This document shows positions 1 to 64,000 of a stretch of DNA of 64,000 nt, in pieces. A model generated the notes under the pieces. The model made no database searches. It saw nothing but the letters and a program-made list of their open reading frames with translations, and was not told the DNA's origin. The first letter of the stretch is position 1, and every line of letters begins with the position of its first letter. The position numbers and the translations under genes were made by a program. Location of the stretch: contig JAKAPI010000002.1 in the NCBI GenBank assembly GCA_021807225.1, positions 1-64,000 of the forward strand, given 5' to 3'. This DNA comes from an archaeon (GTDB lineage: Archaea; Thermoproteota; Nitrososphaeria; Nitrososphaerales; UBA183).

Positions 1-142
1 GACAGCGCGGGAGGGAGCCTCTCGCATCGCTTGAATAGAGACAGAACTGTTCCGGCACCAACCGCCTGGTAGACAAGGGCATCCTCTGCCGCGAGTCACT
101 CGGGGAGGTCCTCGTTGCTTTCCTCTGTCGCTCCCGTTTCTC

Positions 143-172
143 TTAGACATCTGCACCACAAGTGAGTTATAG
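143..172 (+). promoter_or_regulatory. Shared 30-bp promoter element, copy 1
   Basis: TTAGAC at 143-148, GCACCACA at 153-160 and a TATA-like TTATAG at 167-172. The same three blocks with identical spacing recur at 1867, 3623 and 4265. The start codon at 202 lies 35 nt from the first base of the TATA-like block, so the transcript should have almost no leader. The GCACCACA block ends six bases before the TATA-like block, immediately upstream of where BRE would lie. Regulatory function is inferred from conservation of sequence and spacing. Confidence 0.7.
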
Positions 173-201
173 AATGACGGCCTGCCTCTTCTCGAAGAAA
201 A

Positions 202-726
202 ATGACACAAACTGAAACACAAACCGAAATGAATCCGACGACCATCGTCGCAACAGTCCAACCAAAGGCGTTCAGCCAAGTGACAGAGCAACTTGAGAAC
301 ATCGAAGGAATAACCTACTTCTCGCCGCTCGTGGGCAGGTTCAACCTGGCCATCGAATTGAAGGCGGCGGAACCTGAACGAGTCCATGAGCTCGTTGAAA
401 AGATCCGGGCCATAGACGGCATCAAGTCAACAAGGACATATATCCCCCGAGCGGGCTTCGCGAGAGAACACAAGGGTACCCACGCAACCGATTCCCTTGC
501 GCTTGCGATGCTGCAGGTCGAGGGGCGGTCAGAGAAAATCCTGCGGTTCCTAGAGCAGCAGCCACAAGTCCGCAACGCATACGCCGTACCCGGCGAATTC
601 GACATCATCGCAACCGTGAGCGGCAAGAACCATGAAGAGGTTCTTTCCCAGGTTTCGAAGGTGGCGGAAGCGGAAGGGGTACGGACAAGCGAAACCCTGC
701 TCGCCTACCAGCCCACCTGGCGGTAG
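202..726 (+). CDS. Double Lrp/AsnC ligand-binding (RAM) domain protein, no HTH
   Basis: A 174-residue protein made of two tandem alpha/beta RAM-type domains, roughly residues 12-88 and 95-170, the ligand-sensing fold of Lrp/AsnC regulators. The second half contains the family-like stretch VRNAYAVPGEFDIIATV. No helix-turn-helix precedes either domain, so it cannot bind DNA in the usual Lrp manner. Such stand-alone RAM proteins often bind amino acids or modulate partner regulators. The tandem arrangement suggests an internal duplication. It is preceded by the shared 30-bp promoter element. The ligand is unknown. Confidence 0.8.
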   Translation: MTQTETQTEMNPTTIVATVQPKAFSQVTEQLENIEGITYFSPLVGRFNLAIELKAAEPERVHELVEKIRAIDGIKSTRTYIPRAGFAREHKGTHATDSLALAMLQVEGRSEKILRFLEQQPQVRNAYAVPGEFDIIATVSGKNHEEVLSQVSKVAEAEGVRTSETLLAYQPTWR

Positions 727-730
727 GCCC

Positions 731-745
731 TTTCCCCTTTTTTCC
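731..745 (+). terminator. Pyrimidine/T-rich terminator
   Basis: A T/C run with six consecutive T directly after the stop codon of the RAM protein. Archaeal RNA polymerase can terminate on oligo-T without a hairpin, and no hairpin is visible here. Confidence 0.4.
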
Positions 746-897
746 AGATTCATCGTGTAGCGTTTGCGAGCCAAGAACGCGCAACAAGGTCATGGGCAAT
801 GCGTGAGGCCACTTGGTATGTCACGCTTAGATTATTGCGCCAATATCAATAAATCAAAATATGTCTTCGCCCGGCCCAACCAGAGTAGCGCAAGACC

Positions 898-1470
898 TTG
901 TCATTTCTAGATAGGAGCGTCGAAGAAATCAGCCTGGGTGGAACCAGACGGGGGATCTACGACTACATCAAGTCCCACCCTGGCACGCACGAGCGCGAAA
1001 TTGAGAAGGAATTGGGCATAGCGACGGGAGATTTGCGATATCATCTGAACAAGCTTTCGAGGGCAGACTTGATAACGAGTTGGGGGAACGGGACCAAGTT
1101 CATCTTTCCTTCGAATCTCTTCGGAGAGAAACAGGAGGTCCTTCTAGGGTTGCTTACTCAGGAGACCCCACGTGAAATCCTACTATCCATCATGAGGCAT
1201 CCCGGCATAGGACAGAAGGAGCTTGCAGAGGAACTGAAGCTTTCCGCGCCGACGATATGGTGGCACATGGATAGGCTCCTTCGTCTGGGGGTGGTGGGAC
1301 GAAAGAAGGAGGGGAAGTCCGTCTCATACGAAGTGATTGCAAAGCGTGAAGACCTGCTCAACTTCATCGTCCGATACCATCCGACAATTTGGGAGAAGTG
1401 GGCCAGCAGGATGCACGACGTAACGCTGATGCTCGACTCCAAAGCCCAGAGGGCGACATCGGAGGAATGA
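898..1470 (+). CDS. Tandem winged-helix transcriptional regulator
   Basis: A 190-residue soluble protein with a TTG start. It has two winged helix-turn-helix domains: residues about 15-70 (REIEKELGIATGDLRYHLNKL, a recognition helix followed by a wing) and about 88-150 (QKELAEELKLSAPTIWWHMDRL). Two-wHTH proteins of this type are common archaeal regulators; the target is unknown. The A/T-rich stretch at 843-862 may hold the promoter. The next gene begins one base after the stop, so the two are probably co-transcribed. Confidence 0.75.
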   Translation: MSFLDRSVEEISLGGTRRGIYDYIKSHPGTHEREIEKELGIATGDLRYHLNKLSRADLITSWGNGTKFIFPSNLFGEKQEVLLGLLTQETPREILLSIMRHPGIGQKELAEELKLSAPTIWWHMDRLLRLGVVGRKKEGKSVSYEVIAKREDLLNFIVRYHPTIWEKWASRMHDVTLMLDSKAQRATSEE

Positions 1471-1471
1471 C

Positions 1472-1789
1472 ATGTCTGATCTTCTTTCTTTGCCCCTCCA
1501 GATTCTCGAAATGGTCGGCTCTACCGGCCTCCTAGAAGGAGTAAGGCTGGTAGTCGCGGGATTCGCTTTCGTGCTGCTCGTCATTTCCCTGACGGCATAC
1601 AGGAGGAACAAGTCGACACGGCTGTTGTTCGTTTCAGGTGCGTTTAGCGTCTTCCTTGTGAGGGTTCTCGTCGTCGAGAATCTGACGCTGTTGCTCCCAT
1701 CCCTCTCTCTGGATGTGGTAGATCTGCTCAGGGGCGCTCTCGACCTTGCGACGCTCCTGCTCTTCTTCTTTGCTGTGGTTAGAGACTAG
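1472..1789 (+). CDS. Small integral membrane protein, unknown
   Basis: A 105-residue protein with about three hydrophobic segments (near residues 20-40, 50-68 and 80-102), linked by short basic loops containing YRRNKSTR. It follows the winged-helix regulator with a single intervening base. In archaea, small membrane proteins translationally coupled to wHTH regulators may act as membrane sensors, but here that rests only on gene order. I recognise no family. Confidence 0.6.
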   Translation: MSDLLSLPLQILEMVGSTGLLEGVRLVVAGFAFVLLVISLTAYRRNKSTRLLFVSGAFSVFLVRVLVVENLTLLLPSLSLDVVDLLRGALDLATLLLFFFAVVRD

Positions 1790-1866
1790 TAGAACCGCCC
1801 TTCTGACGGCAGATGTCTCATGAATCTTTGGGACGAGGGCGCCAAGGCGAGGCGTAGACCGGAAGG

Positions 1867-1896
1867 TTAGACGTCCGCACCACATGACAATTATAG
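1867..1896 (+). promoter_or_regulatory. Shared 30-bp promoter element, copy 2 (TFB gene)
   Basis: TTAGAC at 1867-1872, GCACCACA at 1877-1884, TTATAG at 1891-1896. The ATG at 1925 is 34 nt from the TATA-like block, nearly the same as in copy 1. A TFB gene carries the element, so a TFB-specific or autoregulatory promoter is possible. Confidence 0.7.
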
Positions 1897-1924
1897 AATC
1901 GAGTTCGCCTTTCGACCGAACAAC

Positions 1925-2860
1925 ATGAATTTCCCAAGAATGGAGGGTCTTCAATACTCAGACGCCAGATGTCCCAAGTGCGGCACCCGATCGATAGCGG
2001 CCGATACTAGTACTGGCGAGCTGGTCTGCCGGAACTGTGGGTTCGTCGCAGGCGAGAGGTCGATCGCTGACAGGCAAGAATGGCAGACCTTCTCTGAAGC
2101 AGATAGAGTCAGAACCGGTGCTTGGATATCGATTACCAAGCGCGACATGGGGCTAGCCACAGTCATAGGCAGGTCCAACAGAGACGCCTACGGCAGGGCG
2201 TTGGCCCCGCCCACGAGAAGCGCCATTGACAGGCTCAGACTGTGGGACAGCCGCGCCTCGGCCCTGGGCTCGGTGGAGAAGGACTTGGAGCTGGCCATGG
2301 CAGAGATCGAGAAAATCGGCGACAAACTGGTTGTTTCGCAGGCGGTGAAGGAGAGGGCGGCCTACACCTACAGGAAGGCTTTGGAGCGGGGGCTGGTGAG
2401 AGGGAGGTCGATCCGGGGCATTGCCGCGGCCTCGCTCTACGCGGCGTTCAGAGACATGGAGGCGCCCAGGACGATAAAGGACATCGCTGCCGTGTGCAAC
2501 CTCGCAGCGAAGGACATCTCGAGGGACTACAGGATGTTGCTGCGCGAGATGGATCTCGTCATGCCCGTGGCGGACGCCGCAAGGAACGTCACGAGGATCG
2601 CCTCGAAGGTCGGGATGCCCGAGAGGGTCGTCAGGAAGGCGATAGAGATAGTCAGGATGACCGAGGAGATGGAGATTTCCGCAGGCAAGGCGCCCATGGG
2701 CCTGGCTGCGAGTTCGCTCTACTTGGCGGGGGTGCTGGAAGGCGAGAAGAGGACCCAGAAGGAGATCGCCGAGGCGGCCGAGGTCACCGAGGTAACCGTC
2801 AGGAACAGGTACAAGTGGCTCATGGCGCTCCTCGGGCCCAGATTGGGCTTGCCGACATAG
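1925..2860 (+). CDS. tfb: Transcription initiation factor B (TFB/TFIIB)
   Basis: A 311-residue general transcription factor that recruits RNA polymerase to TBP-TATA complexes and reads the BRE. An N-terminal zinc ribbon has Cys16, Cys19, Cys35 and Cys38. The B-reader/B-linker region follows, then two cyclin-fold repeats at about 108-200 and 205-305. The second repeat ends with the HTH-like segment TQKEIAEAAEVTEVTVRNRY that contacts BRE. Length and layout are normal for archaeal TFB. Thaumarchaeota usually have several TFB paralogues. This one is expressed from the shared 30-bp promoter element. Confidence 0.95.
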   Translation: MNFPRMEGLQYSDARCPKCGTRSIAADTSTGELVCRNCGFVAGERSIADRQEWQTFSEADRVRTGAWISITKRDMGLATVIGRSNRDAYGRALAPPTRSAIDRLRLWDSRASALGSVEKDLELAMAEIEKIGDKLVVSQAVKERAAYTYRKALERGLVRGRSIRGIAAASLYAAFRDMEAPRTIKDIAAVCNLAAKDISRDYRMLLREMDLVMPVADAARNVTRIASKVGMPERVVRKAIEIVRMTEEMEISAGKAPMGLAASSLYLAGVLEGEKRTQKEIAEAAEVTEVTVRNRYKWLMALLGPRLGLPT

Positions 2861-2887
2861 CTGTCCAAGAGCAGGCGGGGTTGCTGA

Positions 2888-3295
2888 ATGCTCAGAGAGG
2901 CTTTGGAGTCTATGCGCGCGAGGACCATTGGCGTGCTGGGGAACGCCGTCACAAGCGCCGGTTCGTCGGTGACAAAGAGAGAGGGATGGATTGAAGCCTT
3001 CTACGTAATAGCCATGGTTGCGTTCATGGCGGGGTTCGTCGGTGCCGTTGTGTTCCCGGTCCCGAACCAGAGCTACATACCGTACCCGAACGGTACGGCC
3101 GAGACCATCCCCGAGGCCGTCGTGGACTTCTTCGTAATAGCCGTCGGGGGCGCAGGTGTCTACCTCGCCTATCTCACCGGGAGGCAGTCGACCAAGCCGA
3201 GGAATGTCAACATGTACCTGGGGCTGGCTCTGCTTCTCCTCGTGGTGTCTGTGTTTGTCGGTATCGACATGGCGATACTCAAGGGGTTCGGCTAG
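2888..3295 (+). CDS. Small membrane protein, three TM segments
   Basis: A 135-residue protein with hydrophobic segments at about residues 36-57, 80-98 and 110-130. A short extracytoplasmic-looking loop between the first two holds VPNQSYIPYPNGT. It starts 28 nt after the TFB stop on the same strand and may be transcribed with it. I do not recognise a family; the ORF is supported by its hydrophobic pattern and codon use matching neighbours. Confidence 0.55.
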   Translation: MLREALESMRARTIGVLGNAVTSAGSSVTKREGWIEAFYVIAMVAFMAGFVGAVVFPVPNQSYIPYPNGTAETIPEAVVDFFVIAVGGAGVYLAYLTGRQSTKPRNVNMYLGLALLLLVVSVFVGIDMAILKGFG

Positions 3296-3622
3296 ATCAA
3301 AATGGAGGGGTCAACGAGAGCGCTCACAGGACGAGTTCCAGACCGCAGAAACAGGGACGAGAAGATGGCCATCAGGAAGCGCTGCGAGCCGAGGAGGCAT
3401 CGAGCAGAGAGGAGCGCAGCGTGATCCAGTTTGTACACTGCCAAACAGCCCAGAGTCGCGTGCCCCTGGTGCACCGTCCTGCCTCTGCCATGCCGGTCGG
3501 TCCGCGCACCACATCGGAACCGCAGGTCGAGTCGCGGCCTCCCAAGCCTGCTTAGGACTCGATCTCCCGTCCTCATGCTCCAAACGGCCCGGGGCGACAT
3601 AGGACGTCTCTGCGTACCAGCA
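3296..3622. other. Intergenic stretch without a supported gene
   Basis: About 330 bases between the membrane protein and the cupredoxin promoter. A 40-codon ATG frame at 3302 encodes a very basic peptide, but no homology or promoter supports it. No repeat or RNA gene was recognised. Confidence 0.4.
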
Positions 3623-3652
3623 TTAGACACTTGCACCACAACCGAGTAATAG
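3623..3652 (+). promoter_or_regulatory. Shared 30-bp promoter element, copy 3 (cupredoxin)
   Basis: TTAGAC at 3623-3628, GCACCACA at 3633-3640, TAATAG at 3647-3652. The TTG start lies at 3687, 40 nt from the TATA-like block. Spacings within the element equal those of the other copies. Confidence 0.7.
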
Positions 3653-3686
3653 TGAGGGCAAGTTACGAAATCCAGCAAATTACGAA

Positions 3687-4187
3687 TTGACTTTCTCCTC
3701 GCCCCGTACCGGTATCTCGACTTCGGCCGCGGTCGGAATAGTCGCGATCATGGTAATCGGCGCCGTGGCTTTCTACTACTTCTCCGCCAGTTCGGGCGCC
3801 CCTTCTTCGACCACATCTTCTTCCGCCTCCCTCAAAAGCGTGACCGTGACCGTGCCCACCGACGCCCCCACCCCACCCTCGGGCTGGAGTGCGAACAGCA
3901 ACCGCACGGACGGGGCCGAGGTCTCTGACTTGTTTTTCAATCCGGACAACATAACGCTGGTGATCGGAGTCAACAACTCCGTCACATGGCAGAATCCGAA
4001 CTCGGTTGCGCACACAGTGACATCGACCTCAGTCCCGTCTGGCGCTTCCACGTTCAACCTTCAGCTCGCGGCCGGAGGGAGCGTGACACAGCAGTTCACC
4101 GTCGCAGGGACATACTACTATCGCTGTACCATACATCCTTGGATGGGCGGGGAAATCATCGTGAAGTCTGGCTCATACTCCGGCTGA
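3687..4187 (+). CDS. Membrane-anchored blue copper protein (plastocyanin-like)
   Basis: A 166-residue cupredoxin with a TTG start. An N-terminal TM anchor (about residues 13-32) is followed by a Ser/Thr-rich linker and a plastocyanin/azurin-type beta-sandwich. All four type-1 copper ligands are visible: His109 (in SVAHTV), Cys147, His150 and Met153 (in RCTIHPWMGG). It probably carries electrons on the outer face of the membrane. Thaumarchaeota are known for many such proteins. It shares its promoter element with TFB and the HtrA protease downstream. Confidence 0.92.
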   Translation: MTFSSPRTGISTSAAVGIVAIMVIGAVAFYYFSASSGAPSSTTSSSASLKSVTVTVPTDAPTPPSGWSANSNRTDGAEVSDLFFNPDNITLVIGVNNSVTWQNPNSVAHTVTSTSVPSGASTFNLQLAAGGSVTQQFTVAGTYYYRCTIHPWMGGEIIVKSGSYSG

Positions 4188-4264
4188 TTGGTGGAGAATA
4201 CCAAAGGACCTGCCAGACTGGGGTCAACTACGGCGCTAGTGATCCAGGTCGTGGACCCGGAAGA

Positions 4265-4294
4265 ATAGATGATTGCACCACAACGGATTATTAG
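4265..4294 (+). promoter_or_regulatory. Shared 30-bp promoter element, copy 4 (HtrA)
   Basis: ATAGAT at 4265-4270 (a variant of TTAGAC), GCACCACA at 4275-4282 and TATTAG at 4289-4294. The GTG start at 4316 is 27 nt from the TATA-like block, fitting leaderless transcription. This is the most diverged copy in the first block, but the GCACCACA block is intact. Confidence 0.65.
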
Positions 4295-4315
4295 ATAACG
4301 ACCCCCGCGAGGCTC

Positions 4316-5560
4316 GTGACTCCTGAGAGGTCCGGAGGACGAAACGTCCTTTTCGCAGTCGCAGTCATCGCGCTGATCGCAGGCTCTGGCTTGACCTTCG
4401 CGTACTTCGGCTTAGCGAACGCGCAAACGGCGTCGAACCCCTCCACAGCAAGCCTGCAGAGCAAGGTTGCATCCCTTGAGAACAGCAACGCGGCGCTCCA
4501 GGCCCAGCTTACCGCTCTCAACAGCAGCTCATCATCCCAAACAACGCCCGGTACCGCTTTCACTGCCCAACAGATCTACGCAGTCTCATCCCCGAGCGTA
4601 GTGACGGTGCAAGGAGACCAGAGCACGACCGTCTCCTCCTTTTTCGGACCTCAAACCACCATAACCCCAGTCCTGGGCTCGGGCTTCGTGATCAGCTACC
4701 AGAACTCGTTCTACATAGCCACCAACTATCATGTTGTCGCCGGGGACAGCAATCTCACCGTGACCTTCCCGGATGGCAACGCGTACCCGGCCCAGATAGT
4801 GGGGACTGACCCCTACAGCGACTTGGCTGTCCTAAAGGTGAGCTCCGCCCCCGGATCCGAGTTCGTCTCCCTCCAGCTAGTCCCGTCGACCGACCTGAGC
4901 GTGGGCCAAGCGGTATATGCCATAGGAAACCCGTATGGCCTTTCAGGTTCGATGACTCCCGGGATAATCAGCCAGCTAGGGAGAACGATACAAGACCCTG
5001 TCGCCGGGAACTTCTCTGTGGCGGGGGTTATTCAGTTCAGCGCCCCCATCAATCCGGGAAACTCTGGCGGCCCTCTGCTTGACGCCAACGGCAAGGTAGT
5101 CGGGATAACGACGGCTACTGTGAGCAGCTCGCAGGGAATCGGGTTCGCCATACCCTCGAGCACAATCCTGAGAGACCTGCCTTCCCTGGTCAAGACCGGC
5201 ACATATTCCGAGTACTCCTACATCGGCATCACCACGGTGGACATGAGCTACCAACTCGCTGTTGCGTCCCACACCAATGTGACGTATGGGGTTCTGATTG
5301 AGAGCGTGGTCCCCGGCGGACCAGCGGCAAAGGCAGGCCTGCGGGCAGGGACGACCACGGTCACCATAGAAGGCACCCAGTACCTCGTAGGAGGCGACAT
5401 CATCGTGTCTGTAAACGGCACCAAGATTATCAACCAAGACGCGCTATCTACCTACCTCGTCCAGAACACCACCGCAGGTCAAACTGTCGACCTCGGAGTA
5501 ATCAGGTCAGGCACGCTGATCAGTGTAACCATGGTGACCGGCGCAAGGCCGCCAGCATAA
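4316..5560 (+). CDS. Exported HtrA/DegP-like serine protease with PDZ domain
   Basis: A 414-residue S1C protease with a GTG start. It has a TM/signal anchor at about residues 11-33, a coiled-coil-like stretch (about 46-70) with a Ser-rich linker, then a trypsin-like fold. The catalytic triad is His139 (NYHVVAG), Asp169 (SDLAVLKV) and Ser250 (NPGNSGGPLL). A C-terminal PDZ domain follows (about 310-410, including VVPGGPAAKAGLRAG). It likely degrades or refolds damaged extracytoplasmic proteins. A second HtrA lacking a signal lies at 62528-63487. Confidence 0.92.
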   Translation: MTPERSGGRNVLFAVAVIALIAGSGLTFAYFGLANAQTASNPSTASLQSKVASLENSNAALQAQLTALNSSSSSQTTPGTAFTAQQIYAVSSPSVVTVQGDQSTTVSSFFGPQTTITPVLGSGFVISYQNSFYIATNYHVVAGDSNLTVTFPDGNAYPAQIVGTDPYSDLAVLKVSSAPGSEFVSLQLVPSTDLSVGQAVYAIGNPYGLSGSMTPGIISQLGRTIQDPVAGNFSVAGVIQFSAPINPGNSGGPLLDANGKVVGITTATVSSSQGIGFAIPSSTILRDLPSLVKTGTYSEYSYIGITTVDMSYQLAVASHTNVTYGVLIESVVPGGPAAKAGLRAGTTTVTIEGTQYLVGGDIIVSVNGTKIINQDALSTYLVQNTTAGQTVDLGVIRSGTLISVTMVTGARPPA

Positions 5561-5748
5561 TGCCGGCGTACCAGGGGTTTGGCTTGCCCTGGTCGCTCCG
5601 TTCACTCTCCATGACCAGGGACCGGCTCCCTGGGGCTGTCATACGGGCGCTATGAACCGAAGTCAAGGGCCAGTCATATTTGCATCCTCTTGCCACCGGC
5701 CCGCGGGTACGGCCGGGACACTGGCAGCTGGTCGCCAGTTCAGGGAAT

Positions 5749-6033
5749 ATGAAAAGGGAGGCGGCAGACGATATCATCCAGGAGGCAACGGCCGGCGTTT
5801 CGGCGCTTCACGCCGGGGGCGCCGAATCCGTGCGGGTTTTTGGGCTCGCTGGAACGGAGCGACCCACCGGCAAGCACGAGCGGCCCTTCGACTCCCTCCT
5901 CTACAACACCGAACGCTTCACCCGCACCTACTGGTCAATCGACAAGCAAATATGCGCCAGGCTAGAGGTTGTCCCGTGGCTACGGAAGGCACGAAGTACG
6001 GTAGGCTTGTGGAATACTCTGCTCTATTCGTAG
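5749..6033 (+). CDS. Hypothetical 94-residue soluble protein
   Basis: The ATG frame has the strong third-position G/C bias of its neighbours and encodes a mixed-charge soluble protein beginning MKREAADDIIQEA. It overlaps the likely start of the MscS gene by 58 nt in another frame. A TATA-like ATATTT lies near 5674. The frame stays open upstream to an ATG at 5680, so the start could be earlier. No family is recognised. The alternative is that this is the untranslated leader of mscS. Confidence 0.4.
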   Translation: MKREAADDIIQEATAGVSALHAGGAESVRVFGLAGTERPTGKHERPFDSLLYNTERFTRTYWSIDKQICARLEVVPWLRKARSTVGLWNTLLYS

Positions 6034-6881
6034 TTCTGCTCGTGGCGATCGGCGCGGGCCTGTACTATGTCCTGTTTGTACTCAAGGTGATTCCGTTTTC
6101 TGCCGTTTCCACCGTTGAGCTCATCGCAGCAGCCGGGCTGGGTTTCGTCATAATCACGGTTCTGGGGCGCGAGATAACCAAAGTCGCAGTCAGGCTCTTC
6201 GGGGAAAGGAGGGGGAGCATGGTCTACTCTGTCTACCGGTTCATCGCTTACATCGCGTTGGCCCTCTCCCTCCTCGCGCTGGTGGGAGTTAGCGGGACGG
6301 AACTCCTGGCGGGAGGCACCTTCGCAGGCCTCGTGCTCGGCCTGGCGGGCCAAACTGTGCTGGCTAACATAGTAGCTGGCGTGATGATACTGTTCACGCG
6401 CCCCTATGAAATCGACGACAGAATCACTTTCACCACGTGGCAATTCGGAGTGATCGCGCCGATATATCCGCCGAAGTTCTACTCGAATGATCTGCTTACG
6501 CCAGGGTACAGCGGCATCGTCAGAGACATTGGCCTCGCCTACACAGAAATCAGGCTCGACGATGGACCGATGATCAAGGTCCCCAACAATGTGATGGCGC
6601 AGGCGGCGATTGTATCGCATGACCTAAGTGAAAGGTGGGTCAGAACGAAATACGAAGTCCCTTCTACGATAGAGCCGGGTAGGTTCTTGTCCGAGGTCTC
6701 AAAGGCCGTAAAGAAGAACGAATGGGTGACCCAGCCAGATTCAGTCCAAGTGATGCTGAACGCGGCTACCTCGACCGTCTACGTCGTATCCGTGGACGCT
6801 CTCTGCAGGGGACAGTACGAGGAACCTCCGAGGAGCTCCATCCTCCTCGACTTGATGTCAACAGTCGAAGCCCTCAAGTGA
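5976..6881 (+). CDS. mscS: Small-conductance mechanosensitive channel (MscS family)
   Basis: A channel that opens under membrane tension to release solutes on hypo-osmotic shock. From the GTG at 5976 the protein has 301 residues. Three TM segments are followed by the pore-lining helix GGTFAGLVLGLAGQTVLANI and the beta-domain entry RPYEIDDRI, then a cytoplasmic alpha/beta domain. GTG 5976 is chosen because a GAGGT Shine-Dalgarno-like site sits six bases upstream and the first TM starts soon after. An in-frame ATG at 5952 and an open frame back to 5652 are alternatives. MscL is also encoded (41105-41494). Confidence 0.88.
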   Translation: MATEGTKYGRLVEYSALFVVLLVAIGAGLYYVLFVLKVIPFSAVSTVELIAAAGLGFVIITVLGREITKVAVRLFGERRGSMVYSVYRFIAYIALALSLLALVGVSGTELLAGGTFAGLVLGLAGQTVLANIVAGVMILFTRPYEIDDRITFTTWQFGVIAPIYPPKFYSNDLLTPGYSGIVRDIGLAYTEIRLDDGPMIKVPNNVMAQAAIVSHDLSERWVRTKYEVPSTIEPGRFLSEVSKAVKKNEWVTQPDSVQVMLNAATSTVYVVSVDALCRGQYEEPPRSSILLDLMSTVEALK

Positions 6882-7067
6882 AGCCGCAGCAGGAGACCAA
6901 GTCTGTGCGGACGACCCAGCTGGTGTCGCGATTTTATCTGACCCGGTTCGGTGGCGCTTAGACCCGCATCTGCAGGCTCGGATCTCGGCCGGGGCATAAT
7001 TTGCACGCATGCAAAACAGCTTGTAGGTACCTTTGGCAGCACTCGAACTGGGAATCAGCTATCCGTT
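6882..7067. other. Intergenic stretch with a short inverted repeat
   Basis: No supported gene. A perfect inverted repeat TTTGCA-CGCA-TGCAAA lies at 7000-7015 beside an A/T-rich stretch. It could be an operator, but no adjacent gene start makes this clear. Confidence 0.3.
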
Positions 7068-7304
7068 TCAGGGGCACCCTAGGGACTGACGATATCCTAT
7101 CCCGATTAAGGTGCCCAGGATGGATCCCCTGACCACGCAGTGGCACCCAAAAGTGGCGCACTCGCCGGTCGGACCGGGGGTAACTGGCACTCCAAAGAGG
7201 AAGAGTTGTCCTCCGCCGCTCACGTAAGCGACAGGCGCGACTAGGCTGACCAGCGCCACCGCGGCCACGGCAACGTACAGCGCCTGCCTACTTCCGGGGT
7301 GCAT
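7068..7304 (-). CDS. Small membrane-anchored protein, uncertain
   Basis: A 78-residue frame with an ATG start and one clear N-terminal hydrophobic segment (about residues 9-29) followed by a loop and the Cys-containing segment CATFGCHC. On the minus strand a TTTACA-like sequence sits about 25 nt upstream. The Cys-x5-Cys-x-Cys-like spacing could bind metal or form a disulfide. There is no recognised family and the gene is isolated, so it may be spurious. Confidence 0.35.
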   Translation of the reverse strand: MHPGSRQALYVAVAAVALVSLVAPVAYVSGGGQLFLFGVPVTPGPTGECATFGCHCVVRGSILGTLIGIGYRQSLGCP

Positions 7305-7371
7305 AATCGCCTGGGCCCGACGCTTTCATTTACACCTAGTAGTCAGAACGGCGGACTCGAACCAATCACGC

Positions 7372-7413
7372 GGGCACCTGCATGGGTGCCCGGGTCAAAC
7401 CCCGCTTTGACCC
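7372..7413. repeat. Two perfect hairpins back to back
   Basis: Hairpin 1 pairs GGGCACC (7372-7378) with GGTGCCC (7385-7391) around a six-base loop. Hairpin 2 pairs GGGTCAAA (7392-7399) with TTTGACCC (7406-7413), also around a six-base loop. No base separates them. They lie 120 nt before the likely GTG start of the DHA2 transporter, inside its putative leader or promoter region. No T-run follows, so a terminator is unlikely. An operator pair or an RNA regulatory element is possible. Confidence 0.6.
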
Positions 7414-7532
7414 TGCTTACCGAGCGGTCGACTTCCAGATCAGGGAAGGATGGCCGAGGCTCGAATGGCCCCTGTCGAGTCAGTTTCAAATACTGGCCAC
7501 AGCGGCCTCGTCCGAACCTTCTCGAGGCTCTT

Positions 7533-9059
7533 GTGACTACCTTGGACTACAAATGGAAAGCACTGTCGGTTACGTCGACCGGCGCCCTGATGGCGGCCGT
7601 CGACAGCACCGTGGTCCTCCTCGCCCTCTTCCCCATGGCCGAAGACCTGCACTCCGACTTCGTGACCATGATCTGGGTGATCATCGCGTACCTCGTCGTG
7701 AACACGGCCCTGGTCCTGAGCCTGGGGAGGCTCGCCGACATGTACGGGAGAAAGCTCCTCTACAACATCGGCTTCGTCATCTTCACCATCGGGTCGGCCC
7801 TCTGCGGCTTCGCCCCCACGGGGCTCTCTCTCGTCGCCTTCAGGGTGATCCAGGGGACGGGTGCGGCCCTCCTAACCTCCAACTCCTTCGCCATCCTCTC
7901 CGAGGCATTCCCCCGCGGCGAGACGGGGAGGGCCTTCGGCATCCAGTCGATAGTATGGGGCCTGGGGAACATACTCGGGATTGTCCTCGGGGGAGTCATA
8001 ATCACTTACACGTCATGGCGCTGGATCTTCCTGATCAACATCCCCGTGGGAATCTTCGGCACGACCTGGGCCTACAAGGTCCTCCGGGCCGTCAAGCCCC
8101 CCGGTCAGCGGGGGTCTTTCGACATCCCCGCGGCCGTGTCGTTCACCCTTGGCCTTCTGTCACTCCTGCTGGGGATCACCTGGGGGCTCCTCTACTCCTG
8201 GTGGAACTCGACGACCCTGGGCGCGCTCCTGCTCTCGCCGCTCTTCTTCGGAGGCTTCGCTGTCTGGGAGTGGAAGTACAGCAAGGACCCCATCCTCGAC
8301 TTCGGCTTCTTCAGGAACAGGGCCTTCACCTTCTCCATCATAGCGTCCCTGTTCCAGTTCCTCGCCGTGTTCAGCGTCAACTTCCTCCTGATCTTCTACC
8401 TTGAGGGGATAGCGGGGCTGTCTGCCCTCACTTCGGCGTACCTCATCATCCCGTTCGCCCTGGCCACGGCGGCTCTCGGGCCGGTGGGCGGGATGGCGTC
8501 GGACCGGTTCGGGTTCAGGAAGACGTCGATGCTCGGCGTGGCGGTCACTGCGCTCTCCCTCTTCCTCTTCAGCCAACTGACCACAGGGACCACACTGCTC
8601 GAAATCGGGATCATAGAGGCTATCTCCGGGGTCGGGCTCGCCTTCTTCTGGCCGTCCAACACTTCGGCCATAATGGCGGCTACGCCGCCGGCAAAGTACG
8701 GGGTGGGGTCGGGCACCATGAACACCTTCAGGAACACTGGCATGATACTCAGCTTCGCGCTCTCTTTGACTGCGGCGACCTCGGTGATACCCCCTCGCGT
8801 GGTCTACCAGCTCTTCATCGGGAACCTTACCAGCAAGCTCCCCCCAGCGCTCGCCAACTCCTATCTCTCCGGCCAGAGTTTCGCCTTCGAGATTTCAGTG
8901 GCTTTGCTGATCATAGCCTTTGTATTCGTCGCACTCAGCCACAAGAGGGAAGCGACCGCAGTGGAAGTCTCCGCCGACGCGTCGGAGCCCAACCTCCAGA
9001 ATCAGCGTCCGACGTCTGCCCGCATGGACGCGCTCAGCGACTCCGAGTCAACCCTATAG
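7533..9059 (+). CDS. MFS drug/solute efflux transporter, DHA2 family (14 TM)
   Basis: A 508-residue major facilitator of the EmrB/QacA type, expected to export drugs or metabolites using the proton gradient. The MFS motif A-like segment GRLADMYGRKLLY is present near residue 65, and MVVNTAL-type and Gly-rich antiporter motif C-like segments follow. About 14 hydrophobic segments are visible. The frame is open back to 7299, but the first 78 codons are unlike a protein. GTG 7533 starts directly before TM1 and follows a CAAATACT TATA-like box near 7485. A second family member lies at 57214-58665. Confidence 0.9.
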   Translation: MTTLDYKWKALSVTSTGALMAAVDSTVVLLALFPMAEDLHSDFVTMIWVIIAYLVVNTALVLSLGRLADMYGRKLLYNIGFVIFTIGSALCGFAPTGLSLVAFRVIQGTGAALLTSNSFAILSEAFPRGETGRAFGIQSIVWGLGNILGIVLGGVIITYTSWRWIFLINIPVGIFGTTWAYKVLRAVKPPGQRGSFDIPAAVSFTLGLLSLLLGITWGLLYSWWNSTTLGALLLSPLFFGGFAVWEWKYSKDPILDFGFFRNRAFTFSIIASLFQFLAVFSVNFLLIFYLEGIAGLSALTSAYLIIPFALATAALGPVGGMASDRFGFRKTSMLGVAVTALSLFLFSQLTTGTTLLEIGIIEAISGVGLAFFWPSNTSAIMAATPPAKYGVGSGTMNTFRNTGMILSFALSLTAATSVIPPRVVYQLFIGNLTSKLPPALANSYLSGQSFAFEISVALLIIAFVFVALSHKREATAVEVSADASEPNLQNQRPTSARMDALSDSESTL

Positions 9060-9082
9060 GTCGCAAATCCGCCCGCTCCTGC

Positions 9083-9646
9083 ATGCCAGAGGGGACGCAC
9101 GTCTATGTCGTCCAGAAGCACAAAGCTACAGCGCTCCACTACGACTTCAGGCTCGAAATCGGAGGGGTGATGCCTTCATGGTCTATTCCCAAGGGTCCCA
9201 CGCTCGACCCCACGGTGAGACGCCTTGCGATGCCTACAGGTCCGCATGACCTGGAATACAGGCACTTCGAAGGCACCATCCCAGGAGGCAGCTATGGTGC
9301 CGGGGCGGTGATGATATGGGACCAGGGGACCTACGCCATGGAGGCGGAGGTCTCGAAGGGCGCCCGCCGCGAATTGAAAGCGCGGGCCGAGGCCGAGGAG
9401 GCGGCAGAGGCAGGGCTCAGAGACGGGAACCTGAAGTTCGCCCTCTACGGCGCCAAGCTGCAGGGCTCCTTCGCGCTGGTGAGGACGAAGGGACTCGGAG
9501 GAACGAGAGAGGCGTGGCTCCTGGTCAAGCACAGGGACAGCTTCTGTAGGGCGGGATACGACGCCAACGACTACGACCTATCTGCGGAGACCAACCGCAC
9601 GCTCTCACAGATCGCCCAAACCGCACAAGGCGCCGGCCCCTCATGA
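9083..9646 (+). CDS. Stand-alone LigD-type 3'-phosphoesterase
   Basis: A 187-residue protein equivalent to the phosphoesterase module of bacterial LigD, which removes 3'-phosphate or a terminal ribonucleotide at DNA ends. The conserved signature is complete: His13, His19, Asp21, Arg23 and Glu25 (HYDFRLE), then His55 and Tyr59 (PHDLEY) and FEGTIPGGSYGAG. In bacteria it is fused to ligase and polymerase modules for end joining. Here it is alone, with no ligase, Ku or primase-polymerase in the window. It starts 23 nt after the transporter stop and ends at a hairpin terminator. Confidence 0.92.
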   Translation: MPEGTHVYVVQKHKATALHYDFRLEIGGVMPSWSIPKGPTLDPTVRRLAMPTGPHDLEYRHFEGTIPGGSYGAGAVMIWDQGTYAMEAEVSKGARRELKARAEAEEAAEAGLRDGNLKFALYGAKLQGSFALVRTKGLGGTREAWLLVKHRDSFCRAGYDANDYDLSAETNRTLSQIAQTAQGAGPS

Positions 9647-9674
9647 GCATGGATGCTCAGGTGCTGGATTTTTT
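9645..9674 (+). terminator. Hairpin plus T-run terminator
   Basis: GAGCAT (9645-9650) pairs with ATGCTC (9653-9658). A run of T at 9669-9674 follows ten bases later. The hairpin overlaps the stop codon of the phosphoesterase gene. Confidence 0.5.
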
Positions 9675-9706
9675 AGGAACCACAACCCCTTTTCTCGCGT
9701 GAAAAG

Positions 9707-11389
9707 TTGGCGCGATACGTCCTCGTATCCGACACCACCCTATCCCGAAACTACAGGGGTGTCCCGCTTCTCGATTTCCTCGCCAGCGCGCCGACCGACG
9801 CCCTCCCCAAGCCGGTCTACTCATTTCTGAGGGGCCCTCCACCCCCAGCCTCCGGTGGGCGGGCGGTCCTGGCGCCCTACGCCACACGCAAGCTGGAGGC
9901 AGCCCTTCTGAAGGGCCTGCCGAGGGACGAGGTCGTCGTCGCCCAGGAGAGTCACGTCGCGGACTTCGTCGACGAAGACACCGAGGTCATAGGGGTCTCG
10001 ACCATGGACCCGCTCGGACTCGGCCCTCTCACGATGTCATACGCTGTCTTCTTTGAGACCCAAGCCCCCGCCTATGTCCAGAGAGACTTCGAGGACCTCA
10101 TCGCCCGCGTCAATAGGGCGCGCTCGGGAAAGAAGGCGAAGCTGATGGTCGGCGGGCCAGGGGTCTGGGAGTTCACGGTCCGCCCCGACGAGTTGGAAAA
10201 GAACGGCATCGACTACGCGTTCCAGGGAGAGGCGGACGACATAGCCGTGGACCTCTTCCGATACGTGGCCGAGGAGTCCGGCGAGAGGGCAGAGTTCTTC
10301 AGGGGATACCAGACTTTCACCCCTGACTTCCACAAGGAGTGGGCGCCCAACCCCAAGTTCATCAGCCGGCATCAGTTTTCGAGACAGTTTCCTTCACTGG
10401 ACGACATCCCTGAGATAGTGGGCCCGTCTGTGAAGGGGATGGTGGAGGTGATGCGGGGGTGCGGCGTCGGGTGCGACTTCTGCGAGGTGACGCTCAGGCC
10501 CCTCCGCTACTACCCCCCAGAGAAGGTGAAGCGGGAACTCGACGTGAACGTGCGCGCAGGCATGCGGAACGCGTGGCTGCACAGCGACGAAATCTTTGCC
10601 TACGAACATGGGAGGAACTTCGTTCCCAACGAAGAGAGGCTACTCGAACTTGTCACCGCGGTCATGTCGACCCCGGGCATAGGGCACGCCAATCCCACCC
10701 ACGGACGCATCTCCATCCCCGCCGCCTATCCTGACTTCATGATGAAGTTAGCCAAGGAGATGAGGGCTGGGCCGACCAATTGGATCGGCCTCCAAGTCGG
10801 AGTCGAGACGGGGAGCGACAGGCTCGCGCAGATACACATGCCCAACAAGACCCTGCCGCTCAGGGTCGGGCCAGACGGTACCTGGGGGGAGATCGTCTGG
10901 CGGGGGACATACGTGATGAACACCTACTACTGGCGTCCGGCCTTCACCGTCCAGGTGGGACAGGCAGACGAGAATGCGGAGGACAACTGGGCGACGGTGG
11001 CGTTGATCAACCAGATGAGCAGCTCCACCCTCAGAAGCGGCCGGCCCTTCGAGTTCACGATCACCCCGATGCAGCACGTCCCCCTTGGCCTGCTGAAGAG
11101 CCGCGACTTCTCCTCGTTGAAGCTCGACGTCTCCCAGCTGGCCGTCTACTATGCAGCCTACAGGCACCTTGCGAAGGTGGCCGCCAGGAACGCCACCAGG
11201 GCCTCGAGCGAGGCTGGGTTCAGGTCCAGGTACCTCACCGGAGGGATGATCGGGCTCGGGGGGTGGACGATGTTCAGGATGGTCAGGAACATCTGCATGA
11301 AGGGCGGTCTCGACATCGACGCTGCCGAGAGGTACGGCATGTCGGCATCAAATCGCCACCGGGCCCCTTCACTGGTGGCTGCAAGGTAA
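9707..11389 (+). CDS. B12-binding-type radical SAM protein
   Basis: A 560-residue protein with a TTG start. Residues about 80-200 form a Rossmann-like cobalamin-binding-type domain (IGVSTMDPLGLGP, MVGGPGVWEF). A radical SAM barrel follows with the CxxxCxxC cluster motif at Cys252, Cys256 and Cys259, then a long C-terminal region. Such enzymes use a 4Fe-4S cluster, S-adenosylmethionine and often cobalamin to modify unreactive carbons. The N-domain lacks an obvious DxHxxG cobalamin-ligand motif, so B12 binding is uncertain. The substrate is unknown. Confidence 0.82.
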   Translation: MARYVLVSDTTLSRNYRGVPLLDFLASAPTDALPKPVYSFLRGPPPPASGGRAVLAPYATRKLEAALLKGLPRDEVVVAQESHVADFVDEDTEVIGVSTMDPLGLGPLTMSYAVFFETQAPAYVQRDFEDLIARVNRARSGKKAKLMVGGPGVWEFTVRPDELEKNGIDYAFQGEADDIAVDLFRYVAEESGERAEFFRGYQTFTPDFHKEWAPNPKFISRHQFSRQFPSLDDIPEIVGPSVKGMVEVMRGCGVGCDFCEVTLRPLRYYPPEKVKRELDVNVRAGMRNAWLHSDEIFAYEHGRNFVPNEERLLELVTAVMSTPGIGHANPTHGRISIPAAYPDFMMKLAKEMRAGPTNWIGLQVGVETGSDRLAQIHMPNKTLPLRVGPDGTWGEIVWRGTYVMNTYYWRPAFTVQVGQADENAEDNWATVALINQMSSSTLRSGRPFEFTITPMQHVPLGLLKSRDFSSLKLDVSQLAVYYAAYRHLAKVAARNATRASSEAGFRSRYLTGGMIGLGGWTMFRMVRNICMKGGLDIDAAERYGMSASNRHRAPSLVAAR

Positions 11390-11506
11390 GGCGGGGCTCC
11401 GGCTCCGGGGCTGGTGCCCTTCTGTTCCTCCCTGGTTCGACAATCAGGAAATTGACCCGGACTCCGTCAATGGTTTTAAGGGGTCCAAAATCGCCGCGGC
11501 TTCCCC

Positions 11507-12712
11507 ATGACCAAGGCGGCGCTCCACAACTATGTGACCCAGTCGCGGTCCAGGGTCAGGGGAAACAAGAACACCCCGGTCCAGGAGTTCCAAAGGCTGC
11601 TTTCACTGGCGAGAGCGAGGCTCTCGAGCACAGACTCCAAGTCGCTGAAGGCCGACATCAACGGAGTGGTCATCGAGCTGACCACGAACAGCCCCCACCA
11701 GGCGGAGTTCTGGTCCACGAACTGGTGGATGGCCAGGGACGACGCCCCGGTCCAGGCGTCCATCTGCTCGGCGACGGGGGTCGACGGGGTCGACCCGTCC
11801 GCCTACTATTGCCCGGAGCTCCACTCCGCCCTTTTCCTCAACACGGAGTATTACGGCCAGTGCAAGTCCTGGGCGCTCGGGATGGCCGCCGCGATCCTCG
11901 AGAAGGAGGCGAACACGCTTTCGATTCACGGTGCTACCGCCCTCTACAAGGGGAAGGGAGTGGTGATCGTCGCACCGACAGGGACGGGAAAGACCACACA
12001 GTCCTTCCGGATATTCATGAACGACGATGGGAAGATCTGCGGCGACGATTGGGCATACGTCAGGTTCCCGACATCCAAGGGACCCGACCCGGGGCAGCCC
12101 CTGGTGGCCCGGCAGCCAGAGAGGGCGCTCTACATGAGGTCCGAGTCCCAGAAGGACCAGGGGTGGCTGAGGGGCGTGTTCGACACGTCCTTCAACGAGA
12201 ACGTGACGGAAAAGAAGGAAGAGTGCGAGCACATAGAGGGCGCGGCCGGGTGCGCCCTGACCCACGGCAAATGTGTCTTCAACGACGGCATGGGGTGGTG
12301 CTACTACGCCTTCGGCAACTCGAGGGTGCTCGTGAAGAGGGAGGAGATCCTCGGTCCGGAGAAGGTGGTGGACGAGGTACCGGTCAACCTCGTCGTGCTT
12401 CTCAGGCGGGACGACCACAGTCCCGCAGAGGTGAAGCTATCCCCGGAGGAGGCCATAGAAATACTCCGCATGGGCGAATACATGGTGCTTCCAGGCGCAG
12501 GGCCGAAAGAGAAGTGGGGGACGACCTCCCATGAGCCGTGGTACAACCCGTACCTCCTTGAGCTCGACAACGAAGCGCAGGTGAAGTTCTTCAGGATGAT
12601 GTTCAAAGACTGGAAGGTCCCCTGTATAATCCTCAACACGGGCGTCGAGGGGATTCAGAGGAGCCACGAGCGGATCGTGGCAGCCCTGGACGGGCACGCC
12701 AGCCCTCGGTGA
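11507..12712 (+). CDS. HPr-kinase/PEPCK-fold P-loop protein
   Basis: A 401-residue soluble protein. The P-loop APTGTGKTT (residues 156-164) is followed by DGKICGDDWAYV, with Asp180 and Asp181 in the position of the metal-binding pair of HprK (consensus LVADD). This marks the HprK/PEPCK ATPase fold rather than an AAA+ or kinase fold. No PTS protein is seen here, so HPr is an unlikely substrate. A TATA-like GGTTTTAAG at about 11473 fits a leaderless transcript. The substrate is unknown; it may act with the radical SAM gene before it. Confidence 0.78.
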   Translation: MTKAALHNYVTQSRSRVRGNKNTPVQEFQRLLSLARARLSSTDSKSLKADINGVVIELTTNSPHQAEFWSTNWWMARDDAPVQASICSATGVDGVDPSAYYCPELHSALFLNTEYYGQCKSWALGMAAAILEKEANTLSIHGATALYKGKGVVIVAPTGTGKTTQSFRIFMNDDGKICGDDWAYVRFPTSKGPDPGQPLVARQPERALYMRSESQKDQGWLRGVFDTSFNENVTEKKEECEHIEGAAGCALTHGKCVFNDGMGWCYYAFGNSRVLVKREEILGPEKVVDEVPVNLVVLLRRDDHSPAEVKLSPEEAIEILRMGEYMVLPGAGPKEKWGTTSHEPWYNPYLLELDNEAQVKFFRMMFKDWKVPCIILNTGVEGIQRSHERIVAALDGHASPR

Positions 12713-12771
12713 ACCCTGGAAGACAGGCTCCCGGGAATATCTAAGTATCCACCAGCGCGGGGGCATCCTCG

Positions 12772-13614
12772 TTGTTTGTACTAGAGTTCCTCCTCATACT
12801 CTTCCTGGTTTCAATCTTCGCAGGGATCTTCGGTTCAATCGTGGGGCTCGGCGGTGGCATAGTGATAGTCCCAGTGCTCACCCTGTTTCTCGGAGTGGAC
12901 ATCCACTTCGCCATCGGCGCCAGCATCGTCGCGATCATCGGCACGTCGAGCGGCGCCGCCTCCACATACGTCAAAGACAAGGTGACGAACCTGAGGGTCG
13001 GCATGTTCCTTGAGCTCGCCAGCACCTCCGGCGCCATAATTGGGGCAGCCGTGGCTGCCTACGCCAACTCCGCCATCCTTGAGCTGATATTCGGCGGCAT
13101 ACTTCTCGTTACCCTCATCCCCACACTGATGAAAGTCGGCGAGGACATCCCGAAGTCTCCGGAGCTGAAGGGGCTCTCCAAGCGCCTCGCTCTGAAGGGG
13201 AGCTACCCCGAAAAGGACGGTACCGTGATCGAGTACAACACGGAGAGGCCCGTGGCAGGGCTCGCGGGCACCTGGTGCGCAGGGGTCCTCTCGGGGCTCC
13301 TGGGCATCGGGGGCGGCGCGTTCAAGGTGCTCTCCATGGACCTGGCGATGAAGCTCCCGATGAAGGTCTCGACCACCACGTCAAACTTCATGATCGGGGT
13401 GACCGCCGCGGCCAGCGCAGGCATTTACTTCGAGAGGGGCGACGTAAACCCGATAATCGTCGCCCCGGTGGCCATCGGCATACTCATCGGCGCGGCCATC
13501 GGTGCGCGCATGCTGCTGAGGTCGCGCAACCCGACGGTCAGGATCATCTTCGTGATCGTCCTCGCCATCACCGCGGTCGAGATGGTGCTCAGCTCCCTGG
13601 GGATAGCGGTATGA
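12772..13614 (+). CDS. TauE/SafE family anion exporter
   Basis: A 280-residue membrane protein with a TTG start. It has the internal duplication typical of the family: a Gly-rich first TM segment (GIFGSIVGLGGGIVIVPVLTL) is echoed by GVLSGLLGIGGGAFKVLSM in the second half. About eight TM segments. The family exports sulfite, sulfoacetate or other organosulfonate-type anions and related small anions. The stop codon overlaps the start of the DUF1634 gene as ATGA, so the two are translationally coupled and probably work together. Confidence 0.9.
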   Translation: MFVLEFLLILFLVSIFAGIFGSIVGLGGGIVIVPVLTLFLGVDIHFAIGASIVAIIGTSSGAASTYVKDKVTNLRVGMFLELASTSGAIIGAAVAAYANSAILELIFGGILLVTLIPTLMKVGEDIPKSPELKGLSKRLALKGSYPEKDGTVIEYNTERPVAGLAGTWCAGVLSGLLGIGGGAFKVLSMDLAMKLPMKVSTTTSNFMIGVTAAASAGIYFERGDVNPIIVAPVAIGILIGAAIGARMLLRSRNPTVRIIFVIVLAITAVEMVLSSLGIAV

Positions 13615-14018
13615 ATCTGAAGGACCCCGACTCGATGAACAACGTCATAGGGATGGTCCTGAGATACGGCGTCCTGATATCCGCCGCGGTCATCACCCTG
13701 GGGGTCGCCATCCTGGCGCTGTCGGGAAAATACTCGGATGTCGCAAGCCTCCTGACCTACAATCCGAACGTCCCGCACGGCAACTTCGACGTGAGCTTCG
13801 CCGGCATCATCAGCGGGCTTGCGGCGTTCAACCCCCTCTCCATAATCGAGGTGGGCGTGATCCTCCTGATCGCGACGCCCGTCTCCAGAGTGCTGATCTC
13901 TGTCCTGCTCTTCGACGCCGAGGGGGACCGGCAGTACGTCCTGATCACAGGGGTGGTCCTCGCCCTCCTTCTGTTCAGCATGCTCGTCACCCCTTACATC
14001 CCGGGGTTCCACGCATAG
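13611..14018 (+). CDS. DUF1634 membrane protein
   Basis: A 135-residue protein with three TM segments, matching the DUF1634 pattern (MVLRYGVLISAAVITLG near the N-terminus; NPLSIIEVGVILLIATPVSRV in the middle). DUF1634 genes regularly follow TauE/SafE genes in archaea and bacteria. ATG 13611 overlaps the upstream stop by four bases. It is probably an accessory subunit of the exporter. Confidence 0.85.
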   Translation: MNLKDPDSMNNVIGMVLRYGVLISAAVITLGVAILALSGKYSDVASLLTYNPNVPHGNFDVSFAGIISGLAAFNPLSIIEVGVILLIATPVSRVLISVLLFDAEGDRQYVLITGVVLALLLFSMLVTPYIPGFHA

Positions 14019-14067
14019 CGCCCCCGCCGGCCAATCTTAATTACGGCAAGCGGGACGACCGGGCCAC

Positions 14068-14766
14068 TTGGTTACCAGGGCGGTGTTCTTCGATTTGGGG
14101 GGAACCCTGCTCGTCATGCGGAGGAGCCGGATATTCCGGGCAGTGATCAACGAGGCGGGGCGGGACGCCCCCCTCCACGTGATAGATGGCGCATACATGG
14201 GGTTGGAGGGGTGGTGGCTCTCCACCTACGCGGCTGTACCGATGACGCCGGGGGAGACGGACGAGGCCTACAGGCGCCTCTACGAGAAGGTCTTCAGTTC
14301 GCTCTTCCCGGACGCAGACCAGGCGGAGGCACTGAGGGTCTCCAGGCGCGTCCGTGAGCGTTGGCCAGTGCTTGAGAAGAACGTCCCACTCGAACTGTAC
14401 CAGGACGTCGAGCCGACGCTCGGGGAGCTCAAGCGCAGGGGGTATGCCCTGGGCCTGATCTCCAACGCTCCAGCTGACACGGAGAGGATTGTCGGGCCCT
14501 TGGGACTGGACCGGTACATGTCCAACTTCGTGTTCTCCGGGGTCGTAGGCTACACGAAACCTCACCCTGAGATCTTCAACATCGCATTGAGACGAGCGGG
14601 AGCCAAGCCTGAGGAAAGCGTGCACGTGGGAGACCTGTATGAGGCCGACGTGGTCGGGGCGAGGAACGCAGGAATGAAGGGGCTCCTGATCGACAGGACC
14701 GGAACCGGCGGCGATGCCGACTGCCCTACCATATCGAACCTCGGGCAGATCTACGCCCACCTCTAG
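14068..14766 (+). CDS. HAD-superfamily hydrolase
   Basis: A 232-residue haloacid-dehalogenase-like phosphatase, TTG start, with a TATA-like CTTAAT about 30 nt upstream. Motif I is FFDLGGTL: the nucleophile Asp9 is present, but the usual second Asp is Gly. Motif II is Ser/Asn in ISNAPAD, motif III is Lys in YTKPHPEIF, motif IV is VGDLYEADVVGARNAG. A helical cap lies between motifs I and II. The missing general acid-base Asp suggests an altered substrate or a slow phosphatase. Confidence 0.85.
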   Translation: MVTRAVFFDLGGTLLVMRRSRIFRAVINEAGRDAPLHVIDGAYMGLEGWWLSTYAAVPMTPGETDEAYRRLYEKVFSSLFPDADQAEALRVSRRVRERWPVLEKNVPLELYQDVEPTLGELKRRGYALGLISNAPADTERIVGPLGLDRYMSNFVFSGVVGYTKPHPEIFNIALRRAGAKPEESVHVGDLYEADVVGARNAGMKGLLIDRTGTGGDADCPTISNLGQIYAHL

Positions 14767-14795
14767 GCGGCCGCCCTCACACCCCAAACAGAGCG

Positions 14796-15626
14796 TTACG
14801 GGTGGTAGCTGGCGCAGAGCATGCCGAAGTACGTCGGCACCTGGTACGACAGCAGTTCGCCCTTCATGGGCACCATTGACAGCACCCCCGCCAGCATGGC
14901 AATCTGCCAGAGGCTGTCAGGCTTGGCCCCCTCGACGAAGTCTGGCTCGAGGCTCATGAGGCCTTCCAACGATCCATCCCGGACGGCTTCCATGACTAGC
15001 CGATCGTATTCCGCTGCCCTCCGATCGAAACCATACGGGCCGCTCTTCTTGTGGGCATGGGCCTGGTCTGCGCTGGCTACGAACGCGATCCGCTTCTTCT
15101 CGGCAGATGCGGCCGCGGCCACGGCCCTCCCGAAGTCGAAGTTCTGCCGGATGGGAATCCCTCTGGACGGGGTCACTATTACGACCTTGCTCCTCAGGCC
15201 AGCCCCCTTAAGCAGAAACCACATCGGGATCAGCGTCCCCCAGTCCATCGCCAGGTCAGAAAGCGGGCCCTCCAGCGCCCCGTAGTTCGCCTCTACCACT
15301 GGGAGGCCTTCCGACTCCGCCGCCCCAACCACTCTCGCCGCGAAGCCCAAGTCACAGACAGCCCGGAGCTTTATCGACCTCCTCCCTCCGGTTACGCTCC
15401 CCGACGAAAACTGCGAAGCGACGACGCCGATGTGCTTCCGCAGCCTCAGGTTGTGTGGGGTCGATATGACGATGGTGTCTGGTCTCGCTGCCTTCATTTC
15501 GACGCCGAGCTTCCTCATTGCCTGGCGGGTCGGCGCGAAGAGTCGGCGTCTTCTCCCGGCAAGCGCGGGGACTACCTCGTCGCCATGGGGTGCGATGCAC
15601 GCATAGACCAGCGGCACGGTCCGCAT
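14796..15626 (-). CDS. Class III extradiol dioxygenase (LigB family)
   Basis: A 276-residue protein of the LigB/Memo superfamily, in which non-haem iron opens aromatic diols. Candidate metal ligands are His14 (APHGD) and His58 (STPHN). The conserved C-terminal segment FVASADQAHAHKKSGPYGFD is present. The usual Asp-His-Gly motif reads DWG at 129-131, so one conserved His is replaced by Trp. It is the last gene of the five-gene minus-strand operon. AmmeMemoRadiSam proteins share the fold, so ring cleavage is not certain. Confidence 0.78.
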   Translation of the reverse strand: MRTVPLVYACIAPHGDEVVPALAGRRRRLFAPTRQAMRKLGVEMKAARPDTIVISTPHNLRLRKHIGVVASQFSSGSVTGGRRSIKLRAVCDLGFAARVVGAAESEGLPVVEANYGALEGPLSDLAMDWGTLIPMWFLLKGAGLRSKVVIVTPSRGIPIRQNFDFGRAVAAAASAEKKRIAFVASADQAHAHKKSGPYGFDRRAAEYDRLVMEAVRDGSLEGLMSLEPDFVEGAKPDSLWQIAMLAGVLSMVPMKGELLSYQVPTYFGMLCASYHP

Positions 15627-15643
15627 CTAGCCGCCGAGGATAT

Positions 15644-16546
15644 TCAAGCGTTCTTCTCTAGGTAATGCATGATGCCCATCACCGACGTCCTGACCGACAC
15701 CTGGGCGTAGATTGGAAGGTCGGTCGTCTGGGCGTCGCGCTGGACCTCCTGTTCCATCTTCTCTGCGATTTCGTCCAGGGTAGCCTTCTTCCGCCACTCT
15801 TCCTTCACAATTGCCACCCACGACTTCACGAGCTCGACCGTCCTGTCGAAGACCCACTCTGCGTCCGACCTGGTCCCGAAGTGAGGAACGAGGAGCTCGG
15901 CAGGGGAGGTCTGCCGGATTTTGCCAATGCTCGCAGCCAGCTCGTCGGGTTTGAAGCTGGGGGGTGGGGTGGTCGGGATGAGCGCGTTGATGCCGGGGTA
16001 GACTATGCCGACCGCATCCGCGGTGAGCAGGGCGCCGCTCTTCTCGAGCAGGACGGAGATCTGGTGCGGGGCGTGGCCCGGAACGTGCATCAGCAAGGCT
16101 GTCATACCGTCCCCAAGGTCGACGTGATGCTCTTCCCCCACCGAGGTGATCCTTTGCGCCGGGACCGGCTCCGGCGCCCCGTAAAGTTCCACGATCGCCT
16201 TGCCAAAGACCATGGCGGACGACTCGACGAGCCTCGTAGGGTCGACGAGGTGGGGCGTACTCCTCTCATGGGCTATCACTTCAGCGTTGGGCATCACTCT
16301 GAGGAGGCGGCCCGCAGCCCCAGCATGGTCGAGGTGCACGTGGGTGGGTATAAGGTACCTGACGTCGGTCGGCATCACCCCAGCCTCGGCTAGCCCCTCC
16401 AGGACGTTCTGATATGACGAAGCGTATCCGCAGTCTATGAGGGCCGGCTTCGGCCCCTTGACGAGGTACGCCCCGACGGTCCCTCGCTGGCCCAGCGCAT
16501 AGGTGTCGAGCAGGTACACTCGGTCAGAGACCTTTCTCGCATACAA
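15644..16546 (-). CDS. MBL-fold metallo-hydrolase
   Basis: A metallo-beta-lactamase-fold hydrolase of about 300 residues with the zinc motif THVHLDHAG (His69, His71, Asp73, His74 counted from TTG 16546) and later His ligands in VPGHAPHQISV and VPHFGTRSD. The frame is open to an ATG at 16594, which overlaps the upstream gene. TTG 16546 is preferred because GGAG sits seven bases before it. Substrate unknown; thioesterase, lactonase or glyoxalase II-like activity are all possible. Fourth gene of the operon. Confidence 0.85.
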   Translation of the reverse strand: MYARKVSDRVYLLDTYALGQRGTVGAYLVKGPKPALIDCGYASSYQNVLEGLAEAGVMPTDVRYLIPTHVHLDHAGAAGRLLRVMPNAEVIAHERSTPHLVDPTRLVESSAMVFGKAIVELYGAPEPVPAQRITSVGEEHHVDLGDGMTALLMHVPGHAPHQISVLLEKSGALLTADAVGIVYPGINALIPTTPPPSFKPDELAASIGKIRQTSPAELLVPHFGTRSDAEWVFDRTVELVKSWVAIVKEEWRKKATLDEIAEKMEQEVQRDAQTTDLPIYAQVSVRTSVMGIMHYLEKNA

Positions 16547-16556
16547 GTTGAGGCTC

Positions 16557-17759
16557 CTAGCCCGGTCCCTTCGGCTTGCCGTATTCGAAGGCAAGCAGCG
16601 CCAGTGACGCCGCCCCGAGCTTCAGCACGTCCTCGTCAGCCTTGAACCTGGAGCTGTGGTTGGGGTACACACACCCCTTGGCGGGGTTGTTGGTCCCAAG
16701 GAAGTAGAAGGTCCCCGGGGCCTTCTGAAGGAAACGGGAGAAGTCCTCTCCCCCCATTACCGGGTCGATCTCTTTCACCCTGAGGTGGGGGATCGCCTTG
16801 AGTACCCTCGCCACGTCTTTGGTCACCCGGGGGTCGTTCACCGTGACCGGGTAGGCGTCTTCCTCGAACTCCACCTCGGCCTTCGCTCCAAACGACTTGC
16901 ACACCCCCTTCGCCACCTCTTCGACCTTGGTCTTCGCGCGCTTGCGCGTCCCCTCGTCGAGGGTCCTAATCGTACCCTCTAGGCGTGCCTCGTCGGGGAT
17001 GATGTTCGCCTTCGTCCCCGAGTGGACGGAGCCCACGGTTATCACGAAGGGGCGTACGGGGTCGATCATCCTCGCCGATATGCCCTGGAGGGCCAGGATC
17101 ACGTGGGCTGCGACGTATACCGGGTCCACCGTCTGGTGTGGCTGCGAGCCGTGCCCACCTCTCCCGAGGATCTTCACCTTGAAGGTGTCAGGGGCGGCCA
17201 TCAAGGAGCCCCCCCTCACTCCGATCTCGCCCGACTTCTGGTTGTTTAAAATGTGGAGGCCGAACACGTAGTCCACCTTCGGGTCCTTCATCACGCCGTC
17301 CTCTATCATCGGCATCGCCCCTCCCCTGCCGCCGTGCTCCTCAGCCGGCTGGAAGAGGAACTTCACCGTCCCGGAGAGCTCGCGCCTGTTCTCCGCGAGT
17401 ATCCTCGCCGCCCCCAGGAGCATAGCCATGTGGGTGTCGTGCCCACAGGCGTGCATGACTCCATCCGCCTTGGACCTGAAGTCGACGTCGGCCATCTCCT
17501 GGACTGGGAGGCCGTCCATGTCGGCCCTGAGGGCCACCACGCGCCCCTTCTTCGCCCCCTTCAGCGTCCCCAGGACCCCCGTCCCTCCGACGCCCCTCTT
17601 CGTCTCAATCCCCATCGCCTCTAGCTTCTCCGCGACCAGCTTCGCAGTCGCCTGCTCATGGTAGGCCAGTTCCGGGTGAAGGTGGAATGCCCTCCTCGTC
17701 TTTACAATCTCGGGCTCTATCCGCTTAGCTTCGGAAAGGAAATCCATGGCCCTGGCCAC
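16557..17759 (-). CDS. M20-family amidohydrolase (hippuricase/carboxypeptidase-like)
   Basis: A 400-residue zinc hydrolase that releases acyl groups from N-acyl amino acids. M20D-type signatures are seen: LRADMDGLP, the metal motif HACGHDTH (Cys105, His107), QPAEEHGGRGG with the catalytic/metal Glu140-Glu141, and the C-terminal MGGEDFSRFLQKAPGTFYFLG. The start is GTG 17759, preceded by GGAG; ATG 17747 is an alternative. Its operon position between a ThDP enzyme and MBL/LigB genes suggests hydrolysis of an N-acyl intermediate in one catabolic route. Confidence 0.92.
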   Translation of the reverse strand: MARAMDFLSEAKRIEPEIVKTRRAFHLHPELAYHEQATAKLVAEKLEAMGIETKRGVGGTGVLGTLKGAKKGRVVALRADMDGLPVQEMADVDFRSKADGVMHACGHDTHMAMLLGAARILAENRRELSGTVKFLFQPAEEHGGRGGAMPMIEDGVMKDPKVDYVFGLHILNNQKSGEIGVRGGSLMAAPDTFKVKILGRGGHGSQPHQTVDPVYVAAHVILALQGISARMIDPVRPFVITVGSVHSGTKANIIPDEARLEGTIRTLDEGTRKRAKTKVEEVAKGVCKSFGAKAEVEFEEDAYPVTVNDPRVTKDVARVLKAIPHLRVKEIDPVMGGEDFSRFLQKAPGTFYFLGTNNPAKGCVYPNHSSRFKADEDVLKLGAASLALLAFEYGKPKGPG

Positions 17760-17787
17760 GGCTCCGCTCCTAAAAAGGTCTCAACCG

Positions 17788-19434
17788 CTAGAACATCAGG
17801 GACCCTTGTATGTTCAGGGGAGGGAGGTCCTCGGGGTCGATTCTCAGGTCGACTATCAGCGGCACGTCTGACTTCTTCGTGATGAACTTCACAGCGTCCT
17901 CTGTCTCCTGGTCCGAGCCGACCGAGATGCCCTGGGCCCCGAAGGCTTCTGCCATCCTGACGAAGTCCGGGTTCGAATGAGTGGTGCCGAACACCCTTCC
18001 CATCTTCTGGATCTTCTGCCTCATGAGCAGCACCCTGTACGAGTTGTCGTTGACGATGACGAGCTTGACCCCGACCCTCTCCCTCACCGCGGTTTCCAAG
18101 TCCTGGAGAGTCATCAGGAACTCCCCGTCTCCCAGTACCGCGACCACCTCCCGCTCGGGGAAGGTCATCTTCGCACCCAGCGCCGCAGGGAAGACGAACC
18201 CCATCGACCCCATGTTGGTCGCTGCGAGGAATGAGCGGCTCGACCTCACTCTCATGAAGGCGTAGGCGTACAGGACATGCAGCCCCTGCCCGGCAGCCAG
18301 GACCGAATCCGCAGGAAGGGCGCCGTCGAGGGCCGTGAGGAACTTGCCTGCGCTCACGAAGCCCGAACTTGTCCGAGACCCAGCATCCAACATCGCCCCC
18401 CAGGCCCTCCTCCACTCCTCGATCTGTGCCTCCCACGCGCCTCCGAGCGGCCTCTGCGGCAGGATGGGGGCCAGCCTCGCAGCGAAGTCAGGCGCGTCGC
18501 ACCCCACATGCATGGAGCACGGCGCAGGTTTCCTGTCCCATAGAGGGTCCAGGTCTACCACGTACACTTCGCCTCTTGGGGTCAGGTTGAAACCATAGGT
18601 GGAGACGTCAGAAAGGCCGCACCCCAGGCAGAGGACGACGTCCGCCTTCGCGAGCGCCCCATCCGCCACGGTGTTCCCACCCCCGAATCCTATCCTCCCC
18701 AGCACGAGGGGGTCGTCGTCCGGGACCGCCCCGCGCCCGTTCCCAGTCACGACCACCGGGACCTTGTACCTCTTCAGCAGGGAGGCGAGCGCAGCCGCTC
18801 CCGACGGGCTGTTGATCCCTCCCCCCGCGACGACCAGTGGCATGGCCGCCTTCGCGAGCGCGTCAGCGACCCTTTGCACTTCATCCTGCCCTGCCCTCCT
18901 GGCAGGCGAAGCCGAAGGCGGGACCGTGTCTCTCCCAGCCTCCTGCCCCCAGACATCCTCGGGCACCTCGACGAAGACCGGGCCGAAGGGCGGGGACATC
19001 GCCAGCGAGTATGCTTCAGAGAACACCCGGGCGGCGTCCTGCCCCCTCTCGACTCGCCACGCCTTCTTCACGACGCTCGAAATCATCGCCGACTGCGGGA
19101 CCTCCAGCCAGGAGTCCATCCCCACCATACGCTTCTTCACCGCCCCGGCGACCAGCAGCATAGGCGACCCGTCCTTCCATGCGTTAGTGACGCTCACGAT
19201 AGAGTTGAGGAAGCCCGGCCCCCCATGGACAAAGGCCACCCCCGGACGGCCCGTGACCCGCCCTTCGGCGTCCGCCATGCTTACCGCCACCTGCTCATGT
19301 CTCGTCGAGACGTATCTGATCTGACTGGTAGTGAGAGCGTCCATCAGCTCCAGGACCGAGGTCCCCACGAGGCCGTAGCCCCTCTTCACGCCGTAGCTTT
19401 CGAGAGACCTTACCAGGACTTCGGATACCTTCAT
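17788..19434 (-). CDS. ThDP-dependent enzyme (acetolactate synthase/2-oxoacid decarboxylase type)
   Basis: A 548-residue protein with the three-domain layout of the acetolactate synthase/benzoylformate decarboxylase family. The cofactor-activating Glu47 is in RHEQVAVSMADA. The central domain carries the DPLWDRKP-type region. The ThDP/Mg motif begins LGDGEFLM and ends IVNDNSY. It starts by overlapping the dehydrogenase stop by four bases, so a 2-hydroxyacid to 2-oxoacid to aldehyde or acyloin sequence is plausible. Substrate specificity cannot be read from the sequence. No ALS regulatory subunit is adjacent. Confidence 0.85.
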   Translation of the reverse strand: MKVSEVLVRSLESYGVKRGYGLVGTSVLELMDALTTSQIRYVSTRHEQVAVSMADAEGRVTGRPGVAFVHGGPGFLNSIVSVTNAWKDGSPMLLVAGAVKKRMVGMDSWLEVPQSAMISSVVKKAWRVERGQDAARVFSEAYSLAMSPPFGPVFVEVPEDVWGQEAGRDTVPPSASPARRAGQDEVQRVADALAKAAMPLVVAGGGINSPSGAAALASLLKRYKVPVVVTGNGRGAVPDDDPLVLGRIGFGGGNTVADGALAKADVVLCLGCGLSDVSTYGFNLTPRGEVYVVDLDPLWDRKPAPCSMHVGCDAPDFAARLAPILPQRPLGGAWEAQIEEWRRAWGAMLDAGSRTSSGFVSAGKFLTALDGALPADSVLAAGQGLHVLYAYAFMRVRSSRSFLAATNMGSMGFVFPAALGAKMTFPEREVVAVLGDGEFLMTLQDLETAVRERVGVKLVIVNDNSYRVLLMRQKIQKMGRVFGTTHSNPDFVRMAEAFGAQGISVGSDQETEDAVKFITKKSDVPLIVDLRIDPEDLPPLNIQGSLMF

Positions 19435-20420
19435 GGATTCACGACATTGAGCGGGCGCTGGCCGAGTGCCACACGAATAACGTTCTCTACCGTCGCCTGG
19501 ATTATCCTGAGCCTGGCGTCGTTGGTCGCTCCCGCGATGTGCGGCGTCAGGACGACGTTCGCACCGTCCCTTGCAGCTGTGACGAGGGGGTTCTCCGCCC
19601 CGGGAGGCTCAGGGCTGTACACGTCGACGCTGGCCCCTCCGATCCAACCCTGCGTCACTGCCCTGGCCAGGGCTGCCTCGTCGTTGAGCTCTCCGCGAGA
19701 GACGTTGACGAACACGGCGTAGGACTTCATCAGGCGAAACTGCCTCTCCCCCATCATCTTCCTGGTCTTCTCCGTAAGAGGCACATGGATGCTCACCACG
19801 TCGCTTTCAGCCAGGACGCGCTCGAGGGAGAGGTAGGAGACGCCGAGCTTCTGCTCTTCCGGCTCGGGCAGCCTGACCAGGTCGGTGTAGACCACGTTCG
19901 CACCCATGGCCCTCGCCCTCCAGGCGACCTCCCTGCCGATCCTTCCCAGCCCTATCACTCCCCATGTTTTCCCATGGACTTCCGCTGCCAAGTTGAGCAG
20001 CTCTTCCTGCACCCAGGCGCCTTCGACCATCCTCCGGTTCGCGTATCCGATCCTCTTCATGAGCATCAGGGCCACCGTCAGCGTGTGCTCGGCCACTGAA
20101 ATCGCATTCGCCCCTCCGATGTTCGATACCGGGATCCCTTTCTTCTTGCAGGCGTCCAGGTCGATGTGGTCGTATCCCGTGGAGGGCTGGGCGATGAACT
20201 TCGTCCTGCCCATCTTGGCGACCATGTCTTCGGTTATCGGGATCTTGAACGTGTAGTCTCCGATGATGATGTCCGCGTCTTCCAGGGCGCTGTCGAGGGC
20301 CGGACCTTGCTCATTCACCGTCTTGAAGTCGGCCTCCAGAGAATACTTCTCCAGGCTCTCGGCGAAGAAGAGGCGTATCAGTCCCTCTGGCATCGGCGAG
20401 AGGACTAGGACCTTCAGCAC
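19431..20420 (-). CDS. D-isomer-specific 2-hydroxyacid dehydrogenase
   Basis: A 329-residue NAD(P)-dependent oxidoreductase of the SerA/glyoxylate reductase family. The Rossmann motif is GVIGLGRIGREVAWRARAMG near residues 150-170. The catalytic Arg lies in VNVSRGELND, the Glu in SPEPPG and the His in LTPHIAGA. It lacks the C-terminal ACT domain of many SerA proteins. GTG start, with a TTAAAATC box about 26 nt upstream: first gene of the operon and leaderless by position. Confidence 0.9.
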   Translation of the reverse strand: MLKVLVLSPMPEGLIRLFFAESLEKYSLEADFKTVNEQGPALDSALEDADIIIGDYTFKIPITEDMVAKMGRTKFIAQPSTGYDHIDLDACKKKGIPVSNIGGANAISVAEHTLTVALMLMKRIGYANRRMVEGAWVQEELLNLAAEVHGKTWGVIGLGRIGREVAWRARAMGANVVYTDLVRLPEPEEQKLGVSYLSLERVLAESDVVSIHVPLTEKTRKMMGERQFRLMKSYAVFVNVSRGELNDEAALARAVTQGWIGGASVDVYSPEPPGAENPLVTAARDGANVVLTPHIAGATNDARLRIIQATVENVIRVALGQRPLNVVNP

Positions 20421-20508
20421 GCCCCCTTCGGGCCTCAGGCCGATTTTAACGGTTCTGAACCAAGACCCGTCTCGACAAGGCTCATCCTTTTAGGTTGACC
20501 CCGGCCGA

Positions 20509-21129
20509 ATGCACGCGTTGGCACTTTCGAACGCGTCCAAAGCGGGCGTAGCCATCTTCGTTGGCGCGGCTCAGTTCAGCCTCGCGCTGATTCTGGCGGA
20601 GATATACTACCCGGGGTATAATGTGTCGACGAACTTCGTGAGCGACCTCGGGGCGACCTGTCCTGGGTCTTCCACCACCGGGTGCATAATCAACCAGCCG
20701 ACTTCGATGATCTTTAACACATCGATAGTCCTTCTCGGGCTGCTGATCATCATTGGAGCGCTCTTCCTTCAGCGGAGCTTCCACGACAAACCCGCCACGG
20801 CGATGATCGCCCTTGCCGGGCTCGGCGCCATGGGGGTGGGCCTCTTCCCTGAGACCACAGGGATATGGCACAGCATCTTCAGTCTGATCGTGTTCCTGTT
20901 CGCGGGGCTGGCTGCCCTGGTGACCGCCAGGTTCCAGAAGAAGCCCATGTTCTACTTCTCGATAATACTGGGCCTATTCACTCTCGGGGCGCTGGTCCTC
21001 TACATTGGGGGGGAATATCTGGGTCTGGGGGCAGGAGGCATGGAGCGGATGGTCGTATATCCTGCGCTGGTCTGGTCAGTAGGCTTCGGGGGACACATGA
21101 TGGCTTTGGACGATCCCGCAAGGGCCTAA
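20509..21129 (+). CDS. DUF998 family membrane protein
   Basis: A 206-residue protein with about six TM segments. The DUF998 features are visible: NFVSDLGATCPG after TM1, GLFPETTGIWHSIFSLIVF in the middle, and a conserved His in the latter. The family is widespread, with no firm biochemical role. It is convergent with the SatP-like gene and divergent from the dehydrogenase operon. Confidence 0.85.
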   Translation: MHALALSNASKAGVAIFVGAAQFSLALILAEIYYPGYNVSTNFVSDLGATCPGSSTTGCIINQPTSMIFNTSIVLLGLLIIIGALFLQRSFHDKPATAMIALAGLGAMGVGLFPETTGIWHSIFSLIVFLFAGLAALVTARFQKKPMFYFSIILGLFTLGALVLYIGGEYLGLGAGGMERMVVYPALVWSVGFGGHMMALDDPARA

Positions 21130-21152
21130 TCCGGGGCCCAGCGCACAGCCGT

Positions 21153-21242
21153 ATTCACCTCCGGGCGCGTAACTCTCCGGATTTCAGCCCCAAAATGGGA
21201 AGGAGCCGCGCTTCTCGCGCGGCGCCCATCATCCTAGTGAAT
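21153..21242. other. Structured intergenic segment between convergent genes
   Basis: A perfect seven-pair hairpin (21205-21211 with 21217-21223) is flanked by TGGG/CCCA pairing (21197-21228), and ATTCAC at 21153-21158 can pair with GTGAAT at 21237-21242 to close the whole segment. It may be a bidirectional terminator, or the end of a structured RNA. No T-run is adjacent. Confidence 0.35.
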
Positions 21243-21246
21243 GTTC

Positions 21247-21852
21247 CTAGGCCTTTCTTGGCCAGAGTGGAAGTACGCTTTTCCCGTAGACTTCGTTGAG
21301 GACGTTCGCAATCGCTGTGTACATTGCTAATAGGCCACACAGGACGCCTTCGTAACCAGTGGCAATACTCAGGCCGCTTGTGGGTGCGGCGCCTGTCAAG
21401 AATCCTATAGCCAGTAGGAAGAACAGGATCCACAGAGTGCCGAACACCGCCATGAGTGCGCCATTAATGCGAAGTGTCCCTATGAACATCAGGAGTGTGA
21501 ACACGCCCCAGAAGAAGAGATAGTATCCAAGGGCTGTGCTAGTGGGTGCGAACGCTGACAGGCCCGATATGCCTGGAAGGATGAAGATGAAGACGAATGT
21601 TTCCCAGAAGAACCCGTAGGCGAGGAACGCGGTCATTCCGAATGTGTTCCCCTTCCTGTATTCTAGGAGTCCTGCCACGATCTGGGCGAAGCCACCGAAG
21701 AATACGCCCATTGCGAGGACTGTGGAGCCGAGCGCGTACACGTTTGCATTGGCGAGGTTGAGGAGGATTGTAGTCATGCCGAATCCGAAGAGTCCCAACG
21801 GAGCTGGATTTGCGAGAACCACGTCAGCCTTTACCGGCTGGCTTTGGCTCAA
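21247..21852 (-). CDS. satP: SatP/GPR1-FUN34-YaaH family acetate transporter
   Basis: A 201-residue, six-TM acetate/succinate permease. The family signature NPAPLGL is at residues 15-21, followed by FGMTTILLNLANANVY. The start is TTG 21852. A strong TATATA box at 21881-21886 lies about 31 nt upstream, so this gene has its own leaderless promoter. It follows the deacetylase, GNAT and acetyl-CoA synthetase genes on the same strand, which supports acetate as the substrate. Confidence 0.92.
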   Translation of the reverse strand: MSQSQPVKADVVLANPAPLGLFGFGMTTILLNLANANVYALGSTVLAMGVFFGGFAQIVAGLLEYRKGNTFGMTAFLAYGFFWETFVFIFILPGISGLSAFAPTSTALGYYLFFWGVFTLLMFIGTLRINGALMAVFGTLWILFFLLAIGFLTGAAPTSGLSIATGYEGVLCGLLAMYTAIANVLNEVYGKSVLPLWPRKA

Positions 21853-21880
21853 TATGTTCGCACCCGTGAACCCAACTTTC

Positions 21881-21886
21881 TATATA
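21881..21886 (-). promoter_or_regulatory. TATA box of the SatP-like gene
   Basis: TATATA about 31 nt before TTG 21852 in the 63-nt gap after the deacetylase gene. It implies separate control of uptake. Confidence 0.65.
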
Positions 21887-21915
21887 AGGCTGAGGCGCTA
21901 TAACTCGAACAGTAT

Positions 21916-22884
21916 TCAGGATTCTCCCTGGATCGGCGTCGCGAGCTCGAGCAGGACCTCCTTCCAGGCTGCCGCTATGTTCACGGGTGAGTACCCGCCC
22001 CCTCCCATGGCCAGTATCCTCCCTTCGCAGACTTCGTGCGCTAGCCTGTGCAGTTTCTTGGTGGCGTAGGCGTGGGCGGCTCCGGTGTAGTTCAGGTCAG
22101 TGATGGGGTCTCCCGCGAGGCCGTCCGCACCGCACTGGAAGAAGATCATCTCCGGCCTGGCCTTTCGCACGAACTCCTCGACCCTGTCGAATGCCTGGAA
22201 GAACTCCCTGTCCCCGGAGCCCGGGGGGAGCCCGATGTTCAGCTTCGTCCCCGTGGCGAACCCCTTCCCCGTCTCTGTGTCGTCGCCGGTCCCCGGATAC
22301 AGGAACCTGCCGTGCTCATGGATGTCTCCGATGATGACCCTGGGGTCAGGCTCGAACTCGTAGTAGACCCCGTCCCCGTGGTGCGCGTCGATGTCGACGT
22401 AGGCCACGCTCCTGAGCTTGTACTCGTTGAGCGCCCTTGACATCGCGATGACGCCGTCGTTGAAGACACAGAAACCCCTGGCCTCCGCGCGCGCAGAGTG
22501 GTGCAGCCCACCGACCGGGTTGAAGAAATGGTCGAACTCCCCTTCCATCACGAGTTCGAGGCCCTTGAGGGTGCTCCCGACTGGGAACAGGGACGCTTCG
22601 TAAACCCCCTGGAATGCCGGCGTGTCTTCGCTCCCAAGTTCCCCCCTGCCTGTGACCGAGACATCTCTGACGCGGTCGATGTACTCCTGTGTGTGGAAGA
22701 CGAGAAGGTCTCGCTCGCTGGCTGAGACCGGCGCGAGCAGGGTGAATCCTGGCTTGGACTTCTGGCTGCCGTTGACATACTCCGCAAAGGCAGAGAGGCG
22801 CGACGAGTTCATCGGGTTCCCTGCAGGGAACGAATAGAGGAACGACTGCTGGCCGAAGGTGACTCCGAGCCTACACCCTCTCAC
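21916..22884 (-). CDS. acuC: Histone deacetylase-family protein (AcuC-like)
   Basis: A 322-residue zinc-dependent lysine deacetylase of the arginase/HDAC fold. The catalytic His pair is His128-His129 (GGLHHS). Zinc ligands Asp166 and His168 lie in YVDIDAHHGDG, and the third Asp in CGADGLAGDP. In bacteria AcuC deacetylates acetyl-CoA synthetase and so reactivates it. Here the gene begins 34 nt after a GNAT gene that itself follows acs. An archaeal Alba-like target is an alternative. GTG start. Confidence 0.88.
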   Translation of the reverse strand: MRGCRLGVTFGQQSFLYSFPAGNPMNSSRLSAFAEYVNGSQKSKPGFTLLAPVSASERDLLVFHTQEYIDRVRDVSVTGRGELGSEDTPAFQGVYEASLFPVGSTLKGLELVMEGEFDHFFNPVGGLHHSARAEARGFCVFNDGVIAMSRALNEYKLRSVAYVDIDAHHGDGVYYEFEPDPRVIIGDIHEHGRFLYPGTGDDTETGKGFATGTKLNIGLPPGSGDREFFQAFDRVEEFVRKARPEMIFFQCGADGLAGDPITDLNYTGAAHAYATKKLHRLAHEVCEGRILAMGGGGYSPVNIAAAWKEVLLELATPIQGES

Positions 22885-22918
22885 GTCGCCTACCGCCGTC
22901 GGGCAGGTTATTGAGCAA

Positions 22919-23485
22919 TCAGCCCGCCCTGAACACCCACCTGTCCTGGAACTCGGCCAGGGTGACTGCGTCTATGGACGTCGGGAACCTGATTCTGATC
23001 AGCTCAGGTTCCACCTTCTCAGAGGTGGGGAACCCCAGGTTCCTGACGAGCTCTATCATCCGTGTATTGTTCCAGTCGATGATCGCTTCAAACATCGCGA
23101 TGCCGTCCTGGTTGGCCGCTCTCGCAATCCGCTCCGTCAGCCCCGCGCCCAACCCCCTGCCCTGGTACTCGTCGATGATCAGGAGGCCGACCTCTGCGGT
23201 CCCAGACCCGGAGCGGCAGTAGGACGACAGCCCAACGATCCTCCCCTTGACGGCTGCGACGAGCGAAACGCACCCAGGCTTGGGAGAGACTTCGCGCAGG
23301 AGCGCCTCTCTGGACATCCCTGAAGTGAGGAACCGGTAGTAGACCGAGTCCTCAGACAGCCCATCGACGAACCTCCCGAGCTCTGCGATGTCGCTTTCCC
23401 GGAGGACCCTGATCTGGACGCTGGTGCCATCCCTCATCTCGAGGTCCGCCGTCACCGCGTCCCGCTGCGACCGGAAGCTCGGCAC
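22919..23485 (-). CDS. GNAT acetyltransferase, Pat-like
   Basis: A 188-residue Gcn5-type N-acetyltransferase. The acetyl-CoA loop is DEYQGRGLGAGL (residues 106-116). The N-terminal pattern with Arg and Asp (IRVLRESDIAEL) and LSEDSVYYRF is characteristic of the acetyltransferase domain of Pat/AcuA-type enzymes that modify acyl-CoA synthetases. The gene lies between acs and acuC, as expected for an enzyme that inactivates Acs by lysine acetylation. The substrate is inferred from context. Confidence 0.82.
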   Translation of the reverse strand: MPSFRSQRDAVTADLEMRDGTSVQIRVLRESDIAELGRFVDGLSEDSVYYRFLTSGMSREALLREVSPKPGCVSLVAAVKGRIVGLSSYCRSGSGTAEVGLLIIDEYQGRGLGAGLTERIARAANQDGIAMFEAIIDWNNTRMIELVRNLGFPTSEKVEPELIRIRFPTSIDAVTLAEFQDRWVFRAG

Positions 23486-23564
23486 TTGCCTTCAGGCGCA
23501 AACGGAACCGCCCCTGGCTTTAAGGCGCGAATACGATTCTCAGGACCAAGACCGACGGCGGCGC

Positions 23565-25601
23565 CTAGGCTGCCTGTACCTGCTTGCGGATGGTCTCGAC
23601 CACGTCTGGGTTGGCGAGCGTCGTGACGTCTCCGTAGTCCTTCCTGTCAGAGATGGACGCCAGGACCCGTCTCATTATCTTGCCTGACCTGGTCTTGGGG
23701 AGGTCGGGGACGATGTAGACGAACCTCGGCCTGGCTATGGGGCCCAGCGCCAGCGCGACGTTGGCCTTGACCTTCTCCTCCAGCTCTTTTGATGCGACGT
23801 TCCCAGGCTTCAGGGCGACGTAGACCACGGGCACGTGCCCTCTGAGCTCGTCCACCATCGCTATGGCAGCTGCTTCGGCAACTTCAGGGGTCGTGAGTAC
23901 CGCGTTCTCCAACTCCTTGGTCCCCAGCCTGTGCCCGGCTACCTTGATCACGTCGTCGACCCTGCCGAGGATCCTGAAGTAGCCGTCAGCGGCCAGCACC
24001 GCGCCGTCTCCGGCGAAGTAAGGCCAGTCGTGCCAGTCCTTGCTGTCCTTGTTCCTGTTGTACTTCGAGTAGTACACCTTGACGAACCGGTCCGGGTCGC
24101 CCCAGATCGTCTGCATTATCCCAGGCCAGGGGTTCCTGATGCAGATGTTCCCTGCCTTGTTCTGGCCAGCGGGGACCTCGACCCCGTTCTCGTCATAGAT
24201 TATGGGATAGATACCAGGCATGCCCGGGCCGGCGCTGCCTGCCTTCATGGCTGCCAGGGCGGGAATGGTTGTGCAAAGGAACCCGCCGGTCTCAGTCTGC
24301 CACCAGGTGTCTGTGATGACCGCCTGCTTCTTCCCGACTGCGTCGTAGTACCACCTCCACGCTTCGGGCTCTATGGGCTCACCTACGGTGGTCATCGCTT
24401 TGAAATGGATGTCATACTTCGAAGGTTCGTCCGCGCCCGCCTTCCTGAGCATGCGGATGGTGGTGGGGGCCGTGTGGAAGATGTTGACGCCAAGCCTCTC
24501 GGCGATCCTCCAGGGGCGCCCTGCGTCGGGGTAAAGCGGGACCCCCTCGTACATCACGGAGGTGGCTGCCAGAGCCAGTGGGCCGTACACGATGTAAGAG
24601 TGACCAGTGATCCAACCGATGTCCGCGAAGCACCAGTAGACGTCCTCCGGATGGATGTCCTGGACGAACTTCGAAGTCCCGGCGACGTAGGCGAGGTACC
24701 CGCCCGTTCTATGTTGTGCTCCTTTCGGCCTCCCGGTGGAGCCGCTCGTGTACATCAGGAAGAGAGGGGACTCTGCGTCCATCGACACCGGGGCGATGGT
24801 CTTGCTGCGGAAGGGCTTCACCACCTCGTCGACGAAGAAGTCTCTGCCTTCGACCATCGGGGACTGGGAGAGGTATCTGCCAGGGTGCCGCCTCCAGACG
24901 AGGACCTTCTTGACGTCGACGCCCAGCTTCTTCGCTTCCTCAACCGTGATGTCTGCCTCCTTCTTCTTGTCTATCAGGCCCCCGTTCCGATAGTAGCCGT
25001 CGATGGTCACCAGCACGGTGCTCTTGGAGTCTTCCATTCGCTCCGCGCACGCCTTCGCGCTGAAACCCCCGAACACCTGGTTGTGGATTATCCCTAGCCT
25101 CGCCGCCGCAAGCATGGATATCGGGAGCTCCGGGACCATGGGAAGGTGGAAGGTCACCCTGTCGCCGGTCTTCAGCCCGGCGAACTCCTTCAGGACCAGG
25201 GCGAACTCGTTGACCCGCCTGTAGAGCTCCCGGTAGGTGATCACCTGCTGCGCTTCATCTTCGGGCTCCGGGACCCAGATTAGGGCGGCCTTGTTGCCGT
25301 ACTTGTCAAGGTGCCTGTCCACGCAGTTGTATGACGCGTTCAGTTTGCCGCCGACGAACCACTTCCAGAAGGGCGGCTTGCTGCTGTCGAGGACCGTGTG
25401 CCATTTGGTGTCCCAGGTCAGCATGTTCGCGTACTCTTCGAAGCACTTGGGGAAGTTCTTCTCCGAGAACCGCTCGAAGACGGAGGAATCCCTGACGTTC
25501 GCCTGTGTCTTGAAACTGTCAGGGGGGTGAATCAGCGGCTCTTCCTTCCAGTGGACCGCAATCTGGGCTTCGGAGATATCGGCCTGTGAGTCGGCCGCCA
25601 T
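23565..25601 (-). CDS. acs: AMP-forming acetyl-CoA synthetase
   Basis: Activates acetate to acetyl-CoA with ATP through acetyl-AMP. The protein has about 678 residues, the usual length for Acs. AMP-binding motif YTSGSTGRPKGA, then DTWWQTETGG, then YFAGDGAVLAADGYFRILGRVDDVIK. The C-terminal TRSGKIMRR contains the lysine (near residue 641) that is acetylated in bacterial Acs. ATG 25601 is chosen because a TTAAATAAT box lies 32 nt upstream; TTG 25613 is only about 20 nt from it. It heads the acs-GNAT-acuC-satP set. Confidence 0.96.
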   Translation of the reverse strand: MAADSQADISEAQIAVHWKEEPLIHPPDSFKTQANVRDSSVFERFSEKNFPKCFEEYANMLTWDTKWHTVLDSSKPPFWKWFVGGKLNASYNCVDRHLDKYGNKAALIWVPEPEDEAQQVITYRELYRRVNEFALVLKEFAGLKTGDRVTFHLPMVPELPISMLAAARLGIIHNQVFGGFSAKACAERMEDSKSTVLVTIDGYYRNGGLIDKKKEADITVEEAKKLGVDVKKVLVWRRHPGRYLSQSPMVEGRDFFVDEVVKPFRSKTIAPVSMDAESPLFLMYTSGSTGRPKGAQHRTGGYLAYVAGTSKFVQDIHPEDVYWCFADIGWITGHSYIVYGPLALAATSVMYEGVPLYPDAGRPWRIAERLGVNIFHTAPTTIRMLRKAGADEPSKYDIHFKAMTTVGEPIEPEAWRWYYDAVGKKQAVITDTWWQTETGGFLCTTIPALAAMKAGSAGPGMPGIYPIIYDENGVEVPAGQNKAGNICIRNPWPGIMQTIWGDPDRFVKVYYSKYNRNKDSKDWHDWPYFAGDGAVLAADGYFRILGRVDDVIKVAGHRLGTKELENAVLTTPEVAEAAAIAMVDELRGHVPVVYVALKPGNVASKELEEKVKANVALALGPIARPRFVYIVPDLPKTRSGKIMRRVLASISDRKDYGDVTTLANPDVVETIRKQVQAA

Positions 25602-25627
25602 TCCTCGGGGCAAAAATCAACGGGCCG

Positions 25628-25637
25628 ATTATTTAAG
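25628..25637 (-). promoter_or_regulatory. TATA box of acs
   Basis: CTTAAATAAT on the minus strand, about 32 nt before ATG 25601. The rest of the gap to the tRNA gene (25638-25882) shows nothing recognisable. Confidence 0.55.
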
Positions 25638-25882
25638 ATTGGCTGACGCCGCGTCGGCGGCACCTGCCGCGGGGTGCAACCCTTGGTGTTGCCGAAGACA
25701 GTGGGGACTCGCGTGCGAAGCCTGTAGACAGAGAGCTCTCGGTGGTACTCGGCCGCCAGCACCGTGAGGTTCCGATTTGCACTCGGGGAGACGAAGGCGC
25801 AGAGCCATCCTCCGAGGACGTCGTGACGCCGAAGTCGACTTCAGACGCCCACTCGGAATGAGCCGCGTCCGGGAGGCAGAAG

Positions 25883-25982
25883 TGCGGGGGATGGGATTCG
25901 AACCCACGAACCCCTAAGGGATGGGATCTCCCGGGTCGTCCGCTTAAGTCCCACGCTTTTAGCCAAGCTTAGCTACCCCCGC
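25883..25982 (-). tRNA. tRNA-Leu (UAA) with 15-nt intron
   Basis: A seven-pair acceptor stem (25976-25982 with 25884-25890), a D-arm, a TGGGA/TCCCA anticodon stem, a long type II variable arm and a T-arm with TTCGAAT. The anticodon TAA is at 25944-25946. A 15-nt intron (25928-25942) sits at the canonical position after base 37; removing it leaves 85 nt and a seven-base loop CTTAAGA. CCA is not encoded. Confidence 0.93.
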
Positions 25983-26022
25983 GAACGCCGCGACACAACT
26001 TTCAGTTATTAACATTGGAACC

Positions 26023-27711
26023 TCAGGCGACCAGGCTCGAGAACGCCTTCAGGCTCCTCGTGTTCGCGACGTCCTCCGCTTCAAGCCACCCCCTTCTCGC
26101 CACCGTCACCCCGTAGCTGATGTTGTCCAAGTCGCCCACAGAGTGAGCGTCAGAGTCCACCAGGATGGGCACCCCCTCCTCCATCGCCTTCCTCGCCCAG
26201 ACCTCGTCCAGGTCCAGCCGGTTGGGCTGCCCGTCGATCTCGAGCATCTTGCCGTTGTCCTTGGCAGACCTGATCACCTTCGCGAGGTCGATCGGGTTCC
26301 CCTCCCTCCTTCCGATGAGCCTGTTGGTCGGGTGGCAGAGGTAGTCAACGGACGGGTGGGCGAGGGCCTTCAGGACCCTCTCGGTGAGCTTCTCAGGGTC
26401 CTGCCTGAAGTTCTGGTGCAGCGACGCCCCCACTACGTCGAACTCGTCCAGGAAGCTCTTTTCGAAGTCGAGGGAGCCGTCGGTCCTGATTTCGACCTCC
26501 ACCCCCCTGAGTATCCTGAACGGCGAAAGCCTGTCGTTGAACTTCTCTATCTCCTTCCACTGCCTCCTGAAGCGCTCTTCGGTGAGGCCGTTTGCGACCC
26601 TGACCGACTTGGAGTGATCCGTTATGGCGATGTATTCGTATCCGCGCTTCCTGGCGGCGCCGGCCATCTCCCCGAGCTCGAGGGCGCCGTCGCTCCAGGT
26701 TGTGTGCATCTGCAGGTCCCCCTTGATGTCGTCGAGCTCGACGAGGCGGGGAAGGGTGTCCGCGAGGGCGGCTTCGACCTCTCCCTTGTCTTCGCGGATC
26801 TCGGGTGGTACGTACTGCATCCCGAGCTTGCCGTAGACTCCCTCCTCGGTCTCCCCAGACAGGCGGGTCCCAGACTTGTCGAAGAGACCGTACTCGTTCA
26901 GCTTCCACTCCTTCCCGATGGCGAGGTTCCGAAGAGCGATGTTGTGGTCCTTTGACCCGGTGAAGTACACCAGTGCGGCCCCATACTCTTCCGGTGCAAA
27001 CAGCCTGACGTCGACCTGCACGCCGTCTTCGAGCTTGACGCTCGTCCTTTTCGGCCCGCTTTCGAGGACCTGGGCGACGCCGGGGCACCCTCGGATGGCG
27101 TCCACTACTTTGGGGTCGGTGGAAAGGAGGTCCAGGTCGCCGACCGTGCTCTTCCCCCTCCGCAGGCTCCCTGCCATCCCCACTGTAATGCCGAGGGCCC
27201 CGAAGTACGACGCCATCTTCTGGAACTCACCCTCCGCCTCCGGAAGCAGGAGTCGCCTCTCGAAGGTCTGCATCTTCTCTATCCCCAGGCGGAAGGCCTC
27301 CCTGACCGTCGGCCCGAACTCTTCGTCGAGTCTTCCGCCCTCGAGCGCAGACTTCAGCTCCTCTACGCTGGCGATCCCCATGTCATGTGCGAGGTGATAC
27401 GCTGTCCTCGGACCGATCCCCTGCACTTTCATCAAGAGCGGGACGCCGGCCGGGGTCTTCTCCTTCAGCGCCTCCAAGAGCTTCAGCCTCCCAGTCCGGA
27501 GATACTCGTCGATCTTCTTCGCGATCCCCTCTCCGACATATTTGATCTCCTCCAGTCGCTCCTCCCTCCAGGCCTGCTCGACGTCCTCGTCAAGGTTCCT
27601 GACGCTGGTGGCTGCCCTGTGGTAGGCGATGACCTTGAACCGGTCCTCCCCGTTCGCCTCCACCAGCCCTCCCAGCTCGTCCAGCAGCTGGGCCACCTCG
27701 CTGTTCCTCAA
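26023..27711 (-). CDS. polX: DNA polymerase X with PHP exonuclease domain
   Basis: A 562-residue DNA repair polymerase. The N-terminal helical 8-kDa-like region and helix-hairpin-helix motifs (VQGIGPRTAYHLA) are followed by the polymerase palm, with GSLRRGKSTVGDLDLL providing the catalytic Asp pair. A C-terminal PHP domain holds metal-binding His/Asp residues in MHTTWSDGA, ITDHSKS and VDSDAHSVGDL. The family fills gaps in base-excision repair and has 3'-5' exonuclease/AP-endonuclease activity from the PHP domain. Full length. Confidence 0.95.
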   Translation of the reverse strand: MRNSEVAQLLDELGGLVEANGEDRFKVIAYHRAATSVRNLDEDVEQAWREERLEEIKYVGEGIAKKIDEYLRTGRLKLLEALKEKTPAGVPLLMKVQGIGPRTAYHLAHDMGIASVEELKSALEGGRLDEEFGPTVREAFRLGIEKMQTFERRLLLPEAEGEFQKMASYFGALGITVGMAGSLRRGKSTVGDLDLLSTDPKVVDAIRGCPGVAQVLESGPKRTSVKLEDGVQVDVRLFAPEEYGAALVYFTGSKDHNIALRNLAIGKEWKLNEYGLFDKSGTRLSGETEEGVYGKLGMQYVPPEIREDKGEVEAALADTLPRLVELDDIKGDLQMHTTWSDGALELGEMAGAARKRGYEYIAITDHSKSVRVANGLTEERFRRQWKEIEKFNDRLSPFRILRGVEVEIRTDGSLDFEKSFLDEFDVVGASLHQNFRQDPEKLTERVLKALAHPSVDYLCHPTNRLIGRREGNPIDLAKVIRSAKDNGKMLEIDGQPNRLDLDEVWARKAMEEGVPILVDSDAHSVGDLDNISYGVTVARRGWLEAEDVANTRSLKAFSSLVA

Positions 27712-27767
27712 TCCCTTCGTTTCATGGGCTAAGAGGTTTTAAAGCAGTCCGAGCCGCCCAGCTGTAG

Positions 27768-28037
27768 TTGCCAGTCTTTCAGAAGGCGTTCGTCCTCATC
27801 AAGGTGGCGCCGGGCCACACCGAGGACGTAGTCGACGCTCTCATGAAGATACCCGAAGTCACCGAAGCCCACATCGTCCCCGGGGACTGGGACGTCATCG
27901 CAGTGATCAGTGCGCAGAAGGAGATTGTGGTGCCGAGCGACGAGAAGGTCTACAGACTCGTCTTGGACAAGGTCGTGAAGATCAGACACGTGCAGGACAC
28001 CAGCACCATGGTGTCACAGTTCTCCAAGACGAAGTAG
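27768..28037 (+). CDS. Single Lrp/AsnC ligand-binding (RAM) domain protein
   Basis: An 89-residue stand-alone RAM domain with a TTG start. The core AFVLIKVAPGHTEDVVDAL and VPGDWDVIAVISA match the Lrp effector-binding fold. There is no DNA-binding domain. Such proteins assemble as dimers or higher oligomers and probably sense amino acids. A second, double-RAM protein lies at 202-726. It converges on the peptidase gene with directly abutting stop codons. Confidence 0.88.
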   Translation: MPVFQKAFVLIKVAPGHTEDVVDALMKIPEVTEAHIVPGDWDVIAVISAQKEIVVPSDEKVYRLVLDKVVKIRHVQDTSTMVSQFSKTK

Positions 28038-29138
28038 CTACTTCCACCAGCCGAAATCCTTCGGGGTATCGGTGATTGCGACCCCTTTCCTTCCTTCGAT
28101 CAGCACGTCGTCCTCTATCCTGACCCCGAGCTTCCCTCTGAAATACGCCCCTGGCTCCACGGTGAAGCACATATTCGCCCCCAGCTTCTCCGACCCTCCC
28201 TCGACTATGTACGGCGCCTCGTGCACTTCAAGGCCCAGCCCGTGCCCGGTCCTGTGGAAGAAGTTCTCGCCCATCCCGGCCCCCTTCAGGACATCCCTGG
28301 CAGCCGCGTCGACCGTCCCCACCTCCACCCCGGCTTCCGCCGCCTCCACTCCGGCCTCCTCCGCCTCAAGCACTTTGTCATAGACCCGCTCGAATTCCAC
28401 GGAGGCTCCGATGCAGAACGTCCGCGTGACGTCAGCGTAATATCCCTGGTAGGTCGCCCCGACGTCGATAACGACGCTCTCCCCTCGCGCGATCTTCCTT
28501 GGAGAGGGGAGGTGATGGGGGTCGGCGGCCATGGCGCCGGACTGCACGAGCATGTCGTCGACCTTCGTCGCTCCCTTCTCATATATCGCGTCGGCGGCCG
28601 CCCTTGCCACCTCCAGCTCCGACGCTCCTTCTCTGATGAGCCCCGGGAACCCCTCGAACGCCCTGCTCAGGATGGCGCCTGCTTCCTTCAGGAGCCCGAC
28701 TTCAGCCTCGTCTTTGATCTCCCGGAGGCCTTGGAGAACGGCCTCGGCGTCGACCGCCTTCGCAGCGGCACCCTTCATCAGCCTATCGAGATACAGGAAG
28801 GGCACCCTCCCCTCGAACCCCCAACTCCCTTTCATCCCCGCCCCCTTGGCGGCGGCCGTGATCGCCCTCCCCGGGCCCTCCGAGTCGGTCCACGCGTGCA
28901 CGTTAACCGGCACTGGCGAGCCCCTGTAGGGGCCAGACTCGAGGGTCGGCGCCACCAGGTGGACGTCCCCCTCGCTCGGAACCAGAAGCATGAAAGGCCG
29001 CTCGAGCATCAGCGAGTTGACTCCGGTGAAGTACCTCATGTTCGGGCCGGGTACCACGGTCACGCCGGACAGCCCTGCAGCCACCAGCCCCTTTCTCAGC
29101 CTGCGGAGGCGACCAACGTAATCGACCTCTGACCTCAT
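28038..29138 (-). CDS. M24 family aminopeptidase (Xaa-Pro type)
   Basis: A 366-residue pita-bread metallopeptidase that removes N-terminal residues, typically before proline. The five metal ligands are visible: Asp in VIDVGATY and Asp in YYADVTRTF, His in TGHGLGLEVHE, Glu in FTVEPGAYF and Glu in VRIEDDVL. An N-terminal creatinase-like domain precedes. It is divergent from proline dehydrogenase with a 32-nt gap, so proline released from peptides may feed that enzyme. Confidence 0.92.
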   Translation of the reverse strand: MRSEVDYVGRLRRLRKGLVAAGLSGVTVVPGPNMRYFTGVNSLMLERPFMLLVPSEGDVHLVAPTLESGPYRGSPVPVNVHAWTDSEGPGRAITAAAKGAGMKGSWGFEGRVPFLYLDRLMKGAAAKAVDAEAVLQGLREIKDEAEVGLLKEAGAILSRAFEGFPGLIREGASELEVARAAADAIYEKGATKVDDMLVQSGAMAADPHHLPSPRKIARGESVVIDVGATYQGYYADVTRTFCIGASVEFERVYDKVLEAEEAGVEAAEAGVEVGTVDAAARDVLKGAGMGENFFHRTGHGLGLEVHEAPYIVEGGSEKLGANMCFTVEPGAYFRGKLGVRIEDDVLIEGRKGVAITDTPKDFGWWK

Positions 29139-29170
29139 TCTCGCCTTTGGGTATCACATGCATCGTTAAT

Positions 29171-30043
29171 ATGTGGTACCGCGACCGGCGACCTGCTTTG
29201 GGTCTGAAGGAGCGGGCCGTGCTACCACTGGCGAAGAGGTGGATCGCCGGGGCGGGGCTCGACGCGGCGGTGCAGGACGCCAAAGGGGCCAACTCGAAGG
29301 GCCTGGGGGTCGTCGTCAACTTCCTGGGCGAAGAGATACGTGACCCGGCGGCCGCGGACGCCTCCGCAGAGGAGTATCTGCGCCTGCAGCAGGCTATCTC
29401 CGACAACCATATCGACGGCTACGTCTCCGTGAAGCTCACCCAGCTCGGGCTCGGGGCCGACGACGCAGGCATGCTCTCCCGCCTGCGGAAGATAGCCTCA
29501 AACGCGGAGCGCCTCTCCCAGCTCCTCTGGATCGACATGGAGGGTTCTGCCTTCACCGACAGGACCTTGGAGACCTACATGACCCTCCTGAAGGAGCACC
29601 CGGGTGTTGGGGTGGCCCTCCAGTCGTACGCGCGGCGGAGCTGGGCTGACCTCAACAGAGTACTCGACGCTGGGGGGAAGGTGCGGCTCGTCAAGGGCGC
29701 CTACAGAGAGAGCCCCGCGGTAGTATTTGCCACGAAGGCCGAGGTGCGCGCCAACTTCGAGAAGCTCATGGAGGAACTCTTCCGAAGGGGCAACGGGTTC
29801 GCCATAGCGACGCACGACGGTTCCCTCGTGGACCGAGCGAAGGCGCTCTCTGAGAGTAGCAAGGCGCAGTACCACTTCGAGCTCCTAAAGGGGATCAGGG
29901 ACGACCTGAAGGTCGAGCTCACGGAGTCGGGTCACAAAGTCTACGAGTATCTTCCATACGGCGACAGCTGGTGGGCGTACTCCAAGCGGAGGATAAGCGA
30001 GCACCCCGGCAACATCTGGCTCCTCCTGCGGTCGCTTGTCTGA
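29171..30043 (+). CDS. Proline dehydrogenase
   Basis: A 290-residue FAD-dependent TIM-barrel enzyme oxidising proline to pyrroline-5-carboxylate. Signatures are VSVKLTQLG, WIDMEGSAFTDRTLE, RLVKGAYRE, IATHDGSL and the C-terminal EYLPYGDSWWAYSKRRISEHPGN, which contains the conserved substrate-binding Arg pair. The open frame begins at TTG 29147, but ATG 29171 gives the normal N-terminus. No P5C dehydrogenase is nearby. Divergent from the Xaa-Pro peptidase. Confidence 0.92.
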   Translation: MWYRDRRPALGLKERAVLPLAKRWIAGAGLDAAVQDAKGANSKGLGVVVNFLGEEIRDPAAADASAEEYLRLQQAISDNHIDGYVSVKLTQLGLGADDAGMLSRLRKIASNAERLSQLLWIDMEGSAFTDRTLETYMTLLKEHPGVGVALQSYARRSWADLNRVLDAGGKVRLVKGAYRESPAVVFATKAEVRANFEKLMEELFRRGNGFAIATHDGSLVDRAKALSESSKAQYHFELLKGIRDDLKVELTESGHKVYEYLPYGDSWWAYSKRRISEHPGNIWLLLRSLV

Positions 30044-30063
30044 GGGCCCGCGAGTAGCCGCCA

Positions 30064-30079
30064 TTGATTACTGAATCAA
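30064..30079. promoter_or_regulatory. Inverted repeat, possible operator
   Basis: A perfect six-base inverted repeat TTGATT-ACTG-AATCAA in the 96-nt gap between proline dehydrogenase and the 58-residue gene. It may be an operator for the latter. Function is inferred only. Confidence 0.35.
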
Positions 30080-30139
30080 CTAACATAGACTCCGCTCGCA
30101 AAATACCGGGCGGGCAGTGTAAGGACACAGGTACAACAC

Positions 30140-30316
30140 ATGCCCGAATATCAGAAAGGGCAAGTCTGGGGAGCCCTACGCAAGGCCTGGAAGGGCTACC
30201 GCATAGCCAAAGTCCAGGGCGACAACGCCCGAATGAGAGAGTATGCCACGCGCATAAAGACTCTCCAGGGGCAGCTTGGCGTTCCTCAGGCGAGCTTTCC
30301 GAATCTAGGAATGTAG
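30140..30316 (+). CDS. 58-residue basic small protein, unknown
   Basis: Starts MPEYQKGQVWGALRKAWKGY and ends ASFPNLGM. The middle is rich in Arg/Lys and amphipathic (YRIAKVQGDNARMREYATRI). Support comes from an ATG start, normal codon use and a hairpin/T-run terminator that begins inside the stop codon. It resembles small nucleic-acid- or membrane-surface-binding proteins only in composition. No family is recognised. An A/T-rich CAAAATA lies about 40 nt upstream. Confidence 0.65.
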   Translation: MPEYQKGQVWGALRKAWKGYRIAKVQGDNARMREYATRIKTLQGQLGVPQASFPNLGM

Positions 30317-30343
30317 AGGAGCACGGCTCCTCTTTCCCTTTTT
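30315..30343. terminator. Hairpin plus T-run terminator
   Basis: AGAGGAGC (30315-30322) pairs with GCTCCTCT (30326-30333) around a three-base loop and is followed by TTCCCTTTTT. It ends the 58-residue gene; its T-run reaches the last codons of the convergent regulator gene. Confidence 0.7.
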
Positions 30344-31010
30344 AGTCCGAACCGCCCAGCTCTCGCTCTATTTCCTCGACGATGTCCCCGACGACCTGCT
30401 TCTGGACGCCCAGGGACGAGCATATGCTTCCGAGGTTGTCCCCGTCCTCCCGCATCAGGTAGCGGAGGACTCTCCTCCTGTCCATGGCTGGGAGCGACGT
30501 GGTGATCCGCGCAGCTTCACGGAGCGCAAGGCTGCGGATGTAGAGCAACACCGCCCTCTCCTCTTCCATCTCTGTCAGCTTCTTGTCCACTTCGGCCACC
30601 ACCCGCGTGAGCGGTCTGATCCTCGAAGCACCATCCGGATACCTCGGGACCTCGCTGATCTGGGTCATCATCTGCGCGTGCTCGTCTGACTCTTCCACCC
30701 CGGGAAGGGCTCCGAAAGAGAAGATGCGGGCCCTGAACAGGTTCGGCGCCAGATCTACTGTGACGGAAAAGCTGTTCTTCAGGAGATACTCCTTCCTCTG
30801 CGGACCCCTCGGGCTGTCCTGCGAGACGCTGCTGACGAGCCCTGCCCTCTCCATGGTAAACAGGTGCTTCGCCACGAGCTGCTGGCTGATCTTCAGGTCC
30901 TTCGAAAGCTGCAGCTGGTAGTTCGGCTCCTCGCTGATCTTCGAAATGATTCTGCGTCTGATGGGGTTCTCGACGGTCCCCAGCACCGCGTCAAGTTCAG
31001 ATTGGCTCAA
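30342..31010 (-). CDS. ArsR-like winged-helix regulator
   Basis: A protein of 222 residues from TTG 31010. The N-terminal wHTH (ENPIRRRIISKI, then QLQLSKDLKISQQLVAKHLFTMERAGLV) is typical of archaeal ArsR/HTH_20 regulators. A central beta segment and a C-terminal helical region with a second HTH-like part (LGSICSSLGVQKQVVGDIVEEI) follow. The frame is open to 31100, but a TATTTATA box at 31043-31050 falls inside that extension and 33-40 nt before TTG 31010, which decides the start. Targets unknown. Confidence 0.8.
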   Translation of the reverse strand: MSQSELDAVLGTVENPIRRRIISKISEEPNYQLQLSKDLKISQQLVAKHLFTMERAGLVSSVSQDSPRGPQRKEYLLKNSFSVTVDLAPNLFRARIFSFGALPGVEESDEHAQMMTQISEVPRYPDGASRIRPLTRVVAEVDKKLTEMEEERAVLLYIRSLALREAARITTSLPAMDRRRVLRYLMREDGDNLGSICSSLGVQKQVVGDIVEEIERELGGSD

Positions 31011-31042
31011 TCGCTGTGGACCCTCATTAGCTCGCTCCGATG

Positions 31043-31050
31043 TATAAATA
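31043..31050 (-). promoter_or_regulatory. TATA box of the ArsR-like regulator
   Basis: TATTTATA on the minus strand, 33-40 nt before TTG 31010. Confidence 0.6.
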
Positions 31051-31146
31051 GATTCCCGGCGGGCACACCCCGCCAAGCGCGCCCACTTCGCCTTGGGCAT
31101 CTAGGTTCGCGAATTTTTAAGAACGGCCCCCGGCCGAGGGACTCCG

Positions 31147-32655
31147 ATGGGGCTCGGCCGGACGCTCATCGGACGGCGCGCAGCCGTCGCCAGCGAGCAG
31201 CCTCTCGCCTCCCTCTCGGGGTACGACGTCCTGAGGAAGGGCGGGAACGCCTTCGACGCGGCCGTAGCCGTCAGCTATTCCCTCGCAGTGACATTCCATC
31301 CGGCGGGTGGGTTGGGCGGGGACTTCTTCGGCATGTTCTACGAGGCGAAGACCGGCAGGGTCCACTGCCTCAACGCCAGCGGGTGGTCGCCTTCGGGGCT
31401 GACCCTCGAACTTGTCCGGGAGAGGGGAGGAGGCAAGATCCCGACTTTCGGTCCGCTCACCTGCGTCGTCCCGGGCTTCGTGGCCGGAGTCTCGGACATG
31501 CACAAGAGGCTTGGAACCCTCGAATTCAAGGAGCTCCTGGCGCCCGCGTTGGAGTACGCGTCCGGAGGCTTCCCGGCGGGCGAGGGGATCTGCAGGTCAG
31601 TGGCGGGAGCGTTCCAGGAACTTCCAAGGGAGGCAAAGGGCATCTTCGCGCCCAGCGGAAAGCCAACCGTGCCCGGAGAGAAGATCCGGCAGGAGAGGTT
31701 GGCAGAGGTCATCTCGGACGTCGCCGAGGGAGGGGAGAGGGCATTCTACGCCGGCTGGCCGGCAGAGAAAATCGCTTCAGCCCTGGACTCGCTGGGGGTG
31801 CCATGCCGGCCGGAGGACTTCGCCGAATACAAACCAGAGTGGGTCCAGCCGCTTACACTCGACTACCGCGGGACGACGGTGTATGAGGTCCCGCCCAACA
31901 GCATGGGGGCTACCAGCCTTCTGATCCTGAAGCTTCTTTCCGGGGCGAACCTCTCCGCCATGGGTCCGCTCTCGGGAGGGAGGATCGAGACAACGATGAG
32001 GGCCGTCCTTGCGGCCTACCTCCGCCGAGACCAGATGTTGGGGGACCCGCGCTTCGGCAAGATCGACCTCGACCTTTTCATGTCTCCCGAAGTCTCAGAC
32101 TACACGCCCCAGAGCACCATAAGGTCCGGGGACACTACGGCCTTCTCCGTCGCCGACGGCGAGGGGAACATGGTTTCAGGCATACAGAGCCTGTTCAATC
32201 ACTTCGGCTCCAGGGTCTTCGTCCCCGAGTGTGGGATCGCGCTGAACAACAGGGCTTCGGGGTTCAGCACCGCGGGGCCCAACATGGTGGCTCCCAGGAA
32301 GCGCCCGCTGCACACCCTGTCATCGATCATCCTCGAAAGGGGAGGGCGTCCCTATCTCGCCATCGGCGCGAGCGGGGGAGACTACAGGCCGATGCAGCAC
32401 GCCCTCTTCGTCACCAACTCCGTCGACTATTCGATGCCGGCAGAGCAGAACGTTTCGCACCCGAGGTTCCTCTGGGGGGGCGGGAAGACTCTGCTCGTCG
32501 AGCATGGATATGAGCTTCCGAAGGGCGGCGACTACGACGTCCGAGACCTACCCATGCCAGGAAGGACGGGAGTCTGCCAGGCCGTGGAGGTGGCAGACGG
32601 ATACAGGAAAGCTGTCTGCGACGTCCGGGGGGACGGCGTGCCCGCAGGGTTCTAG
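31147..32655 (+). CDS. Gamma-glutamyltransferase-family Ntn hydrolase
   Basis: A 502-residue protein of the Ggt family, normally an autoprocessed N-terminal nucleophile hydrolase. The N-terminal AASEQPLAS-like/GGNAFDAAVAV block and GGLGGDFF are conserved. The nucleophile is probably Thr330 in SGDTTAFSVADGEGNMVS, where processing would occur. There is no signal peptide, so it should be cytoplasmic, unlike most bacterial Ggt. Members also hydrolyse gamma-glutamyl or other amides (for example in oxamate or cephalosporin-type substrates), so the substrate is open. Confidence 0.9.
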   Translation: MGLGRTLIGRRAAVASEQPLASLSGYDVLRKGGNAFDAAVAVSYSLAVTFHPAGGLGGDFFGMFYEAKTGRVHCLNASGWSPSGLTLELVRERGGGKIPTFGPLTCVVPGFVAGVSDMHKRLGTLEFKELLAPALEYASGGFPAGEGICRSVAGAFQELPREAKGIFAPSGKPTVPGEKIRQERLAEVISDVAEGGERAFYAGWPAEKIASALDSLGVPCRPEDFAEYKPEWVQPLTLDYRGTTVYEVPPNSMGATSLLILKLLSGANLSAMGPLSGGRIETTMRAVLAAYLRRDQMLGDPRFGKIDLDLFMSPEVSDYTPQSTIRSGDTTAFSVADGEGNMVSGIQSLFNHFGSRVFVPECGIALNNRASGFSTAGPNMVAPRKRPLHTLSSIILERGGRPYLAIGASGGDYRPMQHALFVTNSVDYSMPAEQNVSHPRFLWGGGKTLLVEHGYELPKGGDYDVRDLPMPGRTGVCQAVEVADGYRKAVCDVRGDGVPAGF

Positions 32656-32673
32656 GCAGAAACCGCCGAGGTC

Positions 32674-32706
32674 AAAAAAAAGGGAACCGAGGGTCTCGCG
32701 ACCCTC
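32674..32706 (-). terminator. Hairpin plus T-run terminator of the DUF4382 gene
   Basis: Read on the minus strand, a seven-pair hairpin (32689-32695 with 32700-32706) is followed by a run of eight T (32674-32681). It lies just beyond the stop of the DUF4382 gene. Confidence 0.7.
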
Positions 32707-32710
32707 TGAC

Positions 32711-33466
32711 CTAGGTCGAGCTTTGGCTCGACGAGCTGCTCGATGTCGTGCTCGATGTAGTGCTTGACGTTGAACTCGACGCCGCAGAGGACGTGGAGGA
32801 CGCGGAGCTGGTCGTGGGACTGCGGGTCACGCTAACCAGCAGTACCGGCCTCAGCACGTTGCCCTGGCTCACGTGGACGGACGACGGGGTGATGCTGATG
32901 TTCATGTCTGCGGTGTCGCCAGACCCGATCGTGAACTGGACGTTCACCATCAGCTTCCCGTTGGCGACGACCTTCAGCTGAGTCGACGTGCCGTTCGTCC
33001 AGAACGCCCTGGCGCCCGAAATGTTCAGGACTATGCCAGTGACGTTCCCGGTTGGCACCTTGGGCGACCCGAGCAGGAGGGCGCTCCCCTGGTACTTCGT
33101 CAGGTTGACGTTCGTCCCCACGCTCGATGAGACGTTGTAGACGAACCTGTTCACGGAGCCATTCGCTGTGGTCGTGGTCTCAATCGCCGAAGTCGCTGAT
33201 GTGGTGCTGGTCCCTGTACTGCTCGACGAGCTTGTAGTGGAAGTCTCGGTCACGTTGGAGGAGTACTTCAGTGTCACGCTCGTCACGTTGACCAGTAGGT
33301 ACTTCAGGGTCTGGTTCGACGGAGGCGGGTCTGCGAGGTAGATGTTGAGAGTCCCGCTGCCCGGTGACGCGGTCGCAAGGCTCGGGAGGTACACCGTGTA
33401 GGCGTACGCCGAGAATCCGATCGTGCCTAGCAGCACGAGCAACGCTAGCACTAATGCCTTTGCCAT
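32711..33466 (-). CDS. Exported DUF4382-like surface protein
   Basis: A 251-residue protein with an N-terminal signal/TM segment (about residues 3-25). GTLNIYLADPPPSNQTLKYLLVNVTSVTL matches the start of DUF4382. A Ser/Thr-rich insertion (about 75-100) and a C-terminal Ser/Thr tail of about 30 residues look like glycosylated linkers. Many N-x-S/T sequons are present. It is probably a cell-surface protein. It ends at a clear terminator. Confidence 0.75.
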   Translation of the reverse strand: MAKALVLALLVLLGTIGFSAYAYTVYLPSLATASPGSGTLNIYLADPPPSNQTLKYLLVNVTSVTLKYSSNVTETSTTSSSSSTGTSTTSATSAIETTTTANGSVNRFVYNVSSSVGTNVNLTKYQGSALLLGSPKVPTGNVTGIVLNISGARAFWTNGTSTQLKVVANGKLMVNVQFTIGSGDTADMNISITPSSVHVSQGNVLRPVLLVSVTRSPTTSSASSTSSAASSSTSSTTSSTTSSSSSSQSST

Positions 33467-33523
33467 TTTCGCGGTTGGCGAGGCCGGCGCGGTCTTAATC
33501 CAACTGTATTGAACGGGCTTTCA

Positions 33524-33827
33524 TCAGGGTTGCACGCCCGCTGCGGGCGGGGCCCCGAGTTGGTCAGGCCCACTGCGCCTCAGGCGGCCACATGCGAACC
33601 CGAGGACAGCCACGGGGACGCTGGCCAGCAGCAGGCTGCCGATGAACGGGAGTAGGACGAGCGATATGATGACAGATACCCATGGTGGACCAAGTCCCCC
33701 TCCCCCTGGGAAGCTTCACTCCCGCCGCGGCGCCCGCGGGGTAGGCGATGACCGCCGCACCGCTGGTGGCCAGGAAGGCGGACTGGACGTCCACCCCGGC
33801 TATGTAGTAGGCGACCAGGCCGAGCAT
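33524..33827 (-). pseudogene. Frameshifted small membrane protein gene
   Basis: The ATG frame from 33827 encodes a membrane-like MLGLVAYYIAGVDVQSAFLA and continues to AGVKLPRG. After the C/G runs at 33696-33707 the coding signal moves to another frame, which reads WVSVIISLVLLPFIGSLLLA and stops at 33524. Joining the two gives a protein of about 100 residues with three TM segments. A one-base indel in the homopolymer runs explains this; it may be a true mutation or a sequencing error. An upstream non-ATG start is possible. Confidence 0.6.
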
Positions 33828-34014
33828 GAAGAGGCCGTAGAGGGCGACCGCGTGCCTGACTGTAATGAGTCTCCGGAGAGACCCCGGCTTTGTGTTCCCC
33901 TAATTGGAGGCCAATAGGGTTCGTCTTCGAAGCTTCGATTTAAGATGGGACTGGGCGGAGGGAAGGGAAGCCGGCCGGTCTCAGGAGAACACTCCCGATG
34001 CTAGGTGAGAGAAG

Positions 34015-34123
34015 CGGGCCCGGTGCGATTTGAACGCACGACCTACAGCTCTCCCCACGCGACGCGTAGGAGGCTGCCGCGCTGTCCGTATTTCGCTCCT
34101 TCACAGATCTGCGCTACGGGCCC
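34015..34123 (-). tRNA. tRNA-Arg (CCU) with two introns
   Basis: A seven-pair acceptor stem (34117-34123 with 34016-34022), a T-arm GTGCG/CGCAC with TTCAAAT, and a GCAGC/GCTGT anticodon stem. The anticodon CCT is at 34068-34070. A 16-nt intron (34051-34066) sits at the canonical 37/38 position. The D-arm carries about 19 extra bases (about 34088-34106); removing them restores GCGC/GCGC pairing with loop AGATGGACA. The mature length is then 74 nt. CCA is not encoded. Confidence 0.88.
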
Positions 34124-34164
34124 AGCCACGGCCGGAAAAGAACTAGGATATTATCTGTTCCCGC

Positions 34165-34617
34165 TCACGCCACAAGGTCGAACTCGATTTCCAGCTCCCT
34201 CTTCGAGTTCCTGAACCTCTGCTTTCCCAGCCTGATCCTTCCTATCTCAGCGGTGTTGTCGACGTGCCTCTCATTGCAGCAGTTGATGTTCCAGTCGGGG
34301 ATCCGTACGATCTTGAGGAGCGTCACCTCGCCAGGGACCGGGAAGAGGTCGTAGATCGCGTCTCCAAAGTGGCCCTCCGCCTCCTGCCTCTCCATCTGGA
34401 ACTCCAGTACCTCGGCCCCTTCGGATACCTTCCGGTTGGCCTCCTGTTCTATGCTGGCGAGCTCTTGGTCCGTGGGCCTGTGGTCGAACTGGACTGTCAG
34501 CCGTCCGTGGCTCCCGGAAGCGTACACCGAGGCTGTCCACTTTGCTCCCAGCACCTTCTGGGCCGCTCCTTTGACCACGTGCACGGCGGAATGGGTCCGG
34601 ACCTCCTCGTCGCTCAA
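34165..34617 (-). CDS. alaX: Alanyl-tRNA editing protein AlaX-like
   Basis: A 150-residue free-standing tRNA-SAD editing domain that hydrolyses mischarged Ser-tRNA(Ala) or Gly-tRNA(Ala). Zinc-binding motifs are His9-x3-His13 (HSAVHVV) and CCNERHVDNTAEIG with Cys and His. The size fits the short AlaX-S class. Its TTG start directly follows the TAG stop of the flavoprotein gene, so the two share a transcript. The tRNA-Arg gene lies just downstream on the same strand. Confidence 0.9.
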   Translation of the reverse strand: MSDEEVRTHSAVHVVKGAAQKVLGAKWTASVYASGSHGRLTVQFDHRPTDQELASIEQEANRKVSEGAEVLEFQMERQEAEGHFGDAIYDLFPVPGEVTLLKIVRIPDWNINCCNERHVDNTAEIGRIRLGKQRFRNSKRELEIEFDLVA

Positions 34618-35628
34618 CTAGAGCCTCGTCGCGATCTTGTAGAAGTCGCCCAGCCTGGTCTGAAGGCCGTAGCGCCTCTCGTTTCCCCGCATGTACAAGA
34701 AGATCGACATCAGGGTAGGGAGCATCCTCATCAGGCTGAACCTGTCCTCCACCTTCGCCTTGATGAACTCGTACACCTTGGCGTACACCGAGAAGTGGTC
34801 GAGCACCGCGCGCCTGTACCCTTCGTTGTCGCCTAGGTGGTCCACATAGAGGTTGACGCACTGCATGCTCGGGATTATCCCCTCTCCGAGCATGGGGTAC
34901 ACAGTCCCGATGGACTCCCCTACTCCGGTCACCTTCCCATCGAAGAACGGCTCCATGAACTTCGGAGGGGTGACTCTCACGGGTCTCCCAATCCGCTTGA
35001 CGATCTCGCAGTGGTATTTTTTCGCGAACTCGTCGAGTTCGTAGCGATACCTCCCGCGGAGGTCGCCGGCGCCCACGTGCGCCATGCCGTCACCCAGGGG
35101 GAAGTACCACCAGTACCCGGTGAGGCCTGGATAGGGCTTGATCACGAAGTCGTCGTAGGGGAGCTCCTTCGACTTCACCTGATATTCGAGCGAAGGGATT
35201 AGGAGGTCCTCGCTGGCCTTCGGGAGGAGCGACCGGTGCATCCCGGTCGCGTCGACTACGGCGTCGAAGTCCTTGAAGTTCCCATCCACCTCCTTGATTT
35301 GGGCGCCCCAGTGGATCCTCTTTCCCTTCAGCATGTCCTCGGTGAGCCTGTGCTTGTCGTAGGTGACGAGACCTCTGAGCGGGATGTTGATCTCCTCGTC
35401 GCCCAGGTCGACGACCATGTTCTTCCCCTTGTGCAGGACGTAGTCGTCGAAGTTGAAGCCCGCCTCCTTGACCAGGTCGGAGATGAATGGCTGACTCGTC
35501 CCCCAGGCGCAGACCGTGTACCAGTTCTTCTCTGTCCTGGCTTCGAAGGCTTCCGCCTCGACGCCGGAGGGGAGGCGGTTCAGCAGATAGGCTCCGGCTA
35601 CTCCTGTCCCCACGACCGCAATCTTCAC
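34618..35628 (-). CDS. FAD-dependent oxidoreductase, geranylgeranyl-reductase-like
   Basis: A 336-residue flavoprotein. The N-terminal dinucleotide-binding motif VVGTGVAGAYL is followed by VVDATGMHRSLLP, YWWYFPLGDGMAHVGAG and the FAD-contacting GESIGTVYPMLGEGIIPSMQ. This layout matches the GGR/FixC family. It is shorter than the classical GGR at 43089-44561. A lipid or quinone reductase role is possible. It is co-transcribed with alaX. Confidence 0.82.
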   Translation of the reverse strand: MKIAVVGTGVAGAYLLNRLPSGVEAEAFEARTEKNWYTVCAWGTSQPFISDLVKEAGFNFDDYVLHKGKNMVVDLGDEEINIPLRGLVTYDKHRLTEDMLKGKRIHWGAQIKEVDGNFKDFDAVVDATGMHRSLLPKASEDLLIPSLEYQVKSKELPYDDFVIKPYPGLTGYWWYFPLGDGMAHVGAGDLRGRYRYELDEFAKKYHCEIVKRIGRPVRVTPPKFMEPFFDGKVTGVGESIGTVYPMLGEGIIPSMQCVNLYVDHLGDNEGYRRAVLDHFSVYAKVYEFIKAKVEDRFSLMRMLPTLMSIFLYMRGNERRYGLQTRLGDFYKIATRL

Positions 35629-35714
35629 CAGTCTTCAGCCCCCATTGTTCCCTGCCTTCCGGCCCCCTTTTTACCTGTCGCCCTAACCATCTTCCTCTCA
35701 TGAAGGCGAAGGCA

Positions 35715-35733
35715 ATCCTAATATACGTAGGAT
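35715..35733 (+). promoter_or_regulatory. Citrate synthase promoter with inverted repeat over TATA
   Basis: ATCCTA (35715-35720) and TAGGAT (35728-35733) form a perfect inverted repeat around the TATA-like AATATAC. The start codon at 35751 lies about 27 nt from the box. A protein bound here would block TBP. Repressor identity is unknown, but see the N-terminal extension of the gene product. Confidence 0.5.
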
Positions 35734-35750
35734 ATTGAATATAATGAGCC

Positions 35751-36998
35751 ATGCCAAGGCCTCAGAACCCCGACATCGATTTCACCACCGTCAAGCTGTC
35801 GAAGGAGACCCAGGCGAAGCTCGCCGCCATCGGCAAGTATGGAGAGACCATGGACCAGATCATCCAGCACCTCACCACCCAGACGAAGGGCCTCGAGGAC
35901 GTGGTCGCCGGCAAGAGCTCTATCTGCTACATAGACGGCCACGAGGGCCGGCTGCTCTACCGCGGGTATGACATCGCGGACCTCGCAGCCCTTTCGACCT
36001 ATGAAGAGACGACGTACCTGCTTTGGAACGGGCGGCTCCCGACCTCGCTCGAACTCAAGGCTTTCACCGAGGAGCTTACCTCGAAGCGCCCCATCCCTCG
36101 CGAGCTCGTATCCATCCTCACCACCCTCCCGCAGAACTGTGACACCATGGACGCACTCAGGGTCGGGGTGTCGGCGCTTGGGGTCTTCGATGACCCGATG
36201 TACTCCCAGCAGGAGAAAGCGATGTCGATCGCGTCCAAGATCGGCACGGTCGTGGCGGCCATCCACAGGCACAAGCACGACCAGGACGTAATCCCCCCCA
36301 GAGAGGATCTGTCGTTCGCCTCCAACTTCCTTTACATGGTAACGGGAAAGGTGCCTTCCGACGCTGATGCCCGGCTGATGAACGTCCTGCTGATCCTCCA
36401 CGCCGACCACGAGTTCAACGCCTCGACCTTCACTGCGAGGGTGATCGCTTCCACCCTCTCAGACATCTATTCCGCGATAACCGGAGCCGTCGGGGCCCTC
36501 AAGGGCCCGCTCCACGGCGGGGCAAACGAGAAGGTGGTCGAGATGACCAATGAGATCGGGACTCCGGACAGGGCGGACGCCTACGTCAGGGCCAAGCTGG
36601 CGAGCAAGGCGAAGATCAACGGGTTCGGCCACAGGGTCTACAGGACGATGGACCCCAGGGCAAGGATCCTCAAAGACATGGCTGAGCACTTCGTCCGGAC
36701 GGAGAAGGAGAAGCAGTCGCTCGAAGTCATCGAACGAATCGAAGCGATCCTGCTCAAGGAGAAGAGCCTACACCCCAACGTCGACCTGTTCTCGGGCCTA
36801 GCGTTGAACCACATCGGGGTCCCGAGCTATCTCTTCACCCCGGTGTTCGCTGTCGGGCGCACGCCCGGCTGGCTCGCTCACGTCCTAGAGCAGTACGCAG
36901 ACAACAGGATAATCAGGCCCATCTCTGACTACGTCGGCCCGCAGCTTACCGCATACGTCCCCATCGAAAAGCGCGCGTCGTCGGGAGTGAGGCCATGA
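35751..36998 (+). CDS. gltA: Citrate synthase with ribbon-helix-helix-like N-terminal extension
   Basis: Condenses oxaloacetate and acetyl-CoA to citrate. The catalytic core begins near residue 48 (VVAGKSSICYIDGHEGRLLYRGYDI) and contains PLHGGANEKV and GFGHRVYRTMDPRA with the active-site His residues. At 415 residues it is longer than typical archaeal enzymes of about 375-380. The extra residues 11-43 (TVKLSKETQAKLAAIGKYGE, then TMDQIIQHL) resemble the strand-helix-helix of VapB/RHH-type archaeal proteins. The next gene overlaps by four bases. Confidence 0.95.
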   Translation: MPRPQNPDIDFTTVKLSKETQAKLAAIGKYGETMDQIIQHLTTQTKGLEDVVAGKSSICYIDGHEGRLLYRGYDIADLAALSTYEETTYLLWNGRLPTSLELKAFTEELTSKRPIPRELVSILTTLPQNCDTMDALRVGVSALGVFDDPMYSQQEKAMSIASKIGTVVAAIHRHKHDQDVIPPREDLSFASNFLYMVTGKVPSDADARLMNVLLILHADHEFNASTFTARVIASTLSDIYSAITGAVGALKGPLHGGANEKVVEMTNEIGTPDRADAYVRAKLASKAKINGFGHRVYRTMDPRARILKDMAEHFVRTEKEKQSLEVIERIEAILLKEKSLHPNVDLFSGLALNHIGVPSYLFTPVFAVGRTPGWLAHVLEQYADNRIIRPISDYVGPQLTAYVPIEKRASSGVRP

Positions 36999-37420
36999 GG
37001 GTCGAGGCCCTGATCAAGCGGAGCCCGGTGACAATCAGCCCGGGCGCCACCATCCGTCAGGCAGCCGAGGTGTTCGCCCGCGAGAAGATAGGGCTCCTGG
37101 TGGTCGCGTCTTCCGTCACCCCCGTCAGGGCCCAGGCTGTGATCTCAGAGAGGGACGTGGTGAGAGCGGTGGCGAAGGGGACCCCTCTGACCGCCCAGCT
37201 CGAGGTCGTCGCGTCCAAGAAGCTCATCAGCGTCAAACGGTCTGACAGGCCGTCCAAGGCCGTCCGCCTCATGATGGATAACGGGATAAGGCACCTGATC
37301 GTGGAGAACGACGACGGCACGCTGTTCGGGGTCATATCGATACGCGACTTCTTCCGCGAGGCCAAACTCCTCCAGGCATTCCTCAGAGACGAGTCTGAAG
37401 ACGTCCACGGAGTCGACTAA
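36995..37420 (+). CDS. CBS-domain pair protein
   Basis: A 141-residue protein with two CBS motifs (about residues 5-65 and 72-130), a module that binds adenine nucleotides and senses energy state. Motif-like segments are TIRQAAEVFAREKIGLLVV and KAVRLMMDNGIRHLIV. The ATG overlaps the citrate synthase stop as ATGA, so the pair is translationally coupled. Allosteric control of citrate synthase by AMP/ATP through this protein is a reasonable inference. Confidence 0.9.
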   Translation: MRVEALIKRSPVTISPGATIRQAAEVFAREKIGLLVVASSVTPVRAQAVISERDVVRAVAKGTPLTAQLEVVASKKLISVKRSDRPSKAVRLMMDNGIRHLIVENDDGTLFGVISIRDFFREAKLLQAFLRDESEDVHGVD

Positions 37421-37463
37421 CCCCACCAATCTTAAATAGCGTGAGACGGTCGCGAATTCGAAG

Positions 37464-37835
37464 ATGGCTCTTTTCGGGGATATCGGGACCGTCTTCGTGA
37501 TGGGCCTAGTCGGTATGATGTTCACGCTCCCCGTGGTGATTCTCCCCCGGCTCTTCGCGCCGAGGCGCCCCAACCCAATCAAGAACGCACCCTTCGAGTG
37601 CGGCCAGGTCCCCCAGGGAGCTGGCAAGATGCACTTCATGATGCAATACTACGCCTACCTTCTCATGTTCATAGTCTTCGATGTCCTCGCTATGTTCCTG
37701 TACGCCTGGGCCGCTGCCTACGAGCCCCTGGGCCTCGGCCTCTCGTCTGACTGGATGGTCACCCTGTTCATGGGCCTCCTGTTCATCCCCATGGCGTTCG
37801 CCCTCGTCCTCGCAGGGAAGCGGGAGCTTTGGTAG
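37464..37835 (+). CDS. nuoA: NADH-quinone oxidoreductase subunit A
   Basis: A 123-residue complex I membrane subunit with three TM helices. The conserved loop after TM1 contains [12 protein letters not shown], and the quinone-channel segment [17 protein letters not shown] follows. A CTTAAATAG box about 27 nt upstream fits leaderless transcription. First of four consecutive nuo genes. Confidence 0.93.
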
Positions 37836-38356
37836 TGGCGCAGCAGCAGAAGAGCGGCGCCTTCCAGGTCCTGGTCGGGAAGATCGACGACGTCCTGCAG
37901 TACGCCATCGGCGACCCCATGCGCTACCTGGCCAACTGGGGGCGCCTCTACTCCCTCTGGCCGGTCCACTTGGAGACCGCCTGCTGCTCGGTGGAGATCG
38001 GGGCGGCCGCCGGCTCGCGCTTTGACATGGAGAGGTTCGGCGCGCTGGAGGCGTTCGGGTCCCTCAGGCAGTGCGACCTCCTGATTGTCATGGGCACCGT
38101 GACCCGCAAGCTCGCTCCCAGGCTCAAGCTAGTCTACGACCAGATGGCAGAGCCCAAGTGGGTAATCGCCATGGGGGCCTGCAGCATAACCGGAGGGCTG
38201 TACTTCGATTCATACAACGTCCTAAGGGGGATCGACGATATCATACCAGTAGATGTCTACGTTCCCGGGTGCCCTCCGAGGGCAGAGGCGTTTCTCCAGG
38301 GCCTCGTCCTGCTCCAAGAGAAGATCCGCAGAGCCCCGTCCCTAAGCGGCCGGTGA
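37835..38356 (+). CDS. nuoB: NADH-quinone oxidoreductase subunit B
   Basis: A 173-residue subunit that holds the N2 4Fe-4S cluster. All four Cys ligands are present: Cys50-Cys51 (TACCSVEIG), Cys116 (GACSITGG) and Cys146 (VPGCPPRAE). GTG 37835 shares its first base with the nuoA stop, and an in-frame TTG lies at 37829. No cluster ligand is missing, so the peripheral arm should be functional. Confidence 0.95.
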
Positions 38357-38363
38357 CGGCCAG

Positions 38364-38924
38364 ATGAGCAAGGCACCAACCCCCGCTCCTCCTCCGCCTA
38401 GGCCCGCCGCTTCGCTGGCACCTGCGCCTCCCCCTGTCCCTGCCACAGCCCCAAAGCCCGAGCCGATCCGGGCAAAGGCACTGGCGGCACAGCTGACCGC
38501 GAAGTTCCCAGAGGTCAAAGTCGACTGGATGAAGGAGAGGCGGCTGAAGGTCTCCACCAACGCGATGCGCATCAAGGAAGTCGGGTTGTTCGCCAGGAGC
38601 ACGCTGGGCTTCGACCACATCGGCACTGTTAGCGGCGTCGACTGGATTGCGAAGAACGAGCTGGAGGTCGTGTACTTCGTCGGCTCCACCACCCCTGGAC
38701 AGGAGGACTTCGTCCTGGCCGTCTCGGAGCGCATCGCCCGGGACAACCCCGTCGTCCCCACCATGGTGGACGTGTGGAAGGGGGCGGAGTACCACGAACG
38801 GGAGACCCACGAGATGTTCGGGATCAACTTCCAGGGGCACCCCGACCAGAGCCACCTCTTTCTGCCAGAGGACTGGAACGAGCTGCCGCCGCTTCGCAAG
38901 GACTACGTCTCGCCGGGGAGATGA
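38364..38924 (+). CDS. nuoC: NADH-quinone oxidoreductase subunit C
   Basis: A 186-residue peripheral-arm subunit. The 30-kDa-subunit signature WKGAEYHERETHEMFGI is followed by PLRKDYV at the end. Residues 1-33 form a Pro/Ala-rich extension (PAPPPPRPAASLAPAPP) that is not part of the fold and is probably flexible. It lies eight bases after nuoB and five before nuoD. Confidence 0.93.
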   Translation: MSKAPTPAPPPPRPAASLAPAPPPVPATAPKPEPIRAKALAAQLTAKFPEVKVDWMKERRLKVSTNAMRIKEVGLFARSTLGFDHIGTVSGVDWIAKNELEVVYFVGSTTPGQEDFVLAVSERIARDNPVVPTMVDVWKGAEYHERETHEMFGINFQGHPDQSHLFLPEDWNELPPLRKDYVSPGR

Positions 38925-38928
38925 CGTC

Positions 38929-40047
38929 ATGACTCAAGAGGCAGAATACTCCCCCGACGCCGACAGGATCATGTCTGTGTCGCTCGGTCCCCAGCACCCG
39001 GGCGCAGGCCACTTCCGGATCAAGCTCTGGCTCGACGGGGACTACGTGGTGCGGTCGGAGCCGGACGCAGGCTATGTGCACCGCGGCGAGGAGAAGATGG
39101 GGGAGTACAGAAACTACATCCAGAACGTCCCGCACCTCGAAAGGCCAGTCATACTCGACAGCTCGAACATACTCTTCCCTTACGCCCTCGGCGTAGACGA
39201 GCTCATGAACAACAAGGTGCCTCAGCGGGCACAGTACCTTCGGGTGATAATGTCGGAGACAAACCGCATCATCTCCCACATGTACTTCCTGGCGATCCAG
39301 GGCCTCTTTCTCGGCCACACGACCATGATCACCTGGTGCATGGGGGACCGCGACTTTTGGATCGACTTTGCCGAGCGCATAGGCGGAGCCCGGGTCACCT
39401 TCGCCTACATCATCCCCGGGGGCGTGAGGAACGACATCCCCGCCTACGCGATCGAGAAGGGGCTCAACACCTGCGACTGGTTCGACAAGAGGATGGATGA
39501 GTACGAGAAGATATTCTTCCGCAACCCCATGGTCCACCAGCGCTCCGACGGGATAGGGGTCCTGAGCAGGGAGGACGCGATAGCCTATGGGGCTACGGGG
39601 ACCGTGGCAAGGGCGTCGGGGGTTTCCGTGGACGTGAGAAAGGACGAGCCATACAGCGCCTACGAGGACTTTGAGTTCAAGACCCCCGTGATGACCCAGG
39701 GGGACGTCTACGCCAGGGCCTACGTCGCTCTCCTGGACATGAGGGAATCGGTCAAGATCATCAGGCAGGCTCTGAAGAAGCTCCCCCAGGGTCCGGTCCG
39801 CCTCAAGCTTGGCCCCCAGCCCAGGGTCCCGGCTGGAGAGGTGTACTCGCGCACCGAGGCGGCCAGGGGCGAGATGTCATACTACATAGTAAGCGACGGT
39901 TCCCCGAGGCCCTACAGGCTGAAGATCGGAGTCCCATCTACCAAGAACCTCAGGGTGCTCCCCCTGCTGCTCAGGAACGTGCACGTGGCCGACATACCCC
40001 CGATATACTGGGGGCTCAACTACTGGCCCGTCGAAGCAGACCGGTAG
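38929..40047 (+). CDS. nuoD: NADH-quinone oxidoreductase subunit D
   Basis: A 372-residue hydrogenase-large-subunit homologue that lines the quinone site. The N-terminal SLGPQHPGAGHFRI contains the conserved His that contacts quinone. GYVHRGEEKMGE and the C-terminal EAARGEMSYYIVSDG also fit. The frame is open upstream to 38647, but ATG 38929 gives the normal start. It is the last nuo gene here; the H-N genes are not adjacent. Confidence 0.95.
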   Translation: MTQEAEYSPDADRIMSVSLGPQHPGAGHFRIKLWLDGDYVVRSEPDAGYVHRGEEKMGEYRNYIQNVPHLERPVILDSSNILFPYALGVDELMNNKVPQRAQYLRVIMSETNRIISHMYFLAIQGLFLGHTTMITWCMGDRDFWIDFAERIGGARVTFAYIIPGGVRNDIPAYAIEKGLNTCDWFDKRMDEYEKIFFRNPMVHQRSDGIGVLSREDAIAYGATGTVARASGVSVDVRKDEPYSAYEDFEFKTPVMTQGDVYARAYVALLDMRESVKIIRQALKKLPQGPVRLKLGPQPRVPAGEVYSRTEAARGEMSYYIVSDGSPRPYRLKIGVPSTKNLRVLPLLLRNVHVADIPPIYWGLNYWPVEADR

Positions 40048-40120
40048 CCGTCACTTGCGCTGAAGCGCCGCCCGGACCAGACTCCTTCCCAACGAGCGTA
40101 GACTGTGCCGCCCGCACAGG

Positions 40121-41044
40121 TCAGGCAGGTGACTCGGCGCCCCCGGTCGGCGGCGCGAACGGCTCTGCCTCGGGGAGCCTCTCTCCCCTGTGGAAGACGT
40201 AGATTCCGGCGACGATCAATCCTCCTCCTAGCAGCTGGACCGACGTTATCTGCTCTCCGAGGAACAGAAGGGCGAAAACGGCACCGAAGATCGTCGAACT
40301 CGACCAGACGAGCAGCATCCGTATTGCGCCCAGGCGCTTGACGGCCGCGATGAAGAGGTAAGTCCCTCCGGCCACGGCCAGGGCAAGCATCCCCATGGCT
40401 GCGAGGTCCGTGACGCTGAACCTCAGAGGGACCAAGGCCGCGACGAAAATGACCGTCAGGGCGCCTCCCCCGATCAGGTTCCTGAACTTGCCGAGGAGGG
40501 ATGGGTCGAGCCGCTTCGAGACAACGGCCATCACGCTGTTCTCCACCCCCCACAACACGGTCGACCCCAGGACGAGGATGTTCCCGGTGAGGCCCTGGAA
40601 GAAGGCTAGGTTCGACAGGTCCAGGTTGGTCGACACGACGAGCAGCCCGGCGACTATGAGCAGGGCTCGGGCAGCCATCCCCCTGCTGAGCCTCTCCTTG
40701 AACGCCGAGTACGCGATGACGGTCGTGAACAGCACTTCTCCATTCGCAAGCAGCGACGCGTTCACCGCAGTCGTCCTGCTCAACCCCTCGAAGTACATCA
40801 GCGGCGCCAACCCGGCACCCACCAGCCCGAAGAAGACCAGATACCGGAACGAGCCCTGGTCGGGCTTCCTCTTCGGCTGGTAAGTCAGGAGCACGAAGCC
40901 GGAAAGCAGTATCGAAAGTCCCGTGACCACGATCGGGGAGTTGTCGTTCAGGGAGAACTTCGCGAGAGTGGAGACCGACCCGGCGCAGACGGAGCCGGCG
41001 ATGGCGAGGATGTACCCCTTCGTCGTCTCTGACCTGGCGGTCAC
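40121..41044 (-). CDS. EamA/DMT-family transporter
   Basis: A 307-residue membrane protein with ten TM segments in two EamA repeats. Signatures include a Gly/Ser-rich first TM (AIAGSVCAGSVSTLAKFSL) and the repeat ends AVNASLLANGEVLFTTVIAY and LVWSSSTIFGAVFALLFLGE. The family moves amino acids, nucleotide sugars or other small metabolites. The gene is convergent with nuoD and interrupts the expected nuo order. Confidence 0.88.
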   Translation of the reverse strand: MTARSETTKGYILAIAGSVCAGSVSTLAKFSLNDNSPIVVTGLSILLSGFVLLTYQPKRKPDQGSFRYLVFFGLVGAGLAPLMYFEGLSRTTAVNASLLANGEVLFTTVIAYSAFKERLSRGMAARALLIVAGLLVVSTNLDLSNLAFFQGLTGNILVLGSTVLWGVENSVMAVVSKRLDPSLLGKFRNLIGGGALTVIFVAALVPLRFSVTDLAAMGMLALAVAGGTYLFIAAVKRLGAIRMLLVWSSSTIFGAVFALLFLGEQITSVQLLGGGLIVAGIYVFHRGERLPEAEPFAPPTGGAESPA

Positions 41045-41104
41045 CTGTGAACCCTTACCGGTATGGAGTCGAAGTCTTAAATCAGGTCGCGCCTCCCACT
41101 CGGT

Positions 41105-41494
41105 GTGTCCGCCAACGCCGAAGTGTTGGACGAACTACGAAAAATAAGAGAGCTCCTCACGCCCAAGCCAGCGTCTCCTGCAGCCCCCGAACCGAATGGG
41201 CTGTCAGCAGAATTCAAAGCGTTCCTGAAGAACTACAAGGTGCTGGGACTAGCGGTGGCGTTCATCCTGGGTGTCTACCTGGGCGCGCTGGTTCAGGCGC
41301 TTGTCAAGGACCTTATCCTCCCGCTCATCGGCATCCCGCTGAGCGGCCTGGGAAACTTCACCACTTACTACTACACCTTCGCGGCACAGAAGTTCATGAT
41401 AGGCGACTTCATCGGCGCTGTGATCACCTTCCTCATCGTCGCGCTCATCATCTTCCTCATAGTCAAGATCGCCAAGCGCTACAAACTCGAATAG
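41105..41494 (+). CDS. mscL: Large-conductance mechanosensitive channel (MscL)
   Basis: A 129-residue channel subunit with a GTG start. After a charged N-terminal stretch (about 1-32), the MscL start FKAFLKNYKVLGLAVAFILG and first TM are followed by LVQALVKDLILPLIG. The second TM precedes the basic end IAKRYKLE. The N-terminal extension of about 30 residues is longer than in bacterial MscL. A CTTAAATC box lies about 27 nt upstream. Confidence 0.88.
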   Translation: MSANAEVLDELRKIRELLTPKPASPAAPEPNGLSAEFKAFLKNYKVLGLAVAFILGVYLGALVQALVKDLILPLIGIPLSGLGNFTTYYYTFAAQKFMIGDFIGAVITFLIVALIIFLIVKIAKRYKLE

Positions 41495-41513
41495 GGGCTC
41501 TCGCCCTTCTTTC
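41495..41513 (+). terminator. Short hairpin with T-rich tail
   Basis: GGGC (41495-41498) pairs with GCCC (41503-41506), followed by TTCTTTCT just after the mscL stop. Confidence 0.4.
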
Positions 41514-41558
41514 TCGGCCGTATCAAGTGAAAATCGTTAAGCAGACTGTCAACGCTAA

Positions 41559-42251
41559 TTGCCACAGTCGGTATTGTCCGATTCCCCGGATATCGGCACG
41601 GACATCACGATGAGCAGCAAGTTCGAGAAGGGATGGAAGACCCAGGAGACGGAGCCTTTCGGGAAGATGGTCCGCGACACCGTTCGCGGCCCACAGCCGA
41701 TGCGCCCCCAGATCCAGAAGGCTACCCAGCAGCTGACTGGGGAGATCAACCGACTGGACCAGGCGATGGGCCGGCTGAAGCAACGAGAGAACTCCATCTT
41801 CAAGAAGACTGTGACTGCAGTCCAAGCGCACGACCAGGAATCCAGCAAGGCGTACTCCAACGAGCTGGCCGAAGTCCGCAAGATGGAGAAGATCGTCACC
41901 CAGTCGAAGATCGCCCTAGAGCAGATCACGACCAGGCTTCAGACGGTCACCGACATCGGCGACTTCGCGTCCACAATCGCCCCGGCCATCGGGGTGATCA
42001 AGAACGTACGCGCTACCCTCGGCGAAGCGATGCCCGACGCCCAGGGAGCACTCGGTGAGATCGGCGCCCAGCTCAACTCGATCATGGTGGACGTCGGCCA
42101 GATAACTGGCACGACCTTCTACCAGGCCGAGAACAGCGAGGAGGCCAACAAGATCCTGGCGGAGGCGTCAGCCATCGCGGAGAAACGCATGGCAGAGACC
42201 CTCCCCGAAGTGCCGAACACAGCGGGTCAGTCCATCTTCACAAGCGAATAG
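41559..42251 (+). CDS. cdvB: CdvB-type ESCRT-III/Snf7 protein
   Basis: A 230-residue protein of the Snf7 fold that polymerises at membranes in archaeal cell division and vesicle release. The predicted helical hairpin includes IQKATQQLTGEINRLDQAMGRL and the basic helix 1 with RENSIFKK. Downstream helices carry VRKMEKIVTQSKIALEQI. The C-terminal wH/MIM-like part is short. TTG 41559 lies about 26 nt from a CGTTAAG box; ATG 41610 is an alternative. CdvA and CdvC are not in the window. Confidence 0.85.
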   Translation: MPQSVLSDSPDIGTDITMSSKFEKGWKTQETEPFGKMVRDTVRGPQPMRPQIQKATQQLTGEINRLDQAMGRLKQRENSIFKKTVTAVQAHDQESSKAYSNELAEVRKMEKIVTQSKIALEQITTRLQTVTDIGDFASTIAPAIGVIKNVRATLGEAMPDAQGALGEIGAQLNSIMVDVGQITGTTFYQAENSEEANKILAEASAIAEKRMAETLPEVPNTAGQSIFTSE

Positions 42252-42333
42252 ACACCCCCAGGCAGCTCGGCCCAAAGCCGGGCGGCCTTTCTTTCTGTCT
42301 CCGGAGCCAGGAGCGGAGGCCAGGGACTTCAGG

Positions 42334-43035
42334 CTATCCGGCTGGAGAAGAAGTGCTCCAGAGCAGCTCGAGGAACTCCTTCAAGTGGCTCGCCACCGCC
42401 GGGCTGTCGACCCAGCCGCACGCCGAGTGGTCTGGGAGCCCGATGAGTGCGACGCTGTCGTCCACCAGGAGGTCGAACGCCACGTGGTTTCCAGTCCTGA
42501 TCTCGACCCCCGGCGGGAGGAGCCCGATCCCTTCGTCGTCGCAGATGGCCCTCACCTCCACCCCCCTCGCCACCGATTCGGCGAGGAGCTCCATTATCTT
42601 GGCGTCCTCGAATCCCATGCTGGGCGCAACCACGATCACGCCCTGCTTCGCACCCCTGAGCATCTCGTACACCTTGTCCAATACCTTGCCCCTTCCGCGG
42701 AGGGTATACACTAGCTCGGCCTCTTCGGTCGGTTCCGACTTGTAGATCCTCTCCAGCTCTTTGAAGGTGTCCTCGAGCCTCGATGAAACCATGGCTCTGA
42801 CTCTGGTCGGCTCCTTGGCGCGGTAGGTGACCGGCTTCTTCACCACCTGCTCGACCCACCCCTTCGAGGCGAGGGTCCTCAGCGCAGTGTACGCGCTGGG
42901 GTACGGGATCTGGGACTCGCTGGCCACCTTCTTGGGCTCCGACGGCCCCAGCCCCGCCAGGGCGACGTAGGCCTTGGCCTCGTAGCTGGTCAGCCCGACG
43001 TCTTTCAGCTGCTCGACCACGTCAGCCCGGTTCAT
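42334..43035 (-). CDS. TrmB-family transcriptional regulator
   Basis: A protein of 233 residues. The N-terminal TrmB HTH (LKDVGLTSYEAKAYVALAGLG, then KKVASESQIPYPSAYTALRTLASKGWV) is followed by a phospholipase-D-like effector domain (VIVVAPSMGFEDAKIMELLAESVARGVEVRAI). ATG 43035 is chosen because the longer frame to 43068 would cover its own TATA box. It is divergent from the geranylgeranyl reductase gene with 53 bp between starts, so that gene is the likely target. The ligand is unknown. Confidence 0.9.
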   Translation of the reverse strand: MNRADVVEQLKDVGLTSYEAKAYVALAGLGPSEPKKVASESQIPYPSAYTALRTLASKGWVEQVVKKPVTYRAKEPTRVRAMVSSRLEDTFKELERIYKSEPTEEAELVYTLRGRGKVLDKVYEMLRGAKQGVIVVAPSMGFEDAKIMELLAESVARGVEVRAICDDEGIGLLPPGVEIRTGNHVAFDLLVDDSVALIGLPDHSACGWVDSPAVASHLKEFLELLWSTSSPAG

Positions 43036-43037
43036 AC

Positions 43038-43087
43038 TCGCAATATCGCCAAAGCACTTATATAGCATTTTCGTAGCGTTCGCAATA
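43038..43087. promoter_or_regulatory. Bidirectional promoter with one palindromic TATA box
   Basis: A single TATATA at 43059-43064 in CTTATATAG lies about 27 nt from the ATG of GGR (43089) and about 27 nt from the ATG of the TrmB gene (43035). Direct repeats TCGCAATA at 43038-43045 and 43080-43087 flank it, 42 bp apart. Both transcripts would be leaderless. Confidence 0.65.
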
Positions 43088-43088
43088 A

Positions 43089-44561
43089 ATGCCCGGACCT
43101 GACTACGACGTCGTCATCGCGGGGGGAGGGATGGCCGGTCTCATCACGGCGGCGTCCATCGGACACCATTCGAAAGGGAAGGCCAGGGTTCTCATCGTCG
43201 ACAGGAACAAGGAGGCCGAACCTGGAAGGAAGACCAACAACGGCTGGACCTGCGGCGACGCCACCAGCAAGAGGTCCCTAGACTACCTCGCGGAGCACAT
43301 CGGCATCAGGTACGGCTCCCCCGAACTCGAGCACCCGGTCAGCGGGGTCTACGTCTACTCTCCAGACAGGAAGACCAAGGTGCTGTTCGAAGGCGAGGGG
43401 TACCTCTTCAACCGCAAGCTCGCGCCCAGACGCCAGGTAAACGACGCCAGGAAGGCCGGCGCAGAGCTCATGTTCGGAGCCACCGCTGAGAGGCTCCTGT
43501 CTGAAGACGGAAAGATCACCGGCGTGACCGGCAGGAAGTCTGACGGCACCCCCTTCAGCGTCACCGCCAAAATCGTCATCGACGCCACAGGATCGTCTTC
43601 CACCCTGAGGAGGTTCCTCCCCATCGCCTCCCTGATCGAGAAGGAGATCGACCCTGACGACGTGGTCGGGACAGGGAGGTACATCCTTGACTTTGAGCCT
43701 GCAAAGGAGGACCCGGCGTTCTTCTCCCCCGACTACTGCATCATCCACCTCGACCAGTTCTTGGCCCCGGCTGGGTACGCCTGGGTCTTCCCCAAGGGGA
43801 AGAAGAAGGTGAACATAGGCCTCGGCGTCTCCCACTCCGGCCTCGCCCGCAGGAACAGGCGGTTCGGGCTCAACGACAACCTCCAGAGCCTCATCGACAA
43901 GTATCTGGCGGACAACCCTGTGATCAAGAACTACTCCCAGCCCGGCGACGACGCCAACTCCGGGAACACGAAGGGCAACTGGCAGGTGCCCGTGAGGCGC
44001 CACAACGACTGTATGGTGGCCAACGGCTTCGCGGTCGTCGGAGACTCCGCCTGGATGCCCCGGCCCATCGACGCGGGAGGGATCAGCCCCTCCATCTACG
44101 GCGGGACGATCCTGGGGAAGGTAGTCGCCGAGGCCCTCGAGGCGGGGGACACCAGCGAAGCTGGGCTCTGGAAGTACAACGTGGAGTACATGAACACCCA
44201 CGGGTATCCCATGGCGAGCTTCGAAGTCCTGCGCCGATACCTGCAGACGGTCGACAACGACCAGATCAACTACGGGATGAAGTACTTCCTTTCGGAGGAC
44301 GACGTCACGGCGATAACCGAGCGCAAGCACCCAGAATTCAACCAGGCGCGCTTCATGAACCCTGCAATGTGGTTCAGGGTGCTGGGCCAGCTCCCACTGG
44401 CAAGGGGCCTGAGATACACGGTGAAGAAGAGCGCCGCCCTCGTCGACATCAACTTGGACTACCCCGAGTCCCCATCAGGGTTCGGCGAGTGGCAGAAGCG
44501 GCTGGGAAGGGAACTCTCCGAGACCGTGGCGAAGTTCAAGCCGCTCGACACAGCGAACTAA
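43089..44561 (+). CDS. Geranylgeranyl reductase-family flavoprotein
   Basis: A 490-residue FAD enzyme of the GGR family that saturates isoprenoid chains of archaeal membrane lipids. The Rossmann motif IAGGGMAGLITAASIG is at residues 9-25, followed by RKTNNGWTCGDATSKRS with a conserved Cys, and VVGDSAWMPRPIDAGGISPSIYGG contacting FAD. The C-terminal region is long. It shares a promoter region with TrmB. Leaderless by position. Confidence 0.9.
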   Translation: MPGPDYDVVIAGGGMAGLITAASIGHHSKGKARVLIVDRNKEAEPGRKTNNGWTCGDATSKRSLDYLAEHIGIRYGSPELEHPVSGVYVYSPDRKTKVLFEGEGYLFNRKLAPRRQVNDARKAGAELMFGATAERLLSEDGKITGVTGRKSDGTPFSVTAKIVIDATGSSSTLRRFLPIASLIEKEIDPDDVVGTGRYILDFEPAKEDPAFFSPDYCIIHLDQFLAPAGYAWVFPKGKKKVNIGLGVSHSGLARRNRRFGLNDNLQSLIDKYLADNPVIKNYSQPGDDANSGNTKGNWQVPVRRHNDCMVANGFAVVGDSAWMPRPIDAGGISPSIYGGTILGKVVAEALEAGDTSEAGLWKYNVEYMNTHGYPMASFEVLRRYLQTVDNDQINYGMKYFLSEDDVTAITERKHPEFNQARFMNPAMWFRVLGQLPLARGLRYTVKKSAALVDINLDYPESPSGFGEWQKRLGRELSETVAKFKPLDTAN

Positions 44562-44590
44562 AAATACCGGCCGGGCCAGGCGTTACGGCC

Positions 44591-46252
44591 GTGGCCCCAG
44601 ACCCCCTGGACGCCGAGATCATGGACCTGATGAAGGAGATCAACCCCTCGGGGGCGTATCTGGTGGGGTTCAACGAGTACGCCGGGAAGCTCTTCATAGC
44701 CTCCCAGGCCAACGTCGAGTCGGCCCTGGGGAAGGTGCGCAGCCTCAGATCGAAGGCGAAGGCAGAGTTGCAGAAGAAGCTGCTCGACTCGATGGAAGCT
44801 GGACTGCTCTTCGACGAACCCCAGCCTGTCCTCGATGACATAGTGGGGACGATATTCGCCCACCTGGTCAAGGAAGGGGTCAACGACGCGCACATGCTGA
44901 CGCTGCTAGGCAACGCGGCGGAAGACATCGACGCCTGCCGCGGGCGGTTCTCGGGGAGGGACATCCCAGTCGCGGTCAAGGCCCTGGCGCTCTACAGGCT
45001 CGGCGGCGCGCTTGAGATCCTGGACACCGTGAAGGGGGAGACCAAGAGCCTCGAGGTCAAGCAGGCATGCGACGGCCTCAAGGCCAGGGTCGCCGACTAC
45101 GTCAAGCTCTTCGAGCTCGAGGGGTGGGGGAACGGGGAGTTTCCCAACGCGGAGAGGATATTCAAGGAGAAGGGCTCCGACCTCCGAAGGCAGAAGTTCT
45201 ACCCAATCGCCCTGAAGAAGGGGTTCGACTACGACGAGACCCCAGAGGAGCTCGAAAAGGTCGCGCTCGCCTGGATCGACGAGGAGCTCCCGAAGTTCAA
45301 GCGGGTGTCGGAGAGCCTCGCGAAGCAGCTCAAGTGCAAGCCGACGCCGGAGGAGGTTGAGTCAAAGATCAACGAGAAGGACAAGCTCGATTCCAAGGAG
45401 CTGGTCAGGGTCACCCTGAAGGTGAGGCGGGTCGTGCAGAACCTCGTCAACGAAGACCTTTGCATGATCAACCCAAAGTACAACACCAAAGTCATCGAGA
45501 CCCCTTCGTACCTTACCGGGACGATCCCCACCGGGGCCGCGCAGTTCTTCGACACTTACACCAAGAGGCCGTTCCAGTACTTCTTCCAGACCACCGATCC
45601 AAAGAGAGACCCCGACAAGTCGGTGGCGGCCCTCGTCTCCCTGCTGGTTCACGAGGAGTACGGGCACTGCGTCCATCACTCCAACAGCTCTCTGGATTTC
45701 GTCGGGAAGCTCCCGATGCTGCAGAAGATGCCCGGGGCCCCGACTGGCGCGCCGATAACCGAGGGGCTCTCTTTCAACAGGGAGCTGGAGTTCCTGGAGG
45801 TCTCCAAGGGGCTCGAGTCGAAAAAGAGGCTGACCAAGGCTGAGAAGGCCTACGTGAAGCTCCTGGAGAAGCACGGCGGGCTCGAGCAGTTCAACCGCGA
45901 GCTGGAGTTCATGACGAGACGGATGAGGATCATCAGGTTCCTCAGGGTTCTGGGCGACGTCTGGGTCAACACGGGGAAGAAGTCGCTCCTAGAGTTCCTG
46001 GACTGGGGACACGACCATACCGGGGTGCAGCGGAGCAGCATCTATTTCCAGCTCTTCCCTGCCCACGAAGGAATCTTCCCAGGCTACGCCACCACCTACG
46101 CGGTCGCGGGGCAGGAGATCAGGAGCATAGAGAAGAGGATAGGGGACCCGCGAAAGAGGGTGAAGTTCTCGACCTACCTCTGCAGCGTCGGCTTCCCTCC
46201 CAAGAGCATCTACATGAGGATGCTGCGGGCCTACGCGGCGAAATTGAAGTAG
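44591..46252 (+). CDS. Putative HExxH zinc metallopeptidase
   Basis: A 553-residue mostly helical protein. The gluzincin-like motif HEEYGH (His354, Glu355, His358) is followed by a third candidate ligand Glu391 in EGLSFNRELEF. This pattern fits M3/M32-like or DUF885-type carboxypeptidases, but I cannot assign one firmly. No signal peptide, so cytoplasmic. GTG 44591 is about 27 nt after AAAAATACC, supporting a leaderless start; the frame itself is open to 44369 inside GGR. It may process oligopeptides. Confidence 0.75.
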   Translation: MAPDPLDAEIMDLMKEINPSGAYLVGFNEYAGKLFIASQANVESALGKVRSLRSKAKAELQKKLLDSMEAGLLFDEPQPVLDDIVGTIFAHLVKEGVNDAHMLTLLGNAAEDIDACRGRFSGRDIPVAVKALALYRLGGALEILDTVKGETKSLEVKQACDGLKARVADYVKLFELEGWGNGEFPNAERIFKEKGSDLRRQKFYPIALKKGFDYDETPEELEKVALAWIDEELPKFKRVSESLAKQLKCKPTPEEVESKINEKDKLDSKELVRVTLKVRRVVQNLVNEDLCMINPKYNTKVIETPSYLTGTIPTGAAQFFDTYTKRPFQYFFQTTDPKRDPDKSVAALVSLLVHEEYGHCVHHSNSSLDFVGKLPMLQKMPGAPTGAPITEGLSFNRELEFLEVSKGLESKKRLTKAEKAYVKLLEKHGGLEQFNRELEFMTRRMRIIRFLRVLGDVWVNTGKKSLLEFLDWGHDHTGVQRSSIYFQLFPAHEGIFPGYATTYAVAGQEIRSIEKRIGDPRKRVKFSTYLCSVGFPPKSIYMRMLRAYAAKLK

Positions 46253-46272
46253 CGGCAGGAGGACCACGGAAC

Positions 46273-46671
46273 ATGGCGCCGTTCGACCCGAAGGCGAAGG
46301 AGTTCCTCAACGGAGTCCACTTCGCCAGGCTCGCCACGATCAGAAAGGGCGGCTCCCCGCACCTCACCCCCATCTGGTACATGTACGTGGACGGGAAGCT
46401 GATTGTGAACACCACCCCCCAGAGGGTGAAGTTTCACAACGTCAAGCGGGACCCAAGGGTTGCGCTCCTGGTCGACGACGGCTACCCCTACATCGTGGTC
46501 GAGGGGAAGGCGAGGGTCGCCTCCGAGCGGGACCCGAAGAAGGACATCGAGACACTGGCGATAAGGTACACCGGCGAGGAGAAGGGGAGAAAGGCGGCCA
46601 GGGAGAGGTACTGGAAGACCGAGCGGGTATCCCTTGAGATAGTGCCGGAGCGTATCATCCAGGCGCTCTGA
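46273..46671 (+). CDS. PPOX/FDOR-class flavin-dependent protein
   Basis: A 132-residue split-barrel protein of the pyridoxamine-phosphate-oxidase-like superfamily, F420/FMN-binding class. FARLATIRKGGSPHLTPIWYMYVDGKLIV is the usual first half, and KFHNVKRDPRVALLVDD follows. The Lys/Arg residues that hold cofactor phosphate are present. Such enzymes reduce F420-linked substrates or bind haem/flavin. It starts 20 nt after the peptidase stop. Cofactor unproven. Confidence 0.85.
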   Translation: MAPFDPKAKEFLNGVHFARLATIRKGGSPHLTPIWYMYVDGKLIVNTTPQRVKFHNVKRDPRVALLVDDGYPYIVVEGKARVASERDPKKDIETLAIRYTGEEKGRKAARERYWKTERVSLEIVPERIIQAL

Positions 46672-46676
46672 CCGAG

Positions 46677-47261
46677 CTACTTCATCGCCCTGAAAAAGAA
46701 GTCAGCGACGAAGCGGCTGTACGACTCTCTGTCCGAGCTCTTGGCGAAGTGTATGTGCTGGAAGATCACCCTGTTGAGCATCCCCAGGAGGCAGTCAACG
46801 GCGAGGTTCGCCTCGGTCCTGCGGAAGAGCCCCTTCGAGATAGCCTTCTCCACGAGGCCCTCGGCGATGCCTGTGATCTTCTCCAGATCGTCGGACACCC
46901 TCTGAGCGCTGTGCTTGTCGAGGGACGCCGAGTCCCTCATGTAAAGTCCGATGTCGAACGCATGCTCCGGGAAGGTGGAGAGGTAAGTGGAGATGAACGA
47001 CTCGAGCCCCTTCCTGGGGTCAGCGGCCTTGGAGGCCGACGCCAGGTTCGCGATGAAGGCGGACATCGAGATCTGCTTTCGGGCGACTGCGTCGAAGAGC
47101 CCTTTCTTGCTCCCAAAGTAATAGTAGATGACAGGAGCCGTCGTCGCCGTCTCCTTGCAGATGTCCCTCACGGAGACGTTGGCGAACCCCCTCTCGGCGA
47201 ACATCTTCGAGGCTACCTGGAGTATCCTCTCGGCGGTCGCCCGCTGTTCCTGCGACTGCAT
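46677..47261 (-). CDS. TetR-family transcriptional regulator
   Basis: A 194-residue repressor. The N-terminal HTH contains FAERGFANVSVRDICKETATTAPVIYYYFGSKKGLFDAV, the classical TetR motif. The C-terminal ligand-binding helices follow. TetR proteins are commoner in bacteria than archaea, so transfer is possible. A GTATTTAACG TATA region lies about 28 nt upstream. Its neighbours are a PPOX protein (convergent) and the adenylate cyclase gene. Confidence 0.9.
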   Translation of the reverse strand: MQSQEQRATAERILQVASKMFAERGFANVSVRDICKETATTAPVIYYYFGSKKGLFDAVARKQISMSAFIANLASASKAADPRKGLESFISTYLSTFPEHAFDIGLYMRDSASLDKHSAQRVSDDLEKITGIAEGLVEKAISKGLFRRTEANLAVDCLLGMLNRVIFQHIHFAKSSDRESYSRFVADFFFRAMK

Positions 47262-47303
47262 CCCTTGGGAAATCTGCCTTCCAGCGTATTTAACGCTTGA
47301 AGC

Positions 47304-49247
47304 CTAGGGGAACTTCATTGAGTTCATCATGCCGGAGAACTTGGTATCCTTCCTGAGCCAGTCGAACCTCGGCTCGACATCGCACCAGACCAGCCAGCTC
47401 GACCGCTCCTCGAACGCTTTCTGGAGCCACGCGAGCGTCAAATCCCTGTCTCTGAGTCCGTTGTAAATCACCGCAATCCAGTATGAAGGGACGTACTTCG
47501 CTTTGGACCGTTCGAGCAGCCTGTCCAGGACCTCTAGGGCCTGGTCCCTCCTCCCGGCGGACGCCAGCCCGTGCCCGAGCATCGCCAGGGCAAGGGTGCC
47601 ATCCCCGGAGAGCCTCACCGCCGTTTCAAGCTCTCCGATCGCCTCGGAGAACATCCCCTTCTCGAGGTAGGGCCTGCCGAACCAGATGTGGGTGAGAGTG
47701 AAAGTCGGGTCCAGTTCGACCGCTCTCCTATACTGGCCGATGGCCCTATCGTACTGGCGTGACAGGTAGAGCACGTGCCCCTCCCCCGTGTTGATGGCAA
47801 GGTTGAGGGGGTCGAGCTCCTTGGCCCTGGCTACCTCAGAGAGAGCTTCGTCGAACCGCCCCATGGCCTTTAGGAAGTCGGCGAAGTAGTGGTGCGCTGG
47901 GGCGTAGCTCGGGTTGATGCTTATGGCCTCGCGGAACTCTTCCTCGGCACCCTGCCAGTCCCAGTCGTACTGGAACCTGATGAGCCCCAGCGAAGTATGG
48001 GCTTCGGCCAGCTGTGGGTCCAGGGAAAGCGCCTTCCCCACGGCCTCCTTCGCCCTGGGGAAGACTTCGTTGGGGGGTGCGAACTCGAGCAGGGCTAGGG
48101 TGGAATAGCTGTCGGCGAGCCCGCTGTACGCCTTCGCGTAGCCGTCGTCCACGGCAAGCGCCTTCTCGAAGAACACTATCGCCTGCCTGAGGCCCTCCTC
48201 GGTCCTGCGGCTCCAGCTCTGCCTCCCCCTCAGGTAGTCTGTGTATGCCTCAAAGCTAGCCGCAGGCCGCTGCCCTCCCGCACCCAGTACCTGCAGCTTG
48301 AGCTCGGCGGCCACCCGCTGGGCGATATCCGACTGTATGGAGAACAGGTCGCTCACCTCCCTGTCGTACTGCTGGGACCACCTCGACTCCTGGGTCGAGG
48401 CGTCAACCAGCTGGACCGTGATCCGCACCCTCCCGCCAGCCTTTCTCACGCTCCCTTCAAGCACGTTCCCGACTCCGAGCTCGCGGCCGATATCCGAGAT
48501 CGGCTTGGAGGTCCCCTTGTATTTCATCACTGACGTCCGGGCGATGACCTTGAGCCCCTGGGTCCTGGAAACCGAGGAGATCAGCTCCTCCGTCAGCCCG
48601 TCTGCGAAGTACTCCTCCTTGTCGTCAGCCGATATGTTCCTCAGTGGGAGGACCGCGATCCTCCCTGCCTGTTCCGTCTTCGGATTTTCCGCCGCAGACG
48701 ATATTCTCTCGCCAAAGCCGGCGACCTGGTAGACCTCCATGGGGAGGCTGACGTTCTTCAGAAGCGGCCGCCCGATGGATTCGAATTTGAAGTCAGCCTT
48801 GTTGAGCACACTGTCGCGGACCTGCCCCGTGACGCATATGCCTCCAGGGGGCGCCAGGGGCTCTATCCTCGACGCCACGTTCACGGCGTCCCCGGCGACG
48901 TCGCCTCCGGAGTGGATCACGTCGCCCAGGTGGATGCCGATTCTCATCTTCATCTTGCCACCGCGGGCCCTTTCCGGGTCCGTCCCCCTCACCGCAACCT
49001 GAATCTCTCCCGCGCACCTGACGGCGTCCAGGGCGCTCACGAATTCGACGAGGAACGCGTCTCCCATGGTCTTGACCTCCCTGCCGTTGTGCCTCGCAAG
49101 GATTGGCCTGACGATCCTGCGCTGCTCCTCGAGTATCTCCAGCGCCCTCGCCTCGTCCTCCTGGGCCATGGCCGTGAAGCCCACGGTGTCGGTAAACATT
49201 ATGGCCGCAAGCCTGCGCTCGCCCCCCGCCTGGCCCGAGCCCGACAT
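47304..49247 (-). CDS. Class III adenylate/guanylate cyclase with TolB-like and TPR domains
   Basis: A 647-residue protein. The N-terminal cyclase domain has metal-binding Asp20 (MFTDTVGFT) and Asp64 (KTMGDAFLVEF), a purine-selecting Lys in EVKTMG, and the transition-state Asn/Arg in GDAVNVASR. A TolB/FlgO-like segment (about 195-330, IAVLPLRNISADDKEEYFADG) and about eight TPR repeats follow. This architecture is widespread in bacteria and rare in archaea, which suggests lateral transfer. The frame is open upstream to 49520, overlapping the thermosome gene; ATG 49247 is preferred. Confidence 0.9.
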   Translation of the reverse strand: MSGSGQAGGERRLAAIMFTDTVGFTAMAQEDEARALEILEEQRRIVRPILARHNGREVKTMGDAFLVEFVSALDAVRCAGEIQVAVRGTDPERARGGKMKMRIGIHLGDVIHSGGDVAGDAVNVASRIEPLAPPGGICVTGQVRDSVLNKADFKFESIGRPLLKNVSLPMEVYQVAGFGERISSAAENPKTEQAGRIAVLPLRNISADDKEEYFADGLTEELISSVSRTQGLKVIARTSVMKYKGTSKPISDIGRELGVGNVLEGSVRKAGGRVRITVQLVDASTQESRWSQQYDREVSDLFSIQSDIAQRVAAELKLQVLGAGGQRPAASFEAYTDYLRGRQSWSRRTEEGLRQAIVFFEKALAVDDGYAKAYSGLADSYSTLALLEFAPPNEVFPRAKEAVGKALSLDPQLAEAHTSLGLIRFQYDWDWQGAEEEFREAISINPSYAPAHHYFADFLKAMGRFDEALSEVARAKELDPLNLAINTGEGHVLYLSRQYDRAIGQYRRAVELDPTFTLTHIWFGRPYLEKGMFSEAIGELETAVRLSGDGTLALAMLGHGLASAGRRDQALEVLDRLLERSKAKYVPSYWIAVIYNGLRDRDLTLAWLQKAFEERSSWLVWCDVEPRFDWLRKDTKFSGMMNSMKFP

Positions 49248-49294
49248 GGCCTGCCCTCGGCGAGAGGTGTCCTTTTTCTGTTTAGCCCAGACGC

Positions 49295-50968
49295 CTAGTC
49301 GAAGTCTCCGCCGCCTTCGCCGCCCATGCCGCCCGCGCCTCCTGGCGGTCCGGCCGGCGCCTTCGACTTGCCGGCGGCGATGACGTCGTCGATTCGGAGT
49401 ATCATCGATGCGGCCTCGGTGGCCGACCTGATGATCTGGACCTTCACGGCGAGGGGCTCGAAGACCTGGCGCTGGTACATGTCCTTTACCTTCCCGTCGG
49501 ATGCCTCGATGCCGAACCACTTGCCGTCCTCGGTGGCGTGCTTTGCCCTGAACTCGACCTGCGCGTCGATGGGGTCCATCCCGGCGTTGAGGGCGAGGGC
49601 GATCGGGATCGACTCGAGGGCTTCGGCGAACTTCTGCGCCGCCAGCTGCTCTCTCCCTGAAAGCTTGTCCGCCCAGCTCAGGACCCGGGACGCGGCCTCG
49701 GCTTCGGCTGCGCCTCCCCCTGCCACGATCGCGGGCTTCTCGATGACGTCCTTGGTGACCATCAGCGCGTCGTGCAGGGACCTCTCCCCCTCATCCACGA
49801 TCCGCTGGGTGCCGCCTCGGACGAGTATGGTGACTGCCTTCGGGTTCTTGCATCCCTCGACGAAGACCCACTTGTCCTCCTCCACCTTCCGCTCTTCGAC
49901 GCGGGCAGCGTATCCCAAGTCGGACGGTGACAGGTCCTCGAAGTTGTTGACCACCCGGCCACCTGTGGCCTTGGCTAGCTTTGTCATGTCGGACTCCTTG
50001 GCGCGCCTCACCGCCAGGACTCCCGCCTTGGCCAGGTAGTGCTGGGCGATGTCGTCTATGCCCTTCTGGCACACGACTACGTTGGCGCCGACGTCGACCA
50101 CCTTGTCGACCATCCCCTTCAGCATCTTCGTCTCCTCGTCAAGGAACTTCTTCATCATGGAGGGGTCGTTGATGTTGAGCTTCGCGTCGAACTCGGTCTT
50201 TTCAATCTCGAAGGGCGCGCTCACCAGCGCGATCTTGGCCTTCTCGACCACCTTGGGCATCCCGGAGTGGACAACCTCCTTGTCTAGGACTATGCCCTGG
50301 ATCAGCTTGGTGTCCTTTAGCGACCCACCCGGCTTCTTCTCCACCTTCACGTTCTCGATGTCAACCCTGAACCCCTTGTCGGCCTTCTCGGCCACGGCGA
50401 GGGTGGCGTCGACCACCAGTTCGGCGAGCTCCCCTGCCTCCTTGAAGACAAGCTTCGTCTGCATGCTTGTCCGAGCCACTTTGACCAGCCACCCGCGGTC
50501 ATCGGGGGTGACCTTCTCGGCGGCGTCCTCGAGCGCCTCGATGGCCCTCTTCGCTGCCTTCGAGTAGCCGTCCACAATCACTGTCGGGTGGACGTCCTTG
50601 TCGAGGAGTTCCTCCGCCTTCTCCAGAAGGGCTCCTGCGAGCACCACCGCAGATGTCGTCCCGTCGCCGACCTCGTTGTCGGTTGTCTTGGAGACCTCCA
50701 CGAGCATCTTGGCTGCGGGATGCTGGACGTCGATCTCTTTCAGCATGGTGGCGCCGTCGTTGGTTATGGTCACGTCTCCGAGCGAGTCGACGAGCATCTT
50801 GTCCATCCCCCGCGGGCCAATCGAGGTCTTCACGACCTCAGAAATCAGCTTCGCCGCGGCGATGTTGTTCCTCTGGGCCTCCTTGCCCCTGCTCTGGCTC
50901 GACCCTTCCCTGAGAATCAGGACGGGCTGTCCGGACGAAGTTACGGCTGGAATAGCGGTTGTCGACAT
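49295..50968 (-). CDS. Thermosome (group II chaperonin) subunit
   Basis: A 557-residue ATP-dependent folding chaperone subunit that forms double rings. NTD motifs are TSIGPRGMDKMLVD, VTITNDGATMLKEIDVQHPAAKML and GDGTTSAVVLAGALL (ATP-binding). The catalytic Asp is in VDEGERSLHDAL/GGGAAEAEAASRVLSW. The C-terminal tail is Gly/Met-rich (GGAGGMGGEGGGDFD) as in other thermosomes. A TTTATTAG box lies about 35 nt upstream. Only one subunit gene is in this window. Confidence 0.96.
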   Translation of the reverse strand: MSTTAIPAVTSSGQPVLILREGSSQSRGKEAQRNNIAAAKLISEVVKTSIGPRGMDKMLVDSLGDVTITNDGATMLKEIDVQHPAAKMLVEVSKTTDNEVGDGTTSAVVLAGALLEKAEELLDKDVHPTVIVDGYSKAAKRAIEALEDAAEKVTPDDRGWLVKVARTSMQTKLVFKEAGELAELVVDATLAVAEKADKGFRVDIENVKVEKKPGGSLKDTKLIQGIVLDKEVVHSGMPKVVEKAKIALVSAPFEIEKTEFDAKLNINDPSMMKKFLDEETKMLKGMVDKVVDVGANVVVCQKGIDDIAQHYLAKAGVLAVRRAKESDMTKLAKATGGRVVNNFEDLSPSDLGYAARVEERKVEEDKWVFVEGCKNPKAVTILVRGGTQRIVDEGERSLHDALMVTKDVIEKPAIVAGGGAAEAEAASRVLSWADKLSGREQLAAQKFAEALESIPIALALNAGMDPIDAQVEFRAKHATEDGKWFGIEASDGKVKDMYQRQVFEPLAVKVQIIRSATEAASMILRIDDVIAAGKSKAPAGPPGGAGGMGGEGGGDFD

Positions 50969-51029
50969 GATGTCACTTATCGGTATACAACCAATTGGGG
51001 TTTATTAGCGTTACGCGGGGACATCGCCC

Positions 51030-51341
51030 CTAGCGAGGGGACGGGGCGCGCCGCCCCCTCTCAATGTGGCGCTCGATACTCTCTGCCAGGCCGAAGTCCC
51101 ATTCAGTCACCCCGCCCTCCGAGTGGGTCTGCAAAGACAGCTTCACGACAGTGTACCTGATGTTGATGTCCGGATGGTGCTCCTCCTTCTCAGCTATCTT
51201 TGCGACCGAATCGACGAAGGCAATGGCATCCATGAACCTCTTGAACTCGAAGGCCTTCACGATGAACTTCCCCTCTTTCTTCCATCCGCCAAGGTGCTTT
51301 AGCCTGGCGGCCACTTCGGCGTCGCTGAGCAGCGCTGGCAC
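51030..51341 (-). CDS. Pterin-4a-carbinolamine dehydratase
   Basis: A 103-residue single-domain dehydratase. The active-site motif EEHHPDINIRYTVVKLSLQTHSEGGVTEWD includes the conserved His pair and Pro-Asp. It dehydrates 4a-hydroxytetrahydropterin, produced by aromatic amino acid hydroxylases; no hydroxylase is nearby. The family also works in molybdopterin or pterin recycling. GTG start, leaderless by a TATATAAT box 28 nt upstream. Confidence 0.93.
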   Translation of the reverse strand: MPALLSDAEVAARLKHLGGWKKEGKFIVKAFEFKRFMDAIAFVDSVAKIAEKEEHHPDINIRYTVVKLSLQTHSEGGVTEWDFGLAESIERHIERGRRAPSPR

Positions 51342-51365
51342 AAGGCCGGATCACGTCCGGTTTCG

Positions 51366-51373
51366 TATATAAT
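51366..51373 (-). promoter_or_regulatory. TATA box of the pterin dehydratase gene
   Basis: TATATAAT (read on the plus strand; ATTATATA on the minus strand) centred 28 nt before GTG 51341. Confidence 0.6.
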
Positions 51374-51440
51374 TTAGTGAAAGGGCAACTGCAATTGACC
51401 GGGGACGTTTACCGGCCGAAATGTAGAGAGAGCGCGGGCG

Positions 51441-51764
51441 TTGCAGGAAAAGAAGATTCTCCAGGCCGTAGCCGGCTCTCTCGCCAGGGTCGCAGAAGCG
51501 AAGTCCAACGTGGCCGCGAGCGTCGACACCGCCGGGCTGAGGCCCCACGTAAGGAACCTCTCGAAGCCGGGCTCGCCGAGCTCTGCCATGAGAAAGGCGG
51601 GGGTCGCGCTCATAGTCGGGACTCCTGATCCCATAACTGCCGTCCCTGGGGTGGCGCTGCTCGCAGCCTCCTACGCGTCCAGGCGGAAGGACCCGGCGAA
51701 GCTCGACGACCTGGCCGCGGAGACCAGGAAGTTACTTCGCGACATCCAGGCCTTGAGCCTTTAA
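51441..51764 (+). CDS. Hypothetical 107-residue protein with hydrophobic middle
   Basis: TTG start. The N-terminal half is helical and polar (LQAVAGSLARVAEAKSNV). The centre has a weak hydrophobic segment (MRKAGVALIVGTPDPITAVPGVALLAAS) that could associate with membrane. The C-terminus is charged and helical (LAAETRKLLRDIQAL). No family recognised. Codon use matches its neighbours. First of three small genes of unknown function on this strand. Confidence 0.5.
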   Translation: MQEKKILQAVAGSLARVAEAKSNVAASVDTAGLRPHVRNLSKPGSPSSAMRKAGVALIVGTPDPITAVPGVALLAASYASRRKDPAKLDDLAAETRKLLRDIQALSL

Positions 51765-51791
51765 GTATCCGGCGACGCTGCTCGTCCCTCG

Positions 51792-52085
51792 ATGGACCTC
51801 AAGCCGGCGAAGGGGATCAAGGTGAAGGTCAACGCGTCGCGCGAAGCGGTCTTCGGCGACGAGTCCGTCGGCGTCCAGAGGATCGCCCTCAGCGACGGAA
51901 CGAAGTCGGGGGTGATGACCGGGCGGACCTTGGTCGGGTTCTGCGAAGTCGAGATGCCCAAACTAGATGGGCACAACCACTGGTACCCCGTCGAGGACCT
52001 CACCGGCGAGCACGGCGAGAAGATCGTGGAAGAAGAGATACCGATAGAGTTGGATGAAGACGAGGGCCCCGAAGAAGACACCTAG
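51792..52085 (+). CDS. Hypothetical 97-residue acidic-tailed protein
   Basis: Predicted beta-rich (VKVNASREAVFGDESVGVQRIALSD, SGVMTGRTLVGFCEVEMPK), ending in a strongly acidic tail (EEEIPIELDEDEGPEED). Acidic tails of this kind are common on nucleic-acid-associated or histone-like partner proteins, but no function is assigned. A TTTAAGTATCC box is 24 nt upstream. It overlaps the next gene by 32 nt, so they are co-transcribed. Confidence 0.6.
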   Translation: MDLKPAKGIKVKVNASREAVFGDESVGVQRIALSDGTKSGVMTGRTLVGFCEVEMPKLDGHNHWYPVEDLTGEHGEKIVEEEIPIELDEDEGPEEDT

Positions 52086-52419
52086 CGAGGCGTCGGCCCC
52101 GCCGGCCGAGATCGTGTTCGTCATCGACGTCTCTGCCCTCACCAAGGAAGGGTTCGTGGGGAGTTCCACCTACGAAGGGAAGAGGGTCGACCTCGGGTTC
52201 GACGACACTGGCGAAGGGGTCTTCCTGACCCCGGAGATGGCGGCGCGCCTTCACGTCAGGAAGGGGTCCAGGGTTTCCCTGGTCCTGGAGGGTGAATCGA
52301 CCCAGGTCGTCGACCTAGCCGTCGGCGGCGTGGGAGCGCACCCCAGAGTCTCTGACCCGAAGGCCTACTACGCCGTGGGCCGCGAAGGTGGGGCGGTCCT
52401 GCGCCTCCGCAGGGCCTAG
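52054..52419 (+). CDS. Hypothetical 121-residue protein with beta-barrel pattern
   Basis: A basic, low-complexity start (KTRAPKKTPSEASAPPAE) precedes a beta-rich core (IVFVIDVSALTKEGFVGSSTYEG, GVFLTPEMAARLHVRKGSRVSLVLEG) resembling an OB- or AbrB-like barrel only in pattern. No recognised family. It overlaps the acidic-tailed protein gene by 32 nt and the convergent nucleotidyltransferase by four. Opposite charge of the two proteins may indicate a complex; inference only. Confidence 0.55.
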   Translation: MKTRAPKKTPSEASAPPAEIVFVIDVSALTKEGFVGSSTYEGKRVDLGFDDTGEGVFLTPEMAARLHVRKGSRVSLVLEGESTQVVDLAVGGVGAHPRVSDPKAYYAVGREGGAVLRLRRA

Positions 52420-53180
52420 CGGAGCATCGAGTCGCCGTCGGATTCGGGGAGCTCGTACCATCTGCTCTTTTCCCCAACCCTGGCCCTCATCTTCCAGCCG
52501 AACGACTTCGGTGCCGACTCCATCATCGACTTCAGCTTCTGGACCCTCAGGATAACCACCTCCTTCCCAGGGACCTCGCGCTCCCTGCACCAGGACTCGA
52601 GGGCCTCGAGGCTCTTCCAGAAGGTGGTATAGACCCCCCAATCCTTCGAGCAGAGGTCAGCGATTTCATCCCCTCTTATCCCGCCACCCCCGGGGGTAAC
52701 GTCGAAGTCATGGAACGCCACCACGAGGTCCTTGTACTCCTTCTCGGTCTTCTCCACCACCTGCAGCTTGGTCATGACGAGCTGTGTCATCGGCAGAGTG
52801 TACGTCCCTGCCAGGATGCTCTCCTTGAAGTTGAACTTGTGGCACATGACGAACTCGTCGAGGAAAAGGTCTACCCTGCGGCTGTTCTCCATGTCGTAGT
52901 AGATCAGGCGCTGGCCCATGTTGAGCTTGTTGAACAGCTCCCTGGGCTTGTAACCGAGCGTTTCCATGATTTTCATGATGTTACGGGAGTCCTGCCTCTT
53001 CCCCATGAGGTCGATGTCCTTGTTCTCCCTGAAATACCGCGGGTCCATCGAGCTAGGGCAGAGCTTCTTGAACGCCAGCCCCCCGAACAGTCGGAGCCTC
53101 ACTCCCTTCGACTCGGCAGTGTCTATGATCTGAGTGGCGGCATCGAGCGCGTTGACAGGCAGCAAGACGAGGCTCTCCAA
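52416..53180 (-). CDS. Nucleotidyltransferase-fold protein (AbiEii-like)
   Basis: A 254-residue protein with a TTG start. The NTase core is RLFGGLAFKKLCPS (the Gly-Gly helix-turn) followed by ENKDIDLMGK, with the Asp-x-Asp metal pair, and a later Asp in RVDLFLDEFVMCH. This matches the AbiEii/DUF1814-type toxins or tRNA-modifying NTases. No cognate AbiEi-like antitoxin is adjacent. Its position near NurA-HerA is noted. Function inferred from motif only. Confidence 0.7.
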   Translation of the reverse strand: MESLVLLPVNALDAATQIIDTAESKGVRLRLFGGLAFKKLCPSSMDPRYFRENKDIDLMGKRQDSRNIMKIMETLGYKPRELFNKLNMGQRLIYYDMENSRRVDLFLDEFVMCHKFNFKESILAGTYTLPMTQLVMTKLQVVEKTEKEYKDLVVAFHDFDVTPGGGGIRGDEIADLCSKDWGVYTTFWKSLEALESWCREREVPGKEVVILRVQKLKSMMESAPKSFGWKMRARVGEKSRWYELPESDGDSMLR

Positions 53181-53282
53181 GCGACCCCTGATGTGCTTGC
53201 TTTTGGATTTAAGACGTGTTTAGCATCGACGTGTTGAACGACGGGCTAACTGCAAAACCGCGGCCCACAGCGCTGCCCTGCC

Positions 53283-53591
53283 TCAGCTTGGTCGCTTGCG
53301 GGACCGCTCCAGCACCCAGCGTGGCTTCTCCCAGAGCTCCTCGAAGCCGGCGGAGTTCCTGATGAGCACCCGGTCGCCGTCGTCGTCCAGCAGCTCCACG
53401 GCGGGGACCTCGGCCCTGAACCGGGCATACTCCGCGTCGGTCATCGCCGCCTTCTTCCTTCCACCGATCGAGGCATGCCAGTCGGCGCGAGTACCATCGA
53501 GCGAGAACTGGACAGACGTCGGACCGGCCTGGAAGTAGAACCGGGCGTACCTCAGCCTCCTGGGGAGCTTGTGTTCGAGGAGGAGCTTCAT
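53283..53591 (-). CDS. Hypothetical 102-residue protein
   Basis: A soluble protein with predicted beta-strands (RYARFYFQAGPTSVQFSL) and a helical middle (MTDAEYARFRAEVPAVELLD). The C-terminus is basic (KPRWVLERSRKRPS). ATG start with a TTATTAAC box about 30 nt upstream. No family recognised. Confidence 0.55.
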   Translation of the reverse strand: MKLLLEHKLPRRLRYARFYFQAGPTSVQFSLDGTRADWHASIGGRKKAAMTDAEYARFRAEVPAVELLDDDGDRVLIRNSAGFEELWEKPRWVLERSRKRPS

Positions 53592-53693
53592 TACTTTCGC
53601 AGAAGCCTCATTGGGTTAATAACAAGTGCGGCTCGAGGCTTTAAGACTCTGGGGGTGACGCGTAACAATTGAAGCATATACGCACGGTGAGTC

Positions 53694-55442
53694 ATGTCTT
53701 CTGAAATAGCCGAAGACCTCTCGAGACAGACGTCCGAGCTCGTCTCTAGGTTCGAAGGCAAGGCCAGCGCGTTCTCCCACCGTGCCGACTTGGCATCGAT
53801 CACATTCCCATGCGACCCCGCAGCGGCCGAGCAGACTGCCAGGGAGTTCTTTGGCGAGGGAGACCACGTGGCTACCGGGGTTGACGGGTCAATGGACTTC
53901 GATGAGCGTCTGCAGATGATCCTGTTCTATGCCAATGCCACGGCCTACAGCTGTCCGTTCAGGGTCGCTGACCACATGACGTTCGACCTTCGGTCGGCGT
54001 ACAGGGACTCGAAGCTGTCCGCGTCGGCGGCGATTCCTCTGTGGGCCGAAGACCTTTCGAGCGTGTCGAGCAATGATCTGGAGATTGACATCGACTTAGA
54101 GCACTCGATGGAGAAAATCCCCGGCTCCTTCATGACTTTGGGGGAACTATACTTGGGATACGTCGCCTGCGAAAGGTCGCGCCTCCTCTTCCTCGACAGG
54201 CCGGTTTCAGGTACTTACTCTGCCTTCGCTCGCGACGCGAGGAACATCATCAAGCGGGGTGCTAGCAATCTCACCAAGTGGTCTCCTGGGACGCCCTTCT
54301 CCATGCTGGACATGTATCTCGCAGTCCACTTGGGCTCGCCAAGGCTGGCCGTCCCCACCAGGAACCGTTTCTTACACTTCGCCCTTCTGAAGGAGCTGGT
54401 TGAGGGGCCGGCAAGCATCGAGGAGCTCTCTTCTCGGCTGAGTGTGGGGCAGGCGGAAGCAGAACGGGCGGCCAAGCGTCTGGTCAGGCTCGACAAGAGA
54501 TATGACGGCGCCATCCTGGCTGACTCGGTCGGGTCCCACATGGAGATCAGGGACTCGGTCGCCGGTTACTGGCAACGGACTCTAGCGCTATCCCTTGACT
54601 ACGCTAAGCAGGTCTTTTCCAGGTCCAGACATCCGCTCGCTTTGAAGGGGGATGACTTCCTGACGATACTTGACGTCAACGCCGTCTCTCTCTTCCTGCT
54701 TCAGGGACTTGTTGAGCGTGCAGTCGAGAGGAAGTCGCTATTGGTAGGCATTGCCAAGGACACATCCGCCACCGACATAGCGAGGTCTGTCCTTCCTTTC
54801 GCATCTTCGAAAGGTTTCATCAAGCTCAGGGAGTCGGCTCCCATGCTGAAGAACGACAGGGCGTTTTTGGCTCTGTTGAGCTCCGAGAACCCTGAGATCC
54901 TCACACCCTGGAGGACCATGGGCTACGACTCCGCCTTCTCGACCATGGTCGAGGTCGGCGGCGAATTGAGGAGCGCGCGGAAGGTGGTCTCGAGAGAGCG
55001 GCTCTTCGTCCGGGCCTACTTCCAGCTCAGAACGCTGAGAAACGACAGGCGGGTAAGGTCCCAGGTGTTTCTCTTCGATCGCCCGTACGTCCACCAGGTC
55101 GACAGCCTCGCGGCAAGGAACTTCGACGTACAGGAGAGGTCGGGGGTCGCGAAGATCTCCGCTTACTTCGAGGGGGACGCGCCCAGCAAGTTGTCGAACA
55201 TGATCCTCCAGATTCTCGCTTTGAACGACAACCCCGAGGTGTTCGAGGCGTTCGGCCACAACCAGCTCCTCTATCTTGCAGACAAAGCCGTGAAAGCCGA
55301 GGTCAGGATGCTTCGCACCTCCCTCCGCGCGGTAGCCGACCTCCGAGTGGGTGGAGTCGCGAGCAGGAGGAAGATTTTCGGGCTCGTTACTCCTTATAGA
55401 CAACAACGGGCGGAGGCAGAACACGCGAGGATGAGACAGTAG
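53694..55442 (+). CDS. nurA: NurA-domain nuclease
   Basis: A 582-residue protein with the NurA fold. The first catalytic Asp (Asp64) is in ATGVDGSMDFD. The second block has LLVGIAKDTSATDIARSVLP, and the C-terminal block has PEVFEAFGHNQLLYLADKAV. NurA degrades DNA ends with the HerA translocase in archaeal end resection. It is larger than Sulfolobus NurA of about 340 residues because of extra helical sequence in the middle (about 180-320). The HerA gene starts three bases downstream. Confidence 0.85.
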   Translation: MSSEIAEDLSRQTSELVSRFEGKASAFSHRADLASITFPCDPAAAEQTAREFFGEGDHVATGVDGSMDFDERLQMILFYANATAYSCPFRVADHMTFDLRSAYRDSKLSASAAIPLWAEDLSSVSSNDLEIDIDLEHSMEKIPGSFMTLGELYLGYVACERSRLLFLDRPVSGTYSAFARDARNIIKRGASNLTKWSPGTPFSMLDMYLAVHLGSPRLAVPTRNRFLHFALLKELVEGPASIEELSSRLSVGQAEAERAAKRLVRLDKRYDGAILADSVGSHMEIRDSVAGYWQRTLALSLDYAKQVFSRSRHPLALKGDDFLTILDVNAVSLFLLQGLVERAVERKSLLVGIAKDTSATDIARSVLPFASSKGFIKLRESAPMLKNDRAFLALLSSENPEILTPWRTMGYDSAFSTMVEVGGELRSARKVVSRERLFVRAYFQLRTLRNDRRVRSQVFLFDRPYVHQVDSLAARNFDVQERSGVAKISAYFEGDAPSKLSNMILQILALNDNPEVFEAFGHNQLLYLADKAVKAEVRMLRTSLRAVADLRVGGVASRRKIFGLVTPYRQQRAEAEHARMRQ

Positions 55443-55444
55443 CG

Positions 55445-57205
55445 ATGATAGCGGACCGGGAGAAAGGATTCTTCGACACCATGGACGACGAGTTCGAGGC
55501 GCGCCTGAAGATGGTCACGAGGTCGACGAGAACTTCGAAGAGCGAGGGGAGGGAGCTCACAGTCTCCAACCCTATCGCGATTATCGAAGCGCGCTTCAGC
55601 TACAAGGTGCTCGACAGGCTCTACTTCCCCAACTTCGTTGCGATCGAAAGGAGCGTGGACGGAGAAAGGCGCTATGTCATGTACGAAGTGGTAGGGGTCA
55701 CGCCAACCCACTATCAGCTTCCGGGGATAGACTCGTCGATGCCGACCCTGCTTCGGAAAGAGTACCTCGACACAATCAACGAAAGCTGGGGCAAGTCCCA
55801 GGAGACATGGATTGACTTGGCCGCCATACCCACCAACTATTGTGCGAAGTTCGAGAACGGCGACCTCGAATTCGCCCGGGCCCCCTACGCCCCCCTCCCC
55901 GGTGCCAAAGCATGGCTCCTCTCCAAGCCTGCGGTGGAGAAGTTCCTTTGCGTAGCCAAAGGGGTGGAAATCGGGACCATGGTGGGATTCGACCTGCCGT
56001 TCACTGTGGATATGGACAGCATGATCCGGTACCACATGGGGGCCTTTGGGTTCACCGGCGCTGGCAAGTCGAACCTGACGAGCGGATTACTCAGGACAGC
56101 GCTCGCTCGTGACCCGATGCTGGCGGCAGTGGTCTTCGACATCGCCGGCGAGTACGCTGTCAACCTGCTAGACCTACTGAAGGACGGTGCCAAAGTGTAT
56201 ACTACCGAGATGATAGACAGCCCTCAGGAGTTCGTGAGTTCCCAGGCGGTCCCGGAGACGCTTGAGAGTGTTCTTGGCAGGGAAAGGATCGAACGGGAGC
56301 TGACAAAGCTATTCAGGAACGGCGTTGAGCGGCTGTCCCTCCAAGACGCCGGGGGAATCGACCTGGCGTGGATTCAGTCTCTCTTGCAAGGGACGGTGGA
56401 ATCTGGAAGGACAGGGGGAACATCGGCCAAACTCGGCATGGCCCGCCTAACGATGTCTTTCTACGAGAAGAGGGGTTACAGGCCGAGCACCCGCCTTACG
56501 GACCTCGACGACGAGGCAAGAGATGAGTTGTCAGCTCTGCTGAAGGAGATATACCAGAGCGTGAATGAGAGGTCAGGGCTCAGGTCCGACCTCGACCTCA
56601 TAGTCAAAACGCTCGAGACTTCCGAGCGCGTCCCCACAGCTCCGCTCAGAATGACCCCTGAGGTGCTTGCCGAACAACTGGTCCGAGGCACCGCTCCCCG
56701 GCTCTCCATCCTCTACATGCCCGACCCTCACACCGCGCGGTCGGTGGCCACGCGGCTGATTCGGCGCCTTCTCTTCTTGAAGAAGAAGGTGGGAAACAAG
56801 CAAAGACTGCTTGTCCTCCTTGACGAGGCGCAAGAGTACATCCCTGACGAACCTACCGACAAGGACTTCACCAGAGACTCTAATCTTGCCGTGGAGCAGC
56901 TCCTCAGGCAGGGGAGGAAGTATCGCCTTCACTGTTGGATGGCGACACAAAGGGTCGCCCGGCTCAACGTGAACGCCCTTCAACAGTTACACAGCTACTT
57001 CGTGAGTACGCTCCCGAGGATGTATGACAGGATGGTGATAGCCGACGCTTTCGCGCTCCCCTATGAGGTCCTGGAGCGGTCAGCCGACCTAGGGACGGGT
57101 GAATGGCTGTTCGTTTCGTTCAAGGCGGCCAAGCAGAGGAACGTCCCCGTCTTCCTGAAGACGGAGAACAACGAGACCTCAGTCGCCGCAAGTCTGAGCT
57201 CCTAG
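55445..57205 (+). CDS. herA: HerA-like DNA translocase ATPase
   Basis: A 586-residue FtsK/HerA-superfamily ATPase. The N-terminal HAS-barrel-like region (about 35-185) is followed by Walker A GFTGAGKS (202-209), FDIAGEYAVN, and Walker B LLVLLDEAQEY (Asp460-Glu461). RQGRKYRLHCWMATQRVARLN carries the Arg-finger and sensor residues. It assembles as a hexamer that pumps DNA into NurA. Co-transcribed with nurA. Rad50 and Mre11, usually adjacent in thermophilic archaea, are absent here. Confidence 0.9.
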   Translation: MIADREKGFFDTMDDEFEARLKMVTRSTRTSKSEGRELTVSNPIAIIEARFSYKVLDRLYFPNFVAIERSVDGERRYVMYEVVGVTPTHYQLPGIDSSMPTLLRKEYLDTINESWGKSQETWIDLAAIPTNYCAKFENGDLEFARAPYAPLPGAKAWLLSKPAVEKFLCVAKGVEIGTMVGFDLPFTVDMDSMIRYHMGAFGFTGAGKSNLTSGLLRTALARDPMLAAVVFDIAGEYAVNLLDLLKDGAKVYTTEMIDSPQEFVSSQAVPETLESVLGRERIERELTKLFRNGVERLSLQDAGGIDLAWIQSLLQGTVESGRTGGTSAKLGMARLTMSFYEKRGYRPSTRLTDLDDEARDELSALLKEIYQSVNERSGLRSDLDLIVKTLETSERVPTAPLRMTPEVLAEQLVRGTAPRLSILYMPDPHTARSVATRLIRRLLFLKKKVGNKQRLLVLLDEAQEYIPDEPTDKDFTRDSNLAVEQLLRQGRKYRLHCWMATQRVARLNVNALQQLHSYFVSTLPRMYDRMVIADAFALPYEVLERSADLGTGEWLFVSFKAAKQRNVPVFLKTENNETSVAASLSS

Positions 57206-57213
57206 CGTCGGCG

Positions 57214-58665
57214 CTACTCTATTCCGACGACCGCTACGCCGCTATGCTCTCCTTTCCGTTTCTTTGTCATGTAGGCTGGGATGGCAGCGAACAGGCTGAT
57301 GAAGCCCATGATCAGGAAGAGCCCGTGAATCGACCCGACGAACTTCTCCTCGATAAGCGGACTGATCCCCCCCGACGCCCCTGAGAATATCGCCTGCAGC
57401 ACGGTGTCAGGCACGCTGGCGGCCATGACGGCGAAGGCAAGCCCAAGGCTCAGCAGGAACCCCGTGTTCACCAACGTAGAGGACATCCCAGACGCGATCC
57501 CCCTCCTAGGCGCCGGGGTGGCGTTCATTATCGACGCGACGTTCGGTGCGACGAACAGCCCTCCCCCCGCGCCGGCAAGCGCCATCGGGACCAGGAGCAT
57601 CGCGTAGCTGATGTTGCTCAGTGGGAGCGGGAGGAGGCCGAACCAGAACAGGGCTGCCGCGGTCACCAGAAGGCCGGCTGTTGCCAGCCCCCTCGACCCG
57701 ATCTTGTCGGAATAGTGCCCGCTGAGAGGACCGAACGTTACGAAGGCAACCGAGAACGGGATGAGCCACAGCCCCGCTGTGTAGGCGTCGAGCAGGAGCA
57801 CCCCCTGGAAGTAAAAGACCAGCACCAGCGAAACGCCGCCCCTGGCGACGGAAGCCAGCAGGTTGCTGGCCATCCCCGTTGCGAACGCCCTGATCCTGAA
57901 CAGTGAAAGGTCCATCATGGGGAACCTCACCCTGGTCTCCGTGTAGACGAATGCCCCTATCATGGCCAGCCCCGTGGCCATGAGCCCCAGATACTCCAGG
58001 TCCCAGCCAATGAGGGCACCCAGCATCACCCCCACGAGGAAGACAGTCAGCCCCCCGGAGAACAGGAGGTTTCCGAGGGGGTCCAGCCTGTCCCCCTTGC
58101 GCCGCTCCCCTGTCTCCTTGAGCTTGAAGTACGCCCACCCCGTCGCGAAGGCGCCTACCGGGATGTTGATCCAGAATATCGACCTCCAGCCGAGGAAAGA
58201 CCCTGCGAGCACCCCCCCGAGCGCCAGTCCCAGCACAGACCCCACAGTGCCGGCGACCTGATTGAGTCCGAGCGCCCTCCCCCTCTCGGTCGGCGGGAAC
58301 ACGTCGGTGAGGAGCGCCGCCGCGTTGGAGAAGATCAGGGCCCCGCCCGACCCCTGGACCAGCCTGAACAGCACCAGCGACGAGCCGTTGGGAGCGATGC
58401 TGCAGAGTGCCGAGCCTATGGTGAATAGCGCAAACCCCACGTTATAGAGCCTGACCCTCCCGAAGATGTCAGAGAGCCGCCCGAAGCTCATCAGCAGCGA
58501 CGCCGTGACGAGGACGTACCCCATGATGATCCAGACAGCCTCGAAGGGGGTGGCGTGCAGGTCAGAGACAATGGTCGGCAGGGCGATCAGCACGATGTTC
58601 GAGTCGAGGATCGCCATGAAGGCGCCGATGGTGGTGTTGGTGAGTACCACGTACTTGTACTGCAA
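57214..58665 (-). CDS. MFS transporter, DHA2 family
   Basis: A 483-residue, 14-TM efflux transporter related to the one at 7533-9059. MFS motif A-like GRLSDIFGRVRLY, LVQGSGGALIFSNAAALL and GRALGLNQVAGTVGSVLGLALGG are present. TTG start. It is convergent with herA, with stop codons eight bases apart. The substrate is unknown. Confidence 0.92.
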   Translation of the reverse strand: MQYKYVVLTNTTIGAFMAILDSNIVLIALPTIVSDLHATPFEAVWIIMGYVLVTASLLMSFGRLSDIFGRVRLYNVGFALFTIGSALCSIAPNGSSLVLFRLVQGSGGALIFSNAAALLTDVFPPTERGRALGLNQVAGTVGSVLGLALGGVLAGSFLGWRSIFWINIPVGAFATGWAYFKLKETGERRKGDRLDPLGNLLFSGGLTVFLVGVMLGALIGWDLEYLGLMATGLAMIGAFVYTETRVRFPMMDLSLFRIRAFATGMASNLLASVARGGVSLVLVFYFQGVLLLDAYTAGLWLIPFSVAFVTFGPLSGHYSDKIGSRGLATAGLLVTAAALFWFGLLPLPLSNISYAMLLVPMALAGAGGGLFVAPNVASIMNATPAPRRGIASGMSSTLVNTGFLLSLGLAFAVMAASVPDTVLQAIFSGASGGISPLIEEKFVGSIHGLFLIMGFISLFAAIPAYMTKKRKGEHSGVAVVGIE

Positions 58666-58745
58666 TTGGGGGTGTTCCCTAGGGTCCCTCAGTCGGTTGT
58701 GGATAAAATTTCGTCTGGGCCCCTTTCAGGGCGCTTCTGGGCTCC

Positions 58746-59180
58746 CTACCTGATTCCCGCGAGCCTGTGCTCGACCCTCATGCACCGGTCCATCACGTAG
58801 TCGACCTTCGCCGTCGAGAGGATCTCCTTCGCCTCTTCGTTCTCCAGGCCCGACTGTCCCCAGAACACGAAGGGCCTCCCGGTCTTCGCCTTCATTTCGG
58901 CTACCTGCTTCGCAACCTGCGGGAACTCCTCCGATGGCCTGAACACGTCGACGACCTCGACCTTCCTTGCCAGCTCCTCCGGTATGTCGGCGAGCGACGG
59001 ATATGCCTTCACGCCGTTCACGGAATCTGCGGTCGGGTTCACCGGGACGATCGTGTACCCCTGACTCTGGAGGTAGGCCGGAACTGTGTTGGCGTCCTTC
59101 TCAGGGTTCTTCGATGCTCCCACAACAGCGATCACCTTGTACTTCCTCATCACTTCGACTGGCTCGACGGTGAACTTCAT
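58746..59180 (-). CDS. CoA-binding domain protein (YccU-like)
   Basis: A 144-residue Rossmann protein. IAVVGASKNPEKDANTVPAYLQSQGYTIVPVNPTA is the CoA-binding signature seen in acyl-CoA synthetase (ADP-forming) and YccU proteins. The conserved end QSGLENEEAKEIL and DRCMRVEHRLAG is present. Stand-alone members bind CoA; their role is not settled. Confidence 0.92.
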   Translation of the reverse strand: MKFTVEPVEVMRKYKVIAVVGASKNPEKDANTVPAYLQSQGYTIVPVNPTADSVNGVKAYPSLADIPEELARKVEVVDVFRPSEEFPQVAKQVAEMKAKTGRPFVFWGQSGLENEEAKEILSTAKVDYVMDRCMRVEHRLAGIR

Positions 59181-59262
59181 GCCTGCATGCGGACGGAATC
59201 CGGTTAATACAGCTGTCGGGCGAAGGCTCTAAAAGCGGACTCGGGGGGTGGGAACGACAACC

Positions 59263-59442
59263 ATGTTCGCCGGATTCCTGTCGACCGTCCCCATCGGGAC
59301 CGCCAACCTGTTGGCGTACTCCATGATGGTCCTCGTCGCCATCTTCCTCATCTTCGGCCCCACCGTATACTACATCTACTGGAGGCAGAGCAAGAAATCA
59401 AAGTCTGCCGAGTCCGCCGAGCCGCCTACTGGGACTGTCTAG
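59263..59442 (+). CDS. Small single-TM protein
   Basis: A 59-residue protein from ATG 59263. One hydrophobic helix (about 15-40, NLLAYSMMVLVAIFLIFGPT) is followed by a basic cytoplasmic tail rich in Lys/Ser/Pro. An in-frame GTG lies at 59248, but a TCTAAAAG box near 59231 makes ATG 59263 the better start. Its last 17 bases overlap the convergent DUF4349 gene. It may be a small subunit of a membrane complex. Confidence 0.5.
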   Translation: MFAGFLSTVPIGTANLLAYSMMVLVAIFLIFGPTVYYIYWRQSKKSKSAESAEPPTGTV

Positions 59443-60667
59443 CGGCCTTCTGGCTGCGCGATCGCTTCTGCAGTGGGATCACGACCGCCGCGCCTACCGC
59501 GGCTATCGGCAGGACCACCACGGCCACCTCCGCGATCCCTTCAACCACGTTGACGAACAGGCCAGACACCGTCCCGATGAACGTCGCCAGCCCCGACTGC
59601 CCGGGCGGAGCCGAGACGCGGACCAGGACCCACTGTTCGGCCGAAGTCCCGTTCTGGTCCGTCGCGGTAGCTGTGACGTTGTACTGTCCCGGCTGGTAGT
59701 ACGAATGGATGACTATCTGCCCCTGGCTCGCGGACCCGTCGCCGAAGTTGTAGTTCACCACGTAGGGCTGCGCCCCGCCCTTCACCACCGCGTTGAAAGT
59801 CACGCTGAGGGGCGCCTGCCCGTACTTCGGGGTCGCGCTCAGGGTCATGGTCAGCGGTGCGGCCTGGGCGGCCTGGGTGACGGTCACCTGGATTGTCGCG
59901 TATTCGATGAGGGTCCTGGTCTGGAGGATCTGGCTCTCGACTTCGTTGATCTGCTGGTTGACCCCCTGCAGCTGCGACTCGATGGCCAAGGTCGAGTTCA
60001 CCGAGGTGGAGCTGTTGAGGAGCCGCAGCAGCGCGGCTTGCTCGGTCTGAAGTGATGCGAGGGTCGCGTTCAGGTCAGTGTACTTGACGCTGACATCGTT
60101 CGAGTTGGACGTGAGGGCCTCGACCGTCCCGAGCGCCTCGACCTTGGCGAGGACCTGCTGGTAGTCCGCGGCAGGGACCCTGATCACCACATTGGCGGAC
60201 GAGGGATACGTCGACTGGTAGGCCACGTACCCGCCCGAAGAGTAGGCCAGGGCGACGACCCCTGACGCGGCCTGCTGAGGTGAAGGGGACTGGAGCGTGA
60301 CTTGGCTGGAAAACTCGATGAGCCCTCCGCTACCTCCGGGGAGGCCCTGCGTCGTGTTGCCTGCGTTCGCGAGCGGGACCGACCCGGTCAAGGTGGTGGT
60401 CGTCGTCTCGAAAGTCGTGCCATTGTTCCCTATGACTTGGGTGCCGCCGCCGAAGGTGACGGTGGTGCCTGCCCCGGAGAGGACGTTTAGGACCGGCGCC
60501 AGCCCGAAGAACCCCTTCTGAGACACAATGTCCGCCGAGCCGTAGGGTGCCGGCGCCGGCGCCAGACTTGAAGCGAGCCCCACCACGATCCCTCCCGCAA
60601 CGATGACCGCGACTATGCCCACCACCGCTCTCCTGGCTGTGATGCCTCCGAGCTTGTCCATGGGCAT
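59426..60667 (-). CDS. Surface protein with DUF4349 and PKD domains
   Basis: A 413-residue protein. An N-terminal TM anchor (about 14-34), a Gly/Thr-rich stretch, then the DUF4349 region (about 110-275) with a coiled-coil (TLASLQTEQAALLRLLNSST, INEVESQILQTRTLIEYATIQV). A PKD domain follows (about 283-350, PLSVTFNAVVKGG, YNFGDGSASQGQIVIHSY), then a C-terminal TM segment (about 370-395). Expected at the outside of the cell; DUF4349 often occurs in cell-envelope proteins. Confidence 0.85.
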   Translation of the reverse strand: MPMDKLGGITARRAVVGIVAVIVAGGIVVGLASSLAPAPAPYGSADIVSQKGFFGLAPVLNVLSGAGTTVTFGGGTQVIGNNGTTFETTTTTLTGSVPLANAGNTTQGLPGGSGGLIEFSSQVTLQSPSPQQAASGVVALAYSSGGYVAYQSTYPSSANVVIRVPAADYQQVLAKVEALGTVEALTSNSNDVSVKYTDLNATLASLQTEQAALLRLLNSSTSVNSTLAIESQLQGVNQQINEVESQILQTRTLIEYATIQVTVTQAAQAAPLTMTLSATPKYGQAPLSVTFNAVVKGGAQPYVVNYNFGDGSASQGQIVIHSYYQPGQYNVTATATDQNGTSAEQWVLVRVSAPPGQSGLATFIGTVSGLFVNVVEGIAEVAVVVLPIAAVGAAVVIPLQKRSRSQKAARQSQ

Positions 60668-60766
60668 GCCCTCCTGCGCGGGCCGACTTAGTCCCAGTCC
60701 GTCGAACGCTCTGTTCGCACACCGCGAACGGAGTCCTTATGAAATCTCGCCACGCACTAACCCCCG

Positions 60767-61207
60767 TTGCCCGAGGATGGCCCCTCCCGCGAAAAGGTCG
60801 AGTACGCGCTGCGCGGGAAGACTCTCACCGTCTACCTCTATCTGCTGAGGCACGGAAAAGCGATGGGGGTCCGGGAGGTACAGAAGGAGCTCGGCTTCTC
60901 GAGCCCATCCGTGGCGTTTCATCATCTGGACAAGCTCGTCGAGCTGGGCGTGGTTGAGAAGGACCAATACGACAGGTACCTGCTCGCCAAGAAGGTCGAC
61001 ACGGGGATACTTCATTCGTTCGTGAGCATAGGGGGCCTCACCCTCCCTCGGCTGGGCTTCTATGCGGCCTTCTTCACTACCATCGCGGCCGCCTACCTCA
61101 TCCTCGACAAGGGGTCCCTGGACGTCTACGCCGCGCTGGGCACCATCGGAGGAGCGGCGGTCTTCTGGTATGAGACGTGGAGGGTCTGGAGGCGGAAGCC
61201 GTTCTGA
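60767..61207 (+). CDS. Winged-helix protein with C-terminal TM segments
   Basis: A 146-residue protein with a TTG start. The wHTH (VREVQKELGFSSPSVAFHHLDKLVELGVVEK) is followed by two hydrophobic segments (about 88-108 and 116-134). Such membrane-tethered wHTH regulators recur in archaea near surface-protein genes. It is divergent from the DUF4349/PKD gene with 99 nt between starts, so that gene may be its target. Confidence 0.78.
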   Translation: MPEDGPSREKVEYALRGKTLTVYLYLLRHGKAMGVREVQKELGFSSPSVAFHHLDKLVELGVVEKDQYDRYLLAKKVDTGILHSFVSIGGLTLPRLGFYAAFFTTIAAAYLILDKGSLDVYAALGTIGGAAVFWYETWRVWRRKPF

Positions 61208-61247
61208 GACGTAGAACTAACTACCCAGGGGGAGTCATCTCCTGAAC

Positions 61248-61691
61248 ATGGATGAGAGGCGCTTCGGTCTCGGGCTGGCCGTGGGGGTTCTCCTTGGCGT
61301 GGCAATCGTGGCTGCTTCGGGAGGGCTGGCGGCAGCACAGCTCATGCGGCTGCCTGCCTCTACCAACGAAAAGGCCCTCACGACGACGCTGACCCAGACC
61401 ACGACCGTCAGATCCCCGCAGACGTCGGTGCCGACGGGAACCAACGGAACCCAGGGGCTTCAGGTGACCCCGTCTAATGCCACCACAGGCAACTCCGCGG
61501 CCACCAATGCCTTCCTGTTCAGCGTCAGCTCGATTCAGGCTGCCCTGCCGTCGACGAGTTTCGCGGCCATCGCCTCCCAGAGCCCGGCCTCGAACGCCCT
61601 GTTGATCGTCCCAGTAGCGGTCGCCCTGCTCCTCGGCGCATTCGTCTACAGGGTCTACGCCAAAGGCAAAACTGCCGACGAAGAAGACTGA
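61248..61691 (+). CDS. Membrane protein with Thr-rich exterior
   Basis: A 147-residue protein with an N-terminal TM/signal (about 7-28), a Thr/Asn-rich extracytoplasmic segment and a C-terminal TM helix (about 116-133) with a charged tail. A GGGGGAG ribosome-binding site is about 13 nt upstream. No family recognised. It follows the wHTH gene by 40 nt and may be co-transcribed. Confidence 0.6.
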   Translation: MDERRFGLGLAVGVLLGVAIVAASGGLAAAQLMRLPASTNEKALTTTLTQTTTVRSPQTSVPTGTNGTQGLQVTPSNATTGNSAATNAFLFSVSSIQAALPSTSFAAIASQSPASNALLIVPVAVALLLGAFVYRVYAKGKTADEED

Positions 61692-61704
61692 GGCCTGCGC
61701 CGAC

Positions 61705-62088
61705 CTACTTCGGGACCAGGAACTCTCTGCTGTTTGGCTCTTTGCCGTTCCAGCGCTTCGACCATCCGGCAAGGTCGCACAGGATCTTGTAGACCTCATG
61801 CCCTTTGACGGTCAGCGAGTATTCGATCCTCGGCTTCTCTTCCGCGTAGACCTTCCTTTGCACGACGCCGAACTTCTCAAGCTGTGTCAGCCGCTCTGCG
61901 AGAGACGTGGCGCTTATCCCTTTGATGTGTCTCTTGAGCTCGTTGAACCTCGTAGGCTCTATCTGGCCGAGCATATGGATGGTGGGGAACGTCCAGGTCC
62001 TCGACATCTCGTTCCATGTCTGATGTACGACTGAGCAGGAAGCCACGACTTTCGGGTCAAGCTGCTCGGACTTGGTCACACTGGCCAT
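61705..62088 (-). CDS. HxlR-type winged-helix regulator
   Basis: A 127-residue HxlR-family wHTH protein. FNELKRHIKGISATSLAERLTQLEKFGVVQRKV is the diagnostic HTH. The N-terminal CSVVHQTWN contains Cys18, at the position of redox-sensing Cys in some HxlR proteins. It is divergent from a PPOX-flavoprotein/HtrA operon and shares the TATA region with it, so it probably controls it. Confidence 0.9.
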   Translation of the reverse strand: MASVTKSEQLDPKVVASCSVVHQTWNEMSRTWTFPTIHMLGQIEPTRFNELKRHIKGISATSLAERLTQLEKFGVVQRKVYAEEKPRIEYSLTVKGHEVYKILCDLAGWSKRWNGKEPNSREFLVPK

Positions 62089-62115
62089 TGCTAGTTAGTC
62101 GGGAAGAACTACTGG

Positions 62116-62123
62116 TTTTAAAA
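62116..62123. promoter_or_regulatory. Palindromic TATA box shared by two divergent genes
   Basis: TTTTAAAA lies about 28 nt before ATG 62148 (PPOX) and about 31 nt before ATG 62088 (HxlR). No other A/T-rich box occurs in the 59-bp gap. Both transcripts would be nearly leaderless. Confidence 0.6.
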
Positions 62124-62147
62124 TCTAGCGAGGAGGCGAACTATCGC

Positions 62148-62525
62148 ATGATACGCGAGGGCCGTCCTGAAGCGCAGACGGGCCAGCCTTTCAGCGACGC
62201 GGAGGCGACCTACCTGGCCGAGAACTTCATCGGAAGGGTCGCCACTGCTTCACGCGACGGGGCTCCGCACGTGGTCCCAGTCAGTTACAGGTTCGACGGC
62301 ACGGCCATCCTCTTCGGCGGTCGGAACCTCACTTCTAGCCTGAAGTACAGGAACCTGATGTCGAACAGCAAGGTCGCCTTCGTCGTGGACGACGTCGTCT
62401 CCACCGACCCCTGGCGGGTGAGGGGGCTGGAGATTCGGGGGAGAGCGGAACCGGTCACCATAGACGGTGTGAGCATGGTTAGGATAATCCCGCTCAACAT
62501 AAGGAGCTGGGGACTGGGGATCTGA
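62148..62525 (+). CDS. PPOX/FDOR-class flavin- or F420-binding protein
   Basis: A 125-residue split-barrel protein. EATYLAENFIGRVATASRDGAPHVVPVSYRFDGTAILFGG and SLKYRNLMSNSKVAFVVDDV are the typical first and second halves. ATG 62148 is chosen from the TATA position; the longer frame to 62016 overlaps the divergent regulator gene. Two bases separate its stop from the downstream HtrA start, so they form an operon, an uncommon partnership. Confidence 0.88.
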   Translation: MIREGRPEAQTGQPFSDAEATYLAENFIGRVATASRDGAPHVVPVSYRFDGTAILFGGRNLTSSLKYRNLMSNSKVAFVVDDVVSTDPWRVRGLEIRGRAEPVTIDGVSMVRIIPLNIRSWGLGI

Positions 62526-62527
62526 CC

Positions 62528-63487
62528 ATGGCACTGTCAGGACTCGAAGGTCAGGTCACCGGCGCGGTCGACAAGCTCAGCGAGAGCATCGTCGGCGTCA
62601 GCAGCATGAGGCTCGAACGGAGGTTCTTCGGCATAGTCCCGCTCGAGGGTCAAGGTTCCGGGATAGTCTTGGACAGGAAAGGGCTCATCGTTACTAACAA
62701 CCACGTCATCGACGGCGCCAACCAGGTGCACGTCAGCCTCAAGGACGGGAGGACGTTCACCGGAGAGGTCGTCGGCTCCGACGAAGCCACAGACGTGGCG
62801 GTCATCAGGGTCGACGCCTCAGACCTCCCCGCGGCCGAGCTGGGGGACTCGGAGGCGGTCAAGGTGGGCCAGTTCGTCCTCGCCATCGGCAACGCGCTCG
62901 CCCTCCCAGGGGGCCCCACCGTTTCAATGGGGGTCCTGAGCGCGAAGGGGAGGCCCCTGCCTGGCTCCGACTTCATCTTCGAGGGGCTCCTGCAGACCGA
63001 CGCGGCGGTCAACCCGGGCAACAGCGGGGGGCCGCTCGCCGACCTCGACGGGCGGATCATAGGCATCACCACCCTCATGATACCCTACGCCCAGGGGATG
63101 GGGTTCGCCATCCCGATCAACACAGTCAAGCGCATCTCCCAGGAGATCCTCCAGAACGGCAGGGTCGCCCGCAGATGGATAGGCATCTCCGGCATCGACG
63201 TCAGCCCCCAGCTTGCCCGGAGGTACGACCTCCAGGCCGAGTCGGGGTTCCTTGTGGCCGAGGTGGTCCCGCGCAGCCCGGCGGAGTACGCGGGGCTCCG
63301 CAACGGCGACGTGATAGTGGGAGCTGACGGTGCAGAGGTGAAGCATACGAAGGACCTGCTGCTCGCGGTATCCAAGTCGGGCGCCGGTGGCAGGATGAGG
63401 CTGGACATCAACAGGATAGGGAGGAAGGGGTCCATCGAGGTCGCCCCGACCGAGGCACCCCCGGTCCAGAACTACGGCGGAAGGTAG
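62528..63487 (+). CDS. Intracellular HtrA-like serine protease with PDZ domain
   Basis: A 319-residue S1C protease without a signal or TM segment, hence probably cytoplasmic. The triad is His59 (NNHVIDG), Asp89 (TDVAVIRV) and Ser166 (NPGNSGGPL). The PDZ domain is at about 215-300 (RRWIGISGIDVSPQ, VVPRSPAEYAGLRNGD). It differs from the exported enzyme at 4316-5560. The PPOX gene and HxlR regulator next to it hint at stress-linked protein quality control. Confidence 0.92.
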   Translation: MALSGLEGQVTGAVDKLSESIVGVSSMRLERRFFGIVPLEGQGSGIVLDRKGLIVTNNHVIDGANQVHVSLKDGRTFTGEVVGSDEATDVAVIRVDASDLPAAELGDSEAVKVGQFVLAIGNALALPGGPTVSMGVLSAKGRPLPGSDFIFEGLLQTDAAVNPGNSGGPLADLDGRIIGITTLMIPYAQGMGFAIPINTVKRISQEILQNGRVARRWIGISGIDVSPQLARRYDLQAESGFLVAEVVPRSPAEYAGLRNGDVIVGADGAEVKHTKDLLLAVSKSGAGGRMRLDINRIGRKGSIEVAPTEAPPVQNYGGR

Positions 63488-63527
63488 CGCGCTCAACGAT
63501 TATTAGCGGAAGGGCTGCGGGGAGGTT

Positions 63528-64000
63528 GTGAAGCGGAGCGTCCAGGCGGCCGTCCTCTGTGGGGGGCGTGGGGAAAGGCTGAGGCCGCTGACCGACTATT
63601 TCCAGAAGGTGATGATCCCGATAGGCCCGAAGAAGCTGCCCCTCCTCGCGTACACCGTGGCCATGATACGGCACCACGGCATAACAAAGATCGCCCTGCT
63701 CACAGGCTACCGCTCAGAGGACATCAAGCGCTACTTCAAAGACGGCTCGGCCCAGAAGGTGAAGATCTACTACTCTGAAGACGAGCCGGGGGTGGGCGGG
63801 AGCCTCAACGCCGTCGCAAACGCGCTCAAAGGGGGCGCCATAGGGAGATGCGACGAACTGCTGATCTACTACGGCGACATCCTGACGGACCTCAACATCA
63901 CGGAGCTCCTGAAGACCCACAGGAGCACCGGGGCTGACGTCACCCTCGTCCTCGACAAGGGCTACACCCTCCCCGTGGGGGTAGCCGAGGTGGAGGGCGG
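63528..64000 (+). CDS. Sugar-phosphate nucleotidyltransferase (truncated by window end)
   Basis: The first 157 residues of an NTP-transferase of the RmlA/GlmU-N type, which makes NDP-sugars. GTG start with a TTATTAG box about 26 nt upstream. AAVLCGGRGERLRPLTDYFQKVMIPIG is the nucleotide-binding loop with the catalytic Arg and Lys. The Asp of YYGDILTDLN holds the metal. The rest lies beyond the window. The second domain, and hence the sugar, cannot be seen. Confidence 0.88.
   Translation, partial: MKRSVQAAVLCGGRGERLRPLTDYFQKVMIPIGPKKLPLLAYTVAMIRHHGITKIALLTGYRSEDIKRYFKDGSAQKVKIYYSEDEPGVGGSLNAVANALKGGAIGRCDELLIYYGDILTDLNITELLKTHRSTGADVTLVLDKGYTLPVGVAEVEG

Follow-up and report, generated by a model that had tools for sequence, protein, structure and literature searches.

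A bipartite promoter element shared by genes of mainly extracytoplasmic proteins in archaea, and a tandem winged-helix protein proposed to bind it

The window (the whole stretch of archaeal, Nitrososphaerota-like DNA analysed here, 64,000 nucleotides long) carries the genes and promoter elements listed in Table 1. Pfam searches bore out the kinds of product that a sequence-only reading had assigned to the four genes standing behind the element: a protein matching RAM in two stretches, a TFB, a cupredoxin and a trypsin-PDZ protein of the HtrA type. In NCBIfam, the double-RAM protein, the TFB and the cupredoxin matched no model above cut-off. The remnant between the hydrophobic protein gene and the third copy of the element resembles part of a fused ORF of locus L001 both at the protein level (tblastn, 37% identity over 90 aa, E 1.3e-5) and at the DNA level (blastn, 77% over 111 nt).

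Table 1. Positions of genes and promoter elements in the window and the evidence for each.
Feature	Position	Strand	Evidence or remarks
Operator/promoter copy 1, TTAGAC-N4-GCACCACA-N6-TTATAG	143..172	+	Upstream of double-RAM gene; conserved in L001 and L002
Double-RAM (Lrp/AsnC ligand-binding) protein, probable target	202..726	+	PF01037, 63.7 bits, two stretches; no HTH match
Weaker fifth copy, putative autoregulatory site, TTAGAT-N4-GCGCCAAT-N6-AAATCA	827..856	+	Upstream of HTH regulator gene
Tandem winged-helix regulator, HTH_HVO_0163_N + HTH_24, proposed operator binder	898..1470	+	Pfam, co-occurrence, linkage, AlphaFold
DUF7471-like membrane protein, 105 aa, proposed membrane partner	1472..1789	+	PF24283, 20 bits (cut-off 27); pairing, alignment
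Operator/promoter copy 2	1867..1896	+	Upstream of TFB gene; one-mismatch version in L047
TFB paralogue, probable target rather than driver	1925..2860	+	Pfam; distribution; remnant in L001
Hydrophobic protein, no Pfam match	2888..3295	+	Downstream of TFB gene; orthologue in L001
Remnant resembling the part of the fused ORF of L001 that precedes the Rieske domain	3340..3597	+	tblastn, blastn
Operator/promoter copy 3	3623..3652	+	Upstream of cupredoxin gene
Cupredoxin (plastocyanin/azurin type), N-terminal hydrophobic segment, probable target	3687..4187	+	PF00127, 29.2 bits (cut-off 21.2)
Operator/promoter copy 4	4265..4294	+	Upstream of HtrA gene; like genes with a site in L040, L041 and L042
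HtrA/Deg-type serine protease, PDZ, N-terminal hydrophobic segment, probable target	4316..5560	+	Pfam trypsin-PDZ

The pattern WTAGAY-N4-GCACCACA-N6-TWWTAG is matched exactly at the four positions given in Table 1, each in front of one gene, against 0.01 matches expected by chance at up to three mismatches (64-kb window, 100 dinucleotide-preserving shuffles, none of which reached four). The four 30-bp copies with identical spacing that had been picked out from the sequence alone are thus real, and no further match exists in the 64 kb at up to three mismatches. The block GCACCACA by itself occurs seven times in the window (1.56 expected), and its remaining three copies have no TATA-like block at the same distance. 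The element may be described as a bipartite, asymmetric putative operator, in which box A (TTAGAY) is followed after 4 bp by box B (G(C/T)ACCACA). Box B ends 6 bp upstream of the TATA-like block at all four sites, box A lies 19–24 bp upstream of the first base of that block, and the centres of the two boxes are 11 bp apart, i.e., about one helical turn. The TATA-like blocks (TTATAG, TAATAG, TATTAG) look weak. Start codons follow 35, 34, 40 and 27 nt after the TATA-like block begins, or 29, 28, 34 and 21 nt after it ends, and the range of 27–40 nt given earlier is therefore right when counted from its first base. A fifth, weaker copy, TTAGAT-tatt-GCGCCAAT, which the sequence-only reading had missed, precedes the gene of the winged-helix (HTH) protein. 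This copy was not reported in the window by the motif model R1 described below (E up to 5), and the orthologous sites were reported weakly (E 0.034 in genome G001 and 0.09 in G002). A riboswitch or other RNA reading of the element was rejected, since the single Rfam match in the window is a tRNA elsewhere and the motif lies upstream of the TATA-like block.

We then searched 46 genomes of the nearest relative's family. The pattern, allowing up to two mismatches, gave 17 matches in 11 genomes, and the reversed pattern gave none. Model R1 gave 33 matches in 16 genomes at E up to 1. Of these, 25 had E values below 0.0288, which is the best value obtained with the reversed-sequence control (10 matches in 10 genomes); 17 of the 25 had been used to build R1, and 8 were new. 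As the number of R1 sites per family genome ranged from 0 to 4 (E up to 1), either the regulon defined by strong sites is small or other sites are weaker.

The sites seldom fall inside genes. A motif equally frequent inside genes had been named as a finding that would speak against a regulon; only one of 29 sites was located inside a long ORF, compared with 4320 of 5800 random positions (74%). The 29 comprised the four window sites, 24 of the 25 family R1 matches below 0.0288 and the weaker site G034:C12; a thirtieth site, in L082, was checked separately and also lies outside long ORFs. The second such finding, relatives lacking the motif upstream of orthologues, was encountered in part. The motif is kept in front of the double-RAM gene in L001 and L002, of the TFB gene in L047 (with one mismatch) and of the HtrA gene in L040, L042 and, as recognized by the N-terminus, L041, but it is absent from the double-RAM orthologues of L003–L013, which have a different promoter in front. 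Its presence upstream of orthologues, the fixed spacing to the TATA-like block and the position outside long ORFs uphold the view that this is a promoter-associated element of a regulon.

The protein encoded behind the fifth copy matches HTH_HVO_0163_N (PF24266; 62.7 bits, cut-off 31) and, as a second winged-helix domain, HTH_24 (67.8 bits, cut-off 21.9). The AlphaFold model contains two winged-helix domains (mean pLDDT 75.4, pTM 0.55). A structure search with this model returned partial matches to winged-helix proteins, single domains of the ArsR/SmtB and MarR types among them, and no good full-length tandem match was present among the 50 structure matches listed for a query model of this quality. 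The protein has no cysteine and thus none of the metal-binding cysteines of ArsR metalloregulators. Relatives of this protein (E 1e-10 or better) were found in 10 of the 13 family genomes that carry the motif and in none of the 33 others (Fisher p 7e-8). Motif sites without a strong HTH match are present in G008, G031 and G035; in the last of these, a DUF7471-like fragment (L086:5-103) lies at the edge of a contig. With a wider HTH profile (E 1e-8), weaker matches appeared in 17 of the 46 genomes, six of which lack the motif.

The association extends beyond the family. In 300 genomes sampled from the taxonomic order outside the family, R1 gave 36 matches in 26 genomes, where about 6 chance matches are expected for 300 genomes at E 0.02. 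The start of an HTH homologue gene is no more than 300 bp away for ten of the 36 and no more than 1.5 kb away for 12. An HTH match exists in 17 of the 26 R1-positive genomes and in none of the other nine, which include G232 with five R1 matches. Promoters of HTH homologues were scored for box A plus box B with a weight matrix trained on family sites. The 40 loci used were fetched for HTH homology and represent the top of the homologue list only; they yielded 41 usable promoters, after L173 was dropped for having no real upstream sequence. Loci L110–L129, which had been chosen for R1 matches, were excluded, while L155, L186 and L189, fetched by HTH homology, also contain R1 matches. A score of at least 12 was reached on the strand of the gene by 16 of the 41 promoters (two of the 16 being identical in sequence), on the other strand by six and on either strand by 21; the remaining 20 scored below 12 on both strands. 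No such score occurred inside HTH genes, and 0.53 per strand is expected from resampled sequence. The sites have the form TTAGAY-N4-G(C/T)ACCACA-like. In the 15 distinct sequences of the 16 promoters, the A/T fraction is 0.87–1.00 at positions +6 to +9 after box B and 0.65 further downstream; an earlier calculation over 22 promoters included R1-chosen loci and was repeated without them. Not every HTH gene has a site directly in front through which it could regulate itself: the site comes after the gene in L042, L044, L045 and L084, and it lies ca. 0.5 and 2.1 kb upstream in L079 and L083. The HTH homologues of G005 (L107) and G010 (L106) have neither an upstream site nor a DUF7471-like partner, which counts against the reading proposed below.

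At 57 of 62 loci the HTH gene is followed by a gene for a small DUF7471-like membrane protein, with a 4-nt overlap in 21 of them; in the window, a single base separates its start codon from the stop codon of the HTH gene. Since the window protein remains below the curated PF24283 cut-off, it is called DUF7471-like only. Membrane segments were called by a hydrophobicity script only, and the partner was picked as the ORF richest in such segments close to where the HTH gene ends, a procedure that favours finding one; the pairing was nevertheless taken as real because the partners share sequence, as seen in their alignment. Among 14 control genomes, a DUF7471 match was obtained in Haloferax volcanii alone.

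Most of the known targets are exported or sit in the membrane, as judged by eye from their N-termini: HtrA, Rieske, DedA and PF04185 proteins, cupredoxin, phosphoesterases and other secreted proteins. HtrA recurs as a target in the window, L040 and L042 (by Pfam) and in L041 (by similarity of the N-terminus). A wider model, R3, run without a reversed control and therefore giving weak evidence, produced 54 matches at E up to 0.01 in 21 of 35 genomes that were chosen, outside the family, among those bearing the HTH gene. Downstream of 29 of these matches, 15 cases had no ORF of at least 60 aa starting within 260 nt. With the same reservation, four ORFs downstream of R3 matches encode, according to Pfam, a CHRD protein, a metallophosphatase, a protein with no match and a 4Fe-4S protein, and the first three have a signal-like start by eye.

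From the conserved motif and its place in promoters, the co-occurrence and linkage of the HTH gene, its pairing with the DUF7471-like gene and the kinds of targets, we propose, with a probability of about 0.75, that the tandem winged-helix protein, with the DUF7471-like protein as its membrane partner, binds the bipartite operator and activates a mainly extracytoplasmic regulon. Orthologues would be expected to use an operator of the form TTAGAY-N4-GTACCACA. Given that the box centres are about one helical turn apart, a single protein may place one winged-helix domain on each box, both from one side of the helix. Bound immediately 5′ of BRE/TATA, it would recruit TBP/TFB or keep them stably on the promoter, which would make it an activator. 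The DUF7471-like protein may act as a sensor of the membrane or cell surface that retains or frees the regulator. In the lineage of the window, the TFB and the double-RAM protein would be additional members of the regulon, forming a second tier of control.

The same protein and operator could also work in the opposite sense, the HTH protein being a repressor that keeps TFB from loading until it is released by a signal from the cell surface. ArsR- and MarR-like proteins, whose folds are among the single-domain matches above, are more often repressors, and box B abuts the BRE. We nevertheless consider repression unlikely, because the operator lies upstream of the TATA-like block and not over it, the 6-bp spacing is invariant in the window with an A/T-rich stretch likewise placed in outside HTH promoters, and the TATA-like blocks look weak. 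Somewhat less probable still is that the element is read by some other DNA-binding protein encoded in these genomes, with the adjacent HTH gene as just one of its targets. The three motif genomes without a strong HTH match would fit such a binder. It is opposed by the outside HTH genes with a motif upstream, whose proteins are only 30–43% identical, by the R1 matches that adjoin HTH genes outside the family, and by the HTH homologues of L106 (G010), L107 (G005) and L109, which have no DUF7471-like partner and likewise no upstream site.

The sequence-only reading had favoured a regulon driven by a particular TFB, i.e., the element would be a TFB-specific promoter whose extended BRE is recognized by the TFB of the window, which would regulate itself and other genes. 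A site does precede the TFB gene here and in L047, and box B is just upstream of the BRE position. However, TFB orthologues of at least 60% identity are present in 4 of the 13 motif genomes versus 21 of the 33 motif-free ones (Fisher p 0.056, the trend running against this reading; the count retains G045, with 79% over 121 aa only). In L001, the corresponding slot contains a degraded TFB remnant, and the motif is still there in front of both the double-RAM gene and, with a single mismatch, the remnant itself. Box A, 19–24 bp from the TATA-like block, is also farther upstream than TFB is known to reach. It is the winged-helix gene that the motif tracks, the TFB looks like a target and not a driver, and we rejected this explanation as very improbable. 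The double-RAM protein as regulator of its own promoter, with an HTH protein as partner, was rejected as well and is scarcely credible: the first site fronts its gene and RAM domains are part of Lrp-type regulators, but the protein has no HTH match in Pfam, and the motif-free promoters of L003–L013 separate the gene from the motif.

Among known proteins, the proposed activator is most like the HVO_0163-type tandem winged-helix proteins (PF24266), in which ca. 190 aa comprise two winged-helix domains. Haloferax HVO_0163 (“ArsR-type”) is more abundant after hypochlorite (PMC10294847). The main text of the CsmR paper, as far as available, does not name HVO_0163, and the accessible portions of the open-licence PMC literature yielded no operator or regulon for it. 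The likeness of the partner to DUF7471 (PF24283) is a weak sequence match, below cut-off in the window protein, and no occurrence of the term DUF7471 was found in the open-licence PMC papers searched.

Two archaeal systems resemble parts of the proposed one. The copper-limitation motif of Nitrososphaera viennensis, TTCSGSMTTTGWACYANT, is associated with genes for copper and exported proteins, with an ArsR-type gene in one cluster (PMC7785015); its 3′ half, TTTGWACYA, is similar to box B plus an upstream T (TGTACCA), while its 5′ half is not TTAGAY. EarA is a winged-helix protein that binds just upstream of an archaeal promoter and is bypassed by BRE-strengthening mutations (PMC13286277), the same promoter position and the behaviour expected of an activator there; it is a different protein, and the accessible text mentions no DUF7471-type partner. 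In the portions of open-licence PMC literature available, we found no description of this regulator–operator pair or of an envelope-stress regulon in archaea for which an operator is named.

A functional parallel can be drawn with σE/RseA and Cpx, the extracytoplasmic stress regulons of bacteria. There too a membrane protein is coupled to a transcription regulator, and an HtrA/DegP-type protease and envelope proteins are targets; here, a membrane partner is co-encoded at the 57 loci and the targets include an exported protease together with Rieske, DedA and PF04185 proteins. If the proposal is true, regulator, DNA site, membrane partner and target list come as one package, archaeal cell-surface sensing becomes testable, and families of unknown role (PF24266, DUF7471-like) are tied to a function. 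More tentatively, and at somewhat less than even odds, the system may be an archaeal counterpart of σE/Cpx, in which a tandem winged-helix activator, under the control of the DUF7471-like membrane protein, sits beside the BRE with each domain on its own box and turns on the genes of HtrA, DedA, redox and exported proteins and possibly of small structured RNAs, with the TFB paralogue as a second tier in some lineages. Such a counterpart would differ from the bacterial systems in having neither a σ factor nor a two-component system, in acting at an archaeal TBP/TFB promoter and in counting redox proteins (Rieske, cupredoxin) among its targets.

The sequence-only reading had placed a spaced pattern, WTAGAY-N4-core-N6-TWWTAG, before four unrelated genes. 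A search of the window retrieved four matches, one in front of each of the genes for a double-RAM protein, TFB, a cupredoxin and HtrA, and these identities were borne out by Pfam. No further matches with up to three mismatches were found in the 64-kb window, where 0.01 would be expected by chance, and the core GCACCACA was over-represented there (7 occurrences versus 1.56 expected).

Double-RAM homologues with a taxon name came from a Nitrososphaerota, Nitrososphaerales or Thaumarchaeota archaeon. The closest genomes found, the MAGs containing loci L001 (84% identity) and L002 (79%), have a double-RAM orthologue with the same element in the same place. The orthologues in L003-L013, which are more distant, are preceded by other promoters. 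By eye, most of L003-L012 share a TATATA-like block with GTAATAA in front of it and a TTGAAA-like stretch behind, a putative second regulatory element.

Among the 46 genomes of one family (that of genome G001), the pattern with at most two mismatches gave 17 matches in 11 genomes and the reversed pattern gave 0. A sequence model of the element (R1), built from 21 sites, produced 33 matches in 16 of these genomes at E up to 1, versus 10 matches in 10 genomes for the reversed-sequence control, whose best E was 0.0288. Below that value R1 had 25 matches in 13 genomes, of which 17 were model-building sites and 8 were new. Since only 1 of 29 sites lay inside an ORF of at least 150 aa with codon-position bias, compared with 4320 of 5800 positions drawn at random from these loci, the element is promoter-bound, as had been predicted; the sole exception (L040) fell in the stretch of its ORF upstream of the HtrA start used.

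A candidate reader of the element is encoded in the window by an adjacent HTH gene whose product has two winged-helix domains and no cysteines. Its relatives were detected at E 1e-10 in 10 of the 46 family genomes, namely 10/13 with the motif and 0/33 without it (p 7e-8). A wider HTH profile recovered these ten genomes at E 1e-30; its weaker matches added seven family genomes, six of them lacking the motif. An HTH gene followed by a DUF7471-like gene was present in 8/13 motif genomes (counting G002, where the contig ends) versus 0/33 others (p 5e-6). Outside the family, 300 genomes were sampled from the taxonomic order, and R1 at E 0.02 gave 36 matches in 26 of them; ten of the 36 lay no more than 300 bp from an HTH homologue's start, and an HTH homologue was present in 17 of the 26 genomes.

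We also inspected 41 usable promoters (40 loci fetched by HTH homology) of HTH proteins 30-43% identical to the window protein. Strong box A (TTAGAY) plus box B (G(C/T)ACCACA) occurred on the gene's strand in 16, on the other strand in 6 and on either strand in 21, with 0.53 expected per strand in resampled sequence; none was found inside the HTH genes of this set, and in 20 of the 41 promoters both strands lacked a strong site. For 22 site-bearing HTH promoters from outside the family, the consensus is TTAGAY-N3-TGTACCACAA. In 15 distinct promoters not picked by the motif model, the A/T fraction was 0.87-1.00 from +6 to +9 downstream of box B and 0.65 beyond that; TATA lay at the same distance from box B as in the window.

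A small protein gene directly follows the HTH gene in 57 of 62 HTH loci, with a 4-nt overlap in 21. The partners range from 96 to 166 aa (median 108), contain two to four hydrophobic segments and share F at one position (57/57) followed by LF, and LFFxAIV near the end; the window partner matches DUF7471 weakly (20 bits, below cut-off). Of the five partner-less loci, three (L106, L107 and L109) are also without an upstream operator, the contig of L151 stops within a partner-like ORF, and no partner ORF was found in L175.

The operator is asymmetric, with two boxes one helical turn apart, just upstream of BRE/TATA at fixed spacing. It is possible that the winged-helix protein acts as a repressor; what fits best is that each domain would read one box and the bound protein would assist TBP/TFB loading.

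TFB itself was rejected as the reader, because orthologues of at least 60% identity to the window TFB, found in 25 of the 46 family genomes, occur in 4/13 genomes with the motif and 21/33 without it (p 0.056), and because the gene is degraded in L001. Judged by this distribution and by the TFB/Rieske remnants in the table, TFB is a regulon member gained or lost.

First genes downstream of sites in the family and the window, followed by other located features
Feature	Location	Remark
HtrA	window, L040, L041, L042	L041 by its N-terminus
Rieske proteins	L001, L038, L044, L045	L038 ORF starts 196 nt past site; L001 ORF fused to TFB remnant
DedA/VTT proteins	L038, L041, L083	
PF04185 phosphoesterases	L039, L042	
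Cupredoxin	window	
Lipoprotein_15	L046	
Short proteins, hydrophobic N-terminus	L037, L042, L080	
TFB	window, L047	
Double-RAM	window, L001, L002	
HTH gene	window 898-1470 (+)	
DUF7471-like partner	window 1472-1789 (+)	105 aa
TFB zinc-ribbon remnant fused in frame to Rieske protein	L001:9734-10945	most cysteines lost; ORF residues 5-61 align at 47% with window TFB; one-mismatch operator in front
Remnant of Rieske-type ORF, N-terminal part	window 3340-3597	between TFB operon and cupredoxin gene
Second HtrA-like ORF (by eye)	window 62528-63487	near far end; no R1 site found nearby
Back-to-back divergent operator-like site pair	L277:2333-2442 (G175:C162)	
Back-to-back divergent operator-like site pair	L123:1205-1322 (G175:C86)	
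Predicted transcripts from operator-like promoters	L043:2706 and 6618 (+)	fold z -2.9 and -1.8
Predicted transcript, same type	L082 ~675 (-)	fold z -4.6
Predicted transcript, same type	L081:7861 (-)	fold z +0.3
tRNA (Rfam, 48.1 bits)	window 25883-25982 (-)	no ARAGORN match

Most of the target products function at the membrane or outside it; no clear protein gene was identified downstream of the sites in L043, L079, L081 and L082. The predicted signal is surface or oxidative stress, to which three things point: the membrane partner, the presence of HtrA and DedA among the targets, and the increase of Haloferax HVO_0163 following hypochlorite treatment (PMC10294847).

The four predicted transcripts of L043, L082 and L081 have in common a leader near CCTTCGTCA-TGCAAAGGGA, and three have a GC-rich hairpin; the operator could possibly control a leader peptide or small RNA here. 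Separately, the tRNA in the window is perhaps intron-bearing, since its match covers 100 nt and the model has 71 positions.

Among the open-licence PMC papers listed by searches covering HVO_0163/HVO_0162, DUF7471, archaeal envelope-stress regulons, thaumarchaeal promoter motifs and the box sequences, no description of this regulator-operator pair was recognised. The Cu-limitation motif of N. viennensis (PMC7785015) has part of box B in common with the element and may be a candidate site of a related regulator.
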